Source: Chloroflexota bacterium
GTDB lineage: Bacteria; Chloroflexota; Chloroflexia; Chloroflexales; Herpetosiphonaceae
Length of the DNA stretch: 64,000 nt
Assembly: GCA_020161265.1 (NCBI GenBank)
Contig: JAIUOC010000011.1
Location: 62,001 to 126,000, forward strand
Reading direction: 5' to 3'
In this document: positions 1 through 64,000 of the stretch, piece by piece
How the letters are laid out: each line of letters starts with the position of its first letter
Position numbering within the stretch: position 1 is the stretch's first letter
Position numbers and translations under genes: made by a program
The notes under the pieces: model-generated
What the model was told of the DNA's origin: nothing
Seen by the model: the letters and a program-made list of their open reading frames with translations, nothing else
Database searches by the model: none

Positions 1-39
1 TTTGATAATTGCGCCAATAGCCTCACTCAAACTAGCCAT
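1..39 (-). CDS. 5' end of an unidentified gene cut by the window edge
   Basis: The reverse strand reads ATG at 39-37 and stays open to the edge, giving MASLSEAIGAIIK. A purine-rich AGGAG lies at 50-46, seven bases before the ATG, which is a good ribosome-binding site. Thirteen residues are too few to assign a family. The start is well supported; the function is unknown. Confidence 0.6.
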   Translation of the reverse strand, partial: MASLSEAIGAIIK

Positions 40-120
40 GCCAATCTCCTATCTTGCTGCTAATTCGGTTGCGATTCGCTTGCATTGTACAAGAAAACCC
101 AACAAAAAAGGAAGAATTAT

Positions 121-169
121 GAGGGATGAGGGATGAGGGATGAGGGATGAGGGATGAGGGATGAGGGAT
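121..169. repeat. Seven tandem copies of a 7-base unit (GAGGGAT)
   Basis: Seven perfect head-to-tail copies of GAGGGAT fill 121-169. The same unit, read on the other strand as CATCCCT or CATCCTT, recurs at 3522-3542 and 14273-14321, always beside members of the dispersed intergenic repeat. The array is therefore probably part of that repeat family, and it is a candidate for copy-number variation. Confidence 0.9.
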
Positions 170-345
170 GAAATTTAACCGCGAAGAACGCGAAGGTGAA
201 GATTTTAACGCAGAGACGCAGAGCATGGGTGGCTACAGGCTTCAGGCTAGCGGAACAATTGTTGATATCTCAAATGATCTTCGAGCCAATAGCCATAGCT
301 CGCTTCGTGCTCTTCGTGTTCTTCGTGGATCAATCATCAATAAGC
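170..345. repeat. Dispersed intergenic repeat, copy A
   Basis: The left arm around 178-196 carries CCGCGAAGAACGCGAAGG and the right arm around 302-330 carries CTTCGTGCTCTTCGTG and GTTCTTCGTGG, its imperfect reverse complement. Between them lie an AACGCAGAGACGCAGAG block and a GGCTAGCGG...CCAATAGCC block. Similar arms and blocks occur at 3365, 22720, 26455 and 44655, and one block alone near 33280. From 346 to 522 I see only short low-complexity sequence before the next gene. Confidence 0.75.
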
Positions 346-522
346 TTCTTCATATTAACCATGAAAACGTTAACGGTTGACCTCTTGCATTCACCCACAA
401 TATGCCTCATACTGCATAGTACCGAAATCTATAACTCTAGTTCGAGGAGGACGAAGGCGACAATCTGGATTGTTGCTGCTGCGTCCACAACCAGCCAGCC
501 ATAATAACGCCGTAAGGCCCGA

Positions 523-1824
523 TTGAAGCCGATTGAACCCATGGACCCTGCATCTAGTTTAGAGCTGCTTGGGCTTGCGATGTGTCTCATTATTGTGAGT
601 GTCGCATCAGCAGCCGAAGCAGCGCTCTCTACTATCTCACGCCACCGAATGAATACGCTGTTGGAGAACGGCGAACGCCGCGCCAACGTGGCTATGCGCC
701 TGTTGGAAGACCCCTATCATCTGCGCATTGGGACATTGTTGCTCAGTACGGTTGGAACAATTGGAGCAACGGCGCTGCTCTTGACGTTTGTCGCCAATCG
801 CACTGGTTGGCAGCAGGCCTCGTTTCTATTGATCTTTCTGCTGATTTGGCTCACCATCGGCACAACCTTACCCAAAACCCTCGCCACTGCTTATCCCGAT
901 AGTATGGTGCTTTGGACGGTGCGTCCATTGCGGATTTTGCTGTGGCTGGTTGCGCCAATGCAATGGCTCTTACGCCAAATTGCTCGCCCAATTGGCCTGG
1001 TAACAGGCCAGCATCCTCACATCGTCACCGAAGAAGAACTAAAATTAATGGTCAACGTCGGCGAAGAAGAGGGCGTGATCGAGGCCGAAGAGCGCGACAT
1101 GATCGAGGGTATTTTTGAATTTAGCGATACGGCTGTGCGTGAAGTCATGGTCCCACGGATTGATATCGTCGGTTTGGCTGCGACGGCCTCGATGGAAGAA
1201 GCGCTGAATTTGTTTATTAGTGCTGGCCATTCGCGGTTGCCAATCTACGACGAGTCAATTGACCATGTGCTCGGAGTGTTGTACGCTAAGGATCTGTTTC
1301 CGCTGTTGCGTGATGGGTTGCGTGATGCTCCGTTGCGCTCGTTGGTACGCCAGCCCTATTTTGTGCCCGATTCGATCAAAGTTGATGATTTGATGCGGGC
1401 TTTGCAAAGCCGCAAAGTGCATATGGCGATTATCGTCGATGAATATGGCAGCACGGCGGGCTTAGTCACAATTGAGGATTTGCTGGAAGAGATCGTTGGC
1501 GAAATTCAAGATGAGTTCGATAGCGAAGAAGCGCCGATTCAACAGGTTGGCCCTCACGAATGGCTGTTCGATGGTCGGGTCTCAATTGATGCAGTCAATG
1601 ATGCCACAGAGTTAACATTAATCAATGACGATGTAGATAGTCTCGGTGGCTTCGTTTTGTCTATGTTAGGCTCAATGCCCAAAGTCGGCGATGTTATCCA
1701 AGCTGGAGATACAACAATTGAGGTTGTTACGATTCAAGGCTTGCGACCACAACGCCTACGTGTAAGCTTAGCCCATGCCGAACACGAGTTTGCCGAGGTT
1801 GGGAGTAATACCGATGATGGTTGA
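523..1824 (+). CDS. CNNM/CorC-type membrane protein with CBS pair (hemolysin-C family)
   Basis: This 433-residue protein has the DUF21 (CNNM) arrangement: four hydrophobic segments in about the first 150 residues, then an acidic linker (EEGVIEAEERDMI), two CBS domains at about 200-325 (motif VREVMVPR at the first), and a C-terminal CorC/HlyC domain (DGRVSIDAVND). Family members are linked to divalent cation, mainly Mg2+, export or homeostasis; calling them hemolysins is historical. The start used is TTG at 523 with AAGG five bases upstream. An ATG at 541 is the alternative and would shorten it by six residues. The stop overlaps the start of the deaminase gene, so the two are probably co-transcribed. 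Confidence 0.9.
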   Translation: MKPIEPMDPASSLELLGLAMCLIIVSVASAAEAALSTISRHRMNTLLENGERRANVAMRLLEDPYHLRIGTLLLSTVGTIGATALLLTFVANRTGWQQASFLLIFLLIWLTIGTTLPKTLATAYPDSMVLWTVRPLRILLWLVAPMQWLLRQIARPIGLVTGQHPHIVTEEELKLMVNVGEEEGVIEAEERDMIEGIFEFSDTAVREVMVPRIDIVGLAATASMEEALNLFISAGHSRLPIYDESIDHVLGVLYAKDLFPLLRDGLRDAPLRSLVRQPYFVPDSIKVDDLMRALQSRKVHMAIIVDEYGSTAGLVTIEDLLEEIVGEIQDEFDSEEAPIQQVGPHEWLFDGRVSIDAVNDATELTLINDDVDSLGGFVLSMLGSMPKVGDVIQAGDTTIEVVTIQGLRPQRLRVSLAHAEHEFAEVGSNTDDG

Positions 1825-2221
1825 CTACCAAGCCCTGTTGGCCAACGCCAAAACCGCCCGCGAACGAGCTTACACGCCATACTCACGTTTCAAAGTTGGC
1901 GCAGCAGTTCTGACCGCCAGCGGTCGCATATTCCATGGTTGTAATATTGAAAATGCCGCCTATCCAGTCTGTTTATGTGCTGAACGTTCAGCCCTCGCTG
2001 CGGCTTGGAGCGCTGGCGAAACAGAATTTATCGCGTTAGCAGTTGTGGCTGATACGCCTGGCCCAGTTGCACCCTGTGGTATGTGTCGCCAATTTATGTT
2101 TGAACTTGCGCCCGATCTTCCTGTGCTGCTGGCAAATTTGGCCGAGCAAACCCAACATACTACGCCACGCGAGCTGCTGCCTGGTGGCTTTTCTCCTGAA
2201 AGTCTCAATCACAACCGTTAA
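1814..2221 (+). CDS. cdd: Cytidine deaminase
   Basis: This 135-residue protein hydrolyses cytidine and deoxycytidine to uridine and deoxyuridine in pyrimidine salvage. The zinc-site motifs are both present: CAE (in CLCAERSA) with the catalytic Glu, and PCGMCRQ, which together give the three-cysteine ligand set of the small homotetrameric class. The CNIENAAYP segment that contacts the nucleoside is also intact. The start was chosen because GGGAG at 1801-1805 lies eight bases before ATG 1814; ATG 1817 follows in frame. The gene overlaps the preceding CBS protein by 11 bases, suggesting coupled translation. A strong hairpin terminator follows the stop. Confidence 0.95.
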   Translation: MMVDYQALLANAKTARERAYTPYSRFKVGAAVLTASGRIFHGCNIENAAYPVCLCAERSALAAAWSAGETEFIALAVVADTPGPVAPCGMCRQFMFELAPDLPVLLANLAEQTQHTTPRELLPGGFSPESLNHNR

Positions 2222-2249
2222 TCAAAACTAAAATATATATTCGACCAAG

Positions 2250-2275
2250 GCCCTTGTGTTGCACAAGGGCTTTTT
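2250..2275 (+). terminator. Rho-independent terminator after cdd
   Basis: GCCCTTGTG at 2250-2258 pairs perfectly with CACAAGGGC at 2262-2270 around a three-base loop, followed by five T residues. It closes the CBS protein-cdd transcription unit. Confidence 0.9.
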
Positions 2276-2364
2276 GGATTGCTCAAAATTGGGGTATTGA
2301 CTTAGAGCGCACGCAAATGTTTAGAATGCTGGCAACGACGAATATTTAGCAGGGAGACACAGGC

Positions 2365-3357
2365 ATGCTCAAGCGAACTATTGGCAAGAGTGGCATTGAA
2401 GTCAGTGCTTTAGGTTTAGGTTGTTGGGCGATTGGCGGCCCATTCAATCACAATGGCAATCCCTCAGGTTGGGGCCAAGTTGACGACACTGAATCAATTC
2501 AGGCAATTCATGCGGCGCTTGAATTAGGCGTTAATTTTCTTGATACTGCCAATGTCTATGGTTGTGGCCATAGTGAGCAAATTATTGCCCAAGCGATCGC
2601 TGGCCGCCGCGATCAGGTGATTCTAGCCACTAAATTTGGCAATAGCTGGGATGAAGGCAGCAAAGATTCGTTTGAGCAAATTCCGATTAGCCCTGCCGAA
2701 ATTCGCCAACAACTAGAAGCCAGCCTCAAACGGCTCAACACCGATTATGTTGATTTGTTGCAATTTCACTTGTGGGGCTATCCGGTCGAAGATGCCGCCC
2801 CGGTGCGCGATACGCTCGAAAGTTTGGTGAGCGAGGGCAAAATTCGCGGCTATGGTTGGAGCACCGATCGGCTTGATGCGATTGAACTCTTTGCTGAAGG
2901 CCCACATTGTATTGCTGTGCAACAACAATTGAATTTATTGCATGGCCATAGCACCGGCGAGAGCGATGCAATTATTGCCTTTTGCGAAGCCCACAATTTA
3001 GCCAGCATCAACCGAGCACCGTTGGCAATGGGTTTATTGACGGGAAAATTCACCCCCAGCACGAGCTTTAGCAGCGACGATGTGCGCAGCAAAGTCGCAT
3101 GGTTCGAAGGATTTCAGGCTGGCAAGCCCAACCCTGAATGGCTTAAAAAGCTCGAAGCCTTGCGCGAAGTGTTGACCAGCGAAGGCCGCACGCTGACCCA
3201 AGGTGCTTTGGCGTGGTTGTGGGGGCGCAGCAGCCAAACCCTGCCAATCCCAGGCTTCCGCACCGTCGCTCAAGCCAGTGAAAACGCCAAGGCGCTGCAA
3301 TTTGGCCCATTGAATCCTGCTCAAATGCAGCAAATCACTAGCATTTTGCAAGGCTAA
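2365..3357 (+). CDS. Aldo/keto reductase
   Basis: This 330-residue (alpha/beta)8-barrel enzyme resembles the AKR family that reduces carbonyl compounds with NAD(P)H. Visible family features: the N-terminal LGLGCWAIGG strand, the DTANVYG segment with catalytic Asp and Tyr, the ATKFG segment with catalytic Lys, the QFHLWG segment at the usual active-site His position, and a C-terminal IPGFRT cofactor-binding segment. GGGAG about ten bases before ATG 2365 supports the start. The substrate cannot be read from sequence. It stands alone between a terminator and a dispersed repeat. Confidence 0.93.
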   Translation: MLKRTIGKSGIEVSALGLGCWAIGGPFNHNGNPSGWGQVDDTESIQAIHAALELGVNFLDTANVYGCGHSEQIIAQAIAGRRDQVILATKFGNSWDEGSKDSFEQIPISPAEIRQQLEASLKRLNTDYVDLLQFHLWGYPVEDAAPVRDTLESLVSEGKIRGYGWSTDRLDAIELFAEGPHCIAVQQQLNLLHGHSTGESDAIIAFCEAHNLASINRAPLAMGLLTGKFTPSTSFSSDDVRSKVAWFEGFQAGKPNPEWLKKLEALREVLTSEGRTLTQGALAWLWGRSSQTLPIPGFRTVAQASENAKALQFGPLNPAQMQQITSILQG

Positions 3358-3364
3358 ACTATTT

Positions 3365-3542
3365 GTTTAACCGCGAAGAGCGCGAAGAACACGAAGGTTG
3401 AGGCTATGTTGGCTGAAGGCTCTAGGCTATCGGAATAATTTTGGGAATCACCATGATCTTCGATAGCCAATAGTCAACAGCCGATAGCCTAGGCATCTTC
3501 GTGTCCTTCGTGGTTAAATTTCATCCTTCATCCCTCATCCCT
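3365..3542. repeat. Dispersed intergenic repeat, copy B
   Basis: This is the clearest copy of the family. The left arm, TTTAACCGCGAAG at 3366-3378 plus CGCGAAGAACACGAAGG, is mirrored by the right arm CTTCGTGTCCTTCGTGG ending in TTAAA at 3518. Inside are a second inverted pair, GGCTATCGG and CCGATAGCC, and a GATCTTCGATAGCC block. Three copies of a CATCCTT/CATCCCT unit at 3522-3542 end the element. It is noncoding and lies between two genes. Confidence 0.8.
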
Positions 3543-3567
3543 ACAATGCTTCCCCCCTGAATTCACC

Positions 3568-3596
3568 TTGACAAACCCCTGATTATTCAATAATCT
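3568..3596 (+). promoter_or_regulatory. Sigma-70-type promoter of the PadR gene
   Basis: TTGACA at 3568-3573 and TAATCT at 3591-3596 are separated by 17 bases, placing transcription start near 3603, about 30 bases before the PadR gene. PadR regulators usually repress their own gene, so this is also the expected operator region, although I did not see a clear palindrome. Confidence 0.6.
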
Positions 3597-3632
3597 AGAT
3601 AGACACTATTCTACTACTAGGATATACGTGCT

Positions 3633-4178
3633 ATGAAAAAGTTGACTCAGGCTGAGGCGGCGATTTTAAGCTTGTTGGCAGAGCAGCCACGCTATGGCTA
3701 TGAGCTCGAACAAATTATTCAGGCGCGGGGGATGCGCTCGTGGACGGAAATTGCTTTTTCGTCGATCTATTATTTGCTCAAAAAGCTTGAGCAAGCGCAA
3801 TTGGTCGCGGGCGAAACATCTCAGGGCGATGGGCGACCATCACGTATGGTCTACAACATTCTACCAAGTGGGCGGGTCGCTTTGCAAGAGAGCCTACGCA
3901 CGATGCTGAGTGTACCGCAACAACGCTATTCAGCGCTACTTTTGGGCATGGCCAATTTACCACTACTTGAGCTAAGCGAGGTTGTGGTGGCTTTGGAGCA
4001 CTATTGTGAGGAGTTACGGGCGCAAATCGGGCGGGTGCAACAACGTCGTGCTGAAGAACAAACTCAATCTTGGCATATTCAAGGCTTATTTGACTATACC
4101 GAAACCATGATTCAAGCGGAACATGATTGGCTAACAACCTATTTAACTCAGATTCGCCAGCAACTTAACCAAGCTTAG
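3633..4178 (+). CDS. PadR family transcriptional regulator
   Basis: The 181-residue protein starts with a winged helix-turn-helix: LTQAEAAILSLLAEQPRYGYELEQ, then the SSIYYLLKKLEQ recognition helix and the GRPSRMVYNI wing, all typical of PadR. The second half (about 90-180) is alpha-helical, matching the Vir_act_alpha_C dimerisation domain of the longer PadR class. Such proteins repress transcription in response to small toxic or phenolic compounds; the ligand here is unknown. No efflux pump lies beside it. The gene has its own TTGACA/TAATCT promoter and converges on the propeller gene across a shared terminator. Confidence 0.92.
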   Translation: MKKLTQAEAAILSLLAEQPRYGYELEQIIQARGMRSWTEIAFSSIYYLLKKLEQAQLVAGETSQGDGRPSRMVYNILPSGRVALQESLRTMLSVPQQRYSALLLGMANLPLLELSEVVVALEHYCEELRAQIGRVQQRRAEEQTQSWHIQGLFDYTETMIQAEHDWLTTYLTQIRQQLNQA

Positions 4179-4187
4179 CCCAAACAA

Positions 4188-4222
4188 TAGCCACGCTCTT
4201 CGGCAACCCAAGAGCGTGGCTA
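4188..4222. terminator. Bidirectional terminator between convergent genes
   Basis: TAGCCACGCTCTT at 4188-4200 pairs perfectly over 13 bases with AAGAGCGTGGCTA at 4210-4222 around a nine-base loop. It lies between the PadR stop (4178) and the stop of the minus-strand propeller gene (4231), so it can serve both. There is no T-run on either side. Confidence 0.75.
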
Positions 4223-4230
4223 GCACCGAT

Positions 4231-6372
4231 TTACTTCACAACTTGGGGAATAAACAATTGATAGGGCAGTGGTTCAGGCTCAGCAGCAAGCTGAAAGCTG
4301 GCCACTCCTAAACTTGGGTTTGCGCCAATATGGCTAAAATTACCGCTCAAATAGAGATAGTTTTCAGTAATTGCCATGTGTTCAACTGTGCCGTTTGGGG
4401 TTTGGCTTGGGGCTTGCCAGCTATTGCCATTCCAGCGCACAATGCTGCCCAGCTGTTGCTCACCGACTTTGCTAAATGCTCCGCCAACATATAAATAGCG
4501 ATCATTGATGTTGGCAAGTTGCAACGGCGCACCATCAAACTCAAATACCATGCTATTGCCAGTGTTTTCGAGCCGATGCAACTGATTGCCGTTGGTAAAA
4601 TACAGCTGATTGCGCCAGGTTACAAATTGCGGCATCGAGCCATTGCTTTGCACAAACAACCCAGTAAAATCGACCCAAGCAGTACCATTCCAAGTGTCAA
4701 TATCGATATCCCACCAATCATGGTTTTGGGTGATCATCAGCGAATAGATGCGATTATTGGCATAATAGATCTGGCGAAAATTGGTGTTTAGTCCTAATTC
4801 ACGCCATTCAGTACCATTCAGTGCCACCGCCCCACTGATTGATTGGCTGTTAATCATCGTTATGCCATTAGCCAAAAGCTGGGTTCCCGAAAGTGTCCAG
4901 GTGGTTGTCTGGCCAATTAATTGCAAGGGAGCAGTCAACGCCCCAGTCGAATCAAATTGCCATAGCGAACTGCTCAATGAACCTGAGGTTTGATACGGAT
5001 AGGGGTACGCCAAATAGGCGCGATCATCACTGGTGGCGAATAGGCTAGCCATCCCCTGCAATGCGTGGCTCGTTTGCCAGGTTTGACCATCCCACTGCTT
5101 GAGCACATTCGGCCAATTGGGTTTGATAATTGGCTGACCTTGAACGCCGGTTATTTCATCGAGCCGTGGATAAACACTGGTGCTGGCAAGTGGCGTAAGG
5201 GTTGTGCCATTCCAATGCACCAATTGCACGGCGCTGCCATCCACTTCAAAATTACCAGCAAGATACAACCCATTGGCATTGCCAACAACTGTAGTAATAG
5301 AGTTGATCGTCATTGGCAGATTGACCAATTGCCATTGATTGCCAACTAAACGCCAGAGATCGCTGATAGTGTAGGCATATAAATCGTTGCTTTGCGCCAC
5401 ACCAAGCACAAATTCATCGATCCAGCTGCCAAACGCCTGCCACTGATTAGTATTCCAACGATAAATCATGGTTTGCCGCGGATCATAGTTATTGGCCCAG
5501 GTATAGAGCGTCGTCCCAATTCGCCCAATTTGATCACGGGCGGCATTTGGGCCTGGCAAGCTGGAGTTTTGCCAGGTTGTGCCATTCCATAAGCCTAAAC
5601 CTTGAATTGAGGTTTGATTGACGCGGCTTACACTCCCAGATGCAAAAAGCGTATTGGGAATCGCATCGAGATCGCTGATTACGCCATTAAAATCGCCAAA
5701 CTCGCCAAAGCCAGTCGGTCGCCAAAAAGCTGTGCCATGGGCGGCTAGGCCATTAAACGTATCAAAATTGCCACCGAGATACAGCGTATCGCTCAGGACT
5801 TCAATATCATAGACTTGCGAAATAATGTTGTTGCGATATGAATCGTTGATGCCACTGATGCCACTGCCAAATGCTTGAAATTGGCTGCCATCCCAACGGG
5901 CAAGGCCATTCATGGGCTGGCCCGCCAATCGGCGAAAGCGCCCAGCCACCACCAATTGGTTTTGATAGCTATCCATGGCATTGATCGTATCGACATCGTT
6001 TGGTTGCAAGCCATAGCCTTGCCAAGTTGTGCCATTCCATGCGGCTAGGCCATTAAACAATTGCCCATTCAGGTAATTGAATTTACCAGCGACATATAAA
6101 CGATTATTGGCATCAAGATGCAACTTGGTGATCGTGCCAGCGGTCGCTAAACTATTGCCAAATTCATTATTCCATGTGCCACTAATCACGCTGCTGCTGC
6201 TGAGTGGCGTAATTTGATTGAGTTCAATTGGCGCTAGTTGGGCGGTGCTAGCCCCAAGCTGTTTAGCAGTGACTTTTGCAGGTAGCGTTTGGCTGGCAAA
6301 ACTACTGATTATTGCGCCAAGGAGCAGCACAATTAAGCCCCAACGTCCTTTAAAAAACCGTCTCTTCTGCAT
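4231..6372 (-). CDS. Secreted repeat protein, beta-propeller-like (paralogue 1)
   Basis: This 713-residue protein begins with a signal peptide (MQKRRFFKGRWGLIVLLLGAIIS, cleavage near SFAS or later). The mature part consists of irregular repeats with signatures such as LAAWNGTTWQ, LYVAGKFNYL and GLARWDGSQF, spaced about 40-55 residues. They resemble delta-60 or kelch-like blades, and a propeller fold is inferred. The function is unknown; extracellular binding is plausible. ATG 6372 was chosen because GAGGAA lies six bases upstream; an upstream in-frame start at 6396 would block the signal peptide. The next gene (6521-8674) and the gene at the right edge are paralogues with the same ending style, QLFIPQVVK. 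Confidence 0.8.
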   Translation of the reverse strand: MQKRRFFKGRWGLIVLLLGAIISSFASQTLPAKVTAKQLGASTAQLAPIELNQITPLSSSSVISGTWNNEFGNSLATAGTITKLHLDANNRLYVAGKFNYLNGQLFNGLAAWNGTTWQGYGLQPNDVDTINAMDSYQNQLVVAGRFRRLAGQPMNGLARWDGSQFQAFGSGISGINDSYRNNIISQVYDIEVLSDTLYLGGNFDTFNGLAAHGTAFWRPTGFGEFGDFNGVISDLDAIPNTLFASGSVSRVNQTSIQGLGLWNGTTWQNSSLPGPNAARDQIGRIGTTLYTWANNYDPRQTMIYRWNTNQWQAFGSWIDEFVLGVAQSNDLYAYTISDLWRLVGNQWQLVNLPMTINSITTVVGNANGLYLAGNFEVDGSAVQLVHWNGTTLTPLASTSVYPRLDEITGVQGQPIIKPNWPNVLKQWDGQTWQTSHALQGMASLFATSDDRAYLAYPYPYQTSGSLSSSLWQFDSTGALTAPLQLIGQTTTWTLSGTQLLANGITMINSQSISGAVALNGTEWRELGLNTNFRQIYYANNRIYSLMITQNHDWWDIDIDTWNGTAWVDFTGLFVQSNGSMPQFVTWRNQLYFTNGNQLHRLENTGNSMVFEFDGAPLQLANINDRYLYVGGAFSKVGEQQLGSIVRWNGNSWQAPSQTPNGTVEHMAITENYLYLSGNFSHIGANPSLGVASFQLAAEPEPLPYQLFIPQVVK

Positions 6373-6520
6373 GGTTAGTTCCTCGTACACAATCAATAAA
6401 CTAGGCTCGATCCTACCATTGCTGCGCTGGTTGAAAGATCGTCGGTAGGGCTGATTTTATACTCAAAGCAACGCGCTCGATTTAAACCAAACGCGTTGCA
6501 ATCGGTGCGATCAATTGAGA

Positions 6521-8674
6521 TTACTTCATTGCTTGGGGGATAAATTGGCGAAAGCTAGGATTCGCCGCAACCCCGTTAATCACAAAACTGGCAACACCCA
6601 GTGATGTAGTTGCGCCAACATGGGTAAAACTTCCAGCAATCTGAATTAAATCTGAGGTGACTGCCAATTGGCTGATCGCTCCATTTGGTACATCGGCAAG
6701 GCCTTGCCAACTGGTTCCATTCCAACGTGCCAATGGGCCAACGGCTTGATTATTGACTTGGTTAAAGCGCCCAGCAACATAGAGATAATCAGCAGTGCTG
6801 CGCAACACGAGCGGCATATCATCGAAACTCGCAACTGACACTAAATCTGTGCTATTAAAATCAAAACGCCGCAGATCATTGCGATAGAGAAAATAGAGTT
6901 CGCCATTCCAAACTGCAATTTGCATGGTTAATCGCTGATCAAATTGTTGCCATGCGGTCAGATATTGCCAAGCTGTGCCATCCCACACTGACATTTCAAT
7001 AATCCACGAAGCCCGCTCGGCCTCGGTACGGATTGAATAGATCTGTTGATCGGTAACATAGACATTGCCATGGGCATAGCTAGGAATGAATGATCGCCAT
7101 TGATTGCCGTTGATCGCAATTGTTCCAGCAATTGGTTGATTGTTGATTGTGCCTGAATGCATACTTGCTAAGACATCTGTCCCCGAAATTGTCCAAGTAA
7201 CGTTATAGGCATTTAAGGGAACTGGCGCACTCAGGCTGCCATCTAGCTGCACTTGCCAAATTGCACTTGCTAAATTTGAGGTGGTCGTAAATGGGCTACT
7301 GCCAACTAAATAGGTATTGTCGGCGGTGGTCAACAGTTGAGTTCCATAAGGCAACCGACGCAATTGCTGCCAAATCGAGTTGTTCCAAACCTGAAGCATC
7401 GATTGGGCTCTAGCGATAATCAACGGCTGCCCATTAAGATTGGCAATATCTTGGGCATAGCCTTGTTGGATCGTCGTTGCCAAGTTGGTGATTGTGTTGC
7501 CATCCCAAAAAATCAAATGACTTGCTTGGCCATTGACCGTAAAACTGCCTGCGAGGTAAATTCCAGCGCTGCTAGCTTCGATCGCCGTAATAGTTTGAAT
7601 TGCCATGGGCAGATCAAGGCTGCGCCAACCAGCTGCCGTGCGTTGCCAGAGCTTGTCGTTGGTAGCGCTATACAATTGCCCATTCAATTGAATAAGATCA
7701 CGGGCTGAGCCAGTAATCACGGAGCTATCGACAACCCAATCGTTGGCATCCCAATGATAAAACTGGGTAAGATAGGGTTGTTGATTGATATATTTGCGTA
7801 GATAGAAGGTATTATCAAATGTGTGAAGCTCTTGGTAAAAACGGACACCTTCTGGGATTGGGGGATTGCTCCAAACACCATTTTGGCGTAGCGCAAAATA
7901 ATCAACCCCAATATCATTAATTGAGAGTAATTCGCCCGATAGCAGAATTGCATTATCAATTGCCGCAAATTGATAGAGTGAACTATCAATATCTGCAACT
8001 TCATAATAACCGCTTGGCCGCCAAGCAAGCAGTGAATTGACTGCTAAATTATTGAATTGAGAAAAATTACCACTGATATACAACGTATCAGTCACAACAT
8101 CAAGATCATAGATTTTAGGTCGATTCGAATAATCAAAAAAATCGCTGGTGCCACGAAAACCCGTTCCAAACGCTTCGAATGCTTGGCCATTCCAACGGGC
8201 GATCCCGTTCATGGTTTGGCCCGCCAATTTGTCAAAACTGCCACCAACAATCAATTGATCGTTGTAGGTAGTCATGGCGAGAATTGAGCCTGGATCGTTA
8301 GGGTGCAAGCCATAGCCTTGCCATGTGTTGCCATCCCACGCGGCCAGCCCATTGAATTCGTGCCCATTCAGATAATTGAATGAGCCGGTGACATACAGCC
8401 TATCGTTGGCATCGACATACAGTTTGCTGATAGTGCCTGGGCTTTGCAAGCTATTCTGAATAGTGGGATTCCATGTGCCTGTGATGACGCTGCTGGTGGT
8501 TAAGGGCGAGGATTGGATGGTTGTTGGTTCAAAAGCCCTGTCTGTCGCTGAGCTGAGCGGCTGATTTGGTTGAGATTGGGGCTGTTGGGCTTTGACTGTG
8601 CCCAGATTGAGCAGGATACCAATTAAGATTAAATAAAATCCGATTCTGTTTCCGACGATCCGTTTCCGCGCCAT
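6521..8674 (-). CDS. Secreted repeat protein, beta-propeller-like (paralogue 2)
   Basis: At 717 residues, it is collinear with the 4231-6372 protein over its whole length. It has an N-terminal signal peptide (ends near LGTVKAQ), the same order of LYVTGSFNYLNG, LAAWDGNTWQGYG and ARWNGTSWQ repeats, and the C-terminal ending RQFIPQAMK. The two genes are in tandem on the same strand 148 bases apart, a clear tandem duplication. The conserved hydrophobic tail that ends both proteins may be a processing or secretion signal; that is inference. No catalytic motif was seen. The role is unknown and probably extracellular. Confidence 0.8.
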   Translation of the reverse strand: MARKRIVGNRIGFYLILIGILLNLGTVKAQQPQSQPNQPLSSATDRAFEPTTIQSSPLTTSSVITGTWNPTIQNSLQSPGTISKLYVDANDRLYVTGSFNYLNGHEFNGLAAWDGNTWQGYGLHPNDPGSILAMTTYNDQLIVGGSFDKLAGQTMNGIARWNGQAFEAFGTGFRGTSDFFDYSNRPKIYDLDVVTDTLYISGNFSQFNNLAVNSLLAWRPSGYYEVADIDSSLYQFAAIDNAILLSGELLSINDIGVDYFALRQNGVWSNPPIPEGVRFYQELHTFDNTFYLRKYINQQPYLTQFYHWDANDWVVDSSVITGSARDLIQLNGQLYSATNDKLWQRTAAGWRSLDLPMAIQTITAIEASSAGIYLAGSFTVNGQASHLIFWDGNTITNLATTIQQGYAQDIANLNGQPLIIARAQSMLQVWNNSIWQQLRRLPYGTQLLTTADNTYLVGSSPFTTTSNLASAIWQVQLDGSLSAPVPLNAYNVTWTISGTDVLASMHSGTINNQPIAGTIAINGNQWRSFIPSYAHGNVYVTDQQIYSIRTEAERASWIIEMSVWDGTAWQYLTAWQQFDQRLTMQIAVWNGELYFLYRNDLRRFDFNSTDLVSVASFDDMPLVLRSTADYLYVAGRFNQVNNQAVGPLARWNGTSWQGLADVPNGAISQLAVTSDLIQIAGSFTHVGATTSLGVASFVINGVAANPSFRQFIPQAMK

Positions 8675-8880
8675 TGCTGAACTCCAATAGGCATCTTCAT
8701 GCCACTAGCTATTCCTAGCCAGGTGTAGTTGGACTATAACATATCGACTACGACTACTACCTTGCCTCGTAATTAGTATAGAAAGTCTGTCAATGATTTT
8801 ATTAAAACCGCTAAATTTTATTACGTCAATTATTAATAAAATAGCCAGCTCTATTTAATTCATTATGTTAGGTTAATTAA

Positions 8881-8912
8881 ATAAAAACAGCCTGTGAATG
8901 TAACAGGCTGTT
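8881..8912 (-). terminator. Terminator after the AAA+ ATPase gene
   Basis: AACAGCCTGT at 8886-8895 pairs with ACAGGCTGTT at 8903-8912 around a seven-base loop. On the minus strand it is followed by TTTTTAT, 24 bases after the ATPase stop. Confidence 0.85.
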
Positions 8913-8935
8913 CAATAATGATCTGACGAAACTGA

Positions 8936-10546
8936 TTAATCGAGTCGAACTTTGGCACCGAAGTTTTTGGCTTCTTTGCTGACAAAGTACGTGCCACACG
9001 CTGCATCTATCAAATCGGGATTGAAGGTGACTTGTTCCATATTATATTTGGCGATGCTGATCATCTGATCGAGAATATCGCGCGGTTGGCACATACGGAA
9101 AGGCCGATCATCCGGCTTGTACCATTTTTCCACCAAATAATCTAAGCCCTTGGGATCGAGGTTAATTTTGCGACCTTTGCACACCAACGACCAAATTTGT
9201 CGCCATTGCGATTCATCGGGGTCGCGCACCTCAATTTTGAATTTGATCCGACGCAAGAAAGCTTCGTCAGCCACTTGACTAGGGTCAAGGTTGGTCGAAA
9301 AAATTAGCAATTGATCGAATGGCACTTCGATTTTTTGGCCAGTGATCGTGGTCAAATAATCGTAGCGCTTTTCGAGCGGCACAATCCAGCGGTTGAGCAA
9401 GTCCATTGGGCGACATTGTTGGCGACCAAAGTCGTCGATCAAGAAAATCCCGCCGTTGGCTTTCATCTGGAAGGGTGCTTCGTAAAAACGCCCAGTTTCG
9501 TTGAAAGTCAAATCGAGCGCTTCGAGGGTCAGTTCGCCCCCGACCACCACCACAGGCCGTTTGATTTTGGCCCAACGTAAATCATAGCTTGAAGTGCCGA
9601 TATTGGCCTCTTTATCGACCAACGTATGCACAATGCTATCGTAAACTTTGATAATTTGACCATCAGCATCAATCGCATAGGGCACGAAAATATCATCGCC
9701 CATCAGGCGGGTAATCCGTTCGGCGATACTGGTTTTGCCATTGCCAGGATAGCCAAACAAGAAGATCGACGCGCCCGAATTGACCGCTGGCCCAACTTCA
9801 TTCAACACTTGATCGGTGATAATCAAATCGCTAAAGGCTTTGCGAATATTGCGCCGCGTGATCACCATGTTTTTGATCGTTTGCGCCTTGACTGATTCTA
9901 AAAACTGCTCGAATGGAACTGGAGCAGGCCCGCTGTAATTGCTTTTCTTCATGGCATCTTCGGCAGCTTGCGAGCCACGCGGAGTCAAAATATATTCGTA
10001 ATTGGTATCGCCAAAGCCACGTTGCCCAGCAATGTCGATATATTCCGAGTTGCGCATTTGGGTGATGACTGGATCGACCACACTATAGAACAAGCGCACT
10101 TCTTGGGCTAGCTCCATACCAGTGACCCGCGAACGGTTATAAATCACCCGCAGCAATTGGTCCTGAATTTGGGTTCGATTCAGGCCAGTTTCTTCAATTG
10201 TAGTTGGTACTTTGGGGTGATAGCTATTCCCCGATGGGGCTGAGCCGTCATCGTTCGGCACATCCCCCCCAAGTACCCGCGCACCACTCAACTTGCCGCT
10301 GGCTTGGGCCTCGGCCACCAGCGCATCAAGCTGTTGTTTGTGCATATTTAAGTGGCGCGTTGCCTCATAGTCGTTCTGCTCACGCGCTTCCTTCAAGCAA
10401 TCATACAGGGCACGAGCAACGGCATACTTAATTCCATCGACATACATATGATGCAAATATTCGCCCGGTCGCACGTAGCAGTCGGGTGTATGATCATTGC
10501 GGGCTTTCATTTCGTCATACGAACGCGCATCGAGTAAAAATCGCAT
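8936..10546 (-). CDS. AAA+ ATPase with N-terminal helix-turn-helix-like region
   Basis: This 536-residue protein has a Walker A motif GYPGNGKTS near residue 270, a Walker B motif GIFLIDDFGRQ near 370, a sensor-1 strand LLIFSTNLDP, and an arginine-rich FLRRIKFKIE segment that fits an arginine finger. It is a MoxR- or ClpX-like AAA+ module without a protease or HNH part. Residues about 120-215 (TIEETGLNRTQIQDQLLRVI, LAQEVRL) look like a winged helix. The role cannot be assigned; remodelling of a partner complex is a guess. AAGGGATGTGAGG just upstream supports ATG 10546. The gene has its own promoter and terminator. Confidence 0.8.
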   Translation of the reverse strand: MRFLLDARSYDEMKARNDHTPDCYVRPGEYLHHMYVDGIKYAVARALYDCLKEAREQNDYEATRHLNMHKQQLDALVAEAQASGKLSGARVLGGDVPNDDGSAPSGNSYHPKVPTTIEETGLNRTQIQDQLLRVIYNRSRVTGMELAQEVRLFYSVVDPVITQMRNSEYIDIAGQRGFGDTNYEYILTPRGSQAAEDAMKKSNYSGPAPVPFEQFLESVKAQTIKNMVITRRNIRKAFSDLIITDQVLNEVGPAVNSGASIFLFGYPGNGKTSIAERITRLMGDDIFVPYAIDADGQIIKVYDSIVHTLVDKEANIGTSSYDLRWAKIKRPVVVVGGELTLEALDLTFNETGRFYEAPFQMKANGGIFLIDDFGRQQCRPMDLLNRWIVPLEKRYDYLTTITGQKIEVPFDQLLIFSTNLDPSQVADEAFLRRIKFKIEVRDPDESQWRQIWSLVCKGRKINLDPKGLDYLVEKWYKPDDRPFRMCQPRDILDQMISIAKYNMEQVTFNPDLIDAACGTYFVSKEAKNFGAKVRLD

Positions 10547-10892
10547 GCCTCACATCCCTTCGTTTACTGCGCTTGCAGCAAGCGTTGCTAAATTCTCAAA
10601 ATCAATCTAATTGATTATAGGGGGCAAAAATCACCCCATGCAAGCACGACTTTGGGGGGAAATGGTTAAAGTACCTTAATCCCCTCTGCTTGGCCTACTA
10701 TCGCCGATGACCATAACAGGTCAATACTGCTAATTGTGGGTGGGGGTTTTACGCCAACCAACGACTCGCCGCAATATGCTATCGTATAGTCATTATTGTA
10801 CTACTACATCATATCGTAATTATTCACGATTCTTTAACCACAAGACCATGAGTTGCTAAAGAACTCGTGTAGGATGAGCAAGGAGCGCCAGT
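10547..10892. other. Divergent intergenic region between ATPase and receiver genes
   Basis: This 346-base gap separates divergently transcribed genes. The left part holds the ATPase promoter (10614-10643). The right part, 10650-10892, is AT-rich towards the receiver gene, with a short TATCGTATAGTC stretch near 10781 but no convincing -35/-10 pair. No coding sequence or structured RNA was seen. Confidence 0.6.
10614..10643 (-). promoter_or_regulatory. Sigma-70-type promoter of the AAA+ ATPase
   Basis: On the minus strand TTGCAT (10643-10638) and TATAAT (10619-10614) are 18 bases apart. Transcription would start near 10607, about 60 bases before the ATG at 10546. Confidence 0.6.
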
Positions 10893-11270
10893 ATGTTTAA
10901 ATCAACGCCGCAGAGCGCACAAATTGTGATTATTGAAGATAGCGCGACCGTGCGCGATATGCTTGCACATATCATCCGCGACGATGGCTATCAGGTTGCA
11001 ACCTACACAACTGCCGTGGATGGGTTAAAATACCTCCAGTCCAGCCAACCGCCGCGTCTGATTTTGCTTGATCGGGTCTTGCCGTATATGTCGTCGGAAG
11101 AATTTCTCGAGGCATTGCAAACCGAGCCACGGCTCAGCGCGATTCCAGTTGTGATCATTTCAACCTATTTATACGACGAACCAGCGCCGATCCCGTACAC
11201 GGTTGGCTATCTCGAAAAGCCAATCGCGATCGACGATTTGATGCGTGTGGTGCGTCGCTATTGTGATTAG
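10893..11270 (+). CDS. Single-domain response regulator (receiver)
   Basis: The 125-residue protein is a complete CheY-like receiver with no output domain. The acidic pair sits in IVIIEDSATV, the phospho-acceptor Asp is in LILLDRVLPYM, the switch Ser/Thr is in VVIISTY, and the conserved Lys is in GYLEKPI. Phosphorylation by a histidine kinase would alter binding to a partner protein. No kinase is adjacent; the nearest in this window is at 33.8 kb. Thirteen bases separate its stop from the first possible start of the PEP carboxylase, so the two may be co-transcribed, though no functional link is obvious. Confidence 0.92.
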   Translation: MFKSTPQSAQIVIIEDSATVRDMLAHIIRDDGYQVATYTTAVDGLKYLQSSQPPRLILLDRVLPYMSSEEFLEALQTEPRLSAIPVVIISTYLYDEPAPIPYTVGYLEKPIAIDDLMRVVRRYCD

Positions 11271-11309
11271 GCTGCGGCCAGTGTGCCGCTTATGGTTTGG
11301 AGTGTGGCG

Positions 11310-14099
11310 ATGTATACACCTGAAACCGACCGCACGCCGCTTTCAATGCTGATCCATTCCCTCGGGCATGTGCTTGGCGATGTGATTGTGGCCCAAGATG
11401 GGGTGTCAGCGTTTGAGCTTGAAGAAGATGTGCGCCAACGCACCAAGCAACGCCGAAGCGATGGAACGCTGCAAGAGACTCAAACCCTGACCGAGTTAAT
11501 TAGTCAATTACCAGTCGCTCAACTAATCGGGCTGATCAAGGCCTTTACCCATTATTTTGGCTTGGTCAATTTGGCCGAAAGCGTTGAACGCTTGCGAGTG
11601 CTAGCCGAGCGCGACCGCCAAAACGGCGATGCTCCACGTTCTGAATCGGTTGAATTGGCGTTGCAAGAGCTGCGTGATCGTGGCATTACCGCCCAGCAAG
11701 TTCAAGATTTGCTTGATCATGCCGAGATTCGGCCCGTTTTTACCGCCCACCCGACCGAGGCCAAACGCCGAACAACGCTCAAAAAGCATCATCGGATTGC
11801 TGGGGCGGCGCGGCAATTAACCGCCGATACAACCTTTCAACGTCAACGTGAACGCTTACTCGAATCAATTCGTGAAGAAGTGATCTCGCTTTGGCAAAGC
11901 GATGAAGTGCGAATTATCAAGCCAACCGTGATCGACGAAGTGAAAAATAATCTCTATTACTTCGAAGAATCGCTGTTCGATATGATTCCGCAACTCTACC
12001 GTGATACTGAGGCTTCGTTGCGCCAAATTTACCCTGAGCACGAATGGCGTGTACCAGCCTTCTTGCGCTTTGGCTCGTGGGTTGGCGGCGATCGCGATGG
12101 CAATCCATTTGTGATTCCCTCAGTCACGGTTGAAACGCTTAAATTGTTGATGGGCCGTTCGTTGCGCGAGCATATTCACTCAGTTGAGCGCTTGAGCCAT
12201 CGTTTAAGCCAATCGTCGCGCCAAGTGCCAATTAGCGAAGAATTAGCCCAATCGCTAATCCACGACGCGCCGTTGTTTCCTGAATTGGCGCAAGTGCTGG
12301 AGCGGCGCAATCCGCATGAGCCATATCGCCAAAAATGCTCCTACATTCACGCCAAGTTACATGCCACATTGGCTTATGTTGAGCGCTACGAGCCAGATTG
12401 GGCACGCGGCGGTCATCGCCCAGCTGAAGGCACATGGTATGCCAATGCCAACCAATATCTCGCCGATTTAGCGACCATGGAATATAGCTTGCGCACCAAT
12501 GGCGCAGCCTCAGTCGCCGATGGCTTTTTGCGCGATATCCAATGCTCAGCTAAAGTGTTTGGCTTACACACTGCGACCCTCGATATTCGCCAACACAGCA
12601 GCCGCCACACCAACGCCTTGAGCGAAATTTTTGAATATGCAGGCATCTGCGACGATTACGCCAGCCTGAGCCAAGCCGAACGTACCATTGTTTTGGAGCG
12701 TGAGCTAGCCAATAATCGTCCGTTGATCCCAACCCATCTCTACTACAGCCCCGAAACGGTTGAGATCATCGAAACCTTCCGTACAATTCGTGCGGTGCTT
12801 TCCGATTTGAATGCTGAGGCAATCGAAACCTATATTATTTCGATGACCGAAGGCCCAAGCGATATTTTGGCAGTGCTGTTGCTGGCGCGTGAGGCAGGCA
12901 TTTATCAGCCAGGCGAGCATAGTTGGCTAAATATTGTGCCATTATTTGAAACTGGAGCCGACCTCATCGCCGCGCCAGAGATTATGCACACGCTGCTTTC
13001 GAGCGAAGCCTATCGCCAACATTTGGTGCTGCGCAACGATGTGCAAGAAATTATGTTGGGCTATAGCGATTCCAACAAAGATGGCGGTTTTGCCGACGCT
13101 CACTGGGCGCTCTATCTTGCCCAAGTGGCCTTAGCCGAAACCTGCTTCCGTCATCGGGTAGCAATGCGCTTGTTCCACGGTCGTGGTGGAGCGGTTGGCC
13201 GTGGTGGCGGGCCTGCCAATCGCGCGATTTTAGGTCAACCACCAGGCACAGTCGGCGGGCGGATCAAAATCACTGAACAAGGCGAAGTGATTAGCGATCG
13301 TTATGCCGAGCCAGAGACGGCCTATCGCCATCAAGAGCAAATTATCAACGCCGTATTGCGCTCGTCGTTAGGCGTGAGCATCGCGCATATCAGCCAAGAA
13401 TGGCACGACGCGATGAGCAGCCTAGCCCAAGTATCGCGCAAAGTCTATCGGGGCTTGGTCTACGATCATCCACATTTCTTGGAATACTTCCGCAATGCTA
13501 CGCCGATTACCGAAATTAGCCGCTTGAATATTGGCTCACGCCCAGCCAGCCGCAAAGCCAGCGACCGCATCGAAGATTTGCGGGCGATACCCTGGGTCTT
13601 TAGTTGGATGCAAAGTCGGCATACCTTGCCTGGTTGGTATGGCTTGGGCAGTGCCTTGGAGCATTTAATTCAAGCTGATACCAATGGCCTAACCACCTTG
13701 CAGGGAATGTACAACGATTGGCCATTCTTTCGCACCATGCTGGATAATGCCCAAATGATTTTATCTAAGGCTGATATGGATATCGCGGCGCAATATGCCC
13801 TACTTGTGCCCGACCAAGCCTTAGCCAACGAAATCTTTGGCTTGATTAAGGCCGAATATCAACGCACGGTTAAATGGATCTGCGAGGTGGCTCAAATTAA
13901 TGAGCTGTTGGATACCAGCCCAATTTTGCAGCACTCGATTAAGCAGCGTAATCCTTATGTTGACCCATTGAGTTTTGTGCAAATCGAATTGCTCCGGCGT
14001 TTGCGCACCGATCCCGATGGGCTTGAGCACAACGATCTTGAGGATGCAATTCTGCTCAGCATCAATGGGATTGCCGCAGGCTTGAAAAATACTGGTTAG
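11310..14099 (+). CDS. ppc: Phosphoenolpyruvate carboxylase
   Basis: This 929-residue enzyme converts phosphoenolpyruvate and bicarbonate to oxaloacetate plus phosphate, replenishing the TCA cycle. Diagnostic motifs are present: FTAHPTEAKRR with the catalytic His, GGDRDGNPFV, LGYSDSNKDGG, FHGRGGAVGRGGGP, QPPGTVGGRIKITEQGE, and the C-terminal GIAAGLKNTG that forms part of the active site. Length matches the usual 880-970. ATG 11310 is preferred over GTG 11283 because TGGAG sits seven bases upstream. A typical bacterial allosteric enzyme is expected; no plant-type N-terminal phosphorylation motif was seen. Confidence 0.97.
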   Translation: MYTPETDRTPLSMLIHSLGHVLGDVIVAQDGVSAFELEEDVRQRTKQRRSDGTLQETQTLTELISQLPVAQLIGLIKAFTHYFGLVNLAESVERLRVLAERDRQNGDAPRSESVELALQELRDRGITAQQVQDLLDHAEIRPVFTAHPTEAKRRTTLKKHHRIAGAARQLTADTTFQRQRERLLESIREEVISLWQSDEVRIIKPTVIDEVKNNLYYFEESLFDMIPQLYRDTEASLRQIYPEHEWRVPAFLRFGSWVGGDRDGNPFVIPSVTVETLKLLMGRSLREHIHSVERLSHRLSQSSRQVPISEELAQSLIHDAPLFPELAQVLERRNPHEPYRQKCSYIHAKLHATLAYVERYEPDWARGGHRPAEGTWYANANQYLADLATMEYSLRTNGAASVADGFLRDIQCSAKVFGLHTATLDIRQHSSRHTNALSEIFEYAGICDDYASLSQAERTIVLERELANNRPLIPTHLYYSPETVEIIETFRTIRAVLSDLNAEAIETYIISMTEGPSDILAVLLLAREAGIYQPGEHSWLNIVPLFETGADLIAAPEIMHTLLSSEAYRQHLVLRNDVQEIMLGYSDSNKDGGFADAHWALYLAQVALAETCFRHRVAMRLFHGRGGAVGRGGGPANRAILGQPPGTVGGRIKITEQGEVISDRYAEPETAYRHQEQIINAVLRSSLGVSIAHISQEWHDAMSSLAQVSRKVYRGLVYDHPHFLEYFRNATPITEISRLNIGSRPASRKASDRIEDLRAIPWVFSWMQSRHTLPGWYGLGSALEHLIQADTNGLTTLQGMYNDWPFFRTMLDNAQMILSKADMDIAAQYALLVPDQALANEIFGLIKAEYQRTVKWICEVAQINELLDTSPILQHSIKQRNPYVDPLSFVQIELLRRLRTDPDGLEHNDLEDAILLSINGIAAGLKNTG

Positions 14100-14100
14100 C

Positions 14101-14325
14101 AGTCGGGGTCTAGGGATCAGGGATCAGGGATCAGGGATCAGGATGGTAAGCACATAGATCATAGCTGGAATGGTTTATACCGTTGGCCGTGGTTTAACGT
14201 TATAAACCATTCCAATTAGCAGTCCGGTTACGAAAAGCCAAAAGCCTAGAGCCAATCCCCCTTCGTGTTCTTCATCCTTCATCCTTCATCCTTCATCCTT
14301 CATCCCTCATCCTTCATCCCTCGTC
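14101..14325. repeat. Dispersed intergenic repeat, copy C, with two 7-base tandem arrays
   Basis: Four copies of AGGGATC occupy 14112-14139. Seven copies of CATCCTT or CATCCCT occupy 14273-14321. Between them are a strong hairpin (14167-14213) and fragments such as AAAAGCCTAGAGCC. The CTTCGTGTTC arm appears at 14261-14270, but I do not see its left partner, so this copy is rearranged or partial. Confidence 0.7.
14167..14213. repeat. Perfect 13-bp inverted repeat (hairpin) after ppc
   Basis: GGAATGGTTTATA at 14167-14179 is the exact reverse complement of TATAAACCATTCC at 14201-14213, with a 21-base loop. No T-run follows. It might end the ppc transcript or be a processing site, or be a separate mobile palindromic element; sequence alone does not decide. 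Confidence 0.7.
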
Positions 14326-14384
14326 GCCCCAAGCTTGTATGGTAAGATAAGGCAAGATTTGATTTTACTTCACGGAGGACAACG

Positions 14385-15881
14385 ATGTCGGACCATAAGG
14401 TGTACTATAACTACATTGGCGGCGAGTGGGTGCCAGCGCGTTCGGGCAAGACCTACGAGAACCGCAACCCCGCCGATACCCGCGATGTGATTGGCATCTT
14501 CCCCGACTCTGGTGCTGAGGATATTGCCGATGCGGTTGCCGCAGCCAAAGAGGCCTACAATGCATGGCGACTTGTGCCAGCTCCCAAGCGTGGCGAGTTG
14601 CTGTATCGGGCTTCGCAAATTCTTCAAGAACGCAAAGAGCAATATGCCAACGATATGACCCGTGAAATGGGCAAGGTTTTGGCCGAAACCCGTGGCGATG
14701 TGCAAGAAGCGATCGACATGGGCTATTTTATGGCTGGCGAAGGTCGGCGTTTGTATGGCGTAACCACGCCCTCGGAATTGCCCAATAAATTCCAGATGAG
14801 CGTGCGCCAACCGTTGGGCGTGTGTGGCTTGATTACACCATGGAACTTCCCAATGGCCATCCCATCGTGGAAGATCTTTCCAGCCTTGATTTGCGGTAAC
14901 ACGGTGGTGATCAAGCCTGCCGAAGATACGCCACTTTCAACCTACAACTTTGTGCAAGCCTTGGTTGATGCTGGCCTACCTAAAGGTGTGGTCAATATTG
15001 TTTCGGGCCATGGCCCAACTGCTGGCGAGCCATTGGTGCAACATCCCGATGTGAAAGTGATTTCGTTCACTGGCTCGACCGAAGTTGGTCGCCATGTTTC
15101 AACCCTTTGTGCCCAACAAGGCAAGCATGTGTCGCTCGAAATGGGCGGCAAAAACCCCATGATCATCATGGACGATGCTGATCTTGATTTAGTGTTGGCG
15201 GGCGCAGTTTGGGGCGCATTTGGCACAACCGGCCAACGCTGTACCGCGACCTCACGGATTATTGCTCATCGCTCAATTGTTGATGAACTGACCAGCCGCA
15301 TCCAAGCTGAAGCCAAAACCATTCAAGTGGGCAATGGCTTGCTCGACGGTATGCAAATGGGGCCATCAATTAACGAAGGCCAATTGAGCGTGGTTGAAAA
15401 ATATGTCAAGATTGGCCGTGAAGAAGGCGCTGAATTGGTGCTGGGCGGCGAACGCTTGACCGATGGCGATTTGGGCCATGGCTTCTTCCACCAGCCAACC
15501 ATTTTTGGCAATGTCAAACGCAATATGCGCATCGCTCAAGAGGAAATTTTCGGGCCTGTGGTTTCGATCATTCCGGTTGATAGCCTTGAAGAAGCGATTG
15601 ATGTTGCCAACGACGTGCCATATGGTTTGTCATCGTCGATTTATACTCGCAATGTCAATAATGCCTTCATTGCCATGCGTGATCTCTACACTGGGATTGT
15701 CTATGTCAATGCGCCAACCATTGGGGCCGAAATTCACCTGCCCTTTGGTGGCACCAAAGGCACTGGCAACGGCAAACGCGAAGGTGGCACCCAGGTACTC
15801 GATACCTACAGCGAATGGAAATCGTTGTATGTCGATTACAGTGGTGGCTTGCAACGCGCCCAAATCGATAACGCCGAATAA
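14385..15881 (+). CDS. NAD(P)+-dependent aldehyde dehydrogenase
   Basis: The 498-residue enzyme oxidises an aldehyde to the acid. Glu252 (in SLEMGGKNP) and the catalytic Cys286 (in [11 protein letters not shown]) are present, as are the cofactor motifs [14 protein letters not shown] and FTGSTEVG. The C-terminal segment [19 protein letters not shown] resembles the ALDH7 and ketoglutarate-semialdehyde dehydrogenase group, so an amino-acid- or sugar-acid-derived semialdehyde is a reasonable substrate guess. GGAGG about eight bases upstream supports ATG 14385. It stands alone in its transcription unit. Confidence 0.95.
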
Positions 15882-16066
15882 TCAGTATTTCAGCCGAGAG
15901 CCAGTCGTTGGGCTGGCTCTCGATTGGATGCAAAAGCGCGTTAAGACTTTGTTTCTTGTCACTCCCCCCTCGTTCGAGTACAATACCAAAAAATTCTGGC
16001 ACATTTCGTTGTCTCAATGAGCAGCGCTGCTCCAACCCCTTTGCAACGACACGAGAACACACACTT

Positions 16067-18613
16067 ATGATCGCAACATCTTCACGACAGGTAGCCGTGC
16101 CACGCACACAACGTCGCCGCTTCACGGTTGAACATCTGGCCTATATTGGCCTTGGCTTGCTCTCGGTGCTGATGCACTTGTGGGCGCTTGGCGGTCGATC
16201 ATTGCACCACGATGAAACGATTCATGCCTATTATTCGTGGTTGCTCTATCGCGGCGATGGCTATTTGCATGATCCGTTGACCCACGGGCCGTTTTTATAT
16301 TATTGGACAGCTTTGCAATACTTTTTGTTTGGCGACAATGATTTTACGGCGCGTTTGGCCGCTGCGACCTTTGGAATAGCCTTAACCCTCACTCCTTGGC
16401 TGTTGCGCAAAAATATTGGGCGTGGCACGGCCTTGTTGATGGTGGGCTATCTGTTAATTTCGCCAGTAACCTTGTATGTCGGGCGTTTTATTCGCCACGA
16501 TATTTTTGCGGTTACCCAAGAAATTATCTGTCTGATTGCGATCATTCGCTATATTTCCACCCGCCATGTGCGCTGGATTTATATTTTCTTCGCTTCGTTT
16601 GCTTTAATGTTTGTAACAATTGAGACCTCGTATCTCTTTACCTTGACCCTTGGCAGTTTTATTGTGTTGGTCACCTTGTGGCAAGTCAATCGCAAGCTGT
16701 TGATTCTGTTTGGAGTCTATGGCTTATTGGCGGTAGCTTGTCTCAAGGGCATCCCTGATCATCGTGGCCTGTTGGTTACAGCTAATGGTAATCCAGCCCC
16801 AGTGCTCGATGTTAACGGCCAAGAGCAATGGCTGCCGCTGCCGTTGGTTACTGAAAGCCAAGCCTTGGTCGTGCGCAATCAAGGCGACGATCTGTTTTTC
16901 GATGACACCGCCAATGGTGGTTTCCGCCAAGGCTACTTCTCGAAGCTCAGCGAAACCTTGTTTGGGATTGATGATGCCGAGGTACAATCGAACCCAAGCC
17001 GCTTGTATCACCAAGTCAAAAATCAAACGCTTTATGGCAATAACGGCGTGTTTATGCACATGCCAATTACCGCCCTAACGCTGCTCACGCTGGTCTTTTT
17101 GATCGCGGTGATTGTGATTATTTGGTTTTACAAGGGCAAAGATCAAACCCAAACCATGTGGAAACGAGCGGTCAGCCAAGCCCCTGAGCGTAGTTTATTG
17201 CCAGCTTTGGATTCACTGTGGAGCATTCACGGGGCGCTGGCAGTAATTTTGGGCTTGGTGATTTACGCCGCCTTCTTCACCTCGTTTGGGGTGCATCCAG
17301 TTGGCGTGGTTTCGGGGATTGCTGGTTCGCTGCTGTATTGGGTGGCGCAACACGATGTTGAGCGCGGCGGTCAGCCCAGCCATTACTATTTTGTCCAATT
17401 GCTAGTGTACGAGCCATTGCTGCTCTTTGCTGGCTTTGCGGCAACCTTGGCAGGTATCGGCCACTTAGCGTTGCAAATCAAACGGGGCGCTGCTTTGACG
17501 GCTCAGCGCATGGCTCCTGGCTTGTTGGCGTGGTGGGCGGCTGGCTCATTTGCCTTGTATAGCTGGGCTGGCGAGAAAATGCCATGGATCACCCTGCACG
17601 TGGCCGTACCATTGATTTTTATTGCCGCTTGGGGCATTGGGCAGATTTTTGCTTGGGGCTTTCAGCCAATTCAAAAAGCTTGGCTGAGCAGCAAAATGCC
17701 AACCCGCCGCGATGAATGGCTTGGGCTATTTGGCTATTTGGCGGTGGTGGGTTTGGTTGCTAGCTATGCACTCATGCAATTGGTGCGGATGATTCGCATC
17801 CAACCCAATATTGCGCCAACTGGTAGCCCCGCCACACCGATGTTCCTCGTAAGCATGATTTTGATTGTGCTAGCAATTACGGGCTTTTATAGCTTGTTCC
17901 ATGGCTGGCGGCGAGCGCTGACAGGCTTAACCTTGGCCTTAACCATTATGTGGAGTGCCTATTCATTCCGCTCGGCTTGGCGCTTGAACTATCAAAATGG
18001 CGATATTCCAGTAGAAATGCTGGTGTATGTGCAAAGTTCGCCCGATGTTGGCCGCGTGATGGATGATTTACGCGAAGTTTCGTTCGCAGAGACAGGCCGC
18101 ATGGAATTGCCGATTATGTACGATAACGAGCAAATCTGGAAGTGGTATGTGCGCGAATATACCAAAGCAGTCGGCTTCTCTGGCTCGATGAATAGCCCAG
18201 CCAGCGCTGAAACAGCGGCAATTTTGATGATCGACAGCAATTGGTCTACCAACGAAGCCAATGTCCAAGGCTTCCTTGAAGGGCGTTTCCCATTGCGTTG
18301 GTGGTTCCCCGAAGGCCAGTTTTATCGCTTTGCCGAAGTACCAGAACTTGATGCCAATGGTCAAACCATGCGCGATAGCAATGGCGAGCAAGTGATGAAA
18401 GCTGCGCCATATGATCAAGATTCGACAATTGGGCGGGTGATACGCAACCCATTTGATGCTAAAACCCAAAATGAGCTTTGGCGTTATTTGCTGTTCCGTC
18501 AGCCACCAGGCCAACTCTCATCGGTTGACTTTAAAGTCTATGTTCGCCCGCGCTATGCCCACGTGTTGGGCGTGCAAGCTCAAAACGTGAATGGCCAATC
18601 GCAGGTGCGTTAG
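16067..18613 (+). CDS. Agl23-like (TIGR03663) membrane glycosyltransferase-type protein
   Basis: This 848-residue protein has more than ten hydrophobic segments and the N-terminal signature RSLHHDETIHAYYSW, where the acidic pair in the first periplasmic loop is typical of GT-C/PMT-related transferases that use lipid-linked sugars. LYVGRFIRHD and SWAGEKMPWITLH are shared with the next gene. Family TIGR03663 is named for archaeal Agl23. In bacteria the role is unproven; transfer of sugars to surface glycans or proteins is inferred. ATG 16067 follows an untranslated stretch; an upstream in-frame opening at 15908 lacks a hydrophobic start. A 43-base gap leads to the paralogue downstream, suggesting an operon. 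Confidence 0.85.
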   Translation: MIATSSRQVAVPRTQRRRFTVEHLAYIGLGLLSVLMHLWALGGRSLHHDETIHAYYSWLLYRGDGYLHDPLTHGPFLYYWTALQYFLFGDNDFTARLAAATFGIALTLTPWLLRKNIGRGTALLMVGYLLISPVTLYVGRFIRHDIFAVTQEIICLIAIIRYISTRHVRWIYIFFASFALMFVTIETSYLFTLTLGSFIVLVTLWQVNRKLLILFGVYGLLAVACLKGIPDHRGLLVTANGNPAPVLDVNGQEQWLPLPLVTESQALVVRNQGDDLFFDDTANGGFRQGYFSKLSETLFGIDDAEVQSNPSRLYHQVKNQTLYGNNGVFMHMPITALTLLTLVFLIAVIVIIWFYKGKDQTQTMWKRAVSQAPERSLLPALDSLWSIHGALAVILGLVIYAAFFTSFGVHPVGVVSGIAGSLLYWVAQHDVERGGQPSHYYFVQLLVYEPLLLFAGFAATLAGIGHLALQIKRGAALTAQRMAPGLLAWWAAGSFALYSWAGEKMPWITLHVAVPLIFIAAWGIGQIFAWGFQPIQKAWLSSKMPTRRDEWLGLFGYLAVVGLVASYALMQLVRMIRIQPNIAPTGSPATPMFLVSMILIVLAITGFYSLFHGWRRALTGLTLALTIMWSAYSFRSAWRLNYQNGDIPVEMLVYVQSSPDVGRVMDDLREVSFAETGRMELPIMYDNEQIWKWYVREYTKAVGFSGSMNSPASAETAAILMIDSNWSTNEANVQGFLEGRFPLRWWFPEGQFYRFAEVPELDANGQTMRDSNGEQVMKAAPYDQDSTIGRVIRNPFDAKTQNELWRYLLFRQPPGQLSSVDFKVYVRPRYAHVLGVQAQNVNGQSQVR

Positions 18614-18656
18614 GCCGGTCTGTGTTTCCACTTTGTAACGAGATGATTTGTTGCTT

Positions 18657-21600
18657 ATGACCACACCTGACTTAACCAAAAAGCGTCTGCGTCGCGCTCA
18701 GCCAATTCAAGTGCGCCGTCGGCAGAGTTCATCATGGTTAGATCGTTCGATTGCGTTTAGCTGGCTGAATAGCGAGCTGATCGGCTATGTTGTGTTGATT
18801 GCGCTGAGTGTGTTTATGCACTTGTGGCAATTGGGCAATATGGCCATGCACCACGATGAATCGATCCATGCCAAATATAGCTGGCAGTTTTATATGGGCA
18901 AAGGTGGTTTCCAATGTGGCCTGAATAGTGCCCAGTCGGATACCTACTGTTATAACCCAGTTTTTCACGGCCCAACCCTGTATCTCAGCACCTATCTGAG
19001 CTACTTTTTATTTGGGGCGAGTGATGCCACCGCCCGTTTGCCAATGGCAGTCGCAGGGATTGCCTTAGTCGCTTCGTGTTGGATGTTGCGGCCATTAATT
19101 GGTAAACGCGCTGCGTTGTTGAGCGCTGGCTTGATGGTGCTCTCACCAACCTTGCTCTACTTCACGCGCTTTGCCCGCCACGATGCCTTGGCAATTCTGT
19201 TCACCTTCTGGTTGATGGTTGGCTTGTTTCGCTTTTGGCAATCGGGCCGCAGTCGCTGGCTGAATTTGGCCATGGCCAGTTTGGCGCTGCTCTGGGCAAC
19301 TCATGAACTGGTCTTTATCATTGGCTTTATCATTATCAGCTTTTTGGCGCAACGTTGGCTCTGGGAAGTTTTAGGCTCGAAAATATTCGTGATTGGCTCA
19401 GGCATTTTGATGGCCGTCACTGGTATTTTGATGATCTTCCAGCCGCATGTTTCGCTGCCAACTGCCACCAACCAAGAAGCCAATGTATTAAATTTTGGTG
19501 GAATCGGCTTGATTGGCTTTTCAACCTTGCTCTTTGGCCAATTGGTCAGCTTGCGTTGGAGCGAAGCGCCGCTATTTCGTCAAGGCTTGCGCTATGTCAA
19601 TAAATGGGTGTTTTGGCAAGCCTTTGCCGCTTTTGCCGTAACCTTTATTGTACTGTTTAGCACCTTCTTCACTTATCCACGCGGGATAGGCGATGGCCTG
19701 TTTGCTGGAATTAGCTATTGGTTTGGTACGCAGCAAACCTATGCGCGTGGCGACCAACCATGGTTCTACTATTTCATGCAATTGGGCATCTACGAATTAT
19801 TGCCAGTCAGCTTAACCTTGGTTGGCTTAGGCGGCTGGCTGGCCAAAATTGGTTGGCGCAAGGCGGTTATCAATTCCAGTTTATGGGATGAAGAAACTCC
19901 CAAACCTGCTGAGGCTGACGCTGCTCCTACGCAACCCGAGGCCGAAGCTGAGCCAGCAGTTGTGACAATTGAACCAATTGTTGATGGCATTCCAGTTGGC
20001 GAAAATCCAGTTGTAATTGCTGGTCAAACCTCATATATGGCCCAAGCTGAAGCCGAAGCCAATACAACCAAACCTGGATTCGAAGAAACAGTACCAGCAA
20101 TATGGTTAGGATTTTTATTCTATTGGTTCTTGATGGCCTTGACCGTGTTTTCGTGGGCTGGCGAGAAAATGCCTTGGCTAACGATTCACATGACCTTACC
20201 AGCAGTTTTGGCCGGAGCATGGGCGCTCGATAAAATCATTGAGCGCACCAATTGGGCCGAAACCAAGCGCACAATTGCATGGTTGGCAATTCCTTTGGGT
20301 AGCATTGCTTTTGCCCTGATTATTGCAATTATGGGTTCGATTGGGGCTTCAACCGGAGCCAGCCAACAGGTGATGACCACTCGCGTCAGTGGCTTCTTGC
20401 TGGTCGTGTTATTGCTGATCGTTGGGGTGTTGCTGTGGATGTTGACGCAACGAGCACGTTTGCGCATCATTGCAGCTTTTGCCACGTTGGGAATTTTGGC
20501 ACTTTTGGGGATTTATAGCCTGCGCTCCAGTGTGGTTGCAGCCTATATTCAACCAGATGTGCCCGTGGAATTTTTGGTGTACACCCAAACCGCCCCTGAT
20601 ATGCCCGTGATTGTGCGTGAAGCTGAGCGCTTGGCAATTAGCCAAACCCGCAACAGTCGCTCAATCGAAGATCCAACGGGCGGCCATACCATGAAAATTC
20701 TAATTAGCTCAGGCGATGATGCAAGCCCAAGCCGCGAAGGTGGCTTGAATCAACCGCTCGATTGGTATTTCCGCGATTGGACGAATATTCAGTGGGTCAG
20801 CAAGAGCCAAATCGCCACGCTCGACCAAACGATGCTCGATGCACCAATGGCGATCTTCTCGAAATCGAATTTAGCTACTGATACGACCCAACGCATGGAA
20901 CAAGCAGGCTATGTGCAGCTCTACGATACCTATCATAACTGGTGGTTCCCTGAGACGAGCAGCGATGGCCTATCAAGCTATAAAGAAAAACTGTATGATC
21001 CGGCCTATGGCTGCGATCCAGCACTCAAAGGCCAGCAAGATGTCAATGGGCGCTCAAAATTTAACTGTACCTTGGGCGGCGCATTTATTCTAACATGGCC
21101 ATTCCGTCCATCGAATTGGGTCGCGTTGCGTGAGTACATGCTCTCGCGTGAGTTGCCCGATACGGTTTCGTTGAGTGGCCGTGAAATTGTCGTTTTCGTC
21201 AAGCGCGATTTGGCTAGCTTGCCGGTTGGCGAGGGCGGGGCAGTTAGCGGTACAGGCAGCACGCTCAAATTGGTTTCCGAAGGCCAATTGTTAGGCGATG
21301 AACCAGCCGAACCACGTGGCATTGCAACTGGTCCCGATGGCTCGGTCTATATTGCCGATGCCCCGAACAATCGCATTTTGGTTTATCAAACTGACAGCCA
21401 AACCCGCATTATCAGCGGCACGAACACTGGCGCATTGCTCGAACCATCGGGCGTTGCAGTCGATGAACAGGGCTTTGTCTATGTTGCTGATACCTGGAAT
21501 GCCCGCATTGCTAAGTTCAACCCTCAAGGCAATTTCGTCACCAGTTGGGGCAGTGGTAGCGAAGAATTACAACCTGGCTCAGGCAAGCGCTTGACCCGCA

Positions 21601-22178
21601 CTGGCGGCACAACTGAGGGCAATAGTGCTAATCCGCTGGGCTTCTTTGGCCCACGCAACTTAGTGGTCGGTAGTGATCGCGTCTATATTGCCGACACAGG
21701 CAATAAACGGGTGGTTGTCACCGATACTGATGGCAATTATCTGGGTCAAGTTGGCACCGCTGGCGCAGGCATCGGCCAATTCAACGAGCCAATTGGCTTG
21801 GGCATTGCCAACAACAATTTATATGTTGGCGATACTTGGAATGGTCGAATTCAGGTATTCCCACTTGATGCCAATGGCGTACCGCAAGGCGTACCAAGCG
21901 TGCAATGGCCAGTTGCGGGCTGGCAAACCGATACCTACCTCGACCCATTCATTGCGGTTGATAGTCAAGGTCGGGTGGCAGCGGCAATTCCTAGCAAAAA
22001 CCAAGTTGCCTTGTATGGGGCAACTGGCCAATTGCTATTGGTTTGGGGTGGCCAAGGCAACGACGATGCCTCAACTGGTCAGCCTAGTGGCATGGCCTTC
22101 GCACCCGATGGCAGTGTGTATGTCAGCGAAAAAGCCAATCGCCGGATTCAGCGCTGGGTTCTGCCCAAAGTTCGCTAA
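18657..22178 (+). CDS. Agl23-like membrane protein fused to C-terminal NHL repeats
   Basis: The 1173-residue protein has an N-terminal membrane part like its neighbour (MAMHHDESIHAKYSW, LYFTRFARHDALA, SWAGEKMPWLTIH), about 12 hydrophobic segments in residues 35-640, with an Ala/Glu/Pro-rich loop near 420-480. Residues about 870-1170 hold NHL-type repeats (PRGIATGPDGSVYIADAPNN, PSGVAVDEQGFVYVADTWN, PRNLVVGSDRVYIADTGN), a six-blade propeller expected outside the membrane. The fusion suggests a transferase with a substrate- or partner-binding propeller. ATG 18657 is used; TTG 18648 is the other option. It probably shares a transcript with the preceding gene and ends at a strong hairpin. Confidence 0.85.
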   Translation: MTTPDLTKKRLRRAQPIQVRRRQSSSWLDRSIAFSWLNSELIGYVVLIALSVFMHLWQLGNMAMHHDESIHAKYSWQFYMGKGGFQCGLNSAQSDTYCYNPVFHGPTLYLSTYLSYFLFGASDATARLPMAVAGIALVASCWMLRPLIGKRAALLSAGLMVLSPTLLYFTRFARHDALAILFTFWLMVGLFRFWQSGRSRWLNLAMASLALLWATHELVFIIGFIIISFLAQRWLWEVLGSKIFVIGSGILMAVTGILMIFQPHVSLPTATNQEANVLNFGGIGLIGFSTLLFGQLVSLRWSEAPLFRQGLRYVNKWVFWQAFAAFAVTFIVLFSTFFTYPRGIGDGLFAGISYWFGTQQTYARGDQPWFYYFMQLGIYELLPVSLTLVGLGGWLAKIGWRKAVINSSLWDEETPKPAEADAAPTQPEAEAEPAVVTIEPIVDGIPVGENPVVIAGQTSYMAQAEAEANTTKPGFEETVPAIWLGFLFYWFLMALTVFSWAGEKMPWLTIHMTLPAVLAGAWALDKIIERTNWAETKRTIAWLAIPLGSIAFALIIAIMGSIGASTGASQQVMTTRVSGFLLVVLLLIVGVLLWMLTQRARLRIIAAFATLGILALLGIYSLRSSVVAAYIQPDVPVEFLVYTQTAPDMPVIVREAERLAISQTRNSRSIEDPTGGHTMKILISSGDDASPSREGGLNQPLDWYFRDWTNIQWVSKSQIATLDQTMLDAPMAIFSKSNLATDTTQRMEQAGYVQLYDTYHNWWFPETSSDGLSSYKEKLYDPAYGCDPALKGQQDVNGRSKFNCTLGGAFILTWPFRPSNWVALREYMLSRELPDTVSLSGREIVVFVKRDLASLPVGEGGAVSGTGSTLKLVSEGQLLGDEPAEPRGIATGPDGSVYIADAPNNRILVYQTDSQTRIISGTNTGALLEPSGVAVDEQGFVYVADTWNARIAKFNPQGNFVTSWGSGSEELQPGSGKRLTRTGGTTEGNSANPLGFFGPRNLVVGSDRVYIADTGNKRVVVTDTDGNYLGQVGTAGAGIGQFNEPIGLGIANNNLYVGDTWNGRIQVFPLDANGVPQGVPSVQWPVAGWQTDTYLDPFIAVDSQGRVAAAIPSKNQVALYGATGQLLLVWGGQGNDDASTGQPSGMAFAPDGSVYVSEKANRRIQRWVLPKVR

Positions 22179-22194
22179 ATTGTCCTAGCTTACT

Positions 22195-22224
22195 ACAAGC
22201 CCATGGTCAAAACCATGGGCTTGT
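22195..22224 (+). terminator. Hairpin terminator after the NHL-fusion gene
   Basis: ACAAGCCCATGG at 22195-22206 pairs perfectly over 12 bases with CCATGGGCTTGT at 22213-22224 around a six-base loop. Only a weak T-run follows. Confidence 0.75.
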
Positions 22225-22309
22225 GTCATTAATCAGGCTTGCTATGCTACAATGGCGTTAATTCCAGCCCCCATTATTAACTGCTCTTTTGCGTAGGTGA
22301 AGGTGTGTT

Positions 22310-22711
22310 ATGACTCAGCCGCAAACCACATATGACCCCGATAGCGATAGCCTTTTGTTGCGTTTGGCCTATGGCGATGAATGGTTGCAGTTTGATTTAA
22401 ACGACTATGTGCAGGTCGAGACCGATCCCCAATTGCAAACGTGCTATGCCCTAACCTTAAATGATTATTCACTGCTGATTGCTCAAACCAAATACGGCCA
22501 GCGTTTCTTTCCGCTTGATGGTTTGCAAACGCTCCACCAAGAGCAACAAGAACGGCTGCTGGCATTATTGCTCAGCCAAGGCTTACAACCATTTTTAAGC
22601 GTTGCCGCCTTTACGCCATCCTTGGTCGATACTGTCCCGATGATCACCATCCACGATTCGATCAGCTTTGATCAGGCCGAATGGCAATCGCGTTTTGGCC
22701 AATATCGTTAA
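22310..22711 (+). CDS. Small DUF2283-like protein of unknown function
   Basis: This 133-residue soluble protein begins TTYDPDSDSLLLRLAYGD, close in style to the YDPEADALYIRL start of DUF2283 proteins, but it continues longer than that ~50-residue family. No catalytic motif is visible. AAGGTG lies about ten bases before ATG 22310. Upstream, TACAAT near 22248 is a likely -10. A decayed copy of the gene including this promoter stretch lies at 52641-52823, so the locus has been duplicated in this genome. Confidence 0.7.
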   Translation: MTQPQTTYDPDSDSLLLRLAYGDEWLQFDLNDYVQVETDPQLQTCYALTLNDYSLLIAQTKYGQRFFPLDGLQTLHQEQQERLLALLLSQGLQPFLSVAAFTPSLVDTVPMITIHDSISFDQAEWQSRFGQYR

Positions 22712-22719
22712 ATTTGATG

Positions 22720-22865
22720 GTTGGGCTATCGGCACAATTGTTGGTATTTCAACCAAGCCGATAGCTCATAGCCTTAGGGTGTAGAATCAAAACTCCCGAT
22801 CGCCGATCCCCAACAACCGATCTCCTTCCCTATGTTCTATGTTCTATGTTCTTCTAGCTTCTTTC
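22720..22865. repeat. Dispersed intergenic repeat, copy D (partial)
   Basis: It carries the inner inverted pair GGGCTATCGG (22733) and CCGATAGCTCATAGCC (22762), plus low-complexity CTATGTTCTATGTTCTATG copies near 22832-22853. The CGAAGAACACGAAG arms are missing. Confidence 0.65.
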
Positions 22866-22970
22866 TGTAGTTAAATCTTTCACTTTTGCTTGGCAAGTAT
22901 CGACCTGCATGATTAAAAGCATCGCGTATAATAGGCCATATATTGATTCGACCTTTCATGTGGAGGTTTT

Positions 22971-24392
22971 ATGTCGGCTGAGTTTCGTGTGGAGAAAGAT
23001 TCGCTCGGTGAGGTACAGGTGCCAGCGTGGGCATTGTATGGGGCACAAACTCAACGAGCAGTGCAGAATTTCCCCATCAGCGGGCTGAAACAGTACCCTG
23101 CATTCATTTGGTCAATGGCGACGATCAAAAAGGCCGCCGCTCTTGTCCACCAAGATTTAGCGTTGCTCGATGCCAAAATGGCCGCAGCGATTGTGCAAGC
23201 AGCCGATGAAGTGATCGATGGCAAATTAAACGATCACTTTGTGGTTGACCCATTCCAAGCTGGCGCTGGTACTTCGCACAATATGAATATCAACGAAGTG
23301 ATCTCTAATCGGGCTAACCAAATTTTGGGCTACGAGATTGACGACCCCAAAAAGCCCGTCAACCCCAACGATCACGTTAATATGGCTCAAAGCACCAACG
23401 ACACGATTCCAACCGCGTTGCGTTTGGGCGCGTTGTGGCGCTTAGATGAGTTGGTCAATACGGTAATTGGCTTGGCCGAAGTATTGGCTGCCAAAGGCCA
23501 AGAGTTCGATCATGTGCTCAAATCAGGGCGCACCCACTTGCAAGATGCTGTGCCAGTGCGCTTGGGCCAAGAATTCAATGCTTATGCCAAAGCTGTTCGG
23601 CTTGATGCCAAACGCATCCAAGCTGCTGGCGATCGTTTGCGTGAACTGGGCATTGGTGGCACAGCCACTGGCTCAGGCTTGAACGCTCACCCCGAATATC
23701 ACGCTCGCATGGTCACCAAATTGATTGGTTTGACTGGGATCGATTTGCGCACGTCAGACGATTTGTTTGAACGCATGCAAAGCATGGGCGACCAAGCCGA
23801 TTTCTCTGGCTCAATGCGGGCTTTGTGTGTCACCTTGATTCGGATTGCCAACGACCTGCGTTTGTTGGCTTCTGGCCCAGCAACTGGCTTGGACGAAATT
23901 CGTTTGCCAGCAGTTCAGCCAGGTTCGTCGATTATGCCTGGTAAAGTCAACCCAGTCTTGGCCGAAATGCTCAACCAAGCCTGTTTCCATGTGATGGGTA
24001 ATGATCACGCAGTAACCTTGGCTGCCCAAGCTGGCCAGTTGGAACTTAACGTGATGATGCCAATCATCGGCTATAACATTTTCCAAATGATGGATGTCTT
24101 GATTGGCGCAGTCAAGGCCTTTACCGAAAAGTGTGTCTTGGGTATTCAAGCCAACGAAGAAAAAGCTACAGGTTGGTTGGCCAAGAACGCCATTTTGGTA
24201 ACCGCGCTCAACCCAACGATTGGCTATCTCAAAGGCGCTGAAGTGGCCAAAGAAGCCATGGCGACCAACCGCACGATTCGCGAAGTGGTGGTCGAAAAAG
24301 GCTATTTGACTGCTGAAGAAGCCGATAGCTTGCTCGATGTTCGTGCTATGACCGAAGGCGGGATCTTCGGTGGCGGCGGCGCTGGCGGCTAA
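22971..24392 (+). CDS. Aspartase/class II fumarase superfamily enzyme
   Basis: This 473-residue lyase has the family signature GSSIMPGKVNPV, the NDHVNMAQSTNDT substrate loop, SGRTHLQDAVPV with the catalytic-region His, and GAGTSHNMN. Two reactions are possible: fumarate to malate (FumC) or aspartate to fumarate plus ammonia (AspA). The QDAVPVRLGQEF segment, the NQACFHVMGND stretch and the general pattern look closer to Bacillus-type aspartase, whereas the Gly in IMPGK occurs in both. I therefore leave the symbol blank. GGAGG at 22961-22965 fixes ATG 22971. A TATAAT -10 lies at 22927-22932, and a strong terminator follows. Confidence 0.9.
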   Translation: MSAEFRVEKDSLGEVQVPAWALYGAQTQRAVQNFPISGLKQYPAFIWSMATIKKAAALVHQDLALLDAKMAAAIVQAADEVIDGKLNDHFVVDPFQAGAGTSHNMNINEVISNRANQILGYEIDDPKKPVNPNDHVNMAQSTNDTIPTALRLGALWRLDELVNTVIGLAEVLAAKGQEFDHVLKSGRTHLQDAVPVRLGQEFNAYAKAVRLDAKRIQAAGDRLRELGIGGTATGSGLNAHPEYHARMVTKLIGLTGIDLRTSDDLFERMQSMGDQADFSGSMRALCVTLIRIANDLRLLASGPATGLDEIRLPAVQPGSSIMPGKVNPVLAEMLNQACFHVMGNDHAVTLAAQAGQLELNVMMPIIGYNIFQMMDVLIGAVKAFTEKCVLGIQANEEKATGWLAKNAILVTALNPTIGYLKGAEVAKEAMATNRTIREVVVEKGYLTAEEADSLLDVRAMTEGGIFGGGGAGG

Positions 24393-24417
24393 ACATTAAG
24401 CTAAATCCAACTATTTC

Positions 24418-24449
24418 AACCCCTTGCTCAGCCTGAGCAGGGGGTTTTT
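24418..24449 (+). terminator. Rho-independent terminator after the aspartase/fumarase gene
   Basis: AACCCCTTGCTCA pairs with TGAGCAGGGG (24434-24444) and the following T-run ending at 24449. It lies 26 bases after the stop codon. Confidence 0.9.
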
Positions 24450-24584
24450 GATTACTGGCCGCAATACCAAAACTGTGACTTTGTTTGACACAGCAGTTTG
24501 TTAGAGTAAGGCCAGCAAAACCAAGTGGCCCAATGCACAGGTTTGAGCGTTAGACAATGGTTTGAGTATATGCGAGGTGCAATT

Positions 24585-25829
24585 GTGGGTACGGCAAGCG
24601 CTGCGCCGCAAGGCGAACCAACCCAGCGCCGCAAGTTCCAGCTGACCAACTTAGATGGCAATAACAACAAATACTATCTAGTTGAGATCTGGCAGCTTGC
24701 AGCAAATGATGTTTATTTTCGCGCTACCTATGGTCGGGTTGGCTCTGCCGCCCAAATCGATGAGAAAGTGACGACTCAGGAATGGATCGAGCGCAAAATT
24801 CGCGAAAAGCTCAAAAAAGGCTATCACGAGGTGGCTTTACACCGCCCAACGGTCGTTGCCACCGCGCCAGCACCAGTTGTAACGCTGGCTGAGCCAATTC
24901 GCAAAGTGATTGATTATATTTTCGATGAGGCTGGCGAGGGCATTGCTTCGTATTTGGCAGTTGGCCTCGATGCAATTTCGGCTGAGCAAATTGAGCATGG
25001 CCGTAAATTATTGGCCTTGTCTCAGCTCCAACATAGCACATGGCAAAAAAGCCAAACGCCCGCTAATTTGGCCTTGCTCAGCAGCACGATTCAACATTTT
25101 TACAATACCGTGCCAACCAAATTGCCCAGCCGAATCAAGCGTGAAACCGTCGTCGAGAATTTTTGTAACGATTTCGACCAACAAGAAACGCGTTTGCATC
25201 AGCTTGAGGCCGCGATTGCGACGATGACTGCTCAGCAGCAAAATCCGCAGGTTTCACGCTACGAAACCTTGGGCGCTGATCTCGATCTCTTGCCACAGAA
25301 CGATGATCGCTATCGCCAAATTTGCGATTATGTGGACCGAACCAGCGTGCATGGCTATAAAGTGCGGGTCAACAGCGTTTTCACAATCAATATTGCCGCC
25401 GAACGCCGTACCTTTGAGCAAAGCCAGTTTGGCCGCAGCAATACTCAATTGTTATTCCACGGCACGGCAGGCCAAAATGTGCGCCACATCTTGCGCAGCG
25501 GCCTCGTTTGCCCGCGCACTCCCTCGAATGGGCGCATGTTTGGCCACGGCATTTATTTCGCCAATAAGGCCACCAAATCAACCAATTATTGCTCGGTGCG
25601 GCGGCGTAATCGCCCGATGTTTCTCTTTTTGGCCGATGTGGCTTTGGGCAATCCATATGTTGCGCCAACTGCCCAGAGCGATTTTCGGGCTGCGCCCAAG
25701 GGCTTCGATTCGGTTTGGGGCAAAGCGCAACATACCGTCGCATGGGCCGGCAAACTGCAATACGATGAATTTATTGTCTATCAATCAGCCCAACAAACCT
25801 TACGCTATTTGGTGCTTTTCGACCGCTAA
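24585..25829 (+). CDS. Bacterial poly(ADP-ribose) polymerase (WGR + PARP catalytic)
   Basis: This 414-residue protein uses NAD+ to ADP-ribosylate targets. Residues about 15-85 form a WGR domain (YGRVG in place of WGR), which binds DNA ends and nicks in PARP1-3. Residues 105-215 resemble the helical regulatory domain. The catalytic domain holds the H-Y-E triad: His292 (LLFHGT), Tyr324 (GHGIYFANKATKSTNYC) and Glu395 (YDEFIVYQ). The Glu predicts chain elongation, not only mono-ADP-ribosylation. H. aurantiacus is known to encode an active bacterial PARP. The start is uncertain: GTG 24585 has GAGGTG five bases before it; ATG 24570 and GTG 24525 are alternatives. The companion gene at 25859 follows 29 bases later. 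Confidence 0.93.
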   Translation: MGTASAAPQGEPTQRRKFQLTNLDGNNNKYYLVEIWQLAANDVYFRATYGRVGSAAQIDEKVTTQEWIERKIREKLKKGYHEVALHRPTVVATAPAPVVTLAEPIRKVIDYIFDEAGEGIASYLAVGLDAISAEQIEHGRKLLALSQLQHSTWQKSQTPANLALLSSTIQHFYNTVPTKLPSRIKRETVVENFCNDFDQQETRLHQLEAAIATMTAQQQNPQVSRYETLGADLDLLPQNDDRYRQICDYVDRTSVHGYKVRVNSVFTINIAAERRTFEQSQFGRSNTQLLFHGTAGQNVRHILRSGLVCPRTPSNGRMFGHGIYFANKATKSTNYCSVRRRNRPMFLFLADVALGNPYVAPTAQSDFRAAPKGFDSVWGKAQHTVAWAGKLQYDEFIVYQSAQQTLRYLVLFDR

Positions 25830-25858
25830 AAACAACACTATTAACTTTGGAGGCTTGT

Positions 25859-26452
25859 ATGCAACTTGGTGATTGGGTTGAATTTCAAATTATTGTCAGC
25901 AAACAATCAAAAGGCCCAGGCAGTACGCCAACCACCCAAAATATGGGGCGAGTACGGCGCGGAATGGTCATTGGGGTGCGCAATGTTTATGATGTGGTTG
26001 GTGGCAATCCGCCACAATTAGCCAATCCCCAACCAGTGTTGATTGTGGCGGTTTCGTTGCATCGAGCTTACCGTGTTTTCCCCCACGATGCCACACTGAC
26101 CAATCCACCAACGCCACGCCGTAGCCGCCAACGCCGGGTTGCCGCGCCAGCAGCCCAAACGGTGGCTCATGGCAGCGATGACGACGATTGGCACGCTGTC
26201 GATGATCAGGCATTAAGTTTATTAATCGCCGAACAAATTGGCAATTGGATTACCGCAGGCCAAATGTTCACTGCCTACGATATAACGATGGCCTTGCGCA
26301 GCGCCAACCCACGCTTGATCATCAAGCATGAACGGGTACGACCATTAGTCCATGAAGTGATGGCCTCGGCGGTGGTCAGCGGCTTGTACGAACGCGAAAG
26401 CGCCTCGTTCAATAGCAATCAAGCCACGCGCTACTTGCCAATTGAAGCCTAA
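25859..26452 (+). CDS. Unknown protein encoded next to PARP
   Basis: This 197-residue soluble protein has no family I can name. The N-terminal 90 residues look like a small beta-rich domain (LGDWVEFQIIV, RGMVIGVRNVYD, VLIVAVSLHRAYRV). A basic Pro/Arg linker (PRRSRQRR) and an acidic DDDDW patch follow. The C-terminal 80 residues (IGNWITAGQMFTAYDITMAL, HERVRPLVHEVM) are helical and could be a winged-helix or other nucleic-acid-binding unit; that is inference. GGAGG five bases before ATG 25859 fixes the start. Spacing of 29 bases after the PARP suggests co-transcription and a shared role in DNA-damage signalling. Confidence 0.8.
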   Translation: MQLGDWVEFQIIVSKQSKGPGSTPTTQNMGRVRRGMVIGVRNVYDVVGGNPPQLANPQPVLIVAVSLHRAYRVFPHDATLTNPPTPRRSRQRRVAAPAAQTVAHGSDDDDWHAVDDQALSLLIAEQIGNWITAGQMFTAYDITMALRSANPRLIIKHERVRPLVHEVMASAVVSGLYERESASFNSNQATRYLPIEA

Positions 26453-26454
26453 AT

Positions 26455-26632
26455 CAGAACATAGATCATAGAGCAAAGAACATAGAGTATCGAAACCGCG
26501 AAGAACACGAAGATCGCAAAAATTAACTAGGTGGTATGTTTGAGTTGCCGCTAAATGGAATAGGACGATACATCCAACCTTCGTGCGCTTCGTGTCCTTC
26601 GTGGTTAACGGTCTCTAATCTCTAATCCCTCG
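26455..26632. repeat. Dispersed intergenic repeat, copy E
   Basis: The left arm CCGCGAAGAACACGAAG begins at 26496. The right arm runs from CCTTCGTG at 26579 through CTTCGTGTCCTTCGTGG to TTAACGG near 26611. The outer stretch has CATAGA-type low-complexity sequence on the left and CTCTAATCTCTAATCC on the right. It fills the gap between convergent genes. Confidence 0.75.
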
Positions 26633-26633
26633 T

Positions 26634-29189
26634 TTAGCGCTCGGCAAAATGCTCGACTGGCTCACGGGGCACGCGGGGTAAGATTGCCGAAACAACTTCA
26701 TAGGCATTCGTCCCCAACCACTCAGCCACTTCCTCGGCGCGAATTTGATCAGTACCCTGTTGACCGATCAGCACCACCTGATCGCCACGTTGCACAGCAT
26801 CAAGTTCGGTCACATCGATCATGGCATAATCCATACAAACCCGCCCGACGACTGGCACGCGCTGACCATGAATCAGTACTTCGCGCCACGGCTGGGGTGC
26901 ACGCCGAAATCCATCGGCATAGCCGACCGGAATTGTGGCAATGCGCGAGATGCGGCTAGTGACAAAGGTACAGCCATATGAAATTGGGCTGCCTGCTGGC
27001 AACTCGCGCACTTGAGCTACCTCAGTCTGGAATTCTAAAACTGGCTGAAGATTCAAATGCACATCGCTGCTTGGGTCGATGCCATATAAGGCTATTCCGG
27101 CTCGCACCATATCATAGCGAGCACTTGGATGAACCATGGCCGCAGCACTATTGGCGGTATGCACCACAGGCGGTCGTAATCCACGCTGAGTTAATTGATC
27201 AAGTAGCGTTTGAAAACGTTGCAGTTGCAAGCCAAAAAAGCTTGCATCAGCCTCATCGGCGTTGGCAAAATGGGTGAAAATGCCGACAACCTCAATGCCC
27301 GCTAAGCCTTGCAACCATTCGATAAAATCTACCGCTTGCTCAACCGCCAAGCCCAATCGGGCCATGCCGGTATCAATTTTGATGTGCACCTGGGCTTTTA
27401 GACCCAAGGCTAAGGCCTGTTCATGCAACGATTGAGCAACATGGCGATCAAATAATGCTACGCTGATCCGATTGAGCAGGACTTCGCGCATTTGCCAAGC
27501 TGGCGTATAGCCCAAAATCAAGATTGGCGCGGCAATATCAGCTTGGCGCAAATGGAGTGCTTCGCCCAAGGTTGCTACCGCCAACGAGCTTGCCCCATTT
27601 AATAAGACGGTGCGGGCTGAACGAACTGCACCATGGCCATAAGCATCGGCTTTAAGCACCGCCATGACAGGTACGCCGACGGCCTGGCGAATGCGCTGGA
27701 CATTGCTCGCCAAGGCATCAAGATCAATCCGCACCGTCGTGGGTCGATCGGGCAGGCCAATGCGCACATTGCGCCAAACATGCTCTTGGCGCACCAAAAC
27801 CTGACGTGGATCAGCTTCAGGAGCCAACAAGCCTGCGACGACATGTTCCATCCGTGCTTCAGCCGCCCCCTTGACCAACACCAAATCACCTGCACCAAGA
27901 TCGGTTGGGACAGCCGCTAACACCGCCGCCGCACTATGCACGCTCATGGTGTTAATTTGATAACCGTAAGTTGCGCTTGCTTCACGGGCACTGGTAGCAG
28001 CAAGCGCAGCTTGGTCGCCTTTAGTAATCAGTAAATCAACATTTTGGGCAGCAATTTGACCCGCTTGTTGATGAAAGCGAGCACTGGCAGTACCCAATTC
28101 AGCCATATCACCGAGGATCGCAATCCGGCGGCGAGCAGGCAACGACCCAAGCGTTTGCAAGGCTGCATACACCGATTCGGGCGCAGCATTAAAGGTATCA
28201 TCAATAATGGTTGCGCCATTGCGGCCAGCCAACGGATTGAAACGGCCATGGGCTGGGCGCAAATCAGCCAAGGCCTCCTGCATTTCGGCCAAACTCAGGC
28301 CAGCAACATGGCCAACAGCGATCGCAACGGCGGCGGCCTGAACACTTGGCACGCCACTTGCTAGGAGTTGAATACGTTCAGGGGCATGTTCAGGTATGTG
28401 GATAGTGAATCGGGTTGACTGAACAGTGCTGGTCACATTGCCCCAACGAATTTCACACGCTGCATTCTGCCCAACCCGCAGAAGGCGAGCGTGCGTTCGT
28501 TCAGCCATTGCAGCCACAAGAGGATCGTCGCCATTCAAGATTGCGTAACCGTGGGCGGGTAACTGTTGAATAATCGCGGCTTTTTCGTGGGCAATCGCGG
28601 CTTGTGAGCCAAATGCCCCAAAATGAGCCGAACCAACATTGGTGACAATCCCAATCTCGGGGGGGAAAAGCTGACACAGCTGGGCAATCTCGCCTGGGTG
28701 ATCAGCCCCGAACTCTAAAACTGCCCATTGCTGAGCCGCAAGCTCGGCCATGGTCACCGATAAGCCTAAATCGGCATTGAACGAACGTGGGCTACGCAAC
28801 ACCGAGTAGCGGCTTGCCAACACATGGGCAATCGCTCGTTTGGTTGATGTTTTACCAACGCTGCCAGTAATTGCTACTGTGCGCGGCGCGTGTTTGGCAA
28901 ACTGAGCCTTAGCCCAGCTGCGCAATAAGATTAAAGGATCGTTACAAATTATCATGGTGATTGATGCAGGAATGACGCTAGGTGCATATTGACAGACCAC
29001 TCCGGTTGCCCCAGCGGCAATTGCATCGCGAATAAAACCATGGCCATCGGCCCGCGCTGTTTGTAGCGCAATAAACAAATTACCAGTTTGGGCTAGGCGT
29101 GAGTCATAGGCCCAACCTGACCATTGTATTTGGTCGCCAGCTTGGGCTATATGTGCTCCAGCAGCGATTAAATCAGCAACGTGAATCAT
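26634..29189 (-). CDS. Bifunctional MurF ligase/alanine racemase
   Basis: At 851 residues, this is two complete enzymes in one chain. Residues 1-450 are MurF, which joins D-Ala-D-Ala to the UDP-MurNAc-tripeptide: ATP loop ITGSVGKTSTK near 110, FGADHPGEI, and NVGSAHFGAFGS. Residues 475-850 are the PLP-dependent alanine racemase: Lys in AVLKADAYGHG and the C-terminal barrel domain with YGIDPSSD and GRVCMDYAMIDVT. Together they make D-Ala and consume its dipeptide in peptidoglycan synthesis; the Ddl step is not in the window. The same fusion is known in Bacteroidota. AGGA eight bases upstream supports ATG 29189. Confidence 0.93.
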   Translation of the reverse strand: MIHVADLIAAGAHIAQAGDQIQWSGWAYDSRLAQTGNLFIALQTARADGHGFIRDAIAAGATGVVCQYAPSVIPASITMIICNDPLILLRSWAKAQFAKHAPRTVAITGSVGKTSTKRAIAHVLASRYSVLRSPRSFNADLGLSVTMAELAAQQWAVLEFGADHPGEIAQLCQLFPPEIGIVTNVGSAHFGAFGSQAAIAHEKAAIIQQLPAHGYAILNGDDPLVAAMAERTHARLLRVGQNAACEIRWGNVTSTVQSTRFTIHIPEHAPERIQLLASGVPSVQAAAVAIAVGHVAGLSLAEMQEALADLRPAHGRFNPLAGRNGATIIDDTFNAAPESVYAALQTLGSLPARRRIAILGDMAELGTASARFHQQAGQIAAQNVDLLITKGDQAALAATSAREASATYGYQINTMSVHSAAAVLAAVPTDLGAGDLVLVKGAAEARMEHVVAGLLAPEADPRQVLVRQEHVWRNVRIGLPDRPTTVRIDLDALASNVQRIRQAVGVPVMAVLKADAYGHGAVRSARTVLLNGASSLAVATLGEALHLRQADIAAPILILGYTPAWQMREVLLNRISVALFDRHVAQSLHEQALALGLKAQVHIKIDTGMARLGLAVEQAVDFIEWLQGLAGIEVVGIFTHFANADEADASFFGLQLQRFQTLLDQLTQRGLRPPVVHTANSAAAMVHPSARYDMVRAGIALYGIDPSSDVHLNLQPVLEFQTEVAQVRELPAGSPISYGCTFVTSRISRIATIPVGYADGFRRAPQPWREVLIHGQRVPVVGRVCMDYAMIDVTELDAVQRGDQVVLIGQQGTDQIRAEEVAEWLGTNAYEVVSAILPRVPREPVEHFAER

Positions 29190-29395
29190 TTAATTCCTAC
29201 CAACTACCAAGCCTAATCGAGCATGTTAGGCCAGCGATCTACACCATGCTATCCCACATGGCTTCCCTACTTATGGGGATGCATTATAGCCAAAATTGGC
29301 GACCTTCGTCCTATCAGGATATGTGCATAGCGCCAAGTAGAACGGTTGTATAATCGCAGTGTGTGTTGGTATTTTATCTCGTGGAGGGATGTTTT

Positions 29396-29608
29396 ATGCA
29401 ACGGATTCGGGTAGTGCTACGCGAAGTGGCGCAACAAAAGGGGTTCAACATCACATCACTGGCCGACGCTGCCAAAGTCAACCCTGAAACGGTTCGCAAA
29501 CTGTGGCACGATGAATCGAAGCGCATCGACCGCGAGAACCTTGAGAAAATCGCTAATGCGCTCCAAGTTAGCCCGCTAATGCTGCTCTCAGTTGGCGGTA
29601 AGGAATGA
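29396..29608 (+). CDS. Small XRE/Cro-type helix-turn-helix regulator
   Basis: This 70-residue protein is almost only a Cro/C1 helix-turn-helix: VLREVAQQKGFNITSLADAAKVNPETVRKLW, then LEKIANALQVSPLMLLSV. GGAGGG at 29382-29387 lies eight bases before ATG 29396, and TATAAT at 29349-29354 is a possible -10. A perfect 18-bp terminator begins at the base after the stop codon. Next on the other side is a candidate small RNA and the convergent DUF3800 gene. It might regulate them, but this is inference from position only. Confidence 0.85.
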   Translation: MQRIRVVLREVAQQKGFNITSLADAAKVNPETVRKLWHDESKRIDRENLEKIANALQVSPLMLLSVGGKE

Positions 29609-29648
29609 GAAACAATGAAGGTCGGGGTTACCCGACCTTCATTGTTTC
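29609..29648 (+). terminator. Terminator directly after the XRE gene
   Basis: Eighteen bases, GAAACAATGAAGGTCGGG at 29609-29626, pair perfectly with 29631-29648 around GTTA. The hairpin starts right after the TGA stop. Such a long stem could also protect the transcript end. There is no long T-run. Confidence 0.85.
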
Positions 29649-29675
29649 TAGCGGTAGAATATTCAGCAGATTTCA

Positions 29676-29704
29676 TTGACAGCGAGGGGTAGCCATGCTA
29701 TGAT
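29676..29704 (+). promoter_or_regulatory. Consensus sigma-70 promoter facing the DUF3800 gene
   Basis: TTGACA at 29676-29681 and TATGAT at 29699-29704 are separated by exactly 17 bases, among the best promoter matches in the window. No gene of the same strand follows for several kilobases, which points to a noncoding transcript beginning near 29711. Confidence 0.7.
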
Positions 29705-29710
29705 CGCAGT

Positions 29711-29800
29711 ATACAAAAAATTTGCTCCATTATATGCGAAAGTCGGCTCCATGCCGTGCGCTCGGTAAACGAGCCTAGCTATAATGGAGTAATTTTATTT
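29711..29800 (+). ncRNA. Candidate structured small RNA
   Basis: From the predicted start the RNA folds into a closed shape: an outer stem TTGCTCCATTATA (29722-29734) with TATAATGGAGTAA (29780-29792, one GU pair), then inside it CGGC-TCCAT-GCCG (29744-29756) and GCTCG-GTAAA-CGAGC. This gives a three-way junction of about 70 bases, followed by TTTTATTT, which could end transcription. The outer stem overlaps the last codons of the convergent DUF3800 gene, so pairing with that mRNA is possible. It is not a tRNA: no T-loop or acceptor geometry. I recognise no known RNA family. A shared bidirectional terminator is the simplest alternative. Confidence 0.4.
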
Positions 29801-30555
29801 AACTCAAAATTATTTTTTCGATCATAAAATTTTTCACGTTCTCTTGCTTTTGTATCGTATAAATCGAAAATGAGACTAATTTTTGAACGCACAATATCAA
29901 TATAACGAATTTCACGATAGATAAATGCTCGCTGAACTGCCCAATTCATATAATCAATAATTGATAAACAAGGCTCAGCACTAGGAGTTTGCGCATAAAT
30001 CTGGCGTTGATTATCTATTGTACGATTATTTTTTTGCTCAAACTTGGCTACTGCTTGATTGATTGCTTCATCAAGTCGTTCTTGGCGAGTACTGGAACCA
30101 CGTTGTGAAAAATAAATATGATTTGTGTGATGCAGATGTAAATTATTTTGAAATAATAGGCTCACTAGGTGATGATAAAACTCGCCTTCCTTCGCTTGAA
30201 AGTTATTCCGAAAAACTTTTTCTACTTTTCGCGCAACCACAAATTGCGCACTAAAATCCATCGTGGCAAGTTCTTCAAAGAAACTGTCACGAATCTTGGC
30301 AACATCATTCTTTGCATGAAAAGCCTTCTTCGTTTTAGCTAATGATGGAATTTGTTGGTATTCAGGATTATTCACAACAGATTGATGAAATTGCCAAACC
30401 TGGTTGCGTAAAAGTGAAGGATTATTGGTTTTAATAAAGCCAAGCAGTAATATTTTAGAGCATCCCTGTTCGCCAACAATCAAGTTGCCACGTTTATCAT
30501 AAAACGTTGGATCACCAGATTCATCCACGAAAAAATAACAATCATTTGGCTTCAT
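29779..30555 (-). CDS. DUF3800 domain protein
   Basis: The 258-residue protein opens with CYFFVDESGDP, the hallmark of DUF3800, and carries the later CLSIIDYMNWAVQRAF segment of the same family. These conserved acids resemble an RNase H-like nuclease arrangement, but activity is unproven; family members often lie in mobile or defence contexts. The gene is visibly richer in A+T than its neighbours and its protein is rich in Asn, Lys and Gln, suggesting horizontal transfer. AGGGTGG five bases upstream favours ATG 30555 over GTG 30564. A promoter and possible small RNA face it from the 3' side. Confidence 0.85.
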   Translation of the reverse strand: MKPNDCYFFVDESGDPTFYDKRGNLIVGEQGCSKILLLGFIKTNNPSLLRNQVWQFHQSVVNNPEYQQIPSLAKTKKAFHAKNDVAKIRDSFFEELATMDFSAQFVVARKVEKVFRNNFQAKEGEFYHHLVSLLFQNNLHLHHTNHIYFSQRGSSTRQERLDEAINQAVAKFEQKNNRTIDNQRQIYAQTPSAEPCLSIIDYMNWAVQRAFIYREIRYIDIVRSKISLIFDLYDTKAREREKFYDRKNNFELNKITPL

Positions 30556-30600
30556 GCCGGCCACCCTAGCTAGTTTGATCGTTCAATATCATACCTAAAA

Positions 30601-30650
30601 TTGAGGGCTGAACAAACTATAGGATTAACCCATAGTCATTCAGCCCTCAA
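30601..30650. terminator. Hairpin terminator between RNR and DUF3800 genes
   Basis: TTGAGGGCTGAA at 30601-30612 pairs with TTCAGCCCTCAA at 30639-30650, with an inner ACTAT/ATAGT pairing. It lies 23 bases after the RNR stop on the minus strand. Confidence 0.75.
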
Positions 30651-30672
30651 CAGATTCAGGCATCCAACTCGT

Positions 30673-31592
30673 TTACAAGAAATCGATTTCGCAGGCACCT
30701 GACATACAGGCCAATTCTTGGGCTGCCGTGGTCAAATCTTCTTCTTCGTAGCGATAGACTTTCGAGAAGTCGATTGGCGGGAATTCTGCCGCCAGTTTTT
30801 CGTATTCTTCGCGGCCAATCTCCACATACGGCATTTGGGCATAATTGGCATCAAACGATGGCAAGAAGGCCATCCCTCCAATTACCTCGCGGTTTTCCCA
30901 AATCCACTTCATGACTTCCATTACTTCATCGGGCTTGTAGGTAATCGTCACCGATGGATTGTGCTCAGTCCAATTGAGTTTGTTTTGCAACCAATAGTTA
31001 CATTGCTCAATCGCCCCACGGCTGTTACGCGTGATGGCATTTTCGGGCGCTTTGACTGGGAAGTGCACCACCCAGGTCGTGGCATCATCACGGGTTTGGC
31101 CATTTTCAGGGTCCATTGGCACGCCAGCATCACGCAACACTTTGTAAATTGGTGAGTGGGTGCTGACCCGCACGTTGCGAATGTAATAGGGTGCCCAGCG
31201 TGAGTGCAAACCTGAAGCACAATCGAGCAGTTGGCTGCTGTTGCCACTTGGCTTGACACAGGTGATCGATACCGATTGATTGATGCCCAACTTTTCGGCA
31301 TACTCGCGGTTGACTTCGACCGCAATTTCTAGCAAACGGCGCTGAACTTCGGGATCTTGCGCGACTTTGCTATCCATTTGGCCAGTGATGTCTACGCCGA
31401 GCAAGCGTTCTTCTTGGCAGTTTTCCGACCACTGAGGCCGCAAGCCTGGGAAGTGGGTCGCCATCGATTGAATCGTACCGATAATCGTAGCAACCTCGAC
31501 TTTTTCGCGCAATGTTTCAAAGGTATCGTCGGCGCGGGCGACCGCTGCCGTCAAATTACAAAACTGGTAGGGCCGCAGAATAATTTCGCCAC
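30673..31592 (-). CDS. Class II ribonucleotide reductase, 3' part (after the insertion)
   Basis: This segment encodes the last 305 residues of the reductase plus two bases of the split cysteine codon. It begins GEIILRPYQFCNL, directly continuing the NPC motif of the upstream part, includes SGNSSQLLDCASGLH and VRVSTHSPI of the catalytic barrel, and ends CMSGACEIDFL, where two cysteines probably re-reduce the active site. Without removal of the 228-base insertion this part would need its own start; the only in-frame candidates (TTG near 31626) lie inside the insertion. It is read most simply as a 3' exon. A strong terminator follows at 30601-30650. Confidence 0.9.
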
Positions 31593-31820
31593 CAAAACTG
31601 TTACCTGCTCTTGCGAGCCGCCACAACCATTTCTGTTGTGGTCTGCACCTTCAATCGGTTATACGTGCAGTTCAGAGTGCGTCACCAACTCGACTGAGTT
31701 GCCCCTTGTCACTCGTTCGCGGCTTCCCTTGCGGGCGATCCGACGACGTTACCTACTTCTAGGCTTCCATCGTTATTCAGGGTTTTCCTAGGTTGTCACC
31801 AACTTAGGCCGCTAGGCTCA
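31593..31820 (-). ncRNA. 228-base structured insertion inside the RNR catalytic codon (intron or mobile RNA)
   Basis: Deleting exactly these bases joins ...AATCCG-T and GT-GGCGAA, restoring Asn-Pro-Cys-Gly-Glu; no other cut point gives the Cys. The RNA strand is dense in hairpins: CCUAAGUUG-GUGA-CAACCUAGG, CCC-GCAA-GGG, GAGUG...CACUC enclosing CAACUC-AGUC-GAGUUG, CUGCAC...GUGCAG, CCACAAC...GUUGUGG and GCUC-GCAA-GAGC, plus a possible pseudoknot GUCGG/CCGAU. The exon ends in U and the insertion in G, and GCGG nine bases in can pair with exon CCGU, as in group I introns. No group I P7 core or group II domain V was found. An omega-RNA/HEARO-like mobile RNA fits size and style. Confidence 0.7.
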
Positions 31821-33168
31821 ACGGATTCGTGCCAAATTCGGCGGGCTTACGACGGCTTGGGCGCATATCGATCGCGCTTTGGCGATTGAAGATGCCAGGT
31901 TCGCCGCGACCAGACTTAACCATCGCCAAGACTTGCTCGATAATTTCGAGTTGGGTCAAGCCACTTGCTGGCCAAACTGCCGAGTTGTTGGCGTTCCAGC
32001 GTTGGCTATTTTCGCGGTCGAAATCACCATCTTTGGCGGTCAGCATATCGTGATCATCATAATCGAACAGACTGATCATTGCTGTGCGACGCACGCCACC
32101 ACTGACCGCTGCATTGCCAACCGAGCACATAATGTCGTGGGCATCGATTGAGCGCAGGAATGAACCTTGGCGAGCCAAAACCCGTGAGCGAGCAAAATCG
32201 AGCATTTGACGGAACGGCTCAGGCCCAGAGGCACGACCACCTTTGATCCGCAAGGGAGCGCCAGCAGGCCGTAATTGCGAAAGATCAAAGGTTACATCAT
32301 TGCCAGCGAACCAGGTTTCTAAGCCAAAGCGCAGTGCTTCAGCCCAGCCCTCAGCCGAATCTTCGACCACATATTGGCTAGCTGGTGCGCCAGATTGACG
32401 CTTGACCCGTGGGAATTGCTCAATGTATTTATGTTCGACTGAGAAGCCCACGCCACAACCGCTCATCGAAATAATCAGCGCCTCAACAAACGAGTCGATG
32501 CTATCGACTGGTAAATACGAGCAGTTATAAATGGCAATATTGTTGCGGCGAGCAGCTGGTCCAGCCATCGCCAACAAACGCATCGAAGGCATCGCCCGCA
32601 TTTCGAGAATAGCTTGGCGCACGCGGTTGTAATCGGCATCGTCAAGTTTATTGTCAGAAATTTCGCGCAAGAAATTGACCGAGCGATCGACTGTTTCGAT
32701 CCAAGTTTCGCGGCGACCTAAATCGTAATCGAAGCGCGAGTATTTATCAAAAAATTGAAATTTTTGCAACGGCGAGGGGAAATATTGATCCGATTCGGCA
32801 AACGCATGGCGAATCGCTTCGGGAACAGGGCGTTGCTCACGCTTTTTGGCATGCTCGGCGCGATAGAGAATATAGCTCTTGGCGGCTTCGAACTCGCCAG
32901 CAGCTTGCAACATCACCTCAACCGTATCTTGCACGGCCTCGACGGTTGGGGTCGTGGTATATTTGGCAGCCAAAATATTGACCACGCGCTGGGCCAATTC
33001 GGCAACGGTGGTATGCGGTTGACGGCCTAAACCAGCAAAACAGCGGGTCAAAGCGCGTTCAATCCGGGCCACATCAAACGTCACCTCACGACCATCACGC
33101 TTGATGATTGTGGTTGGCGGCGCTACTTGGCGGTCATCGAGCGAGGTCAACGTGACCTGTTCCGTCAT
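31821..33168 (-). CDS. Class II (B12-dependent) ribonucleotide reductase, 5' part
   Basis: The first 449 residues of an adenosylcobalamin-type ribonucleotide reductase, which makes deoxyribonucleotides. An ATP-cone lies at about 20-110 (IIKRDGREVTFDVARIERAL), followed by the barrel with NIAIYNCSYLPVDSIDSF and SGCGVGFSVE. The joined protein would have about 755 residues, normal for class II. It is class II by its NPCGE motif and absence of a small-subunit gene. Unspliced, this part ends after five foreign residues (LSLAA) and lacks the thiyl-radical Cys450. ATG 33168 has AAAGGA seven bases upstream; TTG 33174 is also in frame. Two NrdR boxes control the promoter. Confidence 0.92.
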
Positions 33169-33407
33169 AACCAAGTCCTTTCAAACATCCAAAATAAAGA
33201 CAACAAAAAATTAAGGGTGCAATCAAAATGTGATTGTTCCCATTGTTGGAGTAAGTATTGCTTGGTTGCGTGTGCATTTAACGCAGAGGCGCAGAGCAAT
33301 CGATTTAATTTGGTTGCATTGGGGCAACCATGAATACCTAGAGAGTGAGCCTTCCCATTAAAAAACAGCAAGTAGAGAGTGCTGGCTCTTACTTACTGTA
33401 CAAACTC

Positions 33408-33435
33408 AAAAAAACTGCGTTACATGCCGTAACGC
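33408..33435 (-). terminator. Terminator-like hairpin in the RNR leader
   Basis: On the minus strand GCGTTAC-GGCAT-GTAACGC is followed by AG and seven T residues, about 55 bases after the predicted RNR transcription start. A second weaker hairpin, CAGCA...TGCTG plus six T residues, follows around 33362-33385. Because both lie between promoter and gene they may act as attenuators. Below them, 33280-33300 holds an AACGCAGAGGCGCAGAG fragment of the dispersed repeat. Confidence 0.6.
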
Positions 33436-33491
33436 CACTGTAAATCTACTCTGTAACCTGTGCTTAGTTGAAAGCAATGAAGTGTTGTGCA

Positions 33492-33539
33492 ATCCAATAT
33501 ATAGTATGTCTTTTTAGCTGTCAACACTAGATGTAGTGT
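33492..33539 (-). promoter_or_regulatory. Pair of NrdR boxes at the RNR promoter
   Basis: Box 1 at 33524-33539 reads ACACTACATCTAGTGT on the minus strand, a near-perfect match to the NrdR consensus ACACWAWATCTAGTGT style. Box 2 at 33492-33507 (ATACTATATATTGGAT) is weaker, about 12 of 16. Their centres are 32 bp apart, three helical turns, the normal spacing. Box 1 touches the -35 and box 2 covers the -10, so NrdR-(d)ATP would repress the gene. Confidence 0.85.
33496..33524 (-). promoter_or_regulatory. RNR promoter
   Basis: TTGACA (33524-33519) and TATATT (33501-33496) are 17 bases apart on the minus strand. The predicted start near 33488 gives a leader of about 320 bases. Confidence 0.8.
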
Positions 33540-33615
33540 TTTTTATGGTAAAGTGTGCTAAAAAACGAGGTCTCATCGTTGGCTATTTAGCAGATTATAA
33601 CGGTGCAAAACTTGC

Positions 33616-33624
33616 TTATCCACA
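33616..33624 (+). promoter_or_regulatory. Perfect DnaA box upstream of the RNR promoter
   Basis: TTATCCACA is the exact DnaA consensus. It lies about 90 bp upstream of the RNR -35. In Escherichia coli the nrdAB promoter is also bound by DnaA. From 33625 to 33790 I see only the histidine kinase promoter region, with TATAAT at 33767-33772. Confidence 0.6.
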
Positions 33625-33802
33625 AAGTATAAACAGGCCCGCAAACCGATTTTAACCAAGATGAGAGAATCCTAAATTGGACAAAATCACCCCTAAGGGT
33701 GAAACCATTCGTGGGATTTGAACTATCATCATTTAAATGTAATGTACCAACGCGAGGGTTTGGCTCTATAATAGGCCTAGCGATTTTAGACAAGGTATGT
33801 TT

Positions 33803-36244
33803 ATGGCGCAAGCAAACCAGCCCAAACCAACAATTGCTTGGAGTTTGATCGGCGGACTGGCGCTAGGTCCAATTCTGCTGATCATTCTGCGGCTGTTTCC
33901 TGCGCTCGATCTGCGGATTCAATCGCCAGCTGGCCATTTTTGGATTGTTACCAGTGCCTTGCTGGTTGGTCTTTTGATGATTGGCCTAGTAATTCGGGCA
34001 GCCTTGGTGCGACGCGATGGCCGAGCGCTAATGCTTGGTTTTGGCTTTTTGGCCATGTCGCTGATGTTTCTAATTCATGCGATCGCCACGCCAGGCGTGA
34101 TGTTTGAAAATACCTCGGTCGCAACCCAGTGGTCAACTCCGTTGGCGCTGTTGGTGGCGGCCATTATTTTTGCCTTGAGCATGAGCCAGCGGCTTGCCGA
34201 GGGTTTGATTCGCTGGTGGGGGCGTTGGTTGGCGCTTGGCAGCAGCCTGTGGTTGGCCTATGCTGGATTGATGCTGATCTACATTCCCAATACCGTGATG
34301 CCAGCAATTCAAGCTCCAACCACCCAAGCTGGTCAGGTCAGTCAACATGGCTACGACGAATATGGCGATGCGTATGGGTATGGCGATGAAGCTGATCCTA
34401 CACCAGCCGCAACCACCCAGCCAACCCAAAGCAGCCAAGCAACTTACGATGAGTATGGCGATAAATATGATTATGGTTATGGCGACGACGAAAGTGCTGC
34501 CGCGCCACTGGGCACACCGCAACCAACCAGCGCCGCCAGCCCACATTCCCTGCATAGCCAAATGCGTAGTTTGGCCCCAACAATCTTTCCGTTTGTGGTT
34601 TGGCTCACCGTAGCGCTCTTCGGCTGGACGGCATGGTTTTATGGTAAGCAATGGCGAGAAACTCCAACCCTGCCACTAGCAACCTTTGTAATTGCGGCGA
34701 TTCTCTTGGCAGAAACGGCCTTGGCTGCGTTGTATGGCGAGCTTTGGCAGCTTTCGTTTTGGAGCTATCACGTCTTGTTGTTGGCGGCAATTGGTACAAT
34801 TACCTATGGCGTAATTCGCGGGGTTGAACGAACTGGCTCGTTGACCAGCGCGGTTGAGGGTTTGTTGCTCAATAGCACCTTGCAACGCCAACAAGCGGGC
34901 TTTCAAAATGCCATGAGCCAATTGTTGAATGCGTTTGAGGCAGGCGACCGCACAGCGAGCCAACATTTACGCCGTGAGCTGAGCCAACGCTTTGCCCTCG
35001 CCGAAGATCAGCTTGATCTATTACAACATGCCGTGGGCTTGGTCGAGCAAGATCGCGAGCAAGGCCGCCGTTTGCAAGCCTTGGTCGATATTAGCCATAC
35101 GGTAACGCTTGAACTCGAAGCCGATGCCTTGATTAGTCGGGTTATCGCCAGTTTAGCGAATATGTTGCAGCCAGCCTTGGCCGCAGTTGGCTTGCTTGAG
35201 GCTGAGCAGTTACAAATTCAGGCGCAACATTATTTGATCAAAGGCGAACCATCGCATCAAAGCCTGAGCCTGCCGCTTAGCGCCTTTCCGATGGAATGGC
35301 TGACCGTCACCGATTTGCCCTATATCAGCGCTCTAACTGGCCCACTCAAGCCTTTAGCAGTCAATCTACAACCAGCCTACCTGATTCCATTGCAACATCA
35401 TACTCAGTTGATTGGGATTTTATTTCTGCAATTGAATGCCGATCAAGCTATCGATGCCCGCAGTGAGGGCGTGTTGCAATCGGTTGCGGCCCATCTCGCC
35501 ACAGGTATCACCAACAGTCGCTTGTATAGTGCCCTGCAAACTGAGCATCAACAATTACAACGCAGCGAGCAACTGCGCGAACAGATGAACCAGATGGTTG
35601 TGCACGATCTCAAAAATCCGCTGACTGTGATTATTAATTATCTTGATTTGTTGCGTCGCCAAGCACTGCCAGAGAGCCAACGCGAATTGGTCGAGGGTGC
35701 TCGGCGTTCATCACGCACGTTGGTGGGCTTGGTTTCCGATTTGTTGGATACAGCGCGGTTGCAAGAAGGCCATATGAGCATCAACCGTGAGCATGTGCCA
35801 ATCGCTCCGCTCTTGCATAATGTGGCCAATGAGTTGCGTTCATGGGCTGAGCAAGAGGCCAAAATTATCTCGATTCAGGCCGACCCTGAGTTGTATGCAA
35901 CGATCGATGGCGATTTGATGCGGCGGGTACTGAGCAATTTACTATCAAACGCAATCAAACACACGCCAATCCAAACTGAAATTAAATTAATTGCCTACCA
36001 AGCCGATAGCCAAATTAGCTTCCAAGTGGCCGATAATGGCCCAGGCATCCCCGAAGCGTTGCAAGCATCGTTATTTGATCGCTTTACGATTTTGAATGAG
36101 CAGAATCATACCCGCCAACGCAGTACAGGCTTGGGCTTGTATTTTTGCAAATTAGCGGTTGAAGCTCACGAAGGGGAAATTGGCGTGGTCAGTAATCCAA
36201 CAGCAGGCACAATTTTTACGATCACCATGCCACATCATAATTAA
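33803..36244 (+). CDS. Membrane histidine kinase with GAF domain
   Basis: This 813-residue sensor kinase has about seven hydrophobic segments in residues 10-350. A hydrophilic loop rich in Tyr, Asp and Gly (YDEYGDAYGYGDEAD, YDEYGDKYDYGYGDDE) splits them near residues 175-250. A GAF domain follows at about 420-580, then the HisKA domain with phospho-acceptor His in VVHDLKNPLTV, and HATPase with NLLSNAIKHTP, DNGPGIP and GLGLYFCK. It would phosphorylate itself and a receiver not encoded nearby. ATG 33803 is used because AAGG lies seven bases before it; ATG 33797 is close. Its stop overlaps the convergent phosphatase stop by three bases. Confidence 0.92.
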   Translation: MAQANQPKPTIAWSLIGGLALGPILLIILRLFPALDLRIQSPAGHFWIVTSALLVGLLMIGLVIRAALVRRDGRALMLGFGFLAMSLMFLIHAIATPGVMFENTSVATQWSTPLALLVAAIIFALSMSQRLAEGLIRWWGRWLALGSSLWLAYAGLMLIYIPNTVMPAIQAPTTQAGQVSQHGYDEYGDAYGYGDEADPTPAATTQPTQSSQATYDEYGDKYDYGYGDDESAAAPLGTPQPTSAASPHSLHSQMRSLAPTIFPFVVWLTVALFGWTAWFYGKQWRETPTLPLATFVIAAILLAETALAALYGELWQLSFWSYHVLLLAAIGTITYGVIRGVERTGSLTSAVEGLLLNSTLQRQQAGFQNAMSQLLNAFEAGDRTASQHLRRELSQRFALAEDQLDLLQHAVGLVEQDREQGRRLQALVDISHTVTLELEADALISRVIASLANMLQPALAAVGLLEAEQLQIQAQHYLIKGEPSHQSLSLPLSAFPMEWLTVTDLPYISALTGPLKPLAVNLQPAYLIPLQHHTQLIGILFLQLNADQAIDARSEGVLQSVAAHLATGITNSRLYSALQTEHQQLQRSEQLREQMNQMVVHDLKNPLTVIINYLDLLRRQALPESQRELVEGARRSSRTLVGLVSDLLDTARLQEGHMSINREHVPIAPLLHNVANELRSWAEQEAKIISIQADPELYATIDGDLMRRVLSNLLSNAIKHTPIQTEIKLIAYQADSQISFQVADNGPGIPEALQASLFDRFTILNEQNHTRQRSTGLGLYFCKLAVEAHEGEIGVVSNPTAGTIFTITMPHHN

Positions 36245-39200
36245 GCGCCAGCAACTTTGAGCGCCACCAGGGTAATATCGTCGTGCTGGGGGTGCTCGCC
36301 GATAAATTGATTAATTTCGTTGATCACCAAATTCACCCATTCAGCGCTGGTCAGGCTATGGTCTTGTTCGCGCAGCAAGGTCTCAAAGCGATCGAAACCC
36401 CACATCTCGCCGCTGGTATTCTTCGATTCAACCACGCCATCGGTGTAAAACAGCACCATATCGTTGGGTTCAAGCTGATAGCTGGCCGTTTCATAGGGTG
36501 TATTGGCCATAATGCCCAGCGGAAAGTGTGGGCCAGGCGCGGTTGCATATTCCAAATCGCCATTGGCGCGGCGAATAATTGGGTCAAGTTGGCCAGCATT
36601 CGCCAAGGCCAAACTATGCTCAACCGTATCAAAGGTCGCATAGGCCAAGGCCACAAAGGTATGGCGTGGAATATCCATGGTTACCCAGCGATTGGTTTCC
36701 TGCATCACAATTTGCGGTATCTCGTGATCCCACGCTTCCGAGCGCACGACCGACCGCGCCACCGCCATCAACATTGCCCCAGGAATGCTCTTGCCCGACG
36801 CATCGCCGACCATCAAAGCCCAGCGACCATCACGCAACTCGGTTACCTCGTAGAAATCGCCACCAGTTTCGCGGGCTGGCAAACACAAGGCCGCCAACTC
36901 CACGCCTTGGGCTACAGGCAGGCTGCGCGGGAACAAGTTGCTCTGAATTTGGCGGGCAATTTCTAATTCTTGTTCAACCCGCGTAACTGATTCTTGGTAG
37001 AGCCGCGCATGCTCAAGCGCTGTTGCTGCTTGGTTGGCGAAGGTCATCGCCAAATCGGTATCGCTTTGAGTAAAGGCGTTGGGTTGTAACGAATTAATAT
37101 TCAGCACGCCCAACACCACACCCTTGCTGATCAAGGGCACGCCAATCCACGAACGCACCACACTTGGCATCGGCGAGCGCGTCCATTGCGGATCGCTGAT
37201 GGTATCGGGAACCACCAACGGCTGACCGCTCAACATCACCCGTCCTGCACCACTAGTCTGATCAAGCGGGAAGGTCAATTCACGCCATTCGACCGCTAAC
37301 TGCTCATCTTGGGCTTGGCGTGCGACAATTCGCAGCAAATTATTCGATGGGAGCATGACCGAGGTTGAGTCGAAGGTAATTACTTTGCGCAATTCACGCA
37401 AAATCAAATCGAGCACTTCATCGGGATTGAAGGTGGTGTTGAGCACACGGGCAATTTCGCGCATGGTTTCGGCAGTGCGGTGAGCAGTTTGTTCGGCGGC
37501 ATACAAGCGGGCATTGCGCACACTCAGCGCCAGCTGACGACCCACATTAAACAAAAATTGTTCATCGCTCGAACCAAAGGCTGCTGGTCGCGTTGCCCGC
37601 ACTGCCAGCACGCCCAACGGCTGATCCGAGGCGATCAGCGGGACACTCAGCCACGAGTGCATAAACCCAGAGTTGGTCGGAATCGGCGGCTCCTGCAAAT
37701 CGGGATAAAGCGCCCAATCGCGATAAATATCGTTCATGCGCAGCGGCTTGACATGCAGATAGGTCCAGCGCGTCAGCGAGCCTTCGGGCAAAGGATGGCC
37801 AATCACTGCCGTTTCAACTTCCTTGCCTTCTTCTAAAACCACCGCCGTTTCAACCCGATCAGCGTTGCCAATCACTACTTGGAAGGCATCGGCATTCAGA
37901 AAACTGCGCAACACCAAATCCATCGAGCGCAGCATTTCATATAAATCAAGGGTCGACGTGACCAATTGGGTGATGCCTTGTTGGGCATCAAGCTCAGCCA
38001 ACTGGCGTTCACGTTGGGCAAATGAACGGGCATTTTGAATTGCCAAACCCAATTGATGCGCCACTTGCAGCATAAATTGCTCATCGCTCTCGCTGAAATG
38101 GCTGGCATTCATCGATTGCGTGGTGATCGCGCCCAAAACCTCGCCACGGTGGTTGATCAAGGGTGTGCCAAGCCACGACAAGGCCACTTCATCATTGACC
38201 TGCACCGTTTTCAACTCGGGATACAGTTTGGGAATATCGGTAATTGTATTGTTAAAACGCAGCGCTTTAGCATTGCGCAAAATCCAAGCTGTCGGCGTAT
38301 TTTGCGGCAACGATGTGCCGATCATCGAGCCATAATCAAGCAACTCACCACGTTCAACCACGCATAAATCTTCAATGACATAGGTTTGGGGGTTGTTTAA
38401 TAAGATATAAAAGCCATCGATTTTGAGAAACGAAGTCAATAATGGGTTCAAACCACGGAACATCTCGTGAATTTCCATAGTGCGATTGAGCAATTCGCCA
38501 ACTAATTTCAAGGTATTGAGTTCGGCCAATTGGCGTTCGCGTTGGGCAAACAGCCGCGCATTTTGAATCGCCAAGGTCAGTTGTTGGCCGACTTGGGCCA
38601 TAAATTGCTCATCGCGATTGCTAAACACATTGGCTTGAAAACTTTGAATTGCAATTAACCCAATCACATTGGCAGTTTGATCATTGAGCGGCACGCCCAG
38701 CCAAGCCTTCGTCCGATCCGACGAAATGCGCACTTCGTTATCTTCAGGAGCAACTTCAGTCGAGGTTTCATTTGAAATATCGCCAAAACGCAACGGTTTG
38801 CGGGTGTGCAGCACTTCCCAAGTTGGCGTGTGCTCAGGCGGAATCAGGCCGATCATCCAACGAAAATCACCCTCACCCTCACGATTCAAGGCATAAACTG
38901 CTTCGACCATGTGGCTTTGGGGATGATTGAGCATCACAAAAAAGCCATCGATATGCAAAAATTCAGTTAGCACAGCATCGATTGCCCGCAGCATGGCCTC
39001 AATTTCGAGGGTTGAGCTGAGCAAACTGCTGATCCGTTGCAAGGCATTCAGTTCAGCCAATTGACGTTCGCGCTGCTGATACAACTGCACATTCAACACA
39101 TGCAAGCTAACTTGGCTGGCGACCGATTGCATAAAAAAGCGATCGCGATCACTGAACGCATACGGGCGATAATTTTGAATCGCGATCACGCCCAAGGGAC

Positions 39201-40683
39201 GGCGATTGGCATCGAGCATTGGCACGCCTAGCCAACTTTCCGAGGGCGAGCCTTTGACTGTGCGCCGAATAATCGTTGGATAATGGCGAATATCGCGTGA
39301 AACATGGCGCAAAAACAATGGTTCACATTTGCTCAGCACCCAATCAGTAAACGAACCTTTGCGCGGCATCGACTCTTCGCTCAGATACGTCGCCTCATTC
39401 TCGTCCTCAATTGCAATACTATCAGTCAATAATTGGCGTTCAGGGTCGTAAATTGCCATATAAAACACATCGACTGGCAAGAACGAGCGAATTGCATCAT
39501 TTAACTGATGCAGCAAAGTTGAGAGATTGAGTGCCCGAACCGTTGCCGTACTGATCGCGCTCAAGGCCTCTAGCTCAGCAATTTGGCGACGTTGTTGAGC
39601 CAAAATATTGCCATGCTCCAAGGCCAAAGCCAATTGATTGCTGACCACTTGCAACAACTCAACTTCTTCAGTTTTGAAGGCGCGTTGCTCAGTTTGGCCA
39701 ACCATCAAGACACCGATCACGGTTTCATGGCGGCGCAAAGGGATGGCGAGGGTTGTGCCGAGATGGCTGAGTTGAGCCATTTGCCAATATTTGGAGTGGG
39801 TATGATTATCGACAATCGCCGAATTGCTACTGATTGCAATCCCAAAAATTGAATCAAGCGGCGCGAACGATTCAGGCAGGCTGCCATTTTGCATGCCACG
39901 CTGAACAATTGGCTGAAGTTCGCTCCCGCTCAACGAACACACCACGCCAGCATTGAGATGCATCAACTCCAGCATAAAATCGAGTGCCAGGCCAAACATC
40001 TCAGTCAATGGCAATTGCTGAGTCAACATCGCCGCAATATCGCTAATCACAAATAGATCGGCGTTACGCAGCTCGATTTGACGTTCCAACGAGCTAGTTA
40101 ATTCAGCCTGACGATGCGAGAGCAGGGCATTTTCCAGCGCCACCGCCATCGAATTAGCAATCCGTGTCAGCAGATCAAGATCTGTCTCATCGAATGCGCC
40201 GACGGTGTAACTTTGCAATGAAATCACGCCCAAAGCCGATGTACCAATAACTAATGGTACGCCCATCCAGCCACGCGAAAGCTTATCGCTGCCAAATTGC
40301 AAAAGGCGGGGTAAGCCAATCGTCTCACGTTCAATCGCCAAATCACGAAAGAGCAAGGGCTGGCGTTGGCGAATCAGATAGCCAGTCAGCGGGCCGATTG
40401 GATCATGTTCGCTAAATTCAATAACGCCCTCATCGGCCAACATCGCGATGCGATACGCGCTATCGTCGTATTGGTCGGAGAGGGCGATAAAACAGGCATC
40501 AAAATTCCAAACTGTCTGCAATTCTTGATAAATGGTGCGCAACAACTCGAACGAATCCTGCTGCCCACGACAAGCTAGCCCAATGCGATAGAGCGCATCG
40601 AGAGCACGTTGGGTTTGATGGCGTTCAGCCTCAAGGGCTTCTACCCGATTTTTCAGCGTGGGTTTACGAGTACGTTGGGTCAT
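36241..40683 (-). CDS. Seven-GAF sensor protein with PP2C-type (SpoIIE/RsbU) phosphatase
   Basis: The 1480-residue soluble protein contains seven consecutive GAF-like modules (about 30-190, 210-375, 380-555, 560-730, 735-900, 905-1070, 1080-1245). Modules 3-6 share the RERQLAELNALQ linker, indicating internal duplication. The C-terminal PP2C domain (1265-1475) has GGDFYEV and MVGDASGKSIPGAMLM with the metal-binding Asp residues, and VLFYTDGVVES. Such phosphatases dephosphorylate STAS-domain anti-anti-sigma factors; a STAS protein is encoded 1.6 kb away (42257-42952). Ligands of the GAF domains are unknown. The aldolase gene lies 126 bases upstream on the same strand. Confidence 0.92.
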   Translation of the reverse strand: MTQRTRKPTLKNRVEALEAERHQTQRALDALYRIGLACRGQQDSFELLRTIYQELQTVWNFDACFIALSDQYDDSAYRIAMLADEGVIEFSEHDPIGPLTGYLIRQRQPLLFRDLAIERETIGLPRLLQFGSDKLSRGWMGVPLVIGTSALGVISLQSYTVGAFDETDLDLLTRIANSMAVALENALLSHRQAELTSSLERQIELRNADLFVISDIAAMLTQQLPLTEMFGLALDFMLELMHLNAGVVCSLSGSELQPIVQRGMQNGSLPESFAPLDSIFGIAISSNSAIVDNHTHSKYWQMAQLSHLGTTLAIPLRRHETVIGVLMVGQTEQRAFKTEEVELLQVVSNQLALALEHGNILAQQRRQIAELEALSAISTATVRALNLSTLLHQLNDAIRSFLPVDVFYMAIYDPERQLLTDSIAIEDENEATYLSEESMPRKGSFTDWVLSKCEPLFLRHVSRDIRHYPTIIRRTVKGSPSESWLGVPMLDANRRPLGVIAIQNYRPYAFSDRDRFFMQSVASQVSLHVLNVQLYQQRERQLAELNALQRISSLLSSTLEIEAMLRAIDAVLTEFLHIDGFFVMLNHPQSHMVEAVYALNREGEGDFRWMIGLIPPEHTPTWEVLHTRKPLRFGDISNETSTEVAPEDNEVRISSDRTKAWLGVPLNDQTANVIGLIAIQSFQANVFSNRDEQFMAQVGQQLTLAIQNARLFAQRERQLAELNTLKLVGELLNRTMEIHEMFRGLNPLLTSFLKIDGFYILLNNPQTYVIEDLCVVERGELLDYGSMIGTSLPQNTPTAWILRNAKALRFNNTITDIPKLYPELKTVQVNDEVALSWLGTPLINHRGEVLGAITTQSMNASHFSESDEQFMLQVAHQLGLAIQNARSFAQRERQLAELDAQQGITQLVTSTLDLYEMLRSMDLVLRSFLNADAFQVVIGNADRVETAVVLEEGKEVETAVIGHPLPEGSLTRWTYLHVKPLRMNDIYRDWALYPDLQEPPIPTNSGFMHSWLSVPLIASDQPLGVLAVRATRPAAFGSSDEQFLFNVGRQLALSVRNARLYAAEQTAHRTAETMREIARVLNTTFNPDEVLDLILRELRKVITFDSTSVMLPSNNLLRIVARQAQDEQLAVEWRELTFPLDQTSGAGRVMLSGQPLVVPDTISDPQWTRSPMPSVVRSWIGVPLISKGVVLGVLNINSLQPNAFTQSDTDLAMTFANQAATALEHARLYQESVTRVEQELEIARQIQSNLFPRSLPVAQGVELAALCLPARETGGDFYEVTELRDGRWALMVGDASGKSIPGAMLMAVARSVVRSEAWDHEIPQIVMQETNRWVTMDIPRHTFVALAYATFDTVEHSLALANAGQLDPIIRRANGDLEYATAPGPHFPLGIMANTPYETASYQLEPNDMVLFYTDGVVESKNTSGEMWGFDRFETLLREQDHSLTSAEWVNLVINEINQFIGEHPQHDDITLVALKVAGA

Positions 40684-40809
40684 AGTGGAACCGCAGCAGT
40701 TTTATCAGCGCAAACATAGCACAAAATAGCATGCAGATCAACCGATGCCAATAGCAAAGCTAGTACCAATAGCCTAATCTGCTTGGGGGCACATGGGCTA
40801 ACTCCATGG

Positions 40810-41493
40810 TTAACCATTGCTGATCGTAGGCTCAGCCTTTGGATTACCACCACGAGCACGCCGTGCCGCCAACAAATCCGCTACGTGTTCAGGAGCCAAG
40901 GGTTGCAAGCGACCCATGCTCAAGGCGGTCGAAATAATTGTAGCGGCTTGTTCGACCTGCTCAGTCCGATGAAAAGCTTTGGTCAGGCTAGTAGCAACGG
41001 TCAACGAACCATGGTGGTCTAACACCACCGCATCGTGATCACAAATAAACGGCTTGATTGCCTCGCCTAGCGCTGCCGTACCAGTGCGAGCATAGGGCAC
41101 AGTGGGAATTTTGCCCAAGGTCAGAATAATATCCTCTAAAAGTGGCTGGGTCAGCTCGATACCAGCAATACTACAGGCTATCGTTCGTGGTGGATGCGCA
41201 TGGACACAAGCGCGAACATCGGGGCGCACCGCATAGACCGCCAAGTGCATCAACAATTCACTCGAAGGTAAGGGGGTCTGTGGGTCGAGCGGGACTCCCT
41301 GACGATCAACGATAATTAAATCGTCGGGCTGAAGCAGACCTTTGCAATAGCCCGTGGGCGTGGTCAAAATACGTTGCTCATCGAGCAATAGCGAAAAATT
41401 GCCGCTATATGAAGGAGTCCAGCCGCGTTCATAGAGCCAGCGGCCAATTTGCACCATCTCATGGCGAGCTTGTAACTCGTAGTCAGAATTCAT
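40810..41493 (-). CDS. Class II aldolase/adducin family protein
   Basis: This 227-residue zinc enzyme has the family core: WTPSYSGNFS for the phosphate site, LPSSELLMH with a catalytic acidic residue, and ACVHAHPP with two zinc-binding His residues. A later VLDHHGSLTVA provides the third His. The family includes fuculose- and rhamnulose-phosphate aldolases and the methylthioribulose-phosphate dehydratase MtnB; the substrate cannot be told here. Start ATG 41493. No sugar-uptake genes surround it. It may share a transcript with the seven-GAF phosphatase downstream. Confidence 0.88.
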   Translation of the reverse strand: MNSDYELQARHEMVQIGRWLYERGWTPSYSGNFSLLLDEQRILTTPTGYCKGLLQPDDLIIVDRQGVPLDPQTPLPSSELLMHLAVYAVRPDVRACVHAHPPRTIACSIAGIELTQPLLEDIILTLGKIPTVPYARTGTAALGEAIKPFICDHDAVVLDHHGSLTVATSLTKAFHRTEQVEQAATIISTALSMGRLQPLAPEHVADLLAARRARGGNPKAEPTISNG

Positions 41494-41687
41494 GTGAAAA
41501 ATCCCCCCAAAGGTGGACTAAAACGGCCTATATCCCCTGATATAACACCTAAAAGCTCACCCGTACTAGCAAAAAAATAGGAAAACATAACTAATAAATG
41601 GCTAAAATTCAGTTCAGGAAATGCTGCAAGAACGCGTATAATGGCAATGTTCAGGCTCTCACCCCCATTGCAACTGAAAGGCACCCT

Positions 41688-42251
41688 ATGTATCGTTTTG
41701 AACGACATGCACCATTTGACCTGACTGTGTATGCTGATCCTGGTCAAGATCGGAGTGGCCCGCCATTAACGCAAGGTGGTATTTTCTTATTAATTTCAAC
41801 AACCGCCTCCGAACATTGTACGCCCACGATGCTTGATGTCTTAGACGAAGTTGATCCAGAGGCATGGTATCATGGCCAACTATTAGAAACCATGCTCAAT
41901 ACCTTCGAAGACCAAGACCAAGCCTTGGTAATTGATATCGGCAAAAACATCTATTATTCGATGGAAGCCCAATTTCGGGCAGTTGGCATGCAAAAGCCCG
42001 AAGATGTGATTACAACCATTCCAATGATCTGGCTCTACGCTACGCGTGGCGATGGTGGCGAATGGCGCAGTCGCATGACTGGCGACAAAACCGCAATCAT
42101 TGAAATGGAACAACCCTACAATTGTATGTTTGAACAAGGGGCAATGCAAGGAGCGCTGGAGTGCTTCGATGCCCGCGATGTTCAAATGAACCATTCTAAG
42201 TGTATCCGCAATGGCGATGCCTTCTGCGAATTACATGTTTCTTGGAAATAA
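41688..42251 (+). CDS. V4R-like sensor protein
   Basis: This 187-residue protein ends with HSKCIRNGDAFCELHVSW, the C...GD..C pattern of V4R (4-vinyl reductase-like) domains that bind small ligands or metals; the two Cys are probable ligands. The middle AGALECFD-like helix (QGALECFDARDVQMNH) fits the same domain. AAAGG six bases before ATG 41688 and TATAAT at 41637-41642 support this start over an upstream in-frame ATG at 41598. The STAS gene begins five bases after its stop, so the pair is likely a sensor and its signalling partner. Confidence 0.75.
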   Translation: MYRFERHAPFDLTVYADPGQDRSGPPLTQGGIFLLISTTASEHCTPTMLDVLDEVDPEAWYHGQLLETMLNTFEDQDQALVIDIGKNIYYSMEAQFRAVGMQKPEDVITTIPMIWLYATRGDGGEWRSRMTGDKTAIIEMEQPYNCMFEQGAMQGALECFDARDVQMNHSKCIRNGDAFCELHVSWK

Positions 42252-42256
42252 ACCCT

Positions 42257-42952
42257 ATGGATCAACCAGAGCGCCCAGAGCAACCAACGCCTCCAGCATC
42301 GACCAACCAATCACGACTTTCACGTGAAGATCGGGCGCTAATTCGCACGATTGGCAGTACGTTGCGTAAAGTTATTCAAGGCGAGGCTGCTGAACACCTT
42401 GTGCTTGATCGTCGCGATGAACTCGGAATTTTGGCCAATATGGTCAATCGGGTCAGCAAAGAGCTTGCGCTCTCCCGCGAACAGGATCAAAAACACCTAG
42501 CAGAGCTTGAGGCTCGGCTAGCCGAGTTGAAGGCAGCCCGCGAAACCGAAGAACGGCTGCTGTATACGATTGATGAAATTTCAACCCCAATTCTTAATAT
42601 TTTTACCAACGTGGTGTTGATGCCATTGATCGGTGCAATCGATAGCAACCGCGCTCAACGCATGATTGCGCTCTTGTTGGAGCACGTCGTGCGCACGCGA
42701 GCAAGTGTCGTGATTTTGGATATTACGGCGGTTTCATTAATTGATACCCAAGTGGCCAATGTGCTGATTCGGGCAGCGCAATCGTGTAATTTACTTGGTG
42801 CTGGCGTTATTTTATGTGGCATGACCCCTGATGTTGCCCAAGTTGTCGTAAGCCTTGGGATTGATCTTTCGATTTTTCAAACCACCAGCGATTTACAAGA
42901 AGCACTCTCGACAGCCCTGCGTACCCTCAAGTACCGTATTCAGCCTATGTAA
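42257..42952 (+). CDS. RsbR-like STAS domain protein
   Basis: At 231 residues, the N-terminal part (about 30-85) resembles a HAMP-type segment without membrane helices, followed by a coiled coil (REQDQKHLAELEARLAELKA) and a C-terminal STAS domain (about 110-225). ASVVILDITAVSLIDTQVAN matches the phosphorylatable Thr region of RsbR/stressosome co-antagonists. It likely relays the V4R signal encoded just upstream to a partner-switching pathway, with the PP2C-type phosphatase at 36.2-40.7 kb as a possible member. No RsbT kinase is in the window. The start is five bases after the preceding stop, so translation is probably coupled. Confidence 0.88.
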   Translation: MDQPERPEQPTPPASTNQSRLSREDRALIRTIGSTLRKVIQGEAAEHLVLDRRDELGILANMVNRVSKELALSREQDQKHLAELEARLAELKAARETEERLLYTIDEISTPILNIFTNVVLMPLIGAIDSNRAQRMIALLLEHVVRTRASVVILDITAVSLIDTQVANVLIRAAQSCNLLGAGVILCGMTPDVAQVVVSLGIDLSIFQTTSDLQEALSTALRTLKYRIQPM

Positions 42953-43129
42953 AGCATAGACTATTGGCCTATTGAGCCTAGTACTGACATCTAATACAGT
43001 ATATGCAGTCAGGACAGATGCAAAAGCTGACTCGCAGATTCACACTTGACACCTCATTCCAGCCCTACGTCATAGCTAATAGGTGGTGAATTTGCGGTCA
43101 GTCTTTTTTAACCGAAAACGAGGGACGTT

Positions 43130-44581
43130 ATGACGCAACTTAGCCGCCGTACATTCTTGAAAAGTCTCGTTGCAGGTGCTGTGGTAGTTGGTTTTGACCG
43201 TGCTACTAGTTCGTGGGTCACTTCAGCCCACGCCGCCGAGCAACTCGCGCCAAATTTCCCAACGTTCGATGGTGTGCTCTACACCGATGCCGCCACCCGG
43301 GCCGAAGCAGCCGATGATTATGGTCATATTATTCACCGTACTCCCAATGCTGTGCTCAAACCTGGCTCAGTCAATGATATTGTGCGCCTCGTTCGCTTTG
43401 CCAAAAATAACAATATTAAAATCTCAGGTCGTGGTCAAGGTCACTCCACTTATGGTCAGCCCCAAATTCAAGGTGGGGTGGTGATCGATATGAGTACCAT
43501 GAACACGATTCATGAAATTGGCCGCGATTATGTCATTGCTGATGCTGGCTTGAAATGGCATCAACTGCTTGATAGCACCTTGGCCGAAGGCCTAACCCCA
43601 CCCGTAATGACCGATTATATTGAGCTATCAATCGGTGGCACATTAAGCGTCGGCGGGATTGGCGGAGCCAGCCATCAACATGGCGTGCAAATCGACAACG
43701 TAATTGAATTGACAGTCGTCACCGGCGAAGGTAACTTAGAAACCTGTTCAAAAAACCGCAACAAAGATTTATTTGAATCGGTGCTTGGTGGCTTGGGCCA
43801 ATTTGCTATTATCGTGCGAGCTAAGCTCAAATTGATTCGCGCCGAAACCCATGCCCGTGTGTTCAACTTGTTCTACGACGATATCGAAACCTTTACTGGC
43901 GATCAAACCCGCTTGATTCGCGATGGTCGTTTCGATTATGTTGAAGGCCAAGTTGTGCCCAAGGCTGGTGGTGGCTGGAACTTTATGCTCGAAGCAGTAA
44001 GCTATTATTCAGGCAATAAGTTGCCCAATAACACCCGCTTGTTGCGCAATTTGAGCTACAACCAAGGCACTGAAGTTATCTCAGATACGACCTATTTCGC
44101 TTTCTTGAACCGCTTGGAAGCAACTGAAGCCTTCTTGCGCTCAATTGGCGTTTGGTTCTTGCCACACCCATGGTTCGATGTGTTCGTCAAGAGCCGCCAC
44201 GTCAACCAATACGTTGGCGATATCTTGGAAACCTTGACCCTCGACGATACTGGCCAAGGCCCAATCTTGCTTTACCCAGTCAAGACCAATAAATTTACCA
44301 AGCCATTCTTCCGCGTACCCGATGGCGAAATCGTCTTCTTGTTTGATATTTTGCGCACCGCGCCAAATATTCCCGAAGTGATCAACGCTATGATGGCTAG
44401 CAACCGCGAGTTGTTTGAAACCAACCGTGATCTTGGTGGCAACCGCTACGCAATTGGGGCAATCGAATTCAGCCAAGCTGACTGGCAACAACACTTTGGC
44501 AATGTCTGGAACGACTTCCGCCGTGCCAAGAACCGCTACGATCCTTGCAATATCCTTGGTGGGGGCCAAGGCATATTCTAA
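43130..44581 (+). CDS. Tat-exported FAD oxidase, cytokinin-dehydrogenase-like
   Basis: This 483-residue protein starts with a Tat signal (SRRTFLKSLVAGAVVVG, cleavage near AHAAE). The FAD domain has GRGQGHSTYGQ, where the His matches the covalent FAD site of cytokinin dehydrogenases, then SIGGTLSVGGIGGASHQHG and VLGGLGQFAIIVRAKL, both close to plant CKX. The C-terminal CKX-like domain carries HPWFDVFVKSRH and ends NRYDPCNILGGGQGIF. Cytokinin dehydrogenase cleaves N6-side chains of adenine cytokinins. The resemblance is strong along the chain, but substrate identity is inference. GAGGG before ATG 43130 supports the start; a good terminator follows. Confidence 0.88.
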   Translation: MTQLSRRTFLKSLVAGAVVVGFDRATSSWVTSAHAAEQLAPNFPTFDGVLYTDAATRAEAADDYGHIIHRTPNAVLKPGSVNDIVRLVRFAKNNNIKISGRGQGHSTYGQPQIQGGVVIDMSTMNTIHEIGRDYVIADAGLKWHQLLDSTLAEGLTPPVMTDYIELSIGGTLSVGGIGGASHQHGVQIDNVIELTVVTGEGNLETCSKNRNKDLFESVLGGLGQFAIIVRAKLKLIRAETHARVFNLFYDDIETFTGDQTRLIRDGRFDYVEGQVVPKAGGGWNFMLEAVSYYSGNKLPNNTRLLRNLSYNQGTEVISDTTYFAFLNRLEATEAFLRSIGVWFLPHPWFDVFVKSRHVNQYVGDILETLTLDDTGQGPILLYPVKTNKFTKPFFRVPDGEIVFLFDILRTAPNIPEVINAMMASNRELFETNRDLGGNRYAIGAIEFSQADWQQHFGNVWNDFRRAKNRYDPCNILGGGQGIF

Positions 44582-44600
44582 GCCGAAGATCGTGGTTTCC

Positions 44601-44634
44601 AACGCCTATCGAGCAATTCGATAGGCGTTTTTGT
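44601..44634 (+). terminator. Rho-independent terminator after the CKX-like gene
   Basis: AACGCCTATCGA at 44601-44612 pairs with TCGATAGGCGTT at 44618-44629, followed by T residues. Confidence 0.9.
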
Positions 44635-44654
44635 TTGATGATTGATCAACCAAG

Positions 44655-44795
44655 GGCTATCGGTAGTTAGGTGGAAATACCAACATTTACTCCGATAGCC
44701 CATAGCCTACATTACATACTTCGCGCTCTTCGCGTCCTTTGCGGTTAAAAACCAGTCCATGATATCTGGTTGCGCATCCCTCATCCTTACTTCTA
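44655..44795. repeat. Dispersed intergenic repeat, copy G
   Basis: The inner inverted pair GGGCTATCGG (44657) and CCGATAGCCCATAGCC (44693) is present, followed by the arm CTTCGCGCTCTTCGCGTCC ending GCGGTTAAAA and by CATCCCTCATCC copies near 44778. The left CGAAG arm is missing. Confidence 0.7.
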
Positions 44796-44855
44796 CGGCT
44801 TGTCATAGCGGATACTAGTGCTTTTGGGGGTCAGCAAACCCGACCGTGTACGTGC

Positions 44856-44883
44856 TTGACATCTGCGCAGGCTATGCTATGCT
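44856..44883 (+). promoter_or_regulatory. Promoter of the unknown gene-ssb unit
   Basis: TTGACA at 44856-44861 and TATGCT at 44878-44883 are 16 bases apart, placing transcription start about 50 bases before ATG 44943. Confidence 0.65.
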
Positions 44884-44942
44884 GTTTAGAACAAATGTAC
44901 TGAATCGAATAAAAGCGCTATTTGACGAATGGGGAACCGAGT

Positions 44943-45521
44943 ATGCAAGCCAAGCAACAGCTAAAATATGCCTTAGTGGAATACACCACCAACAAAAACT
45001 TTTGTAATGTTTACGATGCAATGGGGATCGAGCGGCTTGAATGGGAAGTTGTCAGCTATGATCGGGCACGGCGCGTGCATCTTGATCGGGCTAACGCCTA
45101 CTTACCAATTTTGCGTTGTAAATTGTTGGTGCACCACACCTTAACTGGCAAGGCCTTTGAGCCTGGTTGGAAGCTTGAAGTATTCGGTGGCTCAGTTCGC
45201 GACGATGGGATCGAAAGTCGTTTGTTTAAAGTTGAATGCGATCCTGGCGCTGATCATAAGTTTGCTCGCTTTCCAATTCGCTTATCAATCACGATTGGCC
45301 CAGGCAAGCAAACTGCAACTGGCGGCATTGCCCCCGATGGTAAGCCAACCACCCAAATGGCAATGCGCTTTCCTGCCGACGATTGGCTGGGCATTTGCCT
45401 TGAAATTCGTGACTTTTTGCAACAGCACCAAGGCCGATTAGAAGCCTATCGCAAATCAACCCAGCGCGAACGGCTTGAAAACCGCCGCAAAGATAGTCCT
45501 GCTCACAGCGCTGCCGCTTGA
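44943..45521 (+). CDS. Unknown protein upstream of ssb
   Basis: This 192-residue soluble protein matches no family I recognise. Aromatic and mixed beta-strand segments (LEWEVVSYDRARRVHL, FARFPIRLSITIGPG) fill the first 150 residues, and a charged helix rich in Arg and Glu (YRKSTQRERLENRRKD) ends the chain. It has no signal peptide or membrane segment. ATG 44943 is preceded by GGGGAA; TTG 44922 is the in-frame alternative. ssb begins 52 bases downstream without a terminator, so the protein may act in DNA metabolism; that is inference from position. Confidence 0.75.
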   Translation: MQAKQQLKYALVEYTTNKNFCNVYDAMGIERLEWEVVSYDRARRVHLDRANAYLPILRCKLLVHHTLTGKAFEPGWKLEVFGGSVRDDGIESRLFKVECDPGADHKFARFPIRLSITIGPGKQTATGGIAPDGKPTTQMAMRFPADDWLGICLEIRDFLQQHQGRLEAYRKSTQRERLENRRKDSPAHSAAA

Positions 45522-45573
45522 GTATTGATCGATACATGACGAGTTTTTACGTTAAAACGGAGGATTTACTACC

Positions 45574-46155
45574 ATGGCCAAGGATCTCAACAAAGTTCAA
45601 TTGACTGGGCGTTTAGGTGCCGACCCCGAAATGCGTTTTACACCCCAAGGCACTGCTGTCACCACCTTTCGGGTGGCCTCAAACCGCTCGTGGAAAACTG
45701 CTGAAGGCGAACAACGCGAAGACACTGAATGGTTTTCAATCGTCGCTTGGAACAAACTCGCCGAAATTTGTAACCAATATTTAAATAAAGGCACTCGCGT
45801 TTATATCGAAGGCCGCTCCCAAACCCGATCATGGGTTGAGGAACAAAGCGGTCAAACTCGCTATAAAACCGAGATTGTGGCCAATGATATGATTATTCTC
45901 GATGGTCGGCGCGAGGGCATGGCCTATAACGCCGAGGAGCCAGAAGAAGAATGGGCCAGCCCACCTGAACCAGCTCCAGTTGCCCGACCTGCCGCTGTCC
46001 GATCTGCTGCCCCTGCTCGCAGCAACGGCAATGGCAATGGTGGTAGTGCTGCTCCCGCCAAAGCACCAGCTCGTAGCGCCGCGCCAGCCGCAACCCAAAC
46101 GCGGCCAGCTTCACGCAAGCCAGTCGTAACCGACGAAGACGACTTGCCGTTCTAA
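45574..46155 (+). CDS. ssb: Single-stranded DNA-binding protein
   Basis: This 193-residue protein coats single-stranded DNA in replication and repair. An OB fold fills residues 1-110 (VQLTGRLGADPEMRFT, EWFSIVAWNKLAEICNQYLNKGTRVYIEG). A flexible linker rich in Ala, Pro, Gly and Asn follows, and the chain ends with the acidic tip DEDDLPF that recruits partner proteins such as the DnaE clamp-loader complex and RecO. GGAGG nine bases before ATG 45574 fixes the start. It lies behind the unknown 44943 gene and ends at a perfect terminator hairpin. Confidence 0.97.
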   Translation: MAKDLNKVQLTGRLGADPEMRFTPQGTAVTTFRVASNRSWKTAEGEQREDTEWFSIVAWNKLAEICNQYLNKGTRVYIEGRSQTRSWVEEQSGQTRYKTEIVANDMIILDGRREGMAYNAEEPEEEWASPPEPAPVARPAAVRSAAPARSNGNGNGGSAAPAKAPARSAAPAATQTRPASRKPVVTDEDDLPF

Positions 46156-46178
46156 ATTATTGCTTGGCTCCCGATTGC

Positions 46179-46208
46179 AACACCACCGTTCCGCACGACG
46201 GTGGTGTT
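46179..46208 (+). terminator. Terminator after ssb
   Basis: AACACCACCGT at 46179-46189 pairs perfectly with ACGGTGGTGTT at 46198-46208 around an eight-base loop. Confidence 0.85.
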
Positions 46209-46377
46209 TGCTTAAGCTCTATACAATGTGCACAAAGCTATTCACAAATTTAACAATTGAAAGCCAAGGAAGCGCTTGCATGAGTTGCCACACTATGCCA
46301 TAATTCAGCATCAGATTGTGCAAATTGCTAGAGAGGCGATTTTTAACCAAAATCGTCGCCAAGTTTAGGTATCGACC

Positions 46378-47811
46378 GTGGCAACTCTATATGAAATTTG
46401 GCGCTTGGCCTTACCACCAACAACCAGCCTGCGAGCTGGTGAGGCCAACACCCTTGCAGTGCGGGCAGTTGTGCTGGCACGTCCAACCCAACCAGCGCTC
46501 CCCGATCTTGCTGGCTCCGAAGTTGTGCTCGTTAGTACAACCGTCTTGGATTCGTTGCGGCTTTCATTGGCTCGCTTGATTGAGCGCTTGAATGGGACTT
46601 CGGTGTTGGCGGTTGGCCTCACCGGAATGGTTGATGAACGAGCAGTTGCGGCGGCCGAAACCGCCAATATTACCTTGTTTGAATTGCCACATAACGCCGA
46701 TTTGCGCATGGTGCAACGTGAAAGCGAGCGCTTGCTCTCTGATCCCGAGGCTCAATACGAGCGTCGTGCAGCTCAGCTCTACAGTGCTCTAACCACGAAT
46801 GGCCTGAGTGAAGGACGCACAACGCTTTTACGCATGCTTGAACTCTGGACTGGTCATAGTGTGGTTTTCCCAGCTGATGCGGGCATGCCAACCACCGTAC
46901 CAGTGCTGCTTGATGGCCATCGCGTGGGGTTTTTGGGCAGCATTGGCAGCCATCCGTGGGATGCAGGGGCGCTCGAGCAAGGCTCAGCCGCATTATCGTT
47001 GCTACTCGATAAAGAACGGGCAATCGAAGCCACCGAGGATCGTTTGCGCGGTAGCGTGCTTGAATCGTTGTTAGCAGGCATTCCCTTGGATGTGCCTGGC
47101 CAACGGCGGGCAGCCGAGCAAGGTATTTTGCTCGATTCAGCTTATGCCCTAGCTGCTTTACGCCCACAAGATTCCTTGCAGATCGATCGGGTGATGGCGG
47201 CAGTGCGCCGAGCCTGCGATCGCTTGCGCTATCCAGCGTTTATTGCTGATCACGATGGAATTATTGTGTTGGCCATGCCGATCGATAGCCTTGATAACCC
47301 TGAGCAGCGGTTGCGCGAAGTGCACAGCGCCCTGCATGAAGCCAGCTGGGTGCTTGATGGCGGCTTTGGCATTGCCTCGGAAAATGGTGCCTGGTCAGGA
47401 GCTTGGGCCGAGGCGATTGGTGCATTACGCTTAGGCCGCGAATTACTAGGGGCAGGCGTGTTAGCCGGTGGGGCTGAATTAGGCGTTTATCGGCTACTAC
47501 TGAGTGTGGCAGACTCAGCTCGTGCTAGAATGTTTTATGATCGGACGATTGGCCCATTAGCTGCTCACGATGCCAAACAAGATGGCGACCTGTTGTACAC
47601 CCTACAAATGTTCTTTGCTTATCTTGGCAACCATAGTCAGGCCGCAGCAGCGCTGCATATTCACCGTAATACCCTCCTCTATCGGCTTGGTCGAATTGAA
47701 AATATTACATCGCATCATCTCGACCGCGCACCCGATCGGCTGGCATTACAGTTGGGTTTAGCCCTGCATCGGATCTATCAGAGCCAAAAGCCTGATCTAA
47801 AAAAGGCGTAG
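46378..47811 (+). CDS. PucR family transcriptional regulator
   Basis: The 477-residue protein has the PucR layout: an N-terminal PucR-type domain (about 1-140), a central GGDEF-like/ligand-binding region (about 160-380), and a C-terminal helix-turn-helix with LLYTLQMFFAYLGNHSQAAA and LHIHRNTLLYRLGRIE, the family signature. Relatives control purine catabolism or amino-acid and sugar-diacid use. The start is GTG 46378, with only a weak AGG upstream, so the exact start is uncertain. Three more genes on the same strand follow, the first 87 bases downstream. Confidence 0.92.
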   Translation: MATLYEIWRLALPPTTSLRAGEANTLAVRAVVLARPTQPALPDLAGSEVVLVSTTVLDSLRLSLARLIERLNGTSVLAVGLTGMVDERAVAAAETANITLFELPHNADLRMVQRESERLLSDPEAQYERRAAQLYSALTTNGLSEGRTTLLRMLELWTGHSVVFPADAGMPTTVPVLLDGHRVGFLGSIGSHPWDAGALEQGSAALSLLLDKERAIEATEDRLRGSVLESLLAGIPLDVPGQRRAAEQGILLDSAYALAALRPQDSLQIDRVMAAVRRACDRLRYPAFIADHDGIIVLAMPIDSLDNPEQRLREVHSALHEASWVLDGGFGIASENGAWSGAWAEAIGALRLGRELLGAGVLAGGAELGVYRLLLSVADSARARMFYDRTIGPLAAHDAKQDGDLLYTLQMFFAYLGNHSQAAAALHIHRNTLLYRLGRIENITSHHLDRAPDRLALQLGLALHRIYQSQKPDLKKA

Positions 47812-47898
47812 AATAGAGGACAATCGAAGGAGCAGGCGCTATCGTGGCGATAGCGTCCAACATTGTTGTACTCGACACACGATTGTTCGGAGGATTGT

Positions 47899-48330
47899 AT
47901 GCGGCTCTGGCGTAAAACAGTGGTACGGGCAACGCTCTTGTTCAGTGATTCTGGGGTGATGGTTGAAGCCTACGATGAATATATGTTTAGCGAAACTTCG
48001 CCGCCCTTGGTTGTCGGCAAATATCGCGAAATTCCTGCGCCGCGTGGTGCTGCGGTCTTTGCGATTCAATTTACCCATGTGATCACCGAAATCTTTCAAA
48101 CGCTCCAAACGTTTAAACTTCAATACTACTTGCCGCAACAACCTAATTCGTTTTTGGAAGATTATCTGAGCGGCCCAGGAGCTGATGCTGATTTATCGCT
48201 GCGGGCAGTCGCAACCGGAGCCGATTCGCTTAATCGTGATCAAAAACGGGTAATTTGTACCTTGTTATCGAAAAGTGACCCGCAAGCATGGGAACGTTCA
48301 CGCGAGTTTCGGCAACTGTTAGAAAAATAG
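47899..48330 (+). CDS. Unknown protein upstream of OB-fold and cyclase genes
   Basis: This 143-residue soluble protein is not recognised. It begins MRLWRKTVVRATLLFSDSG and has a mixed alpha/beta pattern with SLRAVATGADSLNRDQKRV near the end. GGAGG five bases before ATG 47899 gives a clear start. It is the first of three genes (47899, 48442, 49141) running in one direction towards a nucleotide cyclase, so a shared signalling role is possible but unproven. Confidence 0.75.
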   Translation: MRLWRKTVVRATLLFSDSGVMVEAYDEYMFSETSPPLVVGKYREIPAPRGAAVFAIQFTHVITEIFQTLQTFKLQYYLPQQPNSFLEDYLSGPGADADLSLRAVATGADSLNRDQKRVICTLLSKSDPQAWERSREFRQLLEK

Positions 48331-48441
48331 GTGCTGGATGCCATTTGATTGTGGCAGCCAACGCCCTAGCCAAATTGACAATGACCCAAGATTTCACCAT
48401 AATGGTGCAAGATTCACTCATTGGACAATGGTTTAAACGTT

Positions 48442-49128
48442 ATGGCGCAACCAATAGATTTGCTGGTTTTGGCAGTATCGCGGGTGAAAAAAGGTGTGGC
48501 CTTAGCTGGCATGAGCACCGAAGCTCACCCGATTACTGGTCGGGTGTGGATCGATATTGTGCGGGCTGATGGCCCGCTCCAATTGAGCGATCTGACGTTG
48601 GCTGATGGTTCGTTGATCAAACCTGGTGATGTCGTGCGTTGGGAAGGCTTGGAGCCGCATCCACAACCGCCATTTGTTGAGCAATGGGCGATCAGTGCTG
48701 CTTCCAGCAAACAGTTGCTGCGGCATATCACACCAGAACGCTATGCTAAGTTTCTGCCTGAGCATCTCGACCAAGATCCGACGGCGGTGCTTGAACGCCG
48801 CGAACGCTCGTTATGCTTAATTCAAGCCCACGAAGTGCATGCGATGTTTGAACGGGAAGAAAAACGCTTCAAAAGCTATATGCTGTTTGATTTGTTGGGC
48901 TTGGAAAGTGTTGATGAAACGCCGGTGACTGATGTGGCTTGGCGTGCCTTTGGTCAACAATGGATGCAATCTGAAGGTGTCGATGAATTAGCCTTTGATC
49001 CCGATGATTTACAGGCTCGCTTCGGGCCAATTTATCTGGTGATTGGGATTCATGGCAATAGTTTGTTGGTGCGTGGAGTTCACACAGTACCAGCCTATGC
49101 CGCTAGGATCGACCCAACTCGGCTGTAA
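48442..49128 (+). CDS. Possible dual-OB-domain protein
   Basis: At 228 residues, the first part (LLVLAVSRVKKGVALAGMS...GRVWIDIVRADG, then KPGDVVRWEGLEPHPQPPFVEQW) resembles the dual-OB-fold (DuOB) domain, whose members read VLA-S-K...AG...TG.W.RPV and GDVV. The second half is helical with an acidic ending (ELAFDPDDLQARFG) and a beta-rich IYLVIGIHGNSLLVRGVH. I rate the family call as moderate. No good ribosome-binding site precedes ATG 48442, and TTG 48421 is in frame. The cyclase begins 12 bases after its stop; GGGAGGGG ahead of the cyclase suggests coupled expression. Confidence 0.65.
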   Translation: MAQPIDLLVLAVSRVKKGVALAGMSTEAHPITGRVWIDIVRADGPLQLSDLTLADGSLIKPGDVVRWEGLEPHPQPPFVEQWAISAASSKQLLRHITPERYAKFLPEHLDQDPTAVLERRERSLCLIQAHEVHAMFEREEKRFKSYMLFDLLGLESVDETPVTDVAWRAFGQQWMQSEGVDELAFDPDDLQARFGPIYLVIGIHGNSLLVRGVHTVPAYAARIDPTRL

Positions 49129-49140
49129 GGGAGGGGCATA

Positions 49141-50979
49141 ATGGCGCTTAAGCCGTTTCGCCTAAAACAATCGACTATCGTGCCACTAGGATTGGCTGAG
49201 GTTTGGGAAATTGCGGCTCAAACCAGCAAAGTTAACCATGCCGTTGGCCTGCCACCGTTAGTTTATAGCGAACGAACCCGCAGCGATGGCGTGCGCGAGG
49301 TGGTTGGTAATGCGCGTCAATATGGTCTGCCAGTGCAATGGGTCGAACATCCCTTTGAATGGATTTATCAAAAAGAGCTGCGGGTTGAACGAGTTTTTGA
49401 GCATTTTCCGCCGTTAGATCGCTTGATCGGTGGCACAATTCTCGTCCCGCATACCTCGATTAGCACCGAAGTTGAAACCTTTGTCCATGTTTTCCCAAAA
49501 AATCTGCTGGGCTATCCGGTTGGTTGGTTTATTGCCAATCAGATGATTACTGGGCAAGCGGCTTTTTTTCGCTCAGTGGCCCAAAAGCCTAATGCCACCA
49601 ATTATTTCCCGCCAGCTCGCAAAGTTCGCACCAATCGTAATGTGTTGCAAGAGTTACGCAACCGCATGCGCGATTTACCTTGCGATCAGCAATTAATCGA
49701 TCGTTTGTTTGAGCTGATTCAAACCCAACGCGATGAAGATGTTGCGACCATGCGGCCATTTGTGCTGGCTGATGCTTGGGGCGCTGAACGACTTAGCCTG
49801 CTCCGCGTCTTTTTATATGCTACCTGGACGGGCCTGCTCGATATGAATTGGGATGTGTTATGCCCTAATTGTCGGGTTGCCCGCGAACCCTCACCACATT
49901 TACGCGATCTAACCGCGACTGCCCATTGTGAAGTATGCAATATTCGCTACGATCTCAATTTTGATGAGTATGTTGAATTGCGTTTTTCGGTTAATCCCAA
50001 AGTGCGCAGTGCTAGCAATGCAACCTTCTGTGCGCTTGGCTCGCCAGCTTTGAATGAGCATATCGTTGCCCAAGCACGGCTCAAACCCAACGAACAGCGT
50101 GAATTATCGGTTCAGCTTGGCACTGGTGGCTATCGCTTGCGCATGTTGGGGATAGAGCAACGCTGCACGATTCAAGCCCAAACTACTGGCGCAACCAATG
50201 CCACGATCAATTTAACTACCACTGGCCCAGACCAAGCAGCATTAAATGTGGCAAATCAACCAGTAATTCTGAATGTGCATAACACCACTGATCGCGAACA
50301 ACTGTTGATTATCGAGCACGATGCTTGGGGCGTTGGTCGGGTCAGTGCCTCATTAGTTTCGACTTTACCTGAATTTCGCTCATTATTCTCATCAGAAGTG
50401 CTAGCACCTGGCTTGGGCTTGGCAATCAAAAATCTGACAATCTTATTTAGCGATATTAAAAATTCAACCCCGATGTATGAAAAACATGGCGACTCAAGCG
50501 CCTATGCCATGGTGCGCGACCATTTCGATGTGCTATTCAAGGCGATCGAACAGCACAACGGCTCGATTGTAAAAACGATTGGCGACGCAGTGATGGCGGT
50601 GTTTGCAAGCCCAAGCGATGGCGTTGCGGCAGCCTTGGCAATCCATCACAATATGCAGCAAGCCAACCAAGCTCGCCCTGAACGGCCACCAATTGTAATC
50701 AAAATTGGCTTGCATACAGGAACTTGTATTGCGGTTAATGCCAACGAAGTGCTTGATTACTTTGGCACAACCGTCAATGCTGCGGCGCGTGCTCAAGGCC
50801 TGAGTGTTGGTGATGATGTAGTCTTGACTTCCGATGTGATGGAATCGGCGGGAGTGCGGGCAATGCTCAGCCAACACGATCTGCTGAGCGAACCTTTCAC
50901 TCACAATCTCAAAGGCATATCGCAAGTATTTACGCTCTATCGGCTGATGCCAATCGCGCAACGCGAGCATCAAGCATAG
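49141..50979 (+). CDS. Class III adenylate/guanylate cyclase with N-terminal sensor region
   Basis: This 612-residue protein makes a cyclic nucleotide. Residues 1-160 resemble an SRPBCC-type lipid- or ligand-binding fold joined to a DUF5939-like region. CPNC and CEVC near 240-275 form a zinc ribbon. The cyclase domain (about 425-605) has the metal Asp residues in ILFSDIKNS and TIGDAVMAVF, and GTTVNAAARAQG with the transition-state Asn and Arg. The substrate residue pattern (Lys in IVKTIGD and an Asp-type position near DYFG) is compatible with ATP, but I leave this open. GGGAGGGG before ATG 49141 gives a strong start. Confidence 0.9.
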   Translation: MALKPFRLKQSTIVPLGLAEVWEIAAQTSKVNHAVGLPPLVYSERTRSDGVREVVGNARQYGLPVQWVEHPFEWIYQKELRVERVFEHFPPLDRLIGGTILVPHTSISTEVETFVHVFPKNLLGYPVGWFIANQMITGQAAFFRSVAQKPNATNYFPPARKVRTNRNVLQELRNRMRDLPCDQQLIDRLFELIQTQRDEDVATMRPFVLADAWGAERLSLLRVFLYATWTGLLDMNWDVLCPNCRVAREPSPHLRDLTATAHCEVCNIRYDLNFDEYVELRFSVNPKVRSASNATFCALGSPALNEHIVAQARLKPNEQRELSVQLGTGGYRLRMLGIEQRCTIQAQTTGATNATINLTTTGPDQAALNVANQPVILNVHNTTDREQLLIIEHDAWGVGRVSASLVSTLPEFRSLFSSEVLAPGLGLAIKNLTILFSDIKNSTPMYEKHGDSSAYAMVRDHFDVLFKAIEQHNGSIVKTIGDAVMAVFASPSDGVAAALAIHHNMQQANQARPERPPIVIKIGLHTGTCIAVNANEVLDYFGTTVNAAARAQGLSVGDDVVLTSDVMESAGVRAMLSQHDLLSEPFTHNLKGISQVFTLYRLMPIAQREHQA

Positions 50980-51052
50980 AATCTGAGGGATCAGGCGAGA
51001 TTTTTCACATCATGAATCATCAAATTTATGCTCGTTACGTTTAATTGCATAT

Positions 51053-52486
51053 TTATTGGTTACGGGCTTTAATTTCATATTCACCAAGACAATCGATCCG
51101 AGCCACTTGGTGATAGCTGCGATCAGTTGCTTGTAATACATCTAGATCATAGGCTTCGCCTTGGAAAATAATCAGGTCATACGCTTGGGCATCAATCGTT
51201 TGAATAAAGGTATCAACTGGTTCATTCCAGCCTTTACGTCGAAAAAATTTTAGTACAGCTGCATTACCAATCACCTCTTTGTTATTGATCACTGCAAAGC
51301 CAGGATTTTCCACTAGGATTGGGCCAGCTGCTCGTTGAATATAACGATTGAGTTGATTACAAGCTTGAAGATCGGCCTGAGTTGGGTTCAAACCAAATTC
51401 AAACGTGTTTTTATTAAACAAGGCGACTGGTTTAAGCGTTGGAAAGGCAAAGCAAAAAATCTGAATCAATAGCAGCCCGATCGCCGCATCGCGTAATCGC
51501 GGAATAGTCGGTTTTTCGAGTTGATCGTTCAGCATAAAAGCTATCATCATTGCGGTAATCGCGATCGATTCAATAAAATAATTGGTTGAAGCTCCATCAC
51601 GCCCAGTCGTAACTGTGGTAATCAACGCCAATGTTGCATAGAGCATCAGCAATCGTTCACGTTTGAAATAATGAACGACAAAATAGACGTAAGCTAATAA
51701 AAAGAGAAAGTGGGTAGTCATAAAATTCTTTAACTGACCAAGAAATACCCGTGGATACCATTCCAATTGATTGTAGGTAATAATATGCTGTAAGAATTCA
51801 CCCTGCGTAGCGTAATTCAACCAAAGCACCGCTGGAATAAGCAAGCCACCCCAAGCTCCTAAAAAGATCAGCAATAACTTACGATCACGTATTAGGAGAT
51901 AGATCGCAATTGCCGCAGGTGCTGAAAGGGCACTCTGCTTGGTTGCAACCGCCGCAACACATGCGATTGCGGCAAACAGTGCCGAGCGGCTATTTTGGTT
52001 CAGATCAATCGCAATAACGGCGGCTAAACTAAAAAAGACTGCCAAACCATCGACTCGGCTCCAAGCACTCCAGTAATACACGTAGATTGAATTAAAGAAT
52101 ATCAATCCAGCAAAAAGGCTATAGCCAATTGGCATATGCTTGCGCTGCAAATACCAAACGATCAGAACCGCAATTCCAATAAACGCAAGTGCTGATACAA
52201 GGCGGGTTGCAATAAATGATGGCCCAGTGATCAGCATTAATTTTGAGGCGATCCACGGAAACAATGGAGGATAATTGGATACAAGAAAGGGGCTACGATC
52301 AACTGGTTGATAAATCGACTCACCTTGAAACAACAGCGCCGCATCACGTAACACAAACCCTTCACCATTAGCAATGTCGTAGGGAAATGCAAGCACAGCA
52401 TAGATATGATACATCCCACGAATTGCCAAGCCAAGTAATAGGCTATTAATAAACCCCAGCATCGTTAATGATTTAGCTAGTTTCAT
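51053..52486 (-). CDS. Membrane protein with GT-C glycosyltransferase-like layout
   Basis: The 477-residue protein has about ten hydrophobic segments in residues 5-350 and a soluble C-terminal part (RAAGPILVENPGFAVINNKEV, LIIFQGEAYDL). The first loop carries acidic residues and VSNYPPLFPW, like the DPM/ArnT-type transferases that use polyprenyl-linked sugars. The family cannot be fixed further. ATG 52486 is preferred because GAAGGGAAAA precedes it and the membrane segment begins soon after; upstream codons at 52579 give an unlikely N terminus. Transcription is divergent from the TPR gene. Confidence 0.8.
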   Translation of the reverse strand: MKLAKSLTMLGFINSLLLGLAIRGMYHIYAVLAFPYDIANGEGFVLRDAALLFQGESIYQPVDRSPFLVSNYPPLFPWIASKLMLITGPSFIATRLVSALAFIGIAVLIVWYLQRKHMPIGYSLFAGLIFFNSIYVYYWSAWSRVDGLAVFFSLAAVIAIDLNQNSRSALFAAIACVAAVATKQSALSAPAAIAIYLLIRDRKLLLIFLGAWGGLLIPAVLWLNYATQGEFLQHIITYNQLEWYPRVFLGQLKNFMTTHFLFLLAYVYFVVHYFKRERLLMLYATLALITTVTTGRDGASTNYFIESIAITAMMIAFMLNDQLEKPTIPRLRDAAIGLLLIQIFCFAFPTLKPVALFNKNTFEFGLNPTQADLQACNQLNRYIQRAAGPILVENPGFAVINNKEVIGNAAVLKFFRRKGWNEPVDTFIQTIDAQAYDLIIFQGEAYDLDVLQATDRSYHQVARIDCLGEYEIKARNQ

Positions 52487-52640
52487 TAAATTTTCCCTTC
52501 TCTTATAAGCCGTCTCAGAGGTACTGAAGGAGGGTATATAAACAACTATGCAGGATTGGATTTGTTGTCTTCCCATCATCTCACGATGGCAAGCGGAGTA
52601 AGTATACCATTTATGCAGCTATTGCTTGGAGGGTTAAGCA
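52487..52640. other. Intergenic region upstream of the membrane glycosyltransferase
   Basis: This 154-base stretch is AT-rich and holds the leader of the minus-strand gene. TATACC near 52601 and TTGTTG near 52560 are the only promoter-like words. The decayed gene copy begins right after it, so together they fill the 366-base gap between 52486 and 52853. Confidence 0.5.
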
Positions 52641-52823
52641 AGGCTACTATGCTACAATGGCGTTGATTCAAGGCTCATTTTGTGGATTGTGCTTTGCCAA
52701 GCGGCAAAAGAACGGATGCTAGCATCATTGGTCGATACCATCCCAATGATCACAATCCACGATTCAATCAGCTTTGATCAGGCTAAATGGCAATCGCGTT
52801 TTGGCCAATATCGAAATACTTAA
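52641..52823 (+). pseudogene. Decayed copy of the 22310-22711 gene
   Basis: The beginning, CTATGCTACAATGGCGTT at 52647-52664, matches the promoter of the 22310 gene (22241-22258). A short internal block (CGGCAAAAGAACGGATGCT) matches codons near 78-88. The end, from TTGGTCGATACCATCCC at 52729 to CAATATCGA, matches the last 27 codons at roughly 90% identity. The N-terminal coding part and about 15 internal codons are deleted, and no start remains, so it cannot encode the protein. Confidence 0.85.
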
Positions 52824-52852
52824 ATTCTATATTGTGATTGAGAGAGTGTGCT

Positions 52853-53614
52853 ATGACAATGGATCTGATGCAGACTGCCCGACAGGCATTGCATAAACAC
52901 AATTATCCCTTGGCGCAACAGCAATTGATTACGCTTGTGCGGACTAATCCTCAAAATGGCGAAGCATGGTGGCATTTAGCTCAAACGTTTGACGACCCTC
53001 AAAAACGTCAAGATTGTTTGGAGCGTGCTCAGCGTTATGGCTACTCACCGCCAATAGCAATAGCTGAGCCTGAAGTAATTTTGCCATGGGAACAAGCCGA
53101 GGCATGGAATAACCCAATGCCAATCCTCAGTCTCCCAACATCGGTTGCGCCACCACAGCCAAGCAGTTCTGTGGCTGCAAGTCCAAGCTATTCAGCGCCA
53201 AGTACTGCGTATCAATTACCAGCCGCACCACCCAAGCCAACGCTTAAACCAGCCGATCTACATCAAATTGTTAACATTCTTAAAAGTTCTATGTCGCGAG
53301 ATCAGCAAATTCAGTCGGTCATGAGCATGTTTCATTGCACGCTTGAGCATGCCGATATGCTCTTGCAAGGGGTGGTATACCACTACCCCGAACAGTTTCG
53401 CCCAGTTAAGCGCAACCTAAACCGAATACTTCTCGAAGGGGCCAGCGTTCTTTTAGGTGTGATATTAATGCTGATTGCGGGCTTTTTGATTTTCGACCCA
53501 GACCGAACTAATAGCCTTAGATGGCCGATTCGCCTGTTTTTCGTGGGCATCTTTATTACCCTGACCGCATCTTATCGCGTATTTAAGCTGATGTATAACA
53601 CTCCTGAACAGTAG
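52853..53614 (+). CDS. Tetratricopeptide-like protein with two C-terminal membrane helices
   Basis: This 253-residue protein begins with about two TPR-type helices (ALHKHNYPLAQQQLITLVRTNP, GEAWWHLAQTFDDPQKRQ). A Pro/Ser/Ala-rich linker spans about 75-135. A short helical module (DLHQIVNILKSSMSRDQQIQSVMSMF) follows. Two hydrophobic helices (VLLGVILMLIAGFLIF, LFFVGIFITLTASYRVF) near the end anchor it in the membrane. TPR regions mediate protein-protein contacts; the partner is unknown. GAGAG before ATG 52853 supports the start. It lies just downstream of the decayed gene copy. Confidence 0.75.
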   Translation: MTMDLMQTARQALHKHNYPLAQQQLITLVRTNPQNGEAWWHLAQTFDDPQKRQDCLERAQRYGYSPPIAIAEPEVILPWEQAEAWNNPMPILSLPTSVAPPQPSSSVAASPSYSAPSTAYQLPAAPPKPTLKPADLHQIVNILKSSMSRDQQIQSVMSMFHCTLEHADMLLQGVVYHYPEQFRPVKRNLNRILLEGASVLLGVILMLIAGFLIFDPDRTNSLRWPIRLFFVGIFITLTASYRVFKLMYNTPEQ

Positions 53615-53687
53615 TCGTGGCACAGCATTTGCTTTTATAGAATTGTGTAAAAGACAGATGATTCTAGTGATAACAAAGGAGTTAGCA

Positions 53688-53987
53688 ATGAGTAACTTAG
53701 GCGAACGGATCAAAGGTAAGGCTGAAGAAATATATGGCGATGCCAAAGAACGCCTTGGCGATGCCTTAGATAACGAACAAATGCAAGCTGAAGGCCGCGC
53801 CACTGAACTCAAAGGCGAAGCTCGCCAAGAGGCCGCCAAAGCTGCCGAACGTCTCGGTGGTATGGCTGATGAAGCCAAAGGCAACCTCAAACAAGTAGCC
53901 GGCGATTTGTTGAACAACGAACAAATGCAAGCTGAAGGTGTCGCCGAAGAGCTTAAAGGCGAAGCCCGCCGCAAAGCTAATCAATAA
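53688..53987 (+). CDS. CsbD family protein
   Basis: This 99-residue, highly charged protein contains two copies of the CsbD-like module: GERIKGKAEEIYGDAKERLGD followed by EQMQAEGRATELKGEARQEA, and then ADEAKGNLKQVAGDLLNNEQ with EGVAEELKGEARRK. CsbD proteins are abundant small stress proteins, under sigma-B control in Bacillus; their mechanism is unknown. AAAGGAG just before ATG 53688 gives a strong start. A long terminator hairpin follows after 28 bases. Confidence 0.92.
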   Translation: MSNLGERIKGKAEEIYGDAKERLGDALDNEQMQAEGRATELKGEARQEAAKAAERLGGMADEAKGNLKQVAGDLLNNEQMQAEGVAEELKGEARRKANQ

Positions 53988-54015
53988 GCTCTCTACAACT
54001 CCCTAGCAATAGCTC

Positions 54016-54052
54016 GCCTAACGCCACCGATTCATGGTGGCGTTAGGCTTTT
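54016..54052 (+). terminator. Terminator after the CsbD gene
   Basis: GCCTAACGCCACC at 54016-54028 pairs perfectly over 13 bases with GGTGGCGTTAGGC at 54036-54048, followed by TTTT. Confidence 0.92.
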
Positions 54053-54135
54053 ATGGTGATTTTAGCTGTAGTACCCGCCCAAAATGCCCCCATTGTGGCT
54101 CTATCTCAGGTAGAGTAAACAAATGGAGGCATCTT

Positions 54136-55185
54136 ATGTATCGTTCAAGTTCATTCTTAGCCTTACTGATCATCATAATCTTGCTTATGCCAACAGCGTC
54201 ACAAGCAACCACGAGCACCCCAACTCGGCGCTTCATCGATCAGCCTTGGCTGAACCTTTACTACACAAATTTGGTATGGGAAGATGCTGGCAAATGTCGT
54301 GCGATGTTTCGCGTGAAAGCCAGCGATTTGTGCACCCACGGCCCGGATTCGCCTGAGCCACAAATGGCTAAGAGCTGGGCTAATGAATTAATTTATCCTA
54401 ACAATCAAATACATGTGTCAATAGAGCAATCATCCCAACCTTGCCTTGACGATAGTACCAACGATTATCGAACTCAAGTTTTATATGTGCGGGCTAGCGA
54501 TGCCCAAGACAATAGCCCAATCATCGCACCCGTTTTGCGCAAGCATTTATTAGGTGTTGACGAAATTTATAACCAAAGTGCCCAACTCACCAGTGGCCAA
54601 CGCCATATTCGCTGGCAACTCAACCAAGCCTGCCAAATTGACGTGCAGCATGTGGTCATTCCGCCAGTGGCTGATGATGATTTTGGGGCAACGATCAACG
54701 CCGTAGCAGCCCAAGGATTCAATCGAGATGATCGCAAATATCTGATGTTTGTCGAAGCACGATATTACTGTGGGATTGCCACAGTGCAGCATGATACTCA
54801 AGCAAGCAGCGCCAATTTGAATAATCACAGCGTGGCCTATGCGCGGATCGACGCTGGCTGTTGGAATGTTCGCGTGGTTGCCCACGAACATATGCATATG
54901 ATTGGTGGAGTTCAGCCAAGTGCGCCGCATACAACCAATAGCTGGCATTGCACCGATGAATGGGACATTATGTGCTACTCCGATGCGCCGTCGTATCCAG
55001 ATTTAGAAATTGCCTGCCCTGAACATAGCATTCGCGATATTTTCGATTGTGGTAATGATGATTATTTTCATACCAACCCAGCCGCCGATAATTATCTTGC
55101 CAGCAATTGGAATAGCGCCAATAGCCTGTTTTTGAGCCAAAAGAGCCAGTATTGGCGGGTGTATCTGCCAGTTGCCAGCAATTAA
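54136..55185 (+). CDS. Secreted zinc metalloprotease-like protein
   Basis: The 349-residue protein starts with a signal peptide (LLIIIILLMPTASQA). The active-site motif is HEHMHMIGGVQ, followed by SAPHTTNSWHCTDEWDIMCYSD, which looks like the Met-turn region of metzincin-like peptidases in the style HExxHxxGxVQ...DxMCYSD seen in secreted proteins of Actinobacteria. The eleventh position is Gln, not His or Asp, so the third zinc ligand probably comes from the later His in SWHC. Disulfides are likely (many Cys). GGAGG eight bases before ATG 54136 fixes the start. It probably degrades extracellular protein. Confidence 0.8.
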   Translation: MYRSSSFLALLIIIILLMPTASQATTSTPTRRFIDQPWLNLYYTNLVWEDAGKCRAMFRVKASDLCTHGPDSPEPQMAKSWANELIYPNNQIHVSIEQSSQPCLDDSTNDYRTQVLYVRASDAQDNSPIIAPVLRKHLLGVDEIYNQSAQLTSGQRHIRWQLNQACQIDVQHVVIPPVADDDFGATINAVAAQGFNRDDRKYLMFVEARYYCGIATVQHDTQASSANLNNHSVAYARIDAGCWNVRVVAHEHMHMIGGVQPSAPHTTNSWHCTDEWDIMCYSDAPSYPDLEIACPEHSIRDIFDCGNDDYFHTNPAADNYLASNWNSANSLFLSQKSQYWRVYLPVASN

Positions 55186-55337
55186 ACAGGCCGGACTACC
55201 CATGCCAGTCCTTGTTAGAACTAGTAGTAGTACAGTGCTGGTAAGTGCCTTGTAGTGTTAGCGAAATATGCCTTTAGGGCTATAGGCAGTTTGGCGATTA
55301 AGCCGTAGCCTAAGCCTGATTGATTGAATTATGTTGA

Positions 55338-55955
55338 ATGGGCACATGTATGAACACATTGGCTAATGCTGCACTGATTCCCCTGCTGATCGCTGCCAAA
55401 CAAGCCGACCGAGGTGCGTTCGTCCAAATCTATGAGCATTATCGCAATGCCTTGCTGCGCTTTTTCTATGCTCATTGCAGCAGTGCTGATCTGGCTGAGG
55501 AGTTGAGCAGTGAACTTTGGTTGCGAGTGGTGGAGCATCTGCCACACTTCAATTTGCCGCTCGAGCATGCCGATTTGGCCTTTACTGGCTGGCTCTTTCA
55601 AATTGCCCGGCATCTGCTCACCGATGGCTATCGCCAACGCCAGCGCCAAGCCTATGAACCACTCAACGAGGCAACCGCGCTGGCCAACTCTGATCCAACT
55701 GCAATTAGTGAGTTGCACGCAATTCAAGCATCGTTAGTCCATGCTTTAGCCGCACTCACGCCCGATCAACGCGAAGTGGTATATCTACGCTTTTTTGCCC
55801 ATTACACCAGTGCCCAAGTCGCTGCCTATACTGGCCGAACGGAATATGCGGTTAAATCGTTGCAATATCGTGCCCTGCATACCCTTGCTCGCTCAACCGA
55901 ACTTCGGCAATGGTATCTTGGTGAAAAAGAGCCGTTGTTTAAATTTAGCCTGTAA
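55338..55955 (+). CDS. ECF-type RNA polymerase sigma factor
   Basis: This 205-residue protein has sigma region 2 at about 15-95 (RGAFVQIYEHYRNALLRFFY, LWLRVVEHL, GWLFQIARHLLTDGYRQRQRQ) and region 4 at about 130-190 (LTPDQREVVYLRFFAHYTSAQVAAYTG, AVKSLQYRALHTL). It lacks regions 1 and 3, as expected of the ECF group. ATG 55338 and ATG 55350 are both in frame, and neither has a clear ribosome-binding site. The two TRTP-repeat envelope proteins follow downstream on the same strand; it may control them, but no anti-sigma gene is seen. Confidence 0.9.
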   Translation: MGTCMNTLANAALIPLLIAAKQADRGAFVQIYEHYRNALLRFFYAHCSSADLAEELSSELWLRVVEHLPHFNLPLEHADLAFTGWLFQIARHLLTDGYRQRQRQAYEPLNEATALANSDPTAISELHAIQASLVHALAALTPDQREVVYLRFFAHYTSAQVAAYTGRTEYAVKSLQYRALHTLARSTELRQWYLGEKEPLFKFSL

Positions 55956-56057
55956 TGAAAACCTTTCCAATACAGGACTAATGGTCTATCAGCAAGCCAT
56001 AGCGAAAAAGCACTCCTCACGTTTTACCTAGCAGAATCGCAACAGAAGGAGCCACCC

Positions 56058-56588
56058 ATGTCAGCAAAACCAACCAACGAATGGCGTTTCAAAATCTTGC
56101 TCGCCAGCCTTGTAATCATTTTTATGTTTGCAGGGTTGAGCCAAGCCAGCGGCAAAACCAGCTCCCTAGACCATGGTGTCGATAATCCATACCCAATGCC
56201 AACCCGGACTCGCGTGCCGTTTGTAACTCGTACACCCCGCCCAACTCATGTGCCAATTACCCGCACACCAAAACCAACCCGTGTGCCGATTACCCGCACG
56301 CCCGAGGCTACCCGTACACCTTGGCCTACTCCACTTGCTACTCGAACTCCATTGGCAACGCGCACGCCCGAAGCTACCCGCTTGCCAATTACCCGCACAC
56401 CCGAAGCAACCCGCACCCCTTGGCCTACCCGCACACCTGAAGCTACCCGTGTGCCGATCACCCGCACACCTGAGTCTACCCGCACCCCTTGGCCTACCCC
56501 ACTTGCTACTCGAACTCCATTGGCAACACGCACCCCTTGGCCTACTCGCACCCCTGAAGCAACAAAAACGCCAACTCCAACACTTTAG
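56058..56588 (+). CDS. Surface protein with TRTP-type repeats
   Basis: This 176-residue protein has an N-terminal hydrophobic segment ([16 protein letters not shown], possible signal peptide or anchor). The rest is a low-complexity array of TRTP, such as [13 protein letters not shown] and [13 protein letters not shown]. Such Thr/Pro-rich strings are likely extended and could be O-glycosylated by the GT-C enzymes elsewhere in the window; that is inference. AAGGAG before ATG 56058 supports the start. The next gene has a similar array. It follows the ECF sigma gene and ends at a hairpin terminator. Confidence 0.8.
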
Positions 56589-56595
56589 AAATTAT

Positions 56596-56630
56596 AAAGC
56601 AGTCAGATCAATCTGAAATCTGGCTGCTTT
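56596..56630 (+). terminator. Terminator after the first TRTP-repeat gene
   Basis: AAAGCAGTCAGAT at 56596-56608 pairs with ATCTGGCTGCTTT at 56618-56630, one GU pair included. Confidence 0.85.
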
Positions 56631-56797
56631 ATTCTAAAAATAGTACTAAAGATTAAATAAGTGTTTTCGATTTTTGTACGAGTGGTAATAATTAAATATG
56701 GCAAATATAGGATTAAAGAACCACTCAATCTCCATATCGATTAATTGAATACTTCGTTTCTCTCAATAGCAATACTATTTTGGTGAAGGAGTATTCA

Positions 56798-57574
56798 ATG
56801 TTCAATCTTCGATCGATTTCAAGCAAGCAATTAACGCTATTCGTAAGCAGTCTAGGATTATTGTTAATCGCAGGTTGTAGCCAAACAACCCAACAAACTC
56901 AAAATTCCAGCAACTATCCAGGACCACAAGCTACAGCAACTGCTTTGATCGCTTCAGCCACTCGCACGCCGCGCCCAGAACCAACCAAAACCAAAACTGC
57001 CACTGCGGTAGCCACGCCTACGCGTCCAGCCGCCTATCCTCAGCCGACTAAAACAATGGTGGTCGTTGCGACCCGTACCCCACGGCCTGAACCAACCAAA
57101 ATCGCCTCACCCGTGCCAGTAACTCCAAGCCAAACCTTGGTTGCAACCCGCACGCCGCGACCAGAACCAACATTAACGCCACGCCCAGCACCAACCGCAA
57201 CCAACATCTCGCCAGTCAATCCTTATCCTCAGCCAACTACTGGTACACAACCAACGCTTGTAATTCAGCCAACAGCTAGCGTTCAACCAACAACTGGAAC
57301 GCAACCAGAACCAACCCGCACGCCACGGCCAGAACCGACGGCGAATCCCTATCCACAGCCACAACCAACCCGCACGCCACGGCCAGAACCGACGGCGAAT
57401 CCCTATCCACAGCCACAACCAACCCGCACACCACGGCCAGAACCGACGGCCAATCCCTATCCACAGCCGCAGCCAACCCGCACACCGCAGCCGCAACCGA
57501 CGGCCAACCCCTATCCACAGCCACAACCAACCCGCACGCCCCGACCCGAACCAACTCAGCATCCCTATCCATAG
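56798..57574 (+). CDS. Lipoprotein with Pro/Thr-rich tandem repeats
   Basis: The 258-residue protein has a lipoprotein signal, LLLIAGCSQTT, with the lipidated Cys near residue 27. The mature chain is built from ATRTPRPEPT units and, near the end, an almost perfect 18-residue repeat (TRTPRPEPTANPYPQPQP) encoded by 54-base copies. It is probably anchored in a membrane and extended into the envelope. AAGGAG before ATG 56798 supports the start. A perfect palindromic terminator follows. Confidence 0.85.
   Translation: MFNLRSISSKQLTLFVSSLGLLLIAGCSQTTQQTQNSSNYPGPQATATALIASATRTPRPEPTKTKTATAVATPTRPAAYPQPTKTMVVVATRTPRPEPTKIASPVPVTPSQTLVATRTPRPEPTLTPRPAPTATNISPVNPYPQPTTGTQPTLVIQPTASVQPTTGTQPEPTRTPRPEPTANPYPQPQPTRTPRPEPTANPYPQPQPTRTPRPEPTANPYPQPQPTRTPQPQPTANPYPQPQPTRTPRPEPTQHPYP
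57311..57565 (+). repeat. 54-base tandem repeat inside the lipoprotein gene
   Basis: Copies start at 57311, 57365, 57419, 57473 and 57527, each 54 bases, the last incomplete. Each encodes 18 residues in frame, and the first two are nearly identical at the DNA level, so copy number can change without a frameshift. Confidence 0.92.
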
Positions 57575-57589
57575 GCTAAAATGCAACAA

Positions 57590-57611
57590 GGGCGATCGAA
57601 TTCGATCGCCC
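57590..57611. terminator. Palindromic terminator after the lipoprotein gene
   Basis: GGGCGATCGAA at 57590-57600 is the exact reverse complement of TTCGATCGCCC at 57601-57611, followed by CTGCCTTTT. It can serve both convergent genes. Confidence 0.75.
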
Positions 57612-57631
57612 CTGCCTTTTAGGTTAATGGG

Positions 57632-58603
57632 TTATTTGTCTAGGTTGTCTTCGGTCATCCAAGACCAAGTTTTTGATTCTTCAACTAAGTCTCGTGCTTT
57701 AAGCCGATCTTCCATTTCCCAAATTTTTGATAAATTATCCATATTATTTAAAAAATATTCGCCTACATCTGTAATAGTATTATTTTCGTCCTCATCACGT
57801 TCAATATAACTGAGTCCATATAATTTCAGTAAATAGGTCTTAACAAAAATAGACTCATCAATCGTTGATAAGGGATGCTCTTGTTGAAAACGAGAATATA
57901 GTTCCTTTGATTTCATTGGTTTCTTTTCAAGATCCATCAGAATACTAAATAAACCAACTGTGTCAATTGCTGTTTTAATAAAAGGAAGCGTATTAAAGTA
58001 ATTATCTCGATTGGGGTTAATAGAAATAGTTGGTGGGACTTGAACAAATTCACGATAATCATTGCGTTGTGATATCAAATATTGAACAGTGGATCGTGAA
58101 GTTAATTGAACCATCGATGTTAGTGCCAAACTGATCGAATTTGTGCCACCTGTAAGATTACACCAGATTTCCTTACCTTGTTTATGTGGCGGGGCAAAGC
58201 GATAAGTAACATCAATAATTCGATTAAAGCATTCTTGAAAATTATCAATATCTAATTCACACCAAAATACTTTACGTCCCTCTTGTTGATCATAACTACG
58301 CCAGACATTTTTTAGTTGTTGGTTAATCTCATCGCGTACATATGATGGATTTTTATTTCCAATATACGAATACGCTTTTTTCTGGCGATTAATAACCTCT
58401 GAGCTTGAAAATAAAACTAATGCTTCAATACTACCTGAGTTTTGTTCCGAGTGGTTATGACCACCACTATTTTTAAACAAACGTTGGATCGATTCTAATC
58501 GATTCGGTTTTCTATTCAGTTCTAAAGCTTTTTCAATATAATCAACGGCACAAGTTACTACTCCAACCGAAAATCCTACACCCATAAAATGATAAACACC
58601 CAT
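57632..58603 (-). CDS. Orphan CARF-domain protein with C-terminal winged helix
   Basis: The 323-residue protein begins MGVYHFMGVGFSVGVVTCAVDYI and contains WCNLTGGTNSISLAL, the NxTGGT motif typical of CARF (CRISPR-associated Rossmann fold) domains that bind cyclic oligoadenylate from type III CRISPR systems. Residues about 225-300 form a winged helix (KSKELYSRFQQEH, VKTYLLKLYGLSYIE). I see no HEPN, nuclease or protease motif. There is no CRISPR array or cas gene in the window. Its base composition is clearly more AT-rich than neighbours, suggesting transfer. GGAGG six bases before ATG 58603 fixes the start. Confidence 0.8.
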   Translation of the reverse strand: MGVYHFMGVGFSVGVVTCAVDYIEKALELNRKPNRLESIQRLFKNSGGHNHSEQNSGSIEALVLFSSSEVINRQKKAYSYIGNKNPSYVRDEINQQLKNVWRSYDQQEGRKVFWCELDIDNFQECFNRIIDVTYRFAPPHKQGKEIWCNLTGGTNSISLALTSMVQLTSRSTVQYLISQRNDYREFVQVPPTISINPNRDNYFNTLPFIKTAIDTVGLFSILMDLEKKPMKSKELYSRFQQEHPLSTIDESIFVKTYLLKLYGLSYIERDEDENNTITDVGEYFLNNMDNLSKIWEMEDRLKARDLVEESKTWSWMTEDNLDK

Positions 58604-58635
58604 TCGACCCTCCAAATACGCTAATTGGTTGGTTT

Positions 58636-61600
58636 TTAGAGTTGTTCGAGCACTGCGCTCTCTTGGCCGAGCATTGAGTAGAGGTTGCTCAATAAGCCCT
58701 CTTGGGGATTGATGCGATAGCTTGGTTCTAACATCACTTGGCCCATTGGATTGGGCAAATAGATCGTAATTGGCTGGTCGCCTTCATAGCCGCGCAACAC
58801 CCGATCAATCTCTTGCATGCGCCGAATATCAGTTTCGGTGTTGCCTGAGCGTGGCAAATAAATGTGGAGATGATAACGCGGCCCGCTGGCGATCGCCACG
58901 TTACTGCTATCCTCAGGCGCTACAGTTGGCGCAACACTAACTTTACGTCGTGGTCGTGGCACAATTGTAACGGCGGCGGGGGCGGCTTCGGCGTGGCCAT
59001 TGCCATTGCTATGATTGCCGTTGCCATTGGAATAATGCCCGTTGCCATTGCCATTACTTGCAGCATAGCCATTGCCATTCGCTGGGGCTGAATTAACGCT
59101 GGGTGTGCTCATAGTTGGACGTACCTCAACATACACATCTTCATGGAATGGTTCCTCAGGCATTGGTGCGCCATCATCAAGATATTCGGGCATGGCCTCG
59201 ACAGCGCCGACCGAACGCCGCACCGCTACCGTCGCCGCAGGTGCAGCTTTGTTGGTTGTTTGTTCAACTTTGAAAGCTGTGACCGATTCAAGCATCAATT
59301 GCATTTCATCGCGGCGATTGTCAACTTTGGCCGTAATTTGCACGATTGCATCATCAACCAGCAGCTCGGCATATTGCTCCAAGGTGCGCGGGAAGGCCAC
59401 AAATTCAATTTCGCCCTCAAGATCCTCGACCTTGCCCACCAGCATCGAATCGCCTTTTTTGGTTTGGATGCGCTTGGTATTGTTAATCATACCAATCAGG
59501 CGGATGGTTGTACCAATGTGCTTTTTATCGATCATGCCAAGGCTAATCCGACCTGGATCGTGTGGAGCATTCTCAAGCGCTTGGGCCATGGGATGCTCAG
59601 AAATATACATCCCCAACAGCTCTTTTTCCCAATTCAGCAATTCGCGCTGCATTTCGAGGCCAGTTGCAGCTGGCGGAAAGGGAATTGGTGAGATCGTCGG
59701 AGTGCTCGTTTGTTCGCCACCACCCAGCATATCAAACAGGCTATTTTGGCCTGCTTCACGGGCTTTTTGGGTTTCATGGCCGGCGCTAATCGCCCGATCA
59801 AGGATTGCTAGTTTTTGGTGACGGGTACCAGGCAACGAATCCATCGCGCCACATTTGACCAAACTTTCCATCACCCGCTTATTAAGCACACCGCGATCGA
59901 CCCGCGCACAAAAATCTTCGATGCTGCTGAATGGGCCGCTTTCGTCGCGAACTTTCAAAATGGCCTGAATCGGGCCAACCCCTACGTTGCGAATTGCACT
60001 TAAGCCAAAGCGAATCCCGCGCTTGTATTTGATGCCTTCAGGCAATTCGCCTGCAATATCAACAATCGTAAAGCCTTCTTTGCTACCATTGACATCAGGC
60101 GGCGAAACGGCCACGCCCAAGCGCGAGGCTTCGGCAACGCTCTTGGCCACTTCATCGATCTCGCCCGAAGCTGCCGAGAGCGTGGCAGTCATATATTCGG
60201 TTGGATAATTGTTTTTGAGCCAAGCCGTTTGATATGAGAGCAGACCGTAAAGCGTCGAGTGCGGACGGTTGAATGAATAGCCCGCAAATGGCAGAATCAA
60301 TTCCCACAATTCGTCGGCTTGAGCTTGGGTTAGCCCTTTGCGTAAACACCCTTCCTTGAACCGCACCGAGTTTTCCGCCATCAACTCTTTGTTTTTCTTG
60401 CTGATGGCCTTAATCACGATATAGGCTTCACCAAGCGTATATTCGGCAACTGCTTGGAGCAATTGCATAATTTGCTCTTGATAAACGATAACCCCGTAGG
60501 TATCTTCAAGAATTGGCTTGAGAATCGGGTGAATATATTTAATCGCGTGAGGATTATTTTTGTTATGAATGTAGACAGGAATTTGTTCCAGCGGGCCTGG
60601 TCGATACAGCGCCACCATACCGTACAAATCATCAACCCGCGTAGGCTTGAGCTGTACGAGATAACGGGTCATGCCTGCCGATTCAAGCTGGAAGACATCG
60701 ACAGTTTCGCCACGGCCTAGGGCTTCAAAGGTTTTCTTATCTTCGAGTGGAATATCCGAGAGCCACATTTTTTGGCCAGTGGTTTGCTCGATTAGTTGCA
60801 AAGCCTCGGCGGCGACCGATAGGTTGGTCAAGCCCAAAATATCCATTTTGAGCAAGCCCATTTTCGCCAAGGTCGGGCCTTCAAAAGCCGCCATCACGGC
60901 GTGTTCATCTTTGGTGGTACGCTGCAATGGCACCATGTTTTCGAGCGGATGCCGACTAACTACAATCCCACAGGCATGGGTGCCGACGCTCTTCATCCGC
61001 CCTTCAACTTTGCGTGCCCAATCCATCAATTCGCGCAACTTGGGGTCAGTATCGTAAATTTGCTTCAGTTCGGGTACTTTATCCAGCGATTTGGCAATAG
61101 TCATGCCCACAGGCAAGGTTGGAATTAATTTGGCAACCCGATCAACCTCGCTGAGCGGAATATCAAGCACCCGACCCATATCGCGCAAGGCTGCTTTGGC
61201 TCCCAGCGTTCCATAGGTGATAATTTGAGCGACATTTTCACGGCCATATTTGGTCGCAATATAATCGAGAATTTCGCCACGCCGAGCATCGGCAAAGTCG
61301 GTATCGATATCGGGCATCTCCAAGCGTTCGGGCGAGAGAAAGCGCTCAAACAGCAGCTTGTTCTGCACCGGATCAACATCGGTGATACCTAAGCAATAGA
61401 GCACCAACGAAGCGCCCGCCGAACCCCGGGGCAGACATGGAATCCCATTTGAGCGGGCAAATTTAACGTAATCCCAAACGATCAACATATAATCGGGGAA
61501 CCCAGTTTGATTGATTACGTCAAGTTCATAGCTGAGCCGCTGCACATATTCCTCAGTGGGATTGCCATTGCAGCGCTTGATCAAACCTTCTTCACAAATC

Positions 61601-62520
61601 AGACGCAAATAGGAAGCAGCATCGTGGCCTTCGGGAATATCAAACTCAGGCAATTCAACCCGCCCGAAATCCAGTTTCAGGTTACACATATCGGCAATTC
61701 GACGGGTATTTTCCATCGGAGCCGTGCCATAGATTTTGTAACGATCCCACATTTCGTCGCCCGACATAATGTGGTAGGTTTCGTCCATTTGATAATTTTT
61801 CGAGCACAACTCTTGGAGCGTCAAGTTGAAGCCCATCGCCATCACCCGCGAATGGGTATCGAGATCTTCACGGCGCACAAAGTGGGTATCGTTGGTTGCG
61901 ACCAAGGGCACATGCATCTCATTGGCGATTCGCACCAGTTCTTCGTTAATTTCGACCAGTTCTGGAGTATTGTTGTGCAGTTGCAATTCGATGAAATAAT
62001 TTTCAGGCCCGAATAAATCGCGGAACCAAGCCACCGTTTCGATGGCTTTTTGGCGTTGCTTGGCTTGAACTTGCTGAATCACTTCACCAGCAATACACGA
62101 TGAGGTAACAATCAAGCCTTCGTGATACTGCTCAAGCAACTGGCGATCGATCCGGGGCCGCGCAAAAATGCCCTTGCCCATACCATCGAGATGTGAGCGC
62201 GAGGTCAATTTTACCAAATTGCGATAACCAACCTCATTTTGAGCGATCAGCAGCAGGTGATAATAATTTTTGCCGCCCTTGACCATAGGATCTTTGTTGG
62301 AGTTGGGCGCGATATAGGCTTCCATGCCAATAATTGGCTTGACATTGGCTTTTTTGGCGTTGGCATAAAACTCCATTGCGCCATACATCACACCATGGTC
62401 GGTTATGGCGATGCTGTCCATCTGAAGTTCAGCCGCACGTTCGGCGATGGCCTTGGTTGTGGCATAGCCATCAAGCAAGCTATACTCCGAGTGAACGTGA
62501 AGATGGACAAAATCTTTCAT
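58636..62520 (-). CDS. dnaE: DNA polymerase III alpha subunit
   Basis: This 1294-residue replicative polymerase subunit has an N-terminal PHP domain (HLHVHSEYSLLDG, AITDHG), the catalytic palm with Asp residues in MPDIDTDF and the VFQLES site, finger motifs (RPHSTLYG region), a helix-hairpin-helix, and an OB fold (IGMINNTKRIQTKKGD). Near residues 1160-1200 is an unusual Asn/Gly-rich linker (NGNGNGHYSNGNGN), followed by an extra C-terminal domain with LHIYLPRSGNTETD. It is DnaE type, not PolC. AGAGG before ATG 62520 supports the start. Its promoter region has three DnaA boxes. Confidence 0.97.
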   Translation of the reverse strand: MKDFVHLHVHSEYSLLDGYATTKAIAERAAELQMDSIAITDHGVMYGAMEFYANAKKANVKPIIGMEAYIAPNSNKDPMVKGGKNYYHLLLIAQNEVGYRNLVKLTSRSHLDGMGKGIFARPRIDRQLLEQYHEGLIVTSSCIAGEVIQQVQAKQRQKAIETVAWFRDLFGPENYFIELQLHNNTPELVEINEELVRIANEMHVPLVATNDTHFVRREDLDTHSRVMAMGFNLTLQELCSKNYQMDETYHIMSGDEMWDRYKIYGTAPMENTRRIADMCNLKLDFGRVELPEFDIPEGHDAASYLRLICEEGLIKRCNGNPTEEYVQRLSYELDVINQTGFPDYMLIVWDYVKFARSNGIPCLPRGSAGASLVLYCLGITDVDPVQNKLLFERFLSPERLEMPDIDTDFADARRGEILDYIATKYGRENVAQIITYGTLGAKAALRDMGRVLDIPLSEVDRVAKLIPTLPVGMTIAKSLDKVPELKQIYDTDPKLRELMDWARKVEGRMKSVGTHACGIVVSRHPLENMVPLQRTTKDEHAVMAAFEGPTLAKMGLLKMDILGLTNLSVAAEALQLIEQTTGQKMWLSDIPLEDKKTFEALGRGETVDVFQLESAGMTRYLVQLKPTRVDDLYGMVALYRPGPLEQIPVYIHNKNNPHAIKYIHPILKPILEDTYGVIVYQEQIMQLLQAVAEYTLGEAYIVIKAISKKNKELMAENSVRFKEGCLRKGLTQAQADELWELILPFAGYSFNRPHSTLYGLLSYQTAWLKNNYPTEYMTATLSAASGEIDEVAKSVAEASRLGVAVSPPDVNGSKEGFTIVDIAGELPEGIKYKRGIRFGLSAIRNVGVGPIQAILKVRDESGPFSSIEDFCARVDRGVLNKRVMESLVKCGAMDSLPGTRHQKLAILDRAISAGHETQKAREAGQNSLFDMLGGGEQTSTPTISPIPFPPAATGLEMQRELLNWEKELLGMYISEHPMAQALENAPHDPGRISLGMIDKKHIGTTIRLIGMINNTKRIQTKKGDSMLVGKVEDLEGEIEFVAFPRTLEQYAELLVDDAIVQITAKVDNRRDEMQLMLESVTAFKVEQTTNKAAPAATVAVRRSVGAVEAMPEYLDDGAPMPEEPFHEDVYVEVRPTMSTPSVNSAPANGNGYAASNGNGNGHYSNGNGNHSNGNGHAEAAPAAVTIVPRPRRKVSVAPTVAPEDSSNVAIASGPRYHLHIYLPRSGNTETDIRRMQEIDRVLRGYEGDQPITIYLPNPMGQVMLEPSYRINPQEGLLSNLYSMLGQESAVLEQL

Positions 62521-62747
62521 AACAAACCTCTTCTATGGCTAGAGTTGCCCATAGCGAAAGCCGCCCACAAACTGGCGGCAAAAGAGCAAAAAATGCTTTA
62601 CACAAATTGAGTGCAAAAGGTGGTTTTTAGGCCATCGCTATGGTAGAGAAAACGCTTATTCTCAGCTTGGTGTGTCAAGGGAGCGTGTAGTTTACTCAGA
62701 ATTTGCGGTAAAAAAGCCCGTTTTGCTGGCTCCCGCTTCGTCTTTGT

Positions 62748-62753
62748 ATTATA
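62748..62753 (-). promoter_or_regulatory. -10 element of dnaE
   Basis: The minus strand reads TATAAT at 62753-62748. No strong -35 lies 16-18 bases upstream; that position is occupied by the first DnaA box. Transcription would start near 62741, giving a leader of about 220 bases, in which I see no gene. Confidence 0.65.
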
Positions 62754-62764
62754 CCATAGCTGCT

Positions 62765-62796
62765 TGTGGATAACTACGTGAATAAGCTGTGGATTA
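62765..62796 (-). promoter_or_regulatory. Three in-line DnaA boxes upstream of dnaE
   Basis: On the minus strand, TTATCCACA (62773-62765) is a perfect DnaA box, TTATTCACG (62785-62777) matches 8 of 9, and TAATCCACA (62796-62788) matches 8 of 9. All face the same way and start-to-start spacing is 12 and 11 bases, close to one helical turn. They cover the -35 position of dnaE. Confidence 0.7.
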
Positions 62797-62853
62797 AAGG
62801 TGTAAAACATTATGTCGAGGTTTCCGCATAATCGCAGCTAGTAGGTTAAACCT

Positions 62854-62893
62854 CAAGTGGGTTTGATCAAGTACCATCAATCAAACCCACTTG
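62854..62893 (-). terminator. Hairpin after the third propeller gene
   Basis: CAAGTGGGTTTGAT at 62854-62867 pairs with ATCAAACCCACTTG at 62880-62893 over 14 bases. It lies 34 bases after the propeller stop on the minus strand, without a long T-run. Confidence 0.7.
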
Positions 62894-62926
62894 GGCAGCA
62901 TCAACAGCGATTAACCAACGCCTTAT

Positions 62927-64000
62927 TTATCGCACAACTTGCGGCAAATAGCACAGATATGTTGTATTTTCGGGCGGCCCAAAGCTGAGTGCCGCTACAC
63001 CCAACGAGGGAGTTGCCCCAACATGGGTAAATTTGCCGGCAATATACAAATGCTGATCGTTGGCGCTAATTTGAGTAATTTCGCCATTGGCTGGCTGATC
63101 GAGACCTTGCCAGCTTGTACCATCCCAACGCGCTAGTGAGCCAGTTGCAACACTATCGACACGTTCGAATGGCCCACCAACATATAAAAAGTCATCGTCA
63201 TCGGCCACCAAGACATTTGGCACTTGATCAAAGGTTGCAACCAAATCACTGCTTGTGCCATTGAAACGCCGTAGCTGATTGTGCTCAAGGAAGTAAAGCG
63301 AGCCACGCCAGCCAACAATTTGCAAGCTTTTTTGGCTATCGGTAATCCCCAAAATTGCAATTTCTTGCCAGCTTGTCCCATCCCACTGTTTAAAGTACGT
63401 CTGCCAATAACCGCGTTCACCACTTGGATCAACCGCATACAATTGATCTCCGGTCATCAAGACCTTATCGCGAATAGCTAAAGGATAGTTATAAGGAGCA
63501 AGATTGCTAATTTGGCCTTGATTGATCAAAACTACCCCTTGTAAGAAATCTCCATACAAATTGCCTAAAAGTTGCGAGCCTGAAATAGTCCAAGTACTAA
63601 TCGCTGTGCTCGCGCCAAAGACATCGCTCAGCGTGCCATTGGGCTGAATTTGCCACAGATTTCGCGCAATGCTGCTAGTCGTGGTAATAGCGTGCTCGGA
63701 GCCAAAATAGCTGGTTTGATCATCAACCGAGAGCACTTGGAACAGCTGTGAAGCATTTTTGCGTAACAACGGCTGCCAACTAAGGCTATTCCAACGAAAA
63801 AGCTGTTGATCAAAGCCAATTAATGGGTTGTAATCGTTGGTATGGGCAATTGGTTGGCCTTGCTGGCCGCCAAGGCTAGCAACATTGGCATAGCGCATGG
63901 TTGTGGCAAGCGATTCAAGTTGCGTTCCATCCCAACGGACAAGGCTGCTTGGTTGACCATTGAGCGTAAAATCGCCCGCTAAATAGAGTTGGTTATCACG
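62927..64000 (-). CDS. Secreted propeller-like protein (paralogue 3), cut by the window edge
   Basis: The visible 357 residues are the C-terminal half of a protein paralogous to those at 4231 and 6521: LARWDGTSWQGLDQPANGEI, LYIAGKFTHVGATPSLGVA, ending YLCYLPQVVR. The frame continues unbroken to the edge (LYLAGDFTLNGQPSSLVRWDG), so the start and signal peptide lie outside. The conserved C-terminal tail [FYC]xxPQ(V/A)(V/M)(K/R) recurs in all three. The role is unknown and probably extracellular. Confidence 0.85.
   Translation of the reverse strand, partial: RDNQLYLAGDFTLNGQPSSLVRWDGTQLESLATTMRYANVASLGGQQGQPIAHTNDYNPLIGFDQQLFRWNSLSWQPLLRKNASQLFQVLSVDDQTSYFGSEHAITTTSSIARNLWQIQPNGTLSDVFGASTAISTWTISGSQLLGNLYGDFLQGVVLINQGQISNLAPYNYPLAIRDKVLMTGDQLYAVDPSGERGYWQTYFKQWDGTSWQEIAILGITDSQKSLQIVGWRGSLYFLEHNQLRRFNGTSSDLVATFDQVPNVLVADDDDFLYVGGPFERVDSVATGSLARWDGTSWQGLDQPANGEITQISANDQHLYIAGKFTHVGATPSLGVAALSFGPPENTTYLCYLPQVVR

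What the first reader, a model, noticed from the sequence alone, without database searches (positions are those of the whole stretch)
31593..31820. A 228-base structured RNA splits the catalytic cysteine codon of class II ribonucleotide reductase
Seen: the RNR frame stops after EFGTNP and resumes at GEIILRPYQF. Only one cut restores the family motif: T|GT around 31593-31820 gives NPCGE. The interrupted codon is that of the thiyl-radical cysteine, so without removal the enzyme is dead. The insertion has no ORF, is full of GNRA-capped hairpins, ends in G after an exon U, and has GCGG that can pair with exon CCGU. Known: RNR genes at this motif often carry inteins and sometimes group I introns. 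Odd: no group I P7 or group II domain V is visible, and the size, GUGA loops and pseudoknot-like pairing recall HEARO/omega-RNA of IscB elements, known in other Chloroflexota. It may be a new minimal self-splicing intron or a mobile guide-RNA element behaving like one.
Basis: partly seen in the sequence, partly recalled or inferred. Interest (0 to 1): 0.92.

Follow-up and report, generated by a model that had tools for sequence, protein, structure and literature searches.

The report
Tiny hidden group I intron

Summary
On the minus strand, 31820-31593 interrupts the Cys codon (T|GT) of a monomeric B12-dependent RNR. Aligned with the solved 1L1L enzyme, that cysteine is C408. Three congeners have an exact empty site. 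Eleven same-site copies (Chloroflexota, two phages) and related introns give a P3/P7 pseudoknot with compensatory changes in 33 of 48 core pairs, an invariant U·G at the 5' splice site, an invariant P7 G-C pair and a terminal G. At three kinds of insertion site the internal guide co-varies with the 5' exon. This is a group I intron, 228 nt, with no homing endonuclease. Rfam finds nothing at E≤10, but related introns that match the same covariance model also match RF00028. Sister introns of 183-252 nt split cyanobacterial tRNA-Asn; joining the exons gives a perfect tRNA-Asn(GUU), and no uninterrupted copy was found. Exon 2 evolves at dN/dS about 0.02 or less, so the gene is expressed past the insertion. 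HEARO/omega-RNA and group II are not supported. Verdict: a real, divergent, compact group I lineage on essential sites, a new variant of a known kind. Splicing is inferred, not shown.

The parts
31821..33171 (-). 5' exon of the class II (B12-dependent, monomeric) ribonucleotide reductase, ending in the first base of the catalytic Cys codon
   Evidence: Pfam ATP-cone, RNR_Alpha and a sub-threshold RNR-II insertion domain; intact orthologue in G001 aligns to PDB 1L1L
30673..31592 (-). 3' exon of the same RNR gene, starting with bases 2-3 of the Cys codon (GT GGC GAA)
   Evidence: reading frame GEIILRPYQF...; dN/dS about 0.006-0.02 between intron-bearing strains
31593..31820 (-). 228-nt group I intron; no ORF; in-frame stop after 7 codons
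   Evidence: exact empty sites; covariation; relatives at the same codon
31821..31824 (-). P1 5' strand: exon CCGU, U-G wobble at the splice site
   Evidence: pairs with 31809-31812; CCGU/GCGG, CUGU/GCAG and CUCU/GGAG at different insertion sites
31809..31812 (-). P1 3' strand / internal guide sequence GCGG
31787..31808 (-). P2 hairpin capped by a GNRA loop (GUGA/GCGA)
   Evidence: compensatory changes in P2 and its inner stem
31779..31782 (-). P3 5' strand CCCU
   Evidence: pairs with 31702-31705 across P7 (pseudoknot); CCCU/GGGG or AGGG, CCUC/GAGG, CUCC/GGAG
31743..31773 (-). P4-P5 with J4/5 = GAA and J5/4 = AA
   Evidence: ACGAUG/CGUCGU versus ACGGAG/CUCCGU and others
31720..31742 (-). P6/P6a, loop GCAA
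   Evidence: all three P6 pairs co-vary
31710..31714 (-). P7 5' strand GAGUG (guanosine-binding G-C pair and adjacent A-U invariant)
   Evidence: GAGUG/CACUC, GAGCG/CGCUC, GACUA/UAGUC, GAUCA/UGAUC
31702..31705 (-). P3 3' strand GGGG
31687..31700 (-). P8 hairpin AACUC..GAGUU
   Evidence: co-varies
31675..31679 (-). P7 3' strand CACUC, preceded by J8/7 (GGUGACG)
31643..31670 (-). P9 hairpin CUGCAC..GUGCAG
   Evidence: co-varies once phage and tRNA introns are added
31607..31641 (-). P9.1 (CCACAA..UUGUGG around CAGAAAUG) and P9.2 (GCUC GCAA GAGC): 3' module shared with introns that Rfam recognises
31593..31593 (-). terminal guanosine (omega G)
   Evidence: invariant in all RNR-site copies

Best explanation
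It is a minimal, divergent group I intron. The pre-mRNA folds into the P3-P9 / P4-P6 catalytic core. The internal guide GCGG holds the 5' exon CCGU with a U-G wobble at the splice site. A guanosine bound in P7 attacks after that U; the freed exon U then attacks after the terminal G, joining T|GT into the Cys codon and restoring NPCGE. An in-frame stop 7-8 codons into the intron keeps ribosomes out of the core. It has no endonuclease of its own, so it spreads by some other route (a free-standing endonuclease or recombination after transfer, phages being plausible carriers). Shown: architecture, covariation, same-site distribution, empty sites, selection on exon 2. Inferred: the chemistry, autonomy of splicing, the role of the stop codon, the route of spread.
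For: P1 with U-G, P3/P7 pseudoknot, P4-P6 with A-rich J4/5, P8, P9 and omega G are all present; 99.1% of cells paired, 35/58 pairs compensatory, 0/500 shuffles as high, slid controls 34-40% paired. With tRNA and phage introns added: 98.4%, 33/48 core pairs. Guide and 5' exon co-vary over three kinds of site. All nine full-strength copies in 158 genomes of the class sit at the same RNR Cys codon, in two RNR subfamilies, as do copies in two phages. Bridge to accepted group I: introns matched by R1/R2 also match Rfam RF00028 (L258 85.7 and 53 bits; L259/G465 65.9 and 58.7; L035, L039, L239, L243). Sister introns restore tRNA-Asn(GUU) exactly with no intact copy found. Exon 2 dN/dS is 0.006-0.02 at dS 0.30-0.46 between intron-bearing strains.
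Against: Rfam RF00028 gives no match at E<=10. The published group I subgroup models could not be run. No transcript data. P10 is short (two to three pairs starting 3 nt into exon 2) and only suggestive. P3 and P7 are short (4 and 5 bp).
Confidence: 0.94

Rival explanations
1. It belongs to an already described but Rfam-poor group I subgroup (such as ID or IE), so it is a new member rather than a new lineage. This is a rival about classification, not about the splicing mechanism.
For: PMC11878797 reports that ID and IE introns align poorly to the Rfam model because none is in its seed; PMC3984707 lists ID among bacterial subgroups.
Against: No subgroup model was available here, so this could not be tested; no ID or IE example was compared.
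Confidence: 0.4
2. A dead insertion that inactivates a dispensable RNR gene.
For: The genome has an intact class I NrdA/NrdB, so loss could be tolerated.
Against: Exon 2 is under strong purifying selection in intron-bearing strains; the intron differs at only 4-5 of 228 bases between strains whose exons differ more; RNA pairs are conserved across families.
Confidence: 0.03
3. A HEARO/omega-RNA mobile guide element of the IscB type.
Against: No Rfam match at E<=10; no IscB gene beside it; the secondary structure is the group I core.
Confidence: 0.01
4. A new, non-group-I self-splicing ribozyme class.
For: Not recognised by any of 4227 Rfam families.
Against: Every core group I helix is present in the right order, and related sequences (L157, L299, L272, L273) carry the canonical P7 GACUA/UAGUC.
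Confidence: 0.02

Closest known systems
Group I introns (Rfam RF00028), including those in bacterial and phage RNR genes (Bacillus and SPbeta nrdE, Twort nrdE, cyanobacterial RNR)
   Same: P1 with U-G, P3/P7 pseudoknot, P4-P6, P7-P9, terminal G, insertion at conserved residues of an essential gene (PMC3984707; PMC3653736)
   Different: only 228 nt, no endonuclease ORF, altered P7 sequence (GAGYG/CRCUC), not detected by RF00028; sits in the catalytic Cys codon itself
Group I intron at the GANMG site of the RNR gene in G065 and G060 (L035, L039)
   Same: neighbouring position in the same gene family; same 3' P9.1/P9.2 module (CAGAAAUG...GUAACA)
   Different: Rfam recognises it (55 and 49 bits); canonical P7; longer
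RNR inteins
   Same: same catalytic Cys codon, inserted directly before the Cys of NPCGE in G007 and G008
   Different: protein splicing, about 1.1 kb, unrelated chemistry; intein cut lies one base before the intron cut
Cyanobacterial tRNA group I introns (Leu, fMet, Arg, Gly, Lys; PMC5733544)
   Same: anticodon-loop group I introns in cyanobacteria
   Different: the sister introns found here split tRNA-Asn(GUU), are 183-252 nt and are not detected by RF00028

Membership tests
Group I intron | P1 between 5' exon and internal guide with U-G wobble at the splice site | tested here: met
   invariant U-G in 15/15; other P1 pairs co-vary with the exon at three kinds of site
Group I intron | P3/P7 pseudoknot | tested here: met
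   P3 3/4 and P7 3/5 pairs with compensatory change in the ten closest copies; helices in group I order
Group I intron | P4-P6 domain with A-rich J4/5 | tested here: met
   P4, P5 and P6 co-vary; J4/5 GAA, J5/4 AA
Group I intron | guanosine-binding G-C pair in P7 | tested here: met
   G-C and adjacent A-U invariant in 15/15; its role is from established knowledge
Group I intron | intron ends in G | tested here: met
   all RNR-site copies and all three tRNA introns
Group I intron | P10 pairing of guide with 3' exon | tested here: inconclusive
   RCC/GGY in most copies, compensated in phage KLEP7 (GC/GC), UAAU pairing in two tRNA introns; short, read by eye
Group I intron | guanosine-dependent two-step transesterification | not testable with these tools
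   needs an in vitro or in vivo splicing assay
Group I intron | match to Rfam RF00028 (a detection model, not a defining feature) | tested here: not met
   no match at E<=10, but relatives matched by R1/R2 do match
HEARO / omega-RNA (IscB) | match to the family model; IscB gene adjacent | tested here: not met
   no Rfam match; neighbouring ORFs hold no IscB
Group II intron | GUGYG 5' end, domain V, ends in AY | tested here: not met
   starts UGAGC, ends UUUUG; no Rfam match

The most novel reading that the evidence does not exclude
These introns form a distinct, unrecognised subgroup of group I introns: roughly 180-250 nt, mostly without endonucleases, many sharing the P9.1/P9.2 module, invisible to the Rfam model and so likely missing from databases built on it, and spread across Chloroflexota, Cyanobacteria, Bacillota and phages in essential targets (RNR catalytic Cys codon, tRNA-Asn anticodon, RtcB). 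The 183-nt tRNA-Asn form would be among the smallest complete natural group I ribozymes (size comparison from memory).
Probability: 0.5. Interest if true: 0.68.

Novelty: new variant of a known kind. Interest (0 to 1): 0.58.

Why it matters
The standard group I model misses this lineage, and a recent 42,459-intron database was seeded from that model (PMC11835236), so such introns are probably under-counted and their genes annotated as broken: phage KLEP7's RNR is deposited as two CDS. The same catalytic codon is split by this intron in some genomes and by an intein in others, and the intron is present or absent between close congeners, which makes gain, loss and intron/intein competition at one codon directly testable. 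A complete core in 183-228 nt is also attractive for ribozyme structure and engineering.

Tried and rejected
Rfam scans of the window, the intron alone and relatives found no known family for the intron itself; the few matches are chance-level. A second copy in the own genome: none. Linkage to the downstream DUF3800 gene (29779-30564): it is also present in intronless G002 and G004, so it is not a partner endonuclease. My first hand-drawn bracket string was out of register and was replaced. The P3 register was shifted by one column after comparing G005 and G016. Pattern scans of genome and viral contigs with the P1 motif gave mostly chance hits; only those confirmed by the covariance model were kept. 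A protein search for more viral RNRs returned only the same contig. Flank homogenisation (co-conversion) around the intron: not seen, exon differences near the site are not reduced. Phylum of Sessilibacter (Pseudomonadota): no match in 398 genomes at E<=1e-10, under strict filters, so a weak negative. The original report of a group I intron with an IS in a bacterial RNR gene was not held.

Full report
OBSERVATION. On the minus strand the class II RNR gene runs from about 33171 to 30673 and is interrupted at 31820-31593 by 228 nt. The 5' exon ends ...AAT CCG T, the 3' exon starts GT GGC GAA; joined they give NPCGE. Because exon 1 ends in T and the insertion in G, and the insertion starts with T while exon 2 starts with G, no other boundary gives the same product. 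The empty site exists in three congeners (G001, G002, G004: AATCCATGYGG), while two others (G003, G005) carry the insertion at 4-5 differences in 228. The intact RNR of G001 aligns to the solved adenosylcobalamin-dependent reductase 1L1L, and the interrupted cysteine falls on residue 408, which by established knowledge is the thiyl-radical cysteine of that enzyme. It is the only copy in the 6.04-Mb genome. The genome also encodes an intact class I NrdA and NrdB.

STRUCTURE. A relative in another family of the order (G016, 75% identity, full length) and one in a different RNR subfamily (G011) allowed a comparative structure. Helices in order: P1 (exon CCGU with GCGG, U-G at the splice site), P2, P3 5' strand, P4-P5, P6, P7 5' strand, P3 3' strand, P8, P7 3' strand, P9, P9.1, P9.2, terminal G. 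That is the group I order with the P3/P7 pseudoknot. On five sequences, 97.6% of cells pair with 21 compensatory pairs. On ten, 99.1% and 35 of 58, with no shuffle of 500 as high and slid controls at 34-40% paired. The alignments and one search were fitted to the model and lean towards its structure; the MAFFT alignment behind one search was not, and it shows the same. Two phage copies and two tRNA introns carry the usual form, another GAUCA/UGAUC, while the first G-C and second A-U pairs of P7 never change in 15 sequences. In all 11 RNR-site copies the exon frame meets a stop 7-8 codons into the intron, just past the guide sequence.

DISTRIBUTION. A covariance model (R1) searched in 158 genomes of the class gave nine full-strength matches (235-296 bits), every one at the same Cys codon and phase, in two RNR subfamilies (...RPYQF-like and ...EQPLLPYD-like). 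Two phages have it at the same codon: an uncultivated 104-kb contig (L157) and Pseudaeromonas phage KLEP7 (OM654377.1), where the RNR is annotated as two CDS. Wider searches with model R2 found related introns in other sites and phyla: cyanobacterial tRNA genes (127-130 bits), RtcB genes of cyanobacteria and of the phylum of Anaerospora, and phage-like genes. None of 398 genomes of the phylum of Sessilibacter matched at E<=1e-10, though strict filters make that a weak negative.

LINK TO ACCEPTED GROUP I INTRONS. RF00028 does not detect the RNR-site copies or the tRNA-Asn copies. But introns that the R models do find are also found by RF00028: L258 (85.7 bits by R2, 53 by RF00028), G465 (65.9 and 58.7), L035 and L039 at another RNR position, L239 and L243 in viral contigs. 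Part of that overlap is the shared 3' module (CAGAAAUG hairpin, GUAACA); the core comparison includes L258, which pairs throughout. A point from the literature: subgroups ID and IE are absent from the Rfam seed and align poorly (PMC11878797), so a missed known subgroup is a live alternative to a new one.

EVIDENCE THAT IT IS SPLICED. (a) Between strains that both carry the intron, exon 2 evolves at dN/dS 0.006-0.02 with dS 0.30-0.46, as in intronless strains; an untranslated exon would not. (b) In three cyanobacterial genomes the sister introns (183, 185, 252 nt) lie between U35 and U36 of tRNA-Asn; joined exons are called tRNA-Asn(GUU) by ARAGORN, and a pattern search at up to two mismatches found only tRNA-Lys-like sequences and no uninterrupted tRNA-Asn (assemblies may be incomplete). 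(c) The guide sequence changes with the 5' exon: GCGG for CCGU, GCAG for CUGU, GGAG for CUCU. These are indirect; no transcript was examined.

MECHANISM. The best reading is ordinary group I splicing: guide-held 5' exon, guanosine in P7 attacking after the U, exon attack after the terminal G. How it moves is open. The intron has no endonuclease; the cyanobacterial RtcB relatives have a two-motif LAGLIDADG-like ORF just after the matched region, and the phage L157 RNR lies near a NUMOD3-domain protein typical of homing endonucleases. Patchy presence among congeners and occurrence in phages suggest transfer, but exon flanks show no co-conversion signal, apart from CCG for CCA in the Pro codon, which P1 pairing needs.

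COMPARISON AND NOVELTY. RNR genes are known targets of group I introns and inteins (PMC3984707, PMC3653736), so the kind is known. New here, as far as the tools reach: a compact, Rfam-silent lineage tied to the catalytic Cys codon, sharing that codon with inteins in G007 and G008, and with tRNA-Asn relatives that a paper on cyanobacterial tRNA introns does not list (PMC5733544). HEARO/omega-RNA and group II are not supported. I rate it a new variant of a known kind.

Noticed in passing
L272 (reverse strand), L273, L274: Group I introns of 183, 185 and 252 nt inside tRNA-Asn(GUU) genes in the phylum of a Xenococcaceae cyanobacterium; not detected by RF00028, and no uninterrupted tRNA-Asn found in those genomes.
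   Followed up: partly
L020 and L023 (G008, G007), NPCGE site: Inteins of about 1.1 kb inserted directly before the same catalytic cysteine that the intron splits in relatives.
   Followed up: partly
L035 (G065, Oscillochloris sp. RM1_1_4): One RNR gene with three interveners: an Rfam-recognised group I intron at GANMG, the mini-intron at NPC, and an intein after a downstream cysteine.
   Followed up: no
L015 (G004): Intein-like insertion after SGGVRRC in exon 1 of the RNR of an intronless congener.
   Followed up: no
L275-L279, L297, L298: Rfam-silent related introns in RtcB (RNA ligase) genes at the LGGG motif; several cyanobacterial ones are followed by a two-motif LAGLIDADG-like ORF.
   Followed up: partly
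L239 (IMGVR_UViG_3300047576_000046), about 5448-9759: Phage contig with several group I introns in close succession, three or four called by RF00028.
   Followed up: no
L157 4076-4723 (-): NUMOD3-domain protein about 480 bases beyond the end of the intron-bearing phage RNR; candidate free-standing homing endonuclease.
   Followed up: partly
window 29779-30564 (-): DUF3800 gene directly downstream of the RNR, patchy among congeners and not tied to intron presence.
   Followed up: yes
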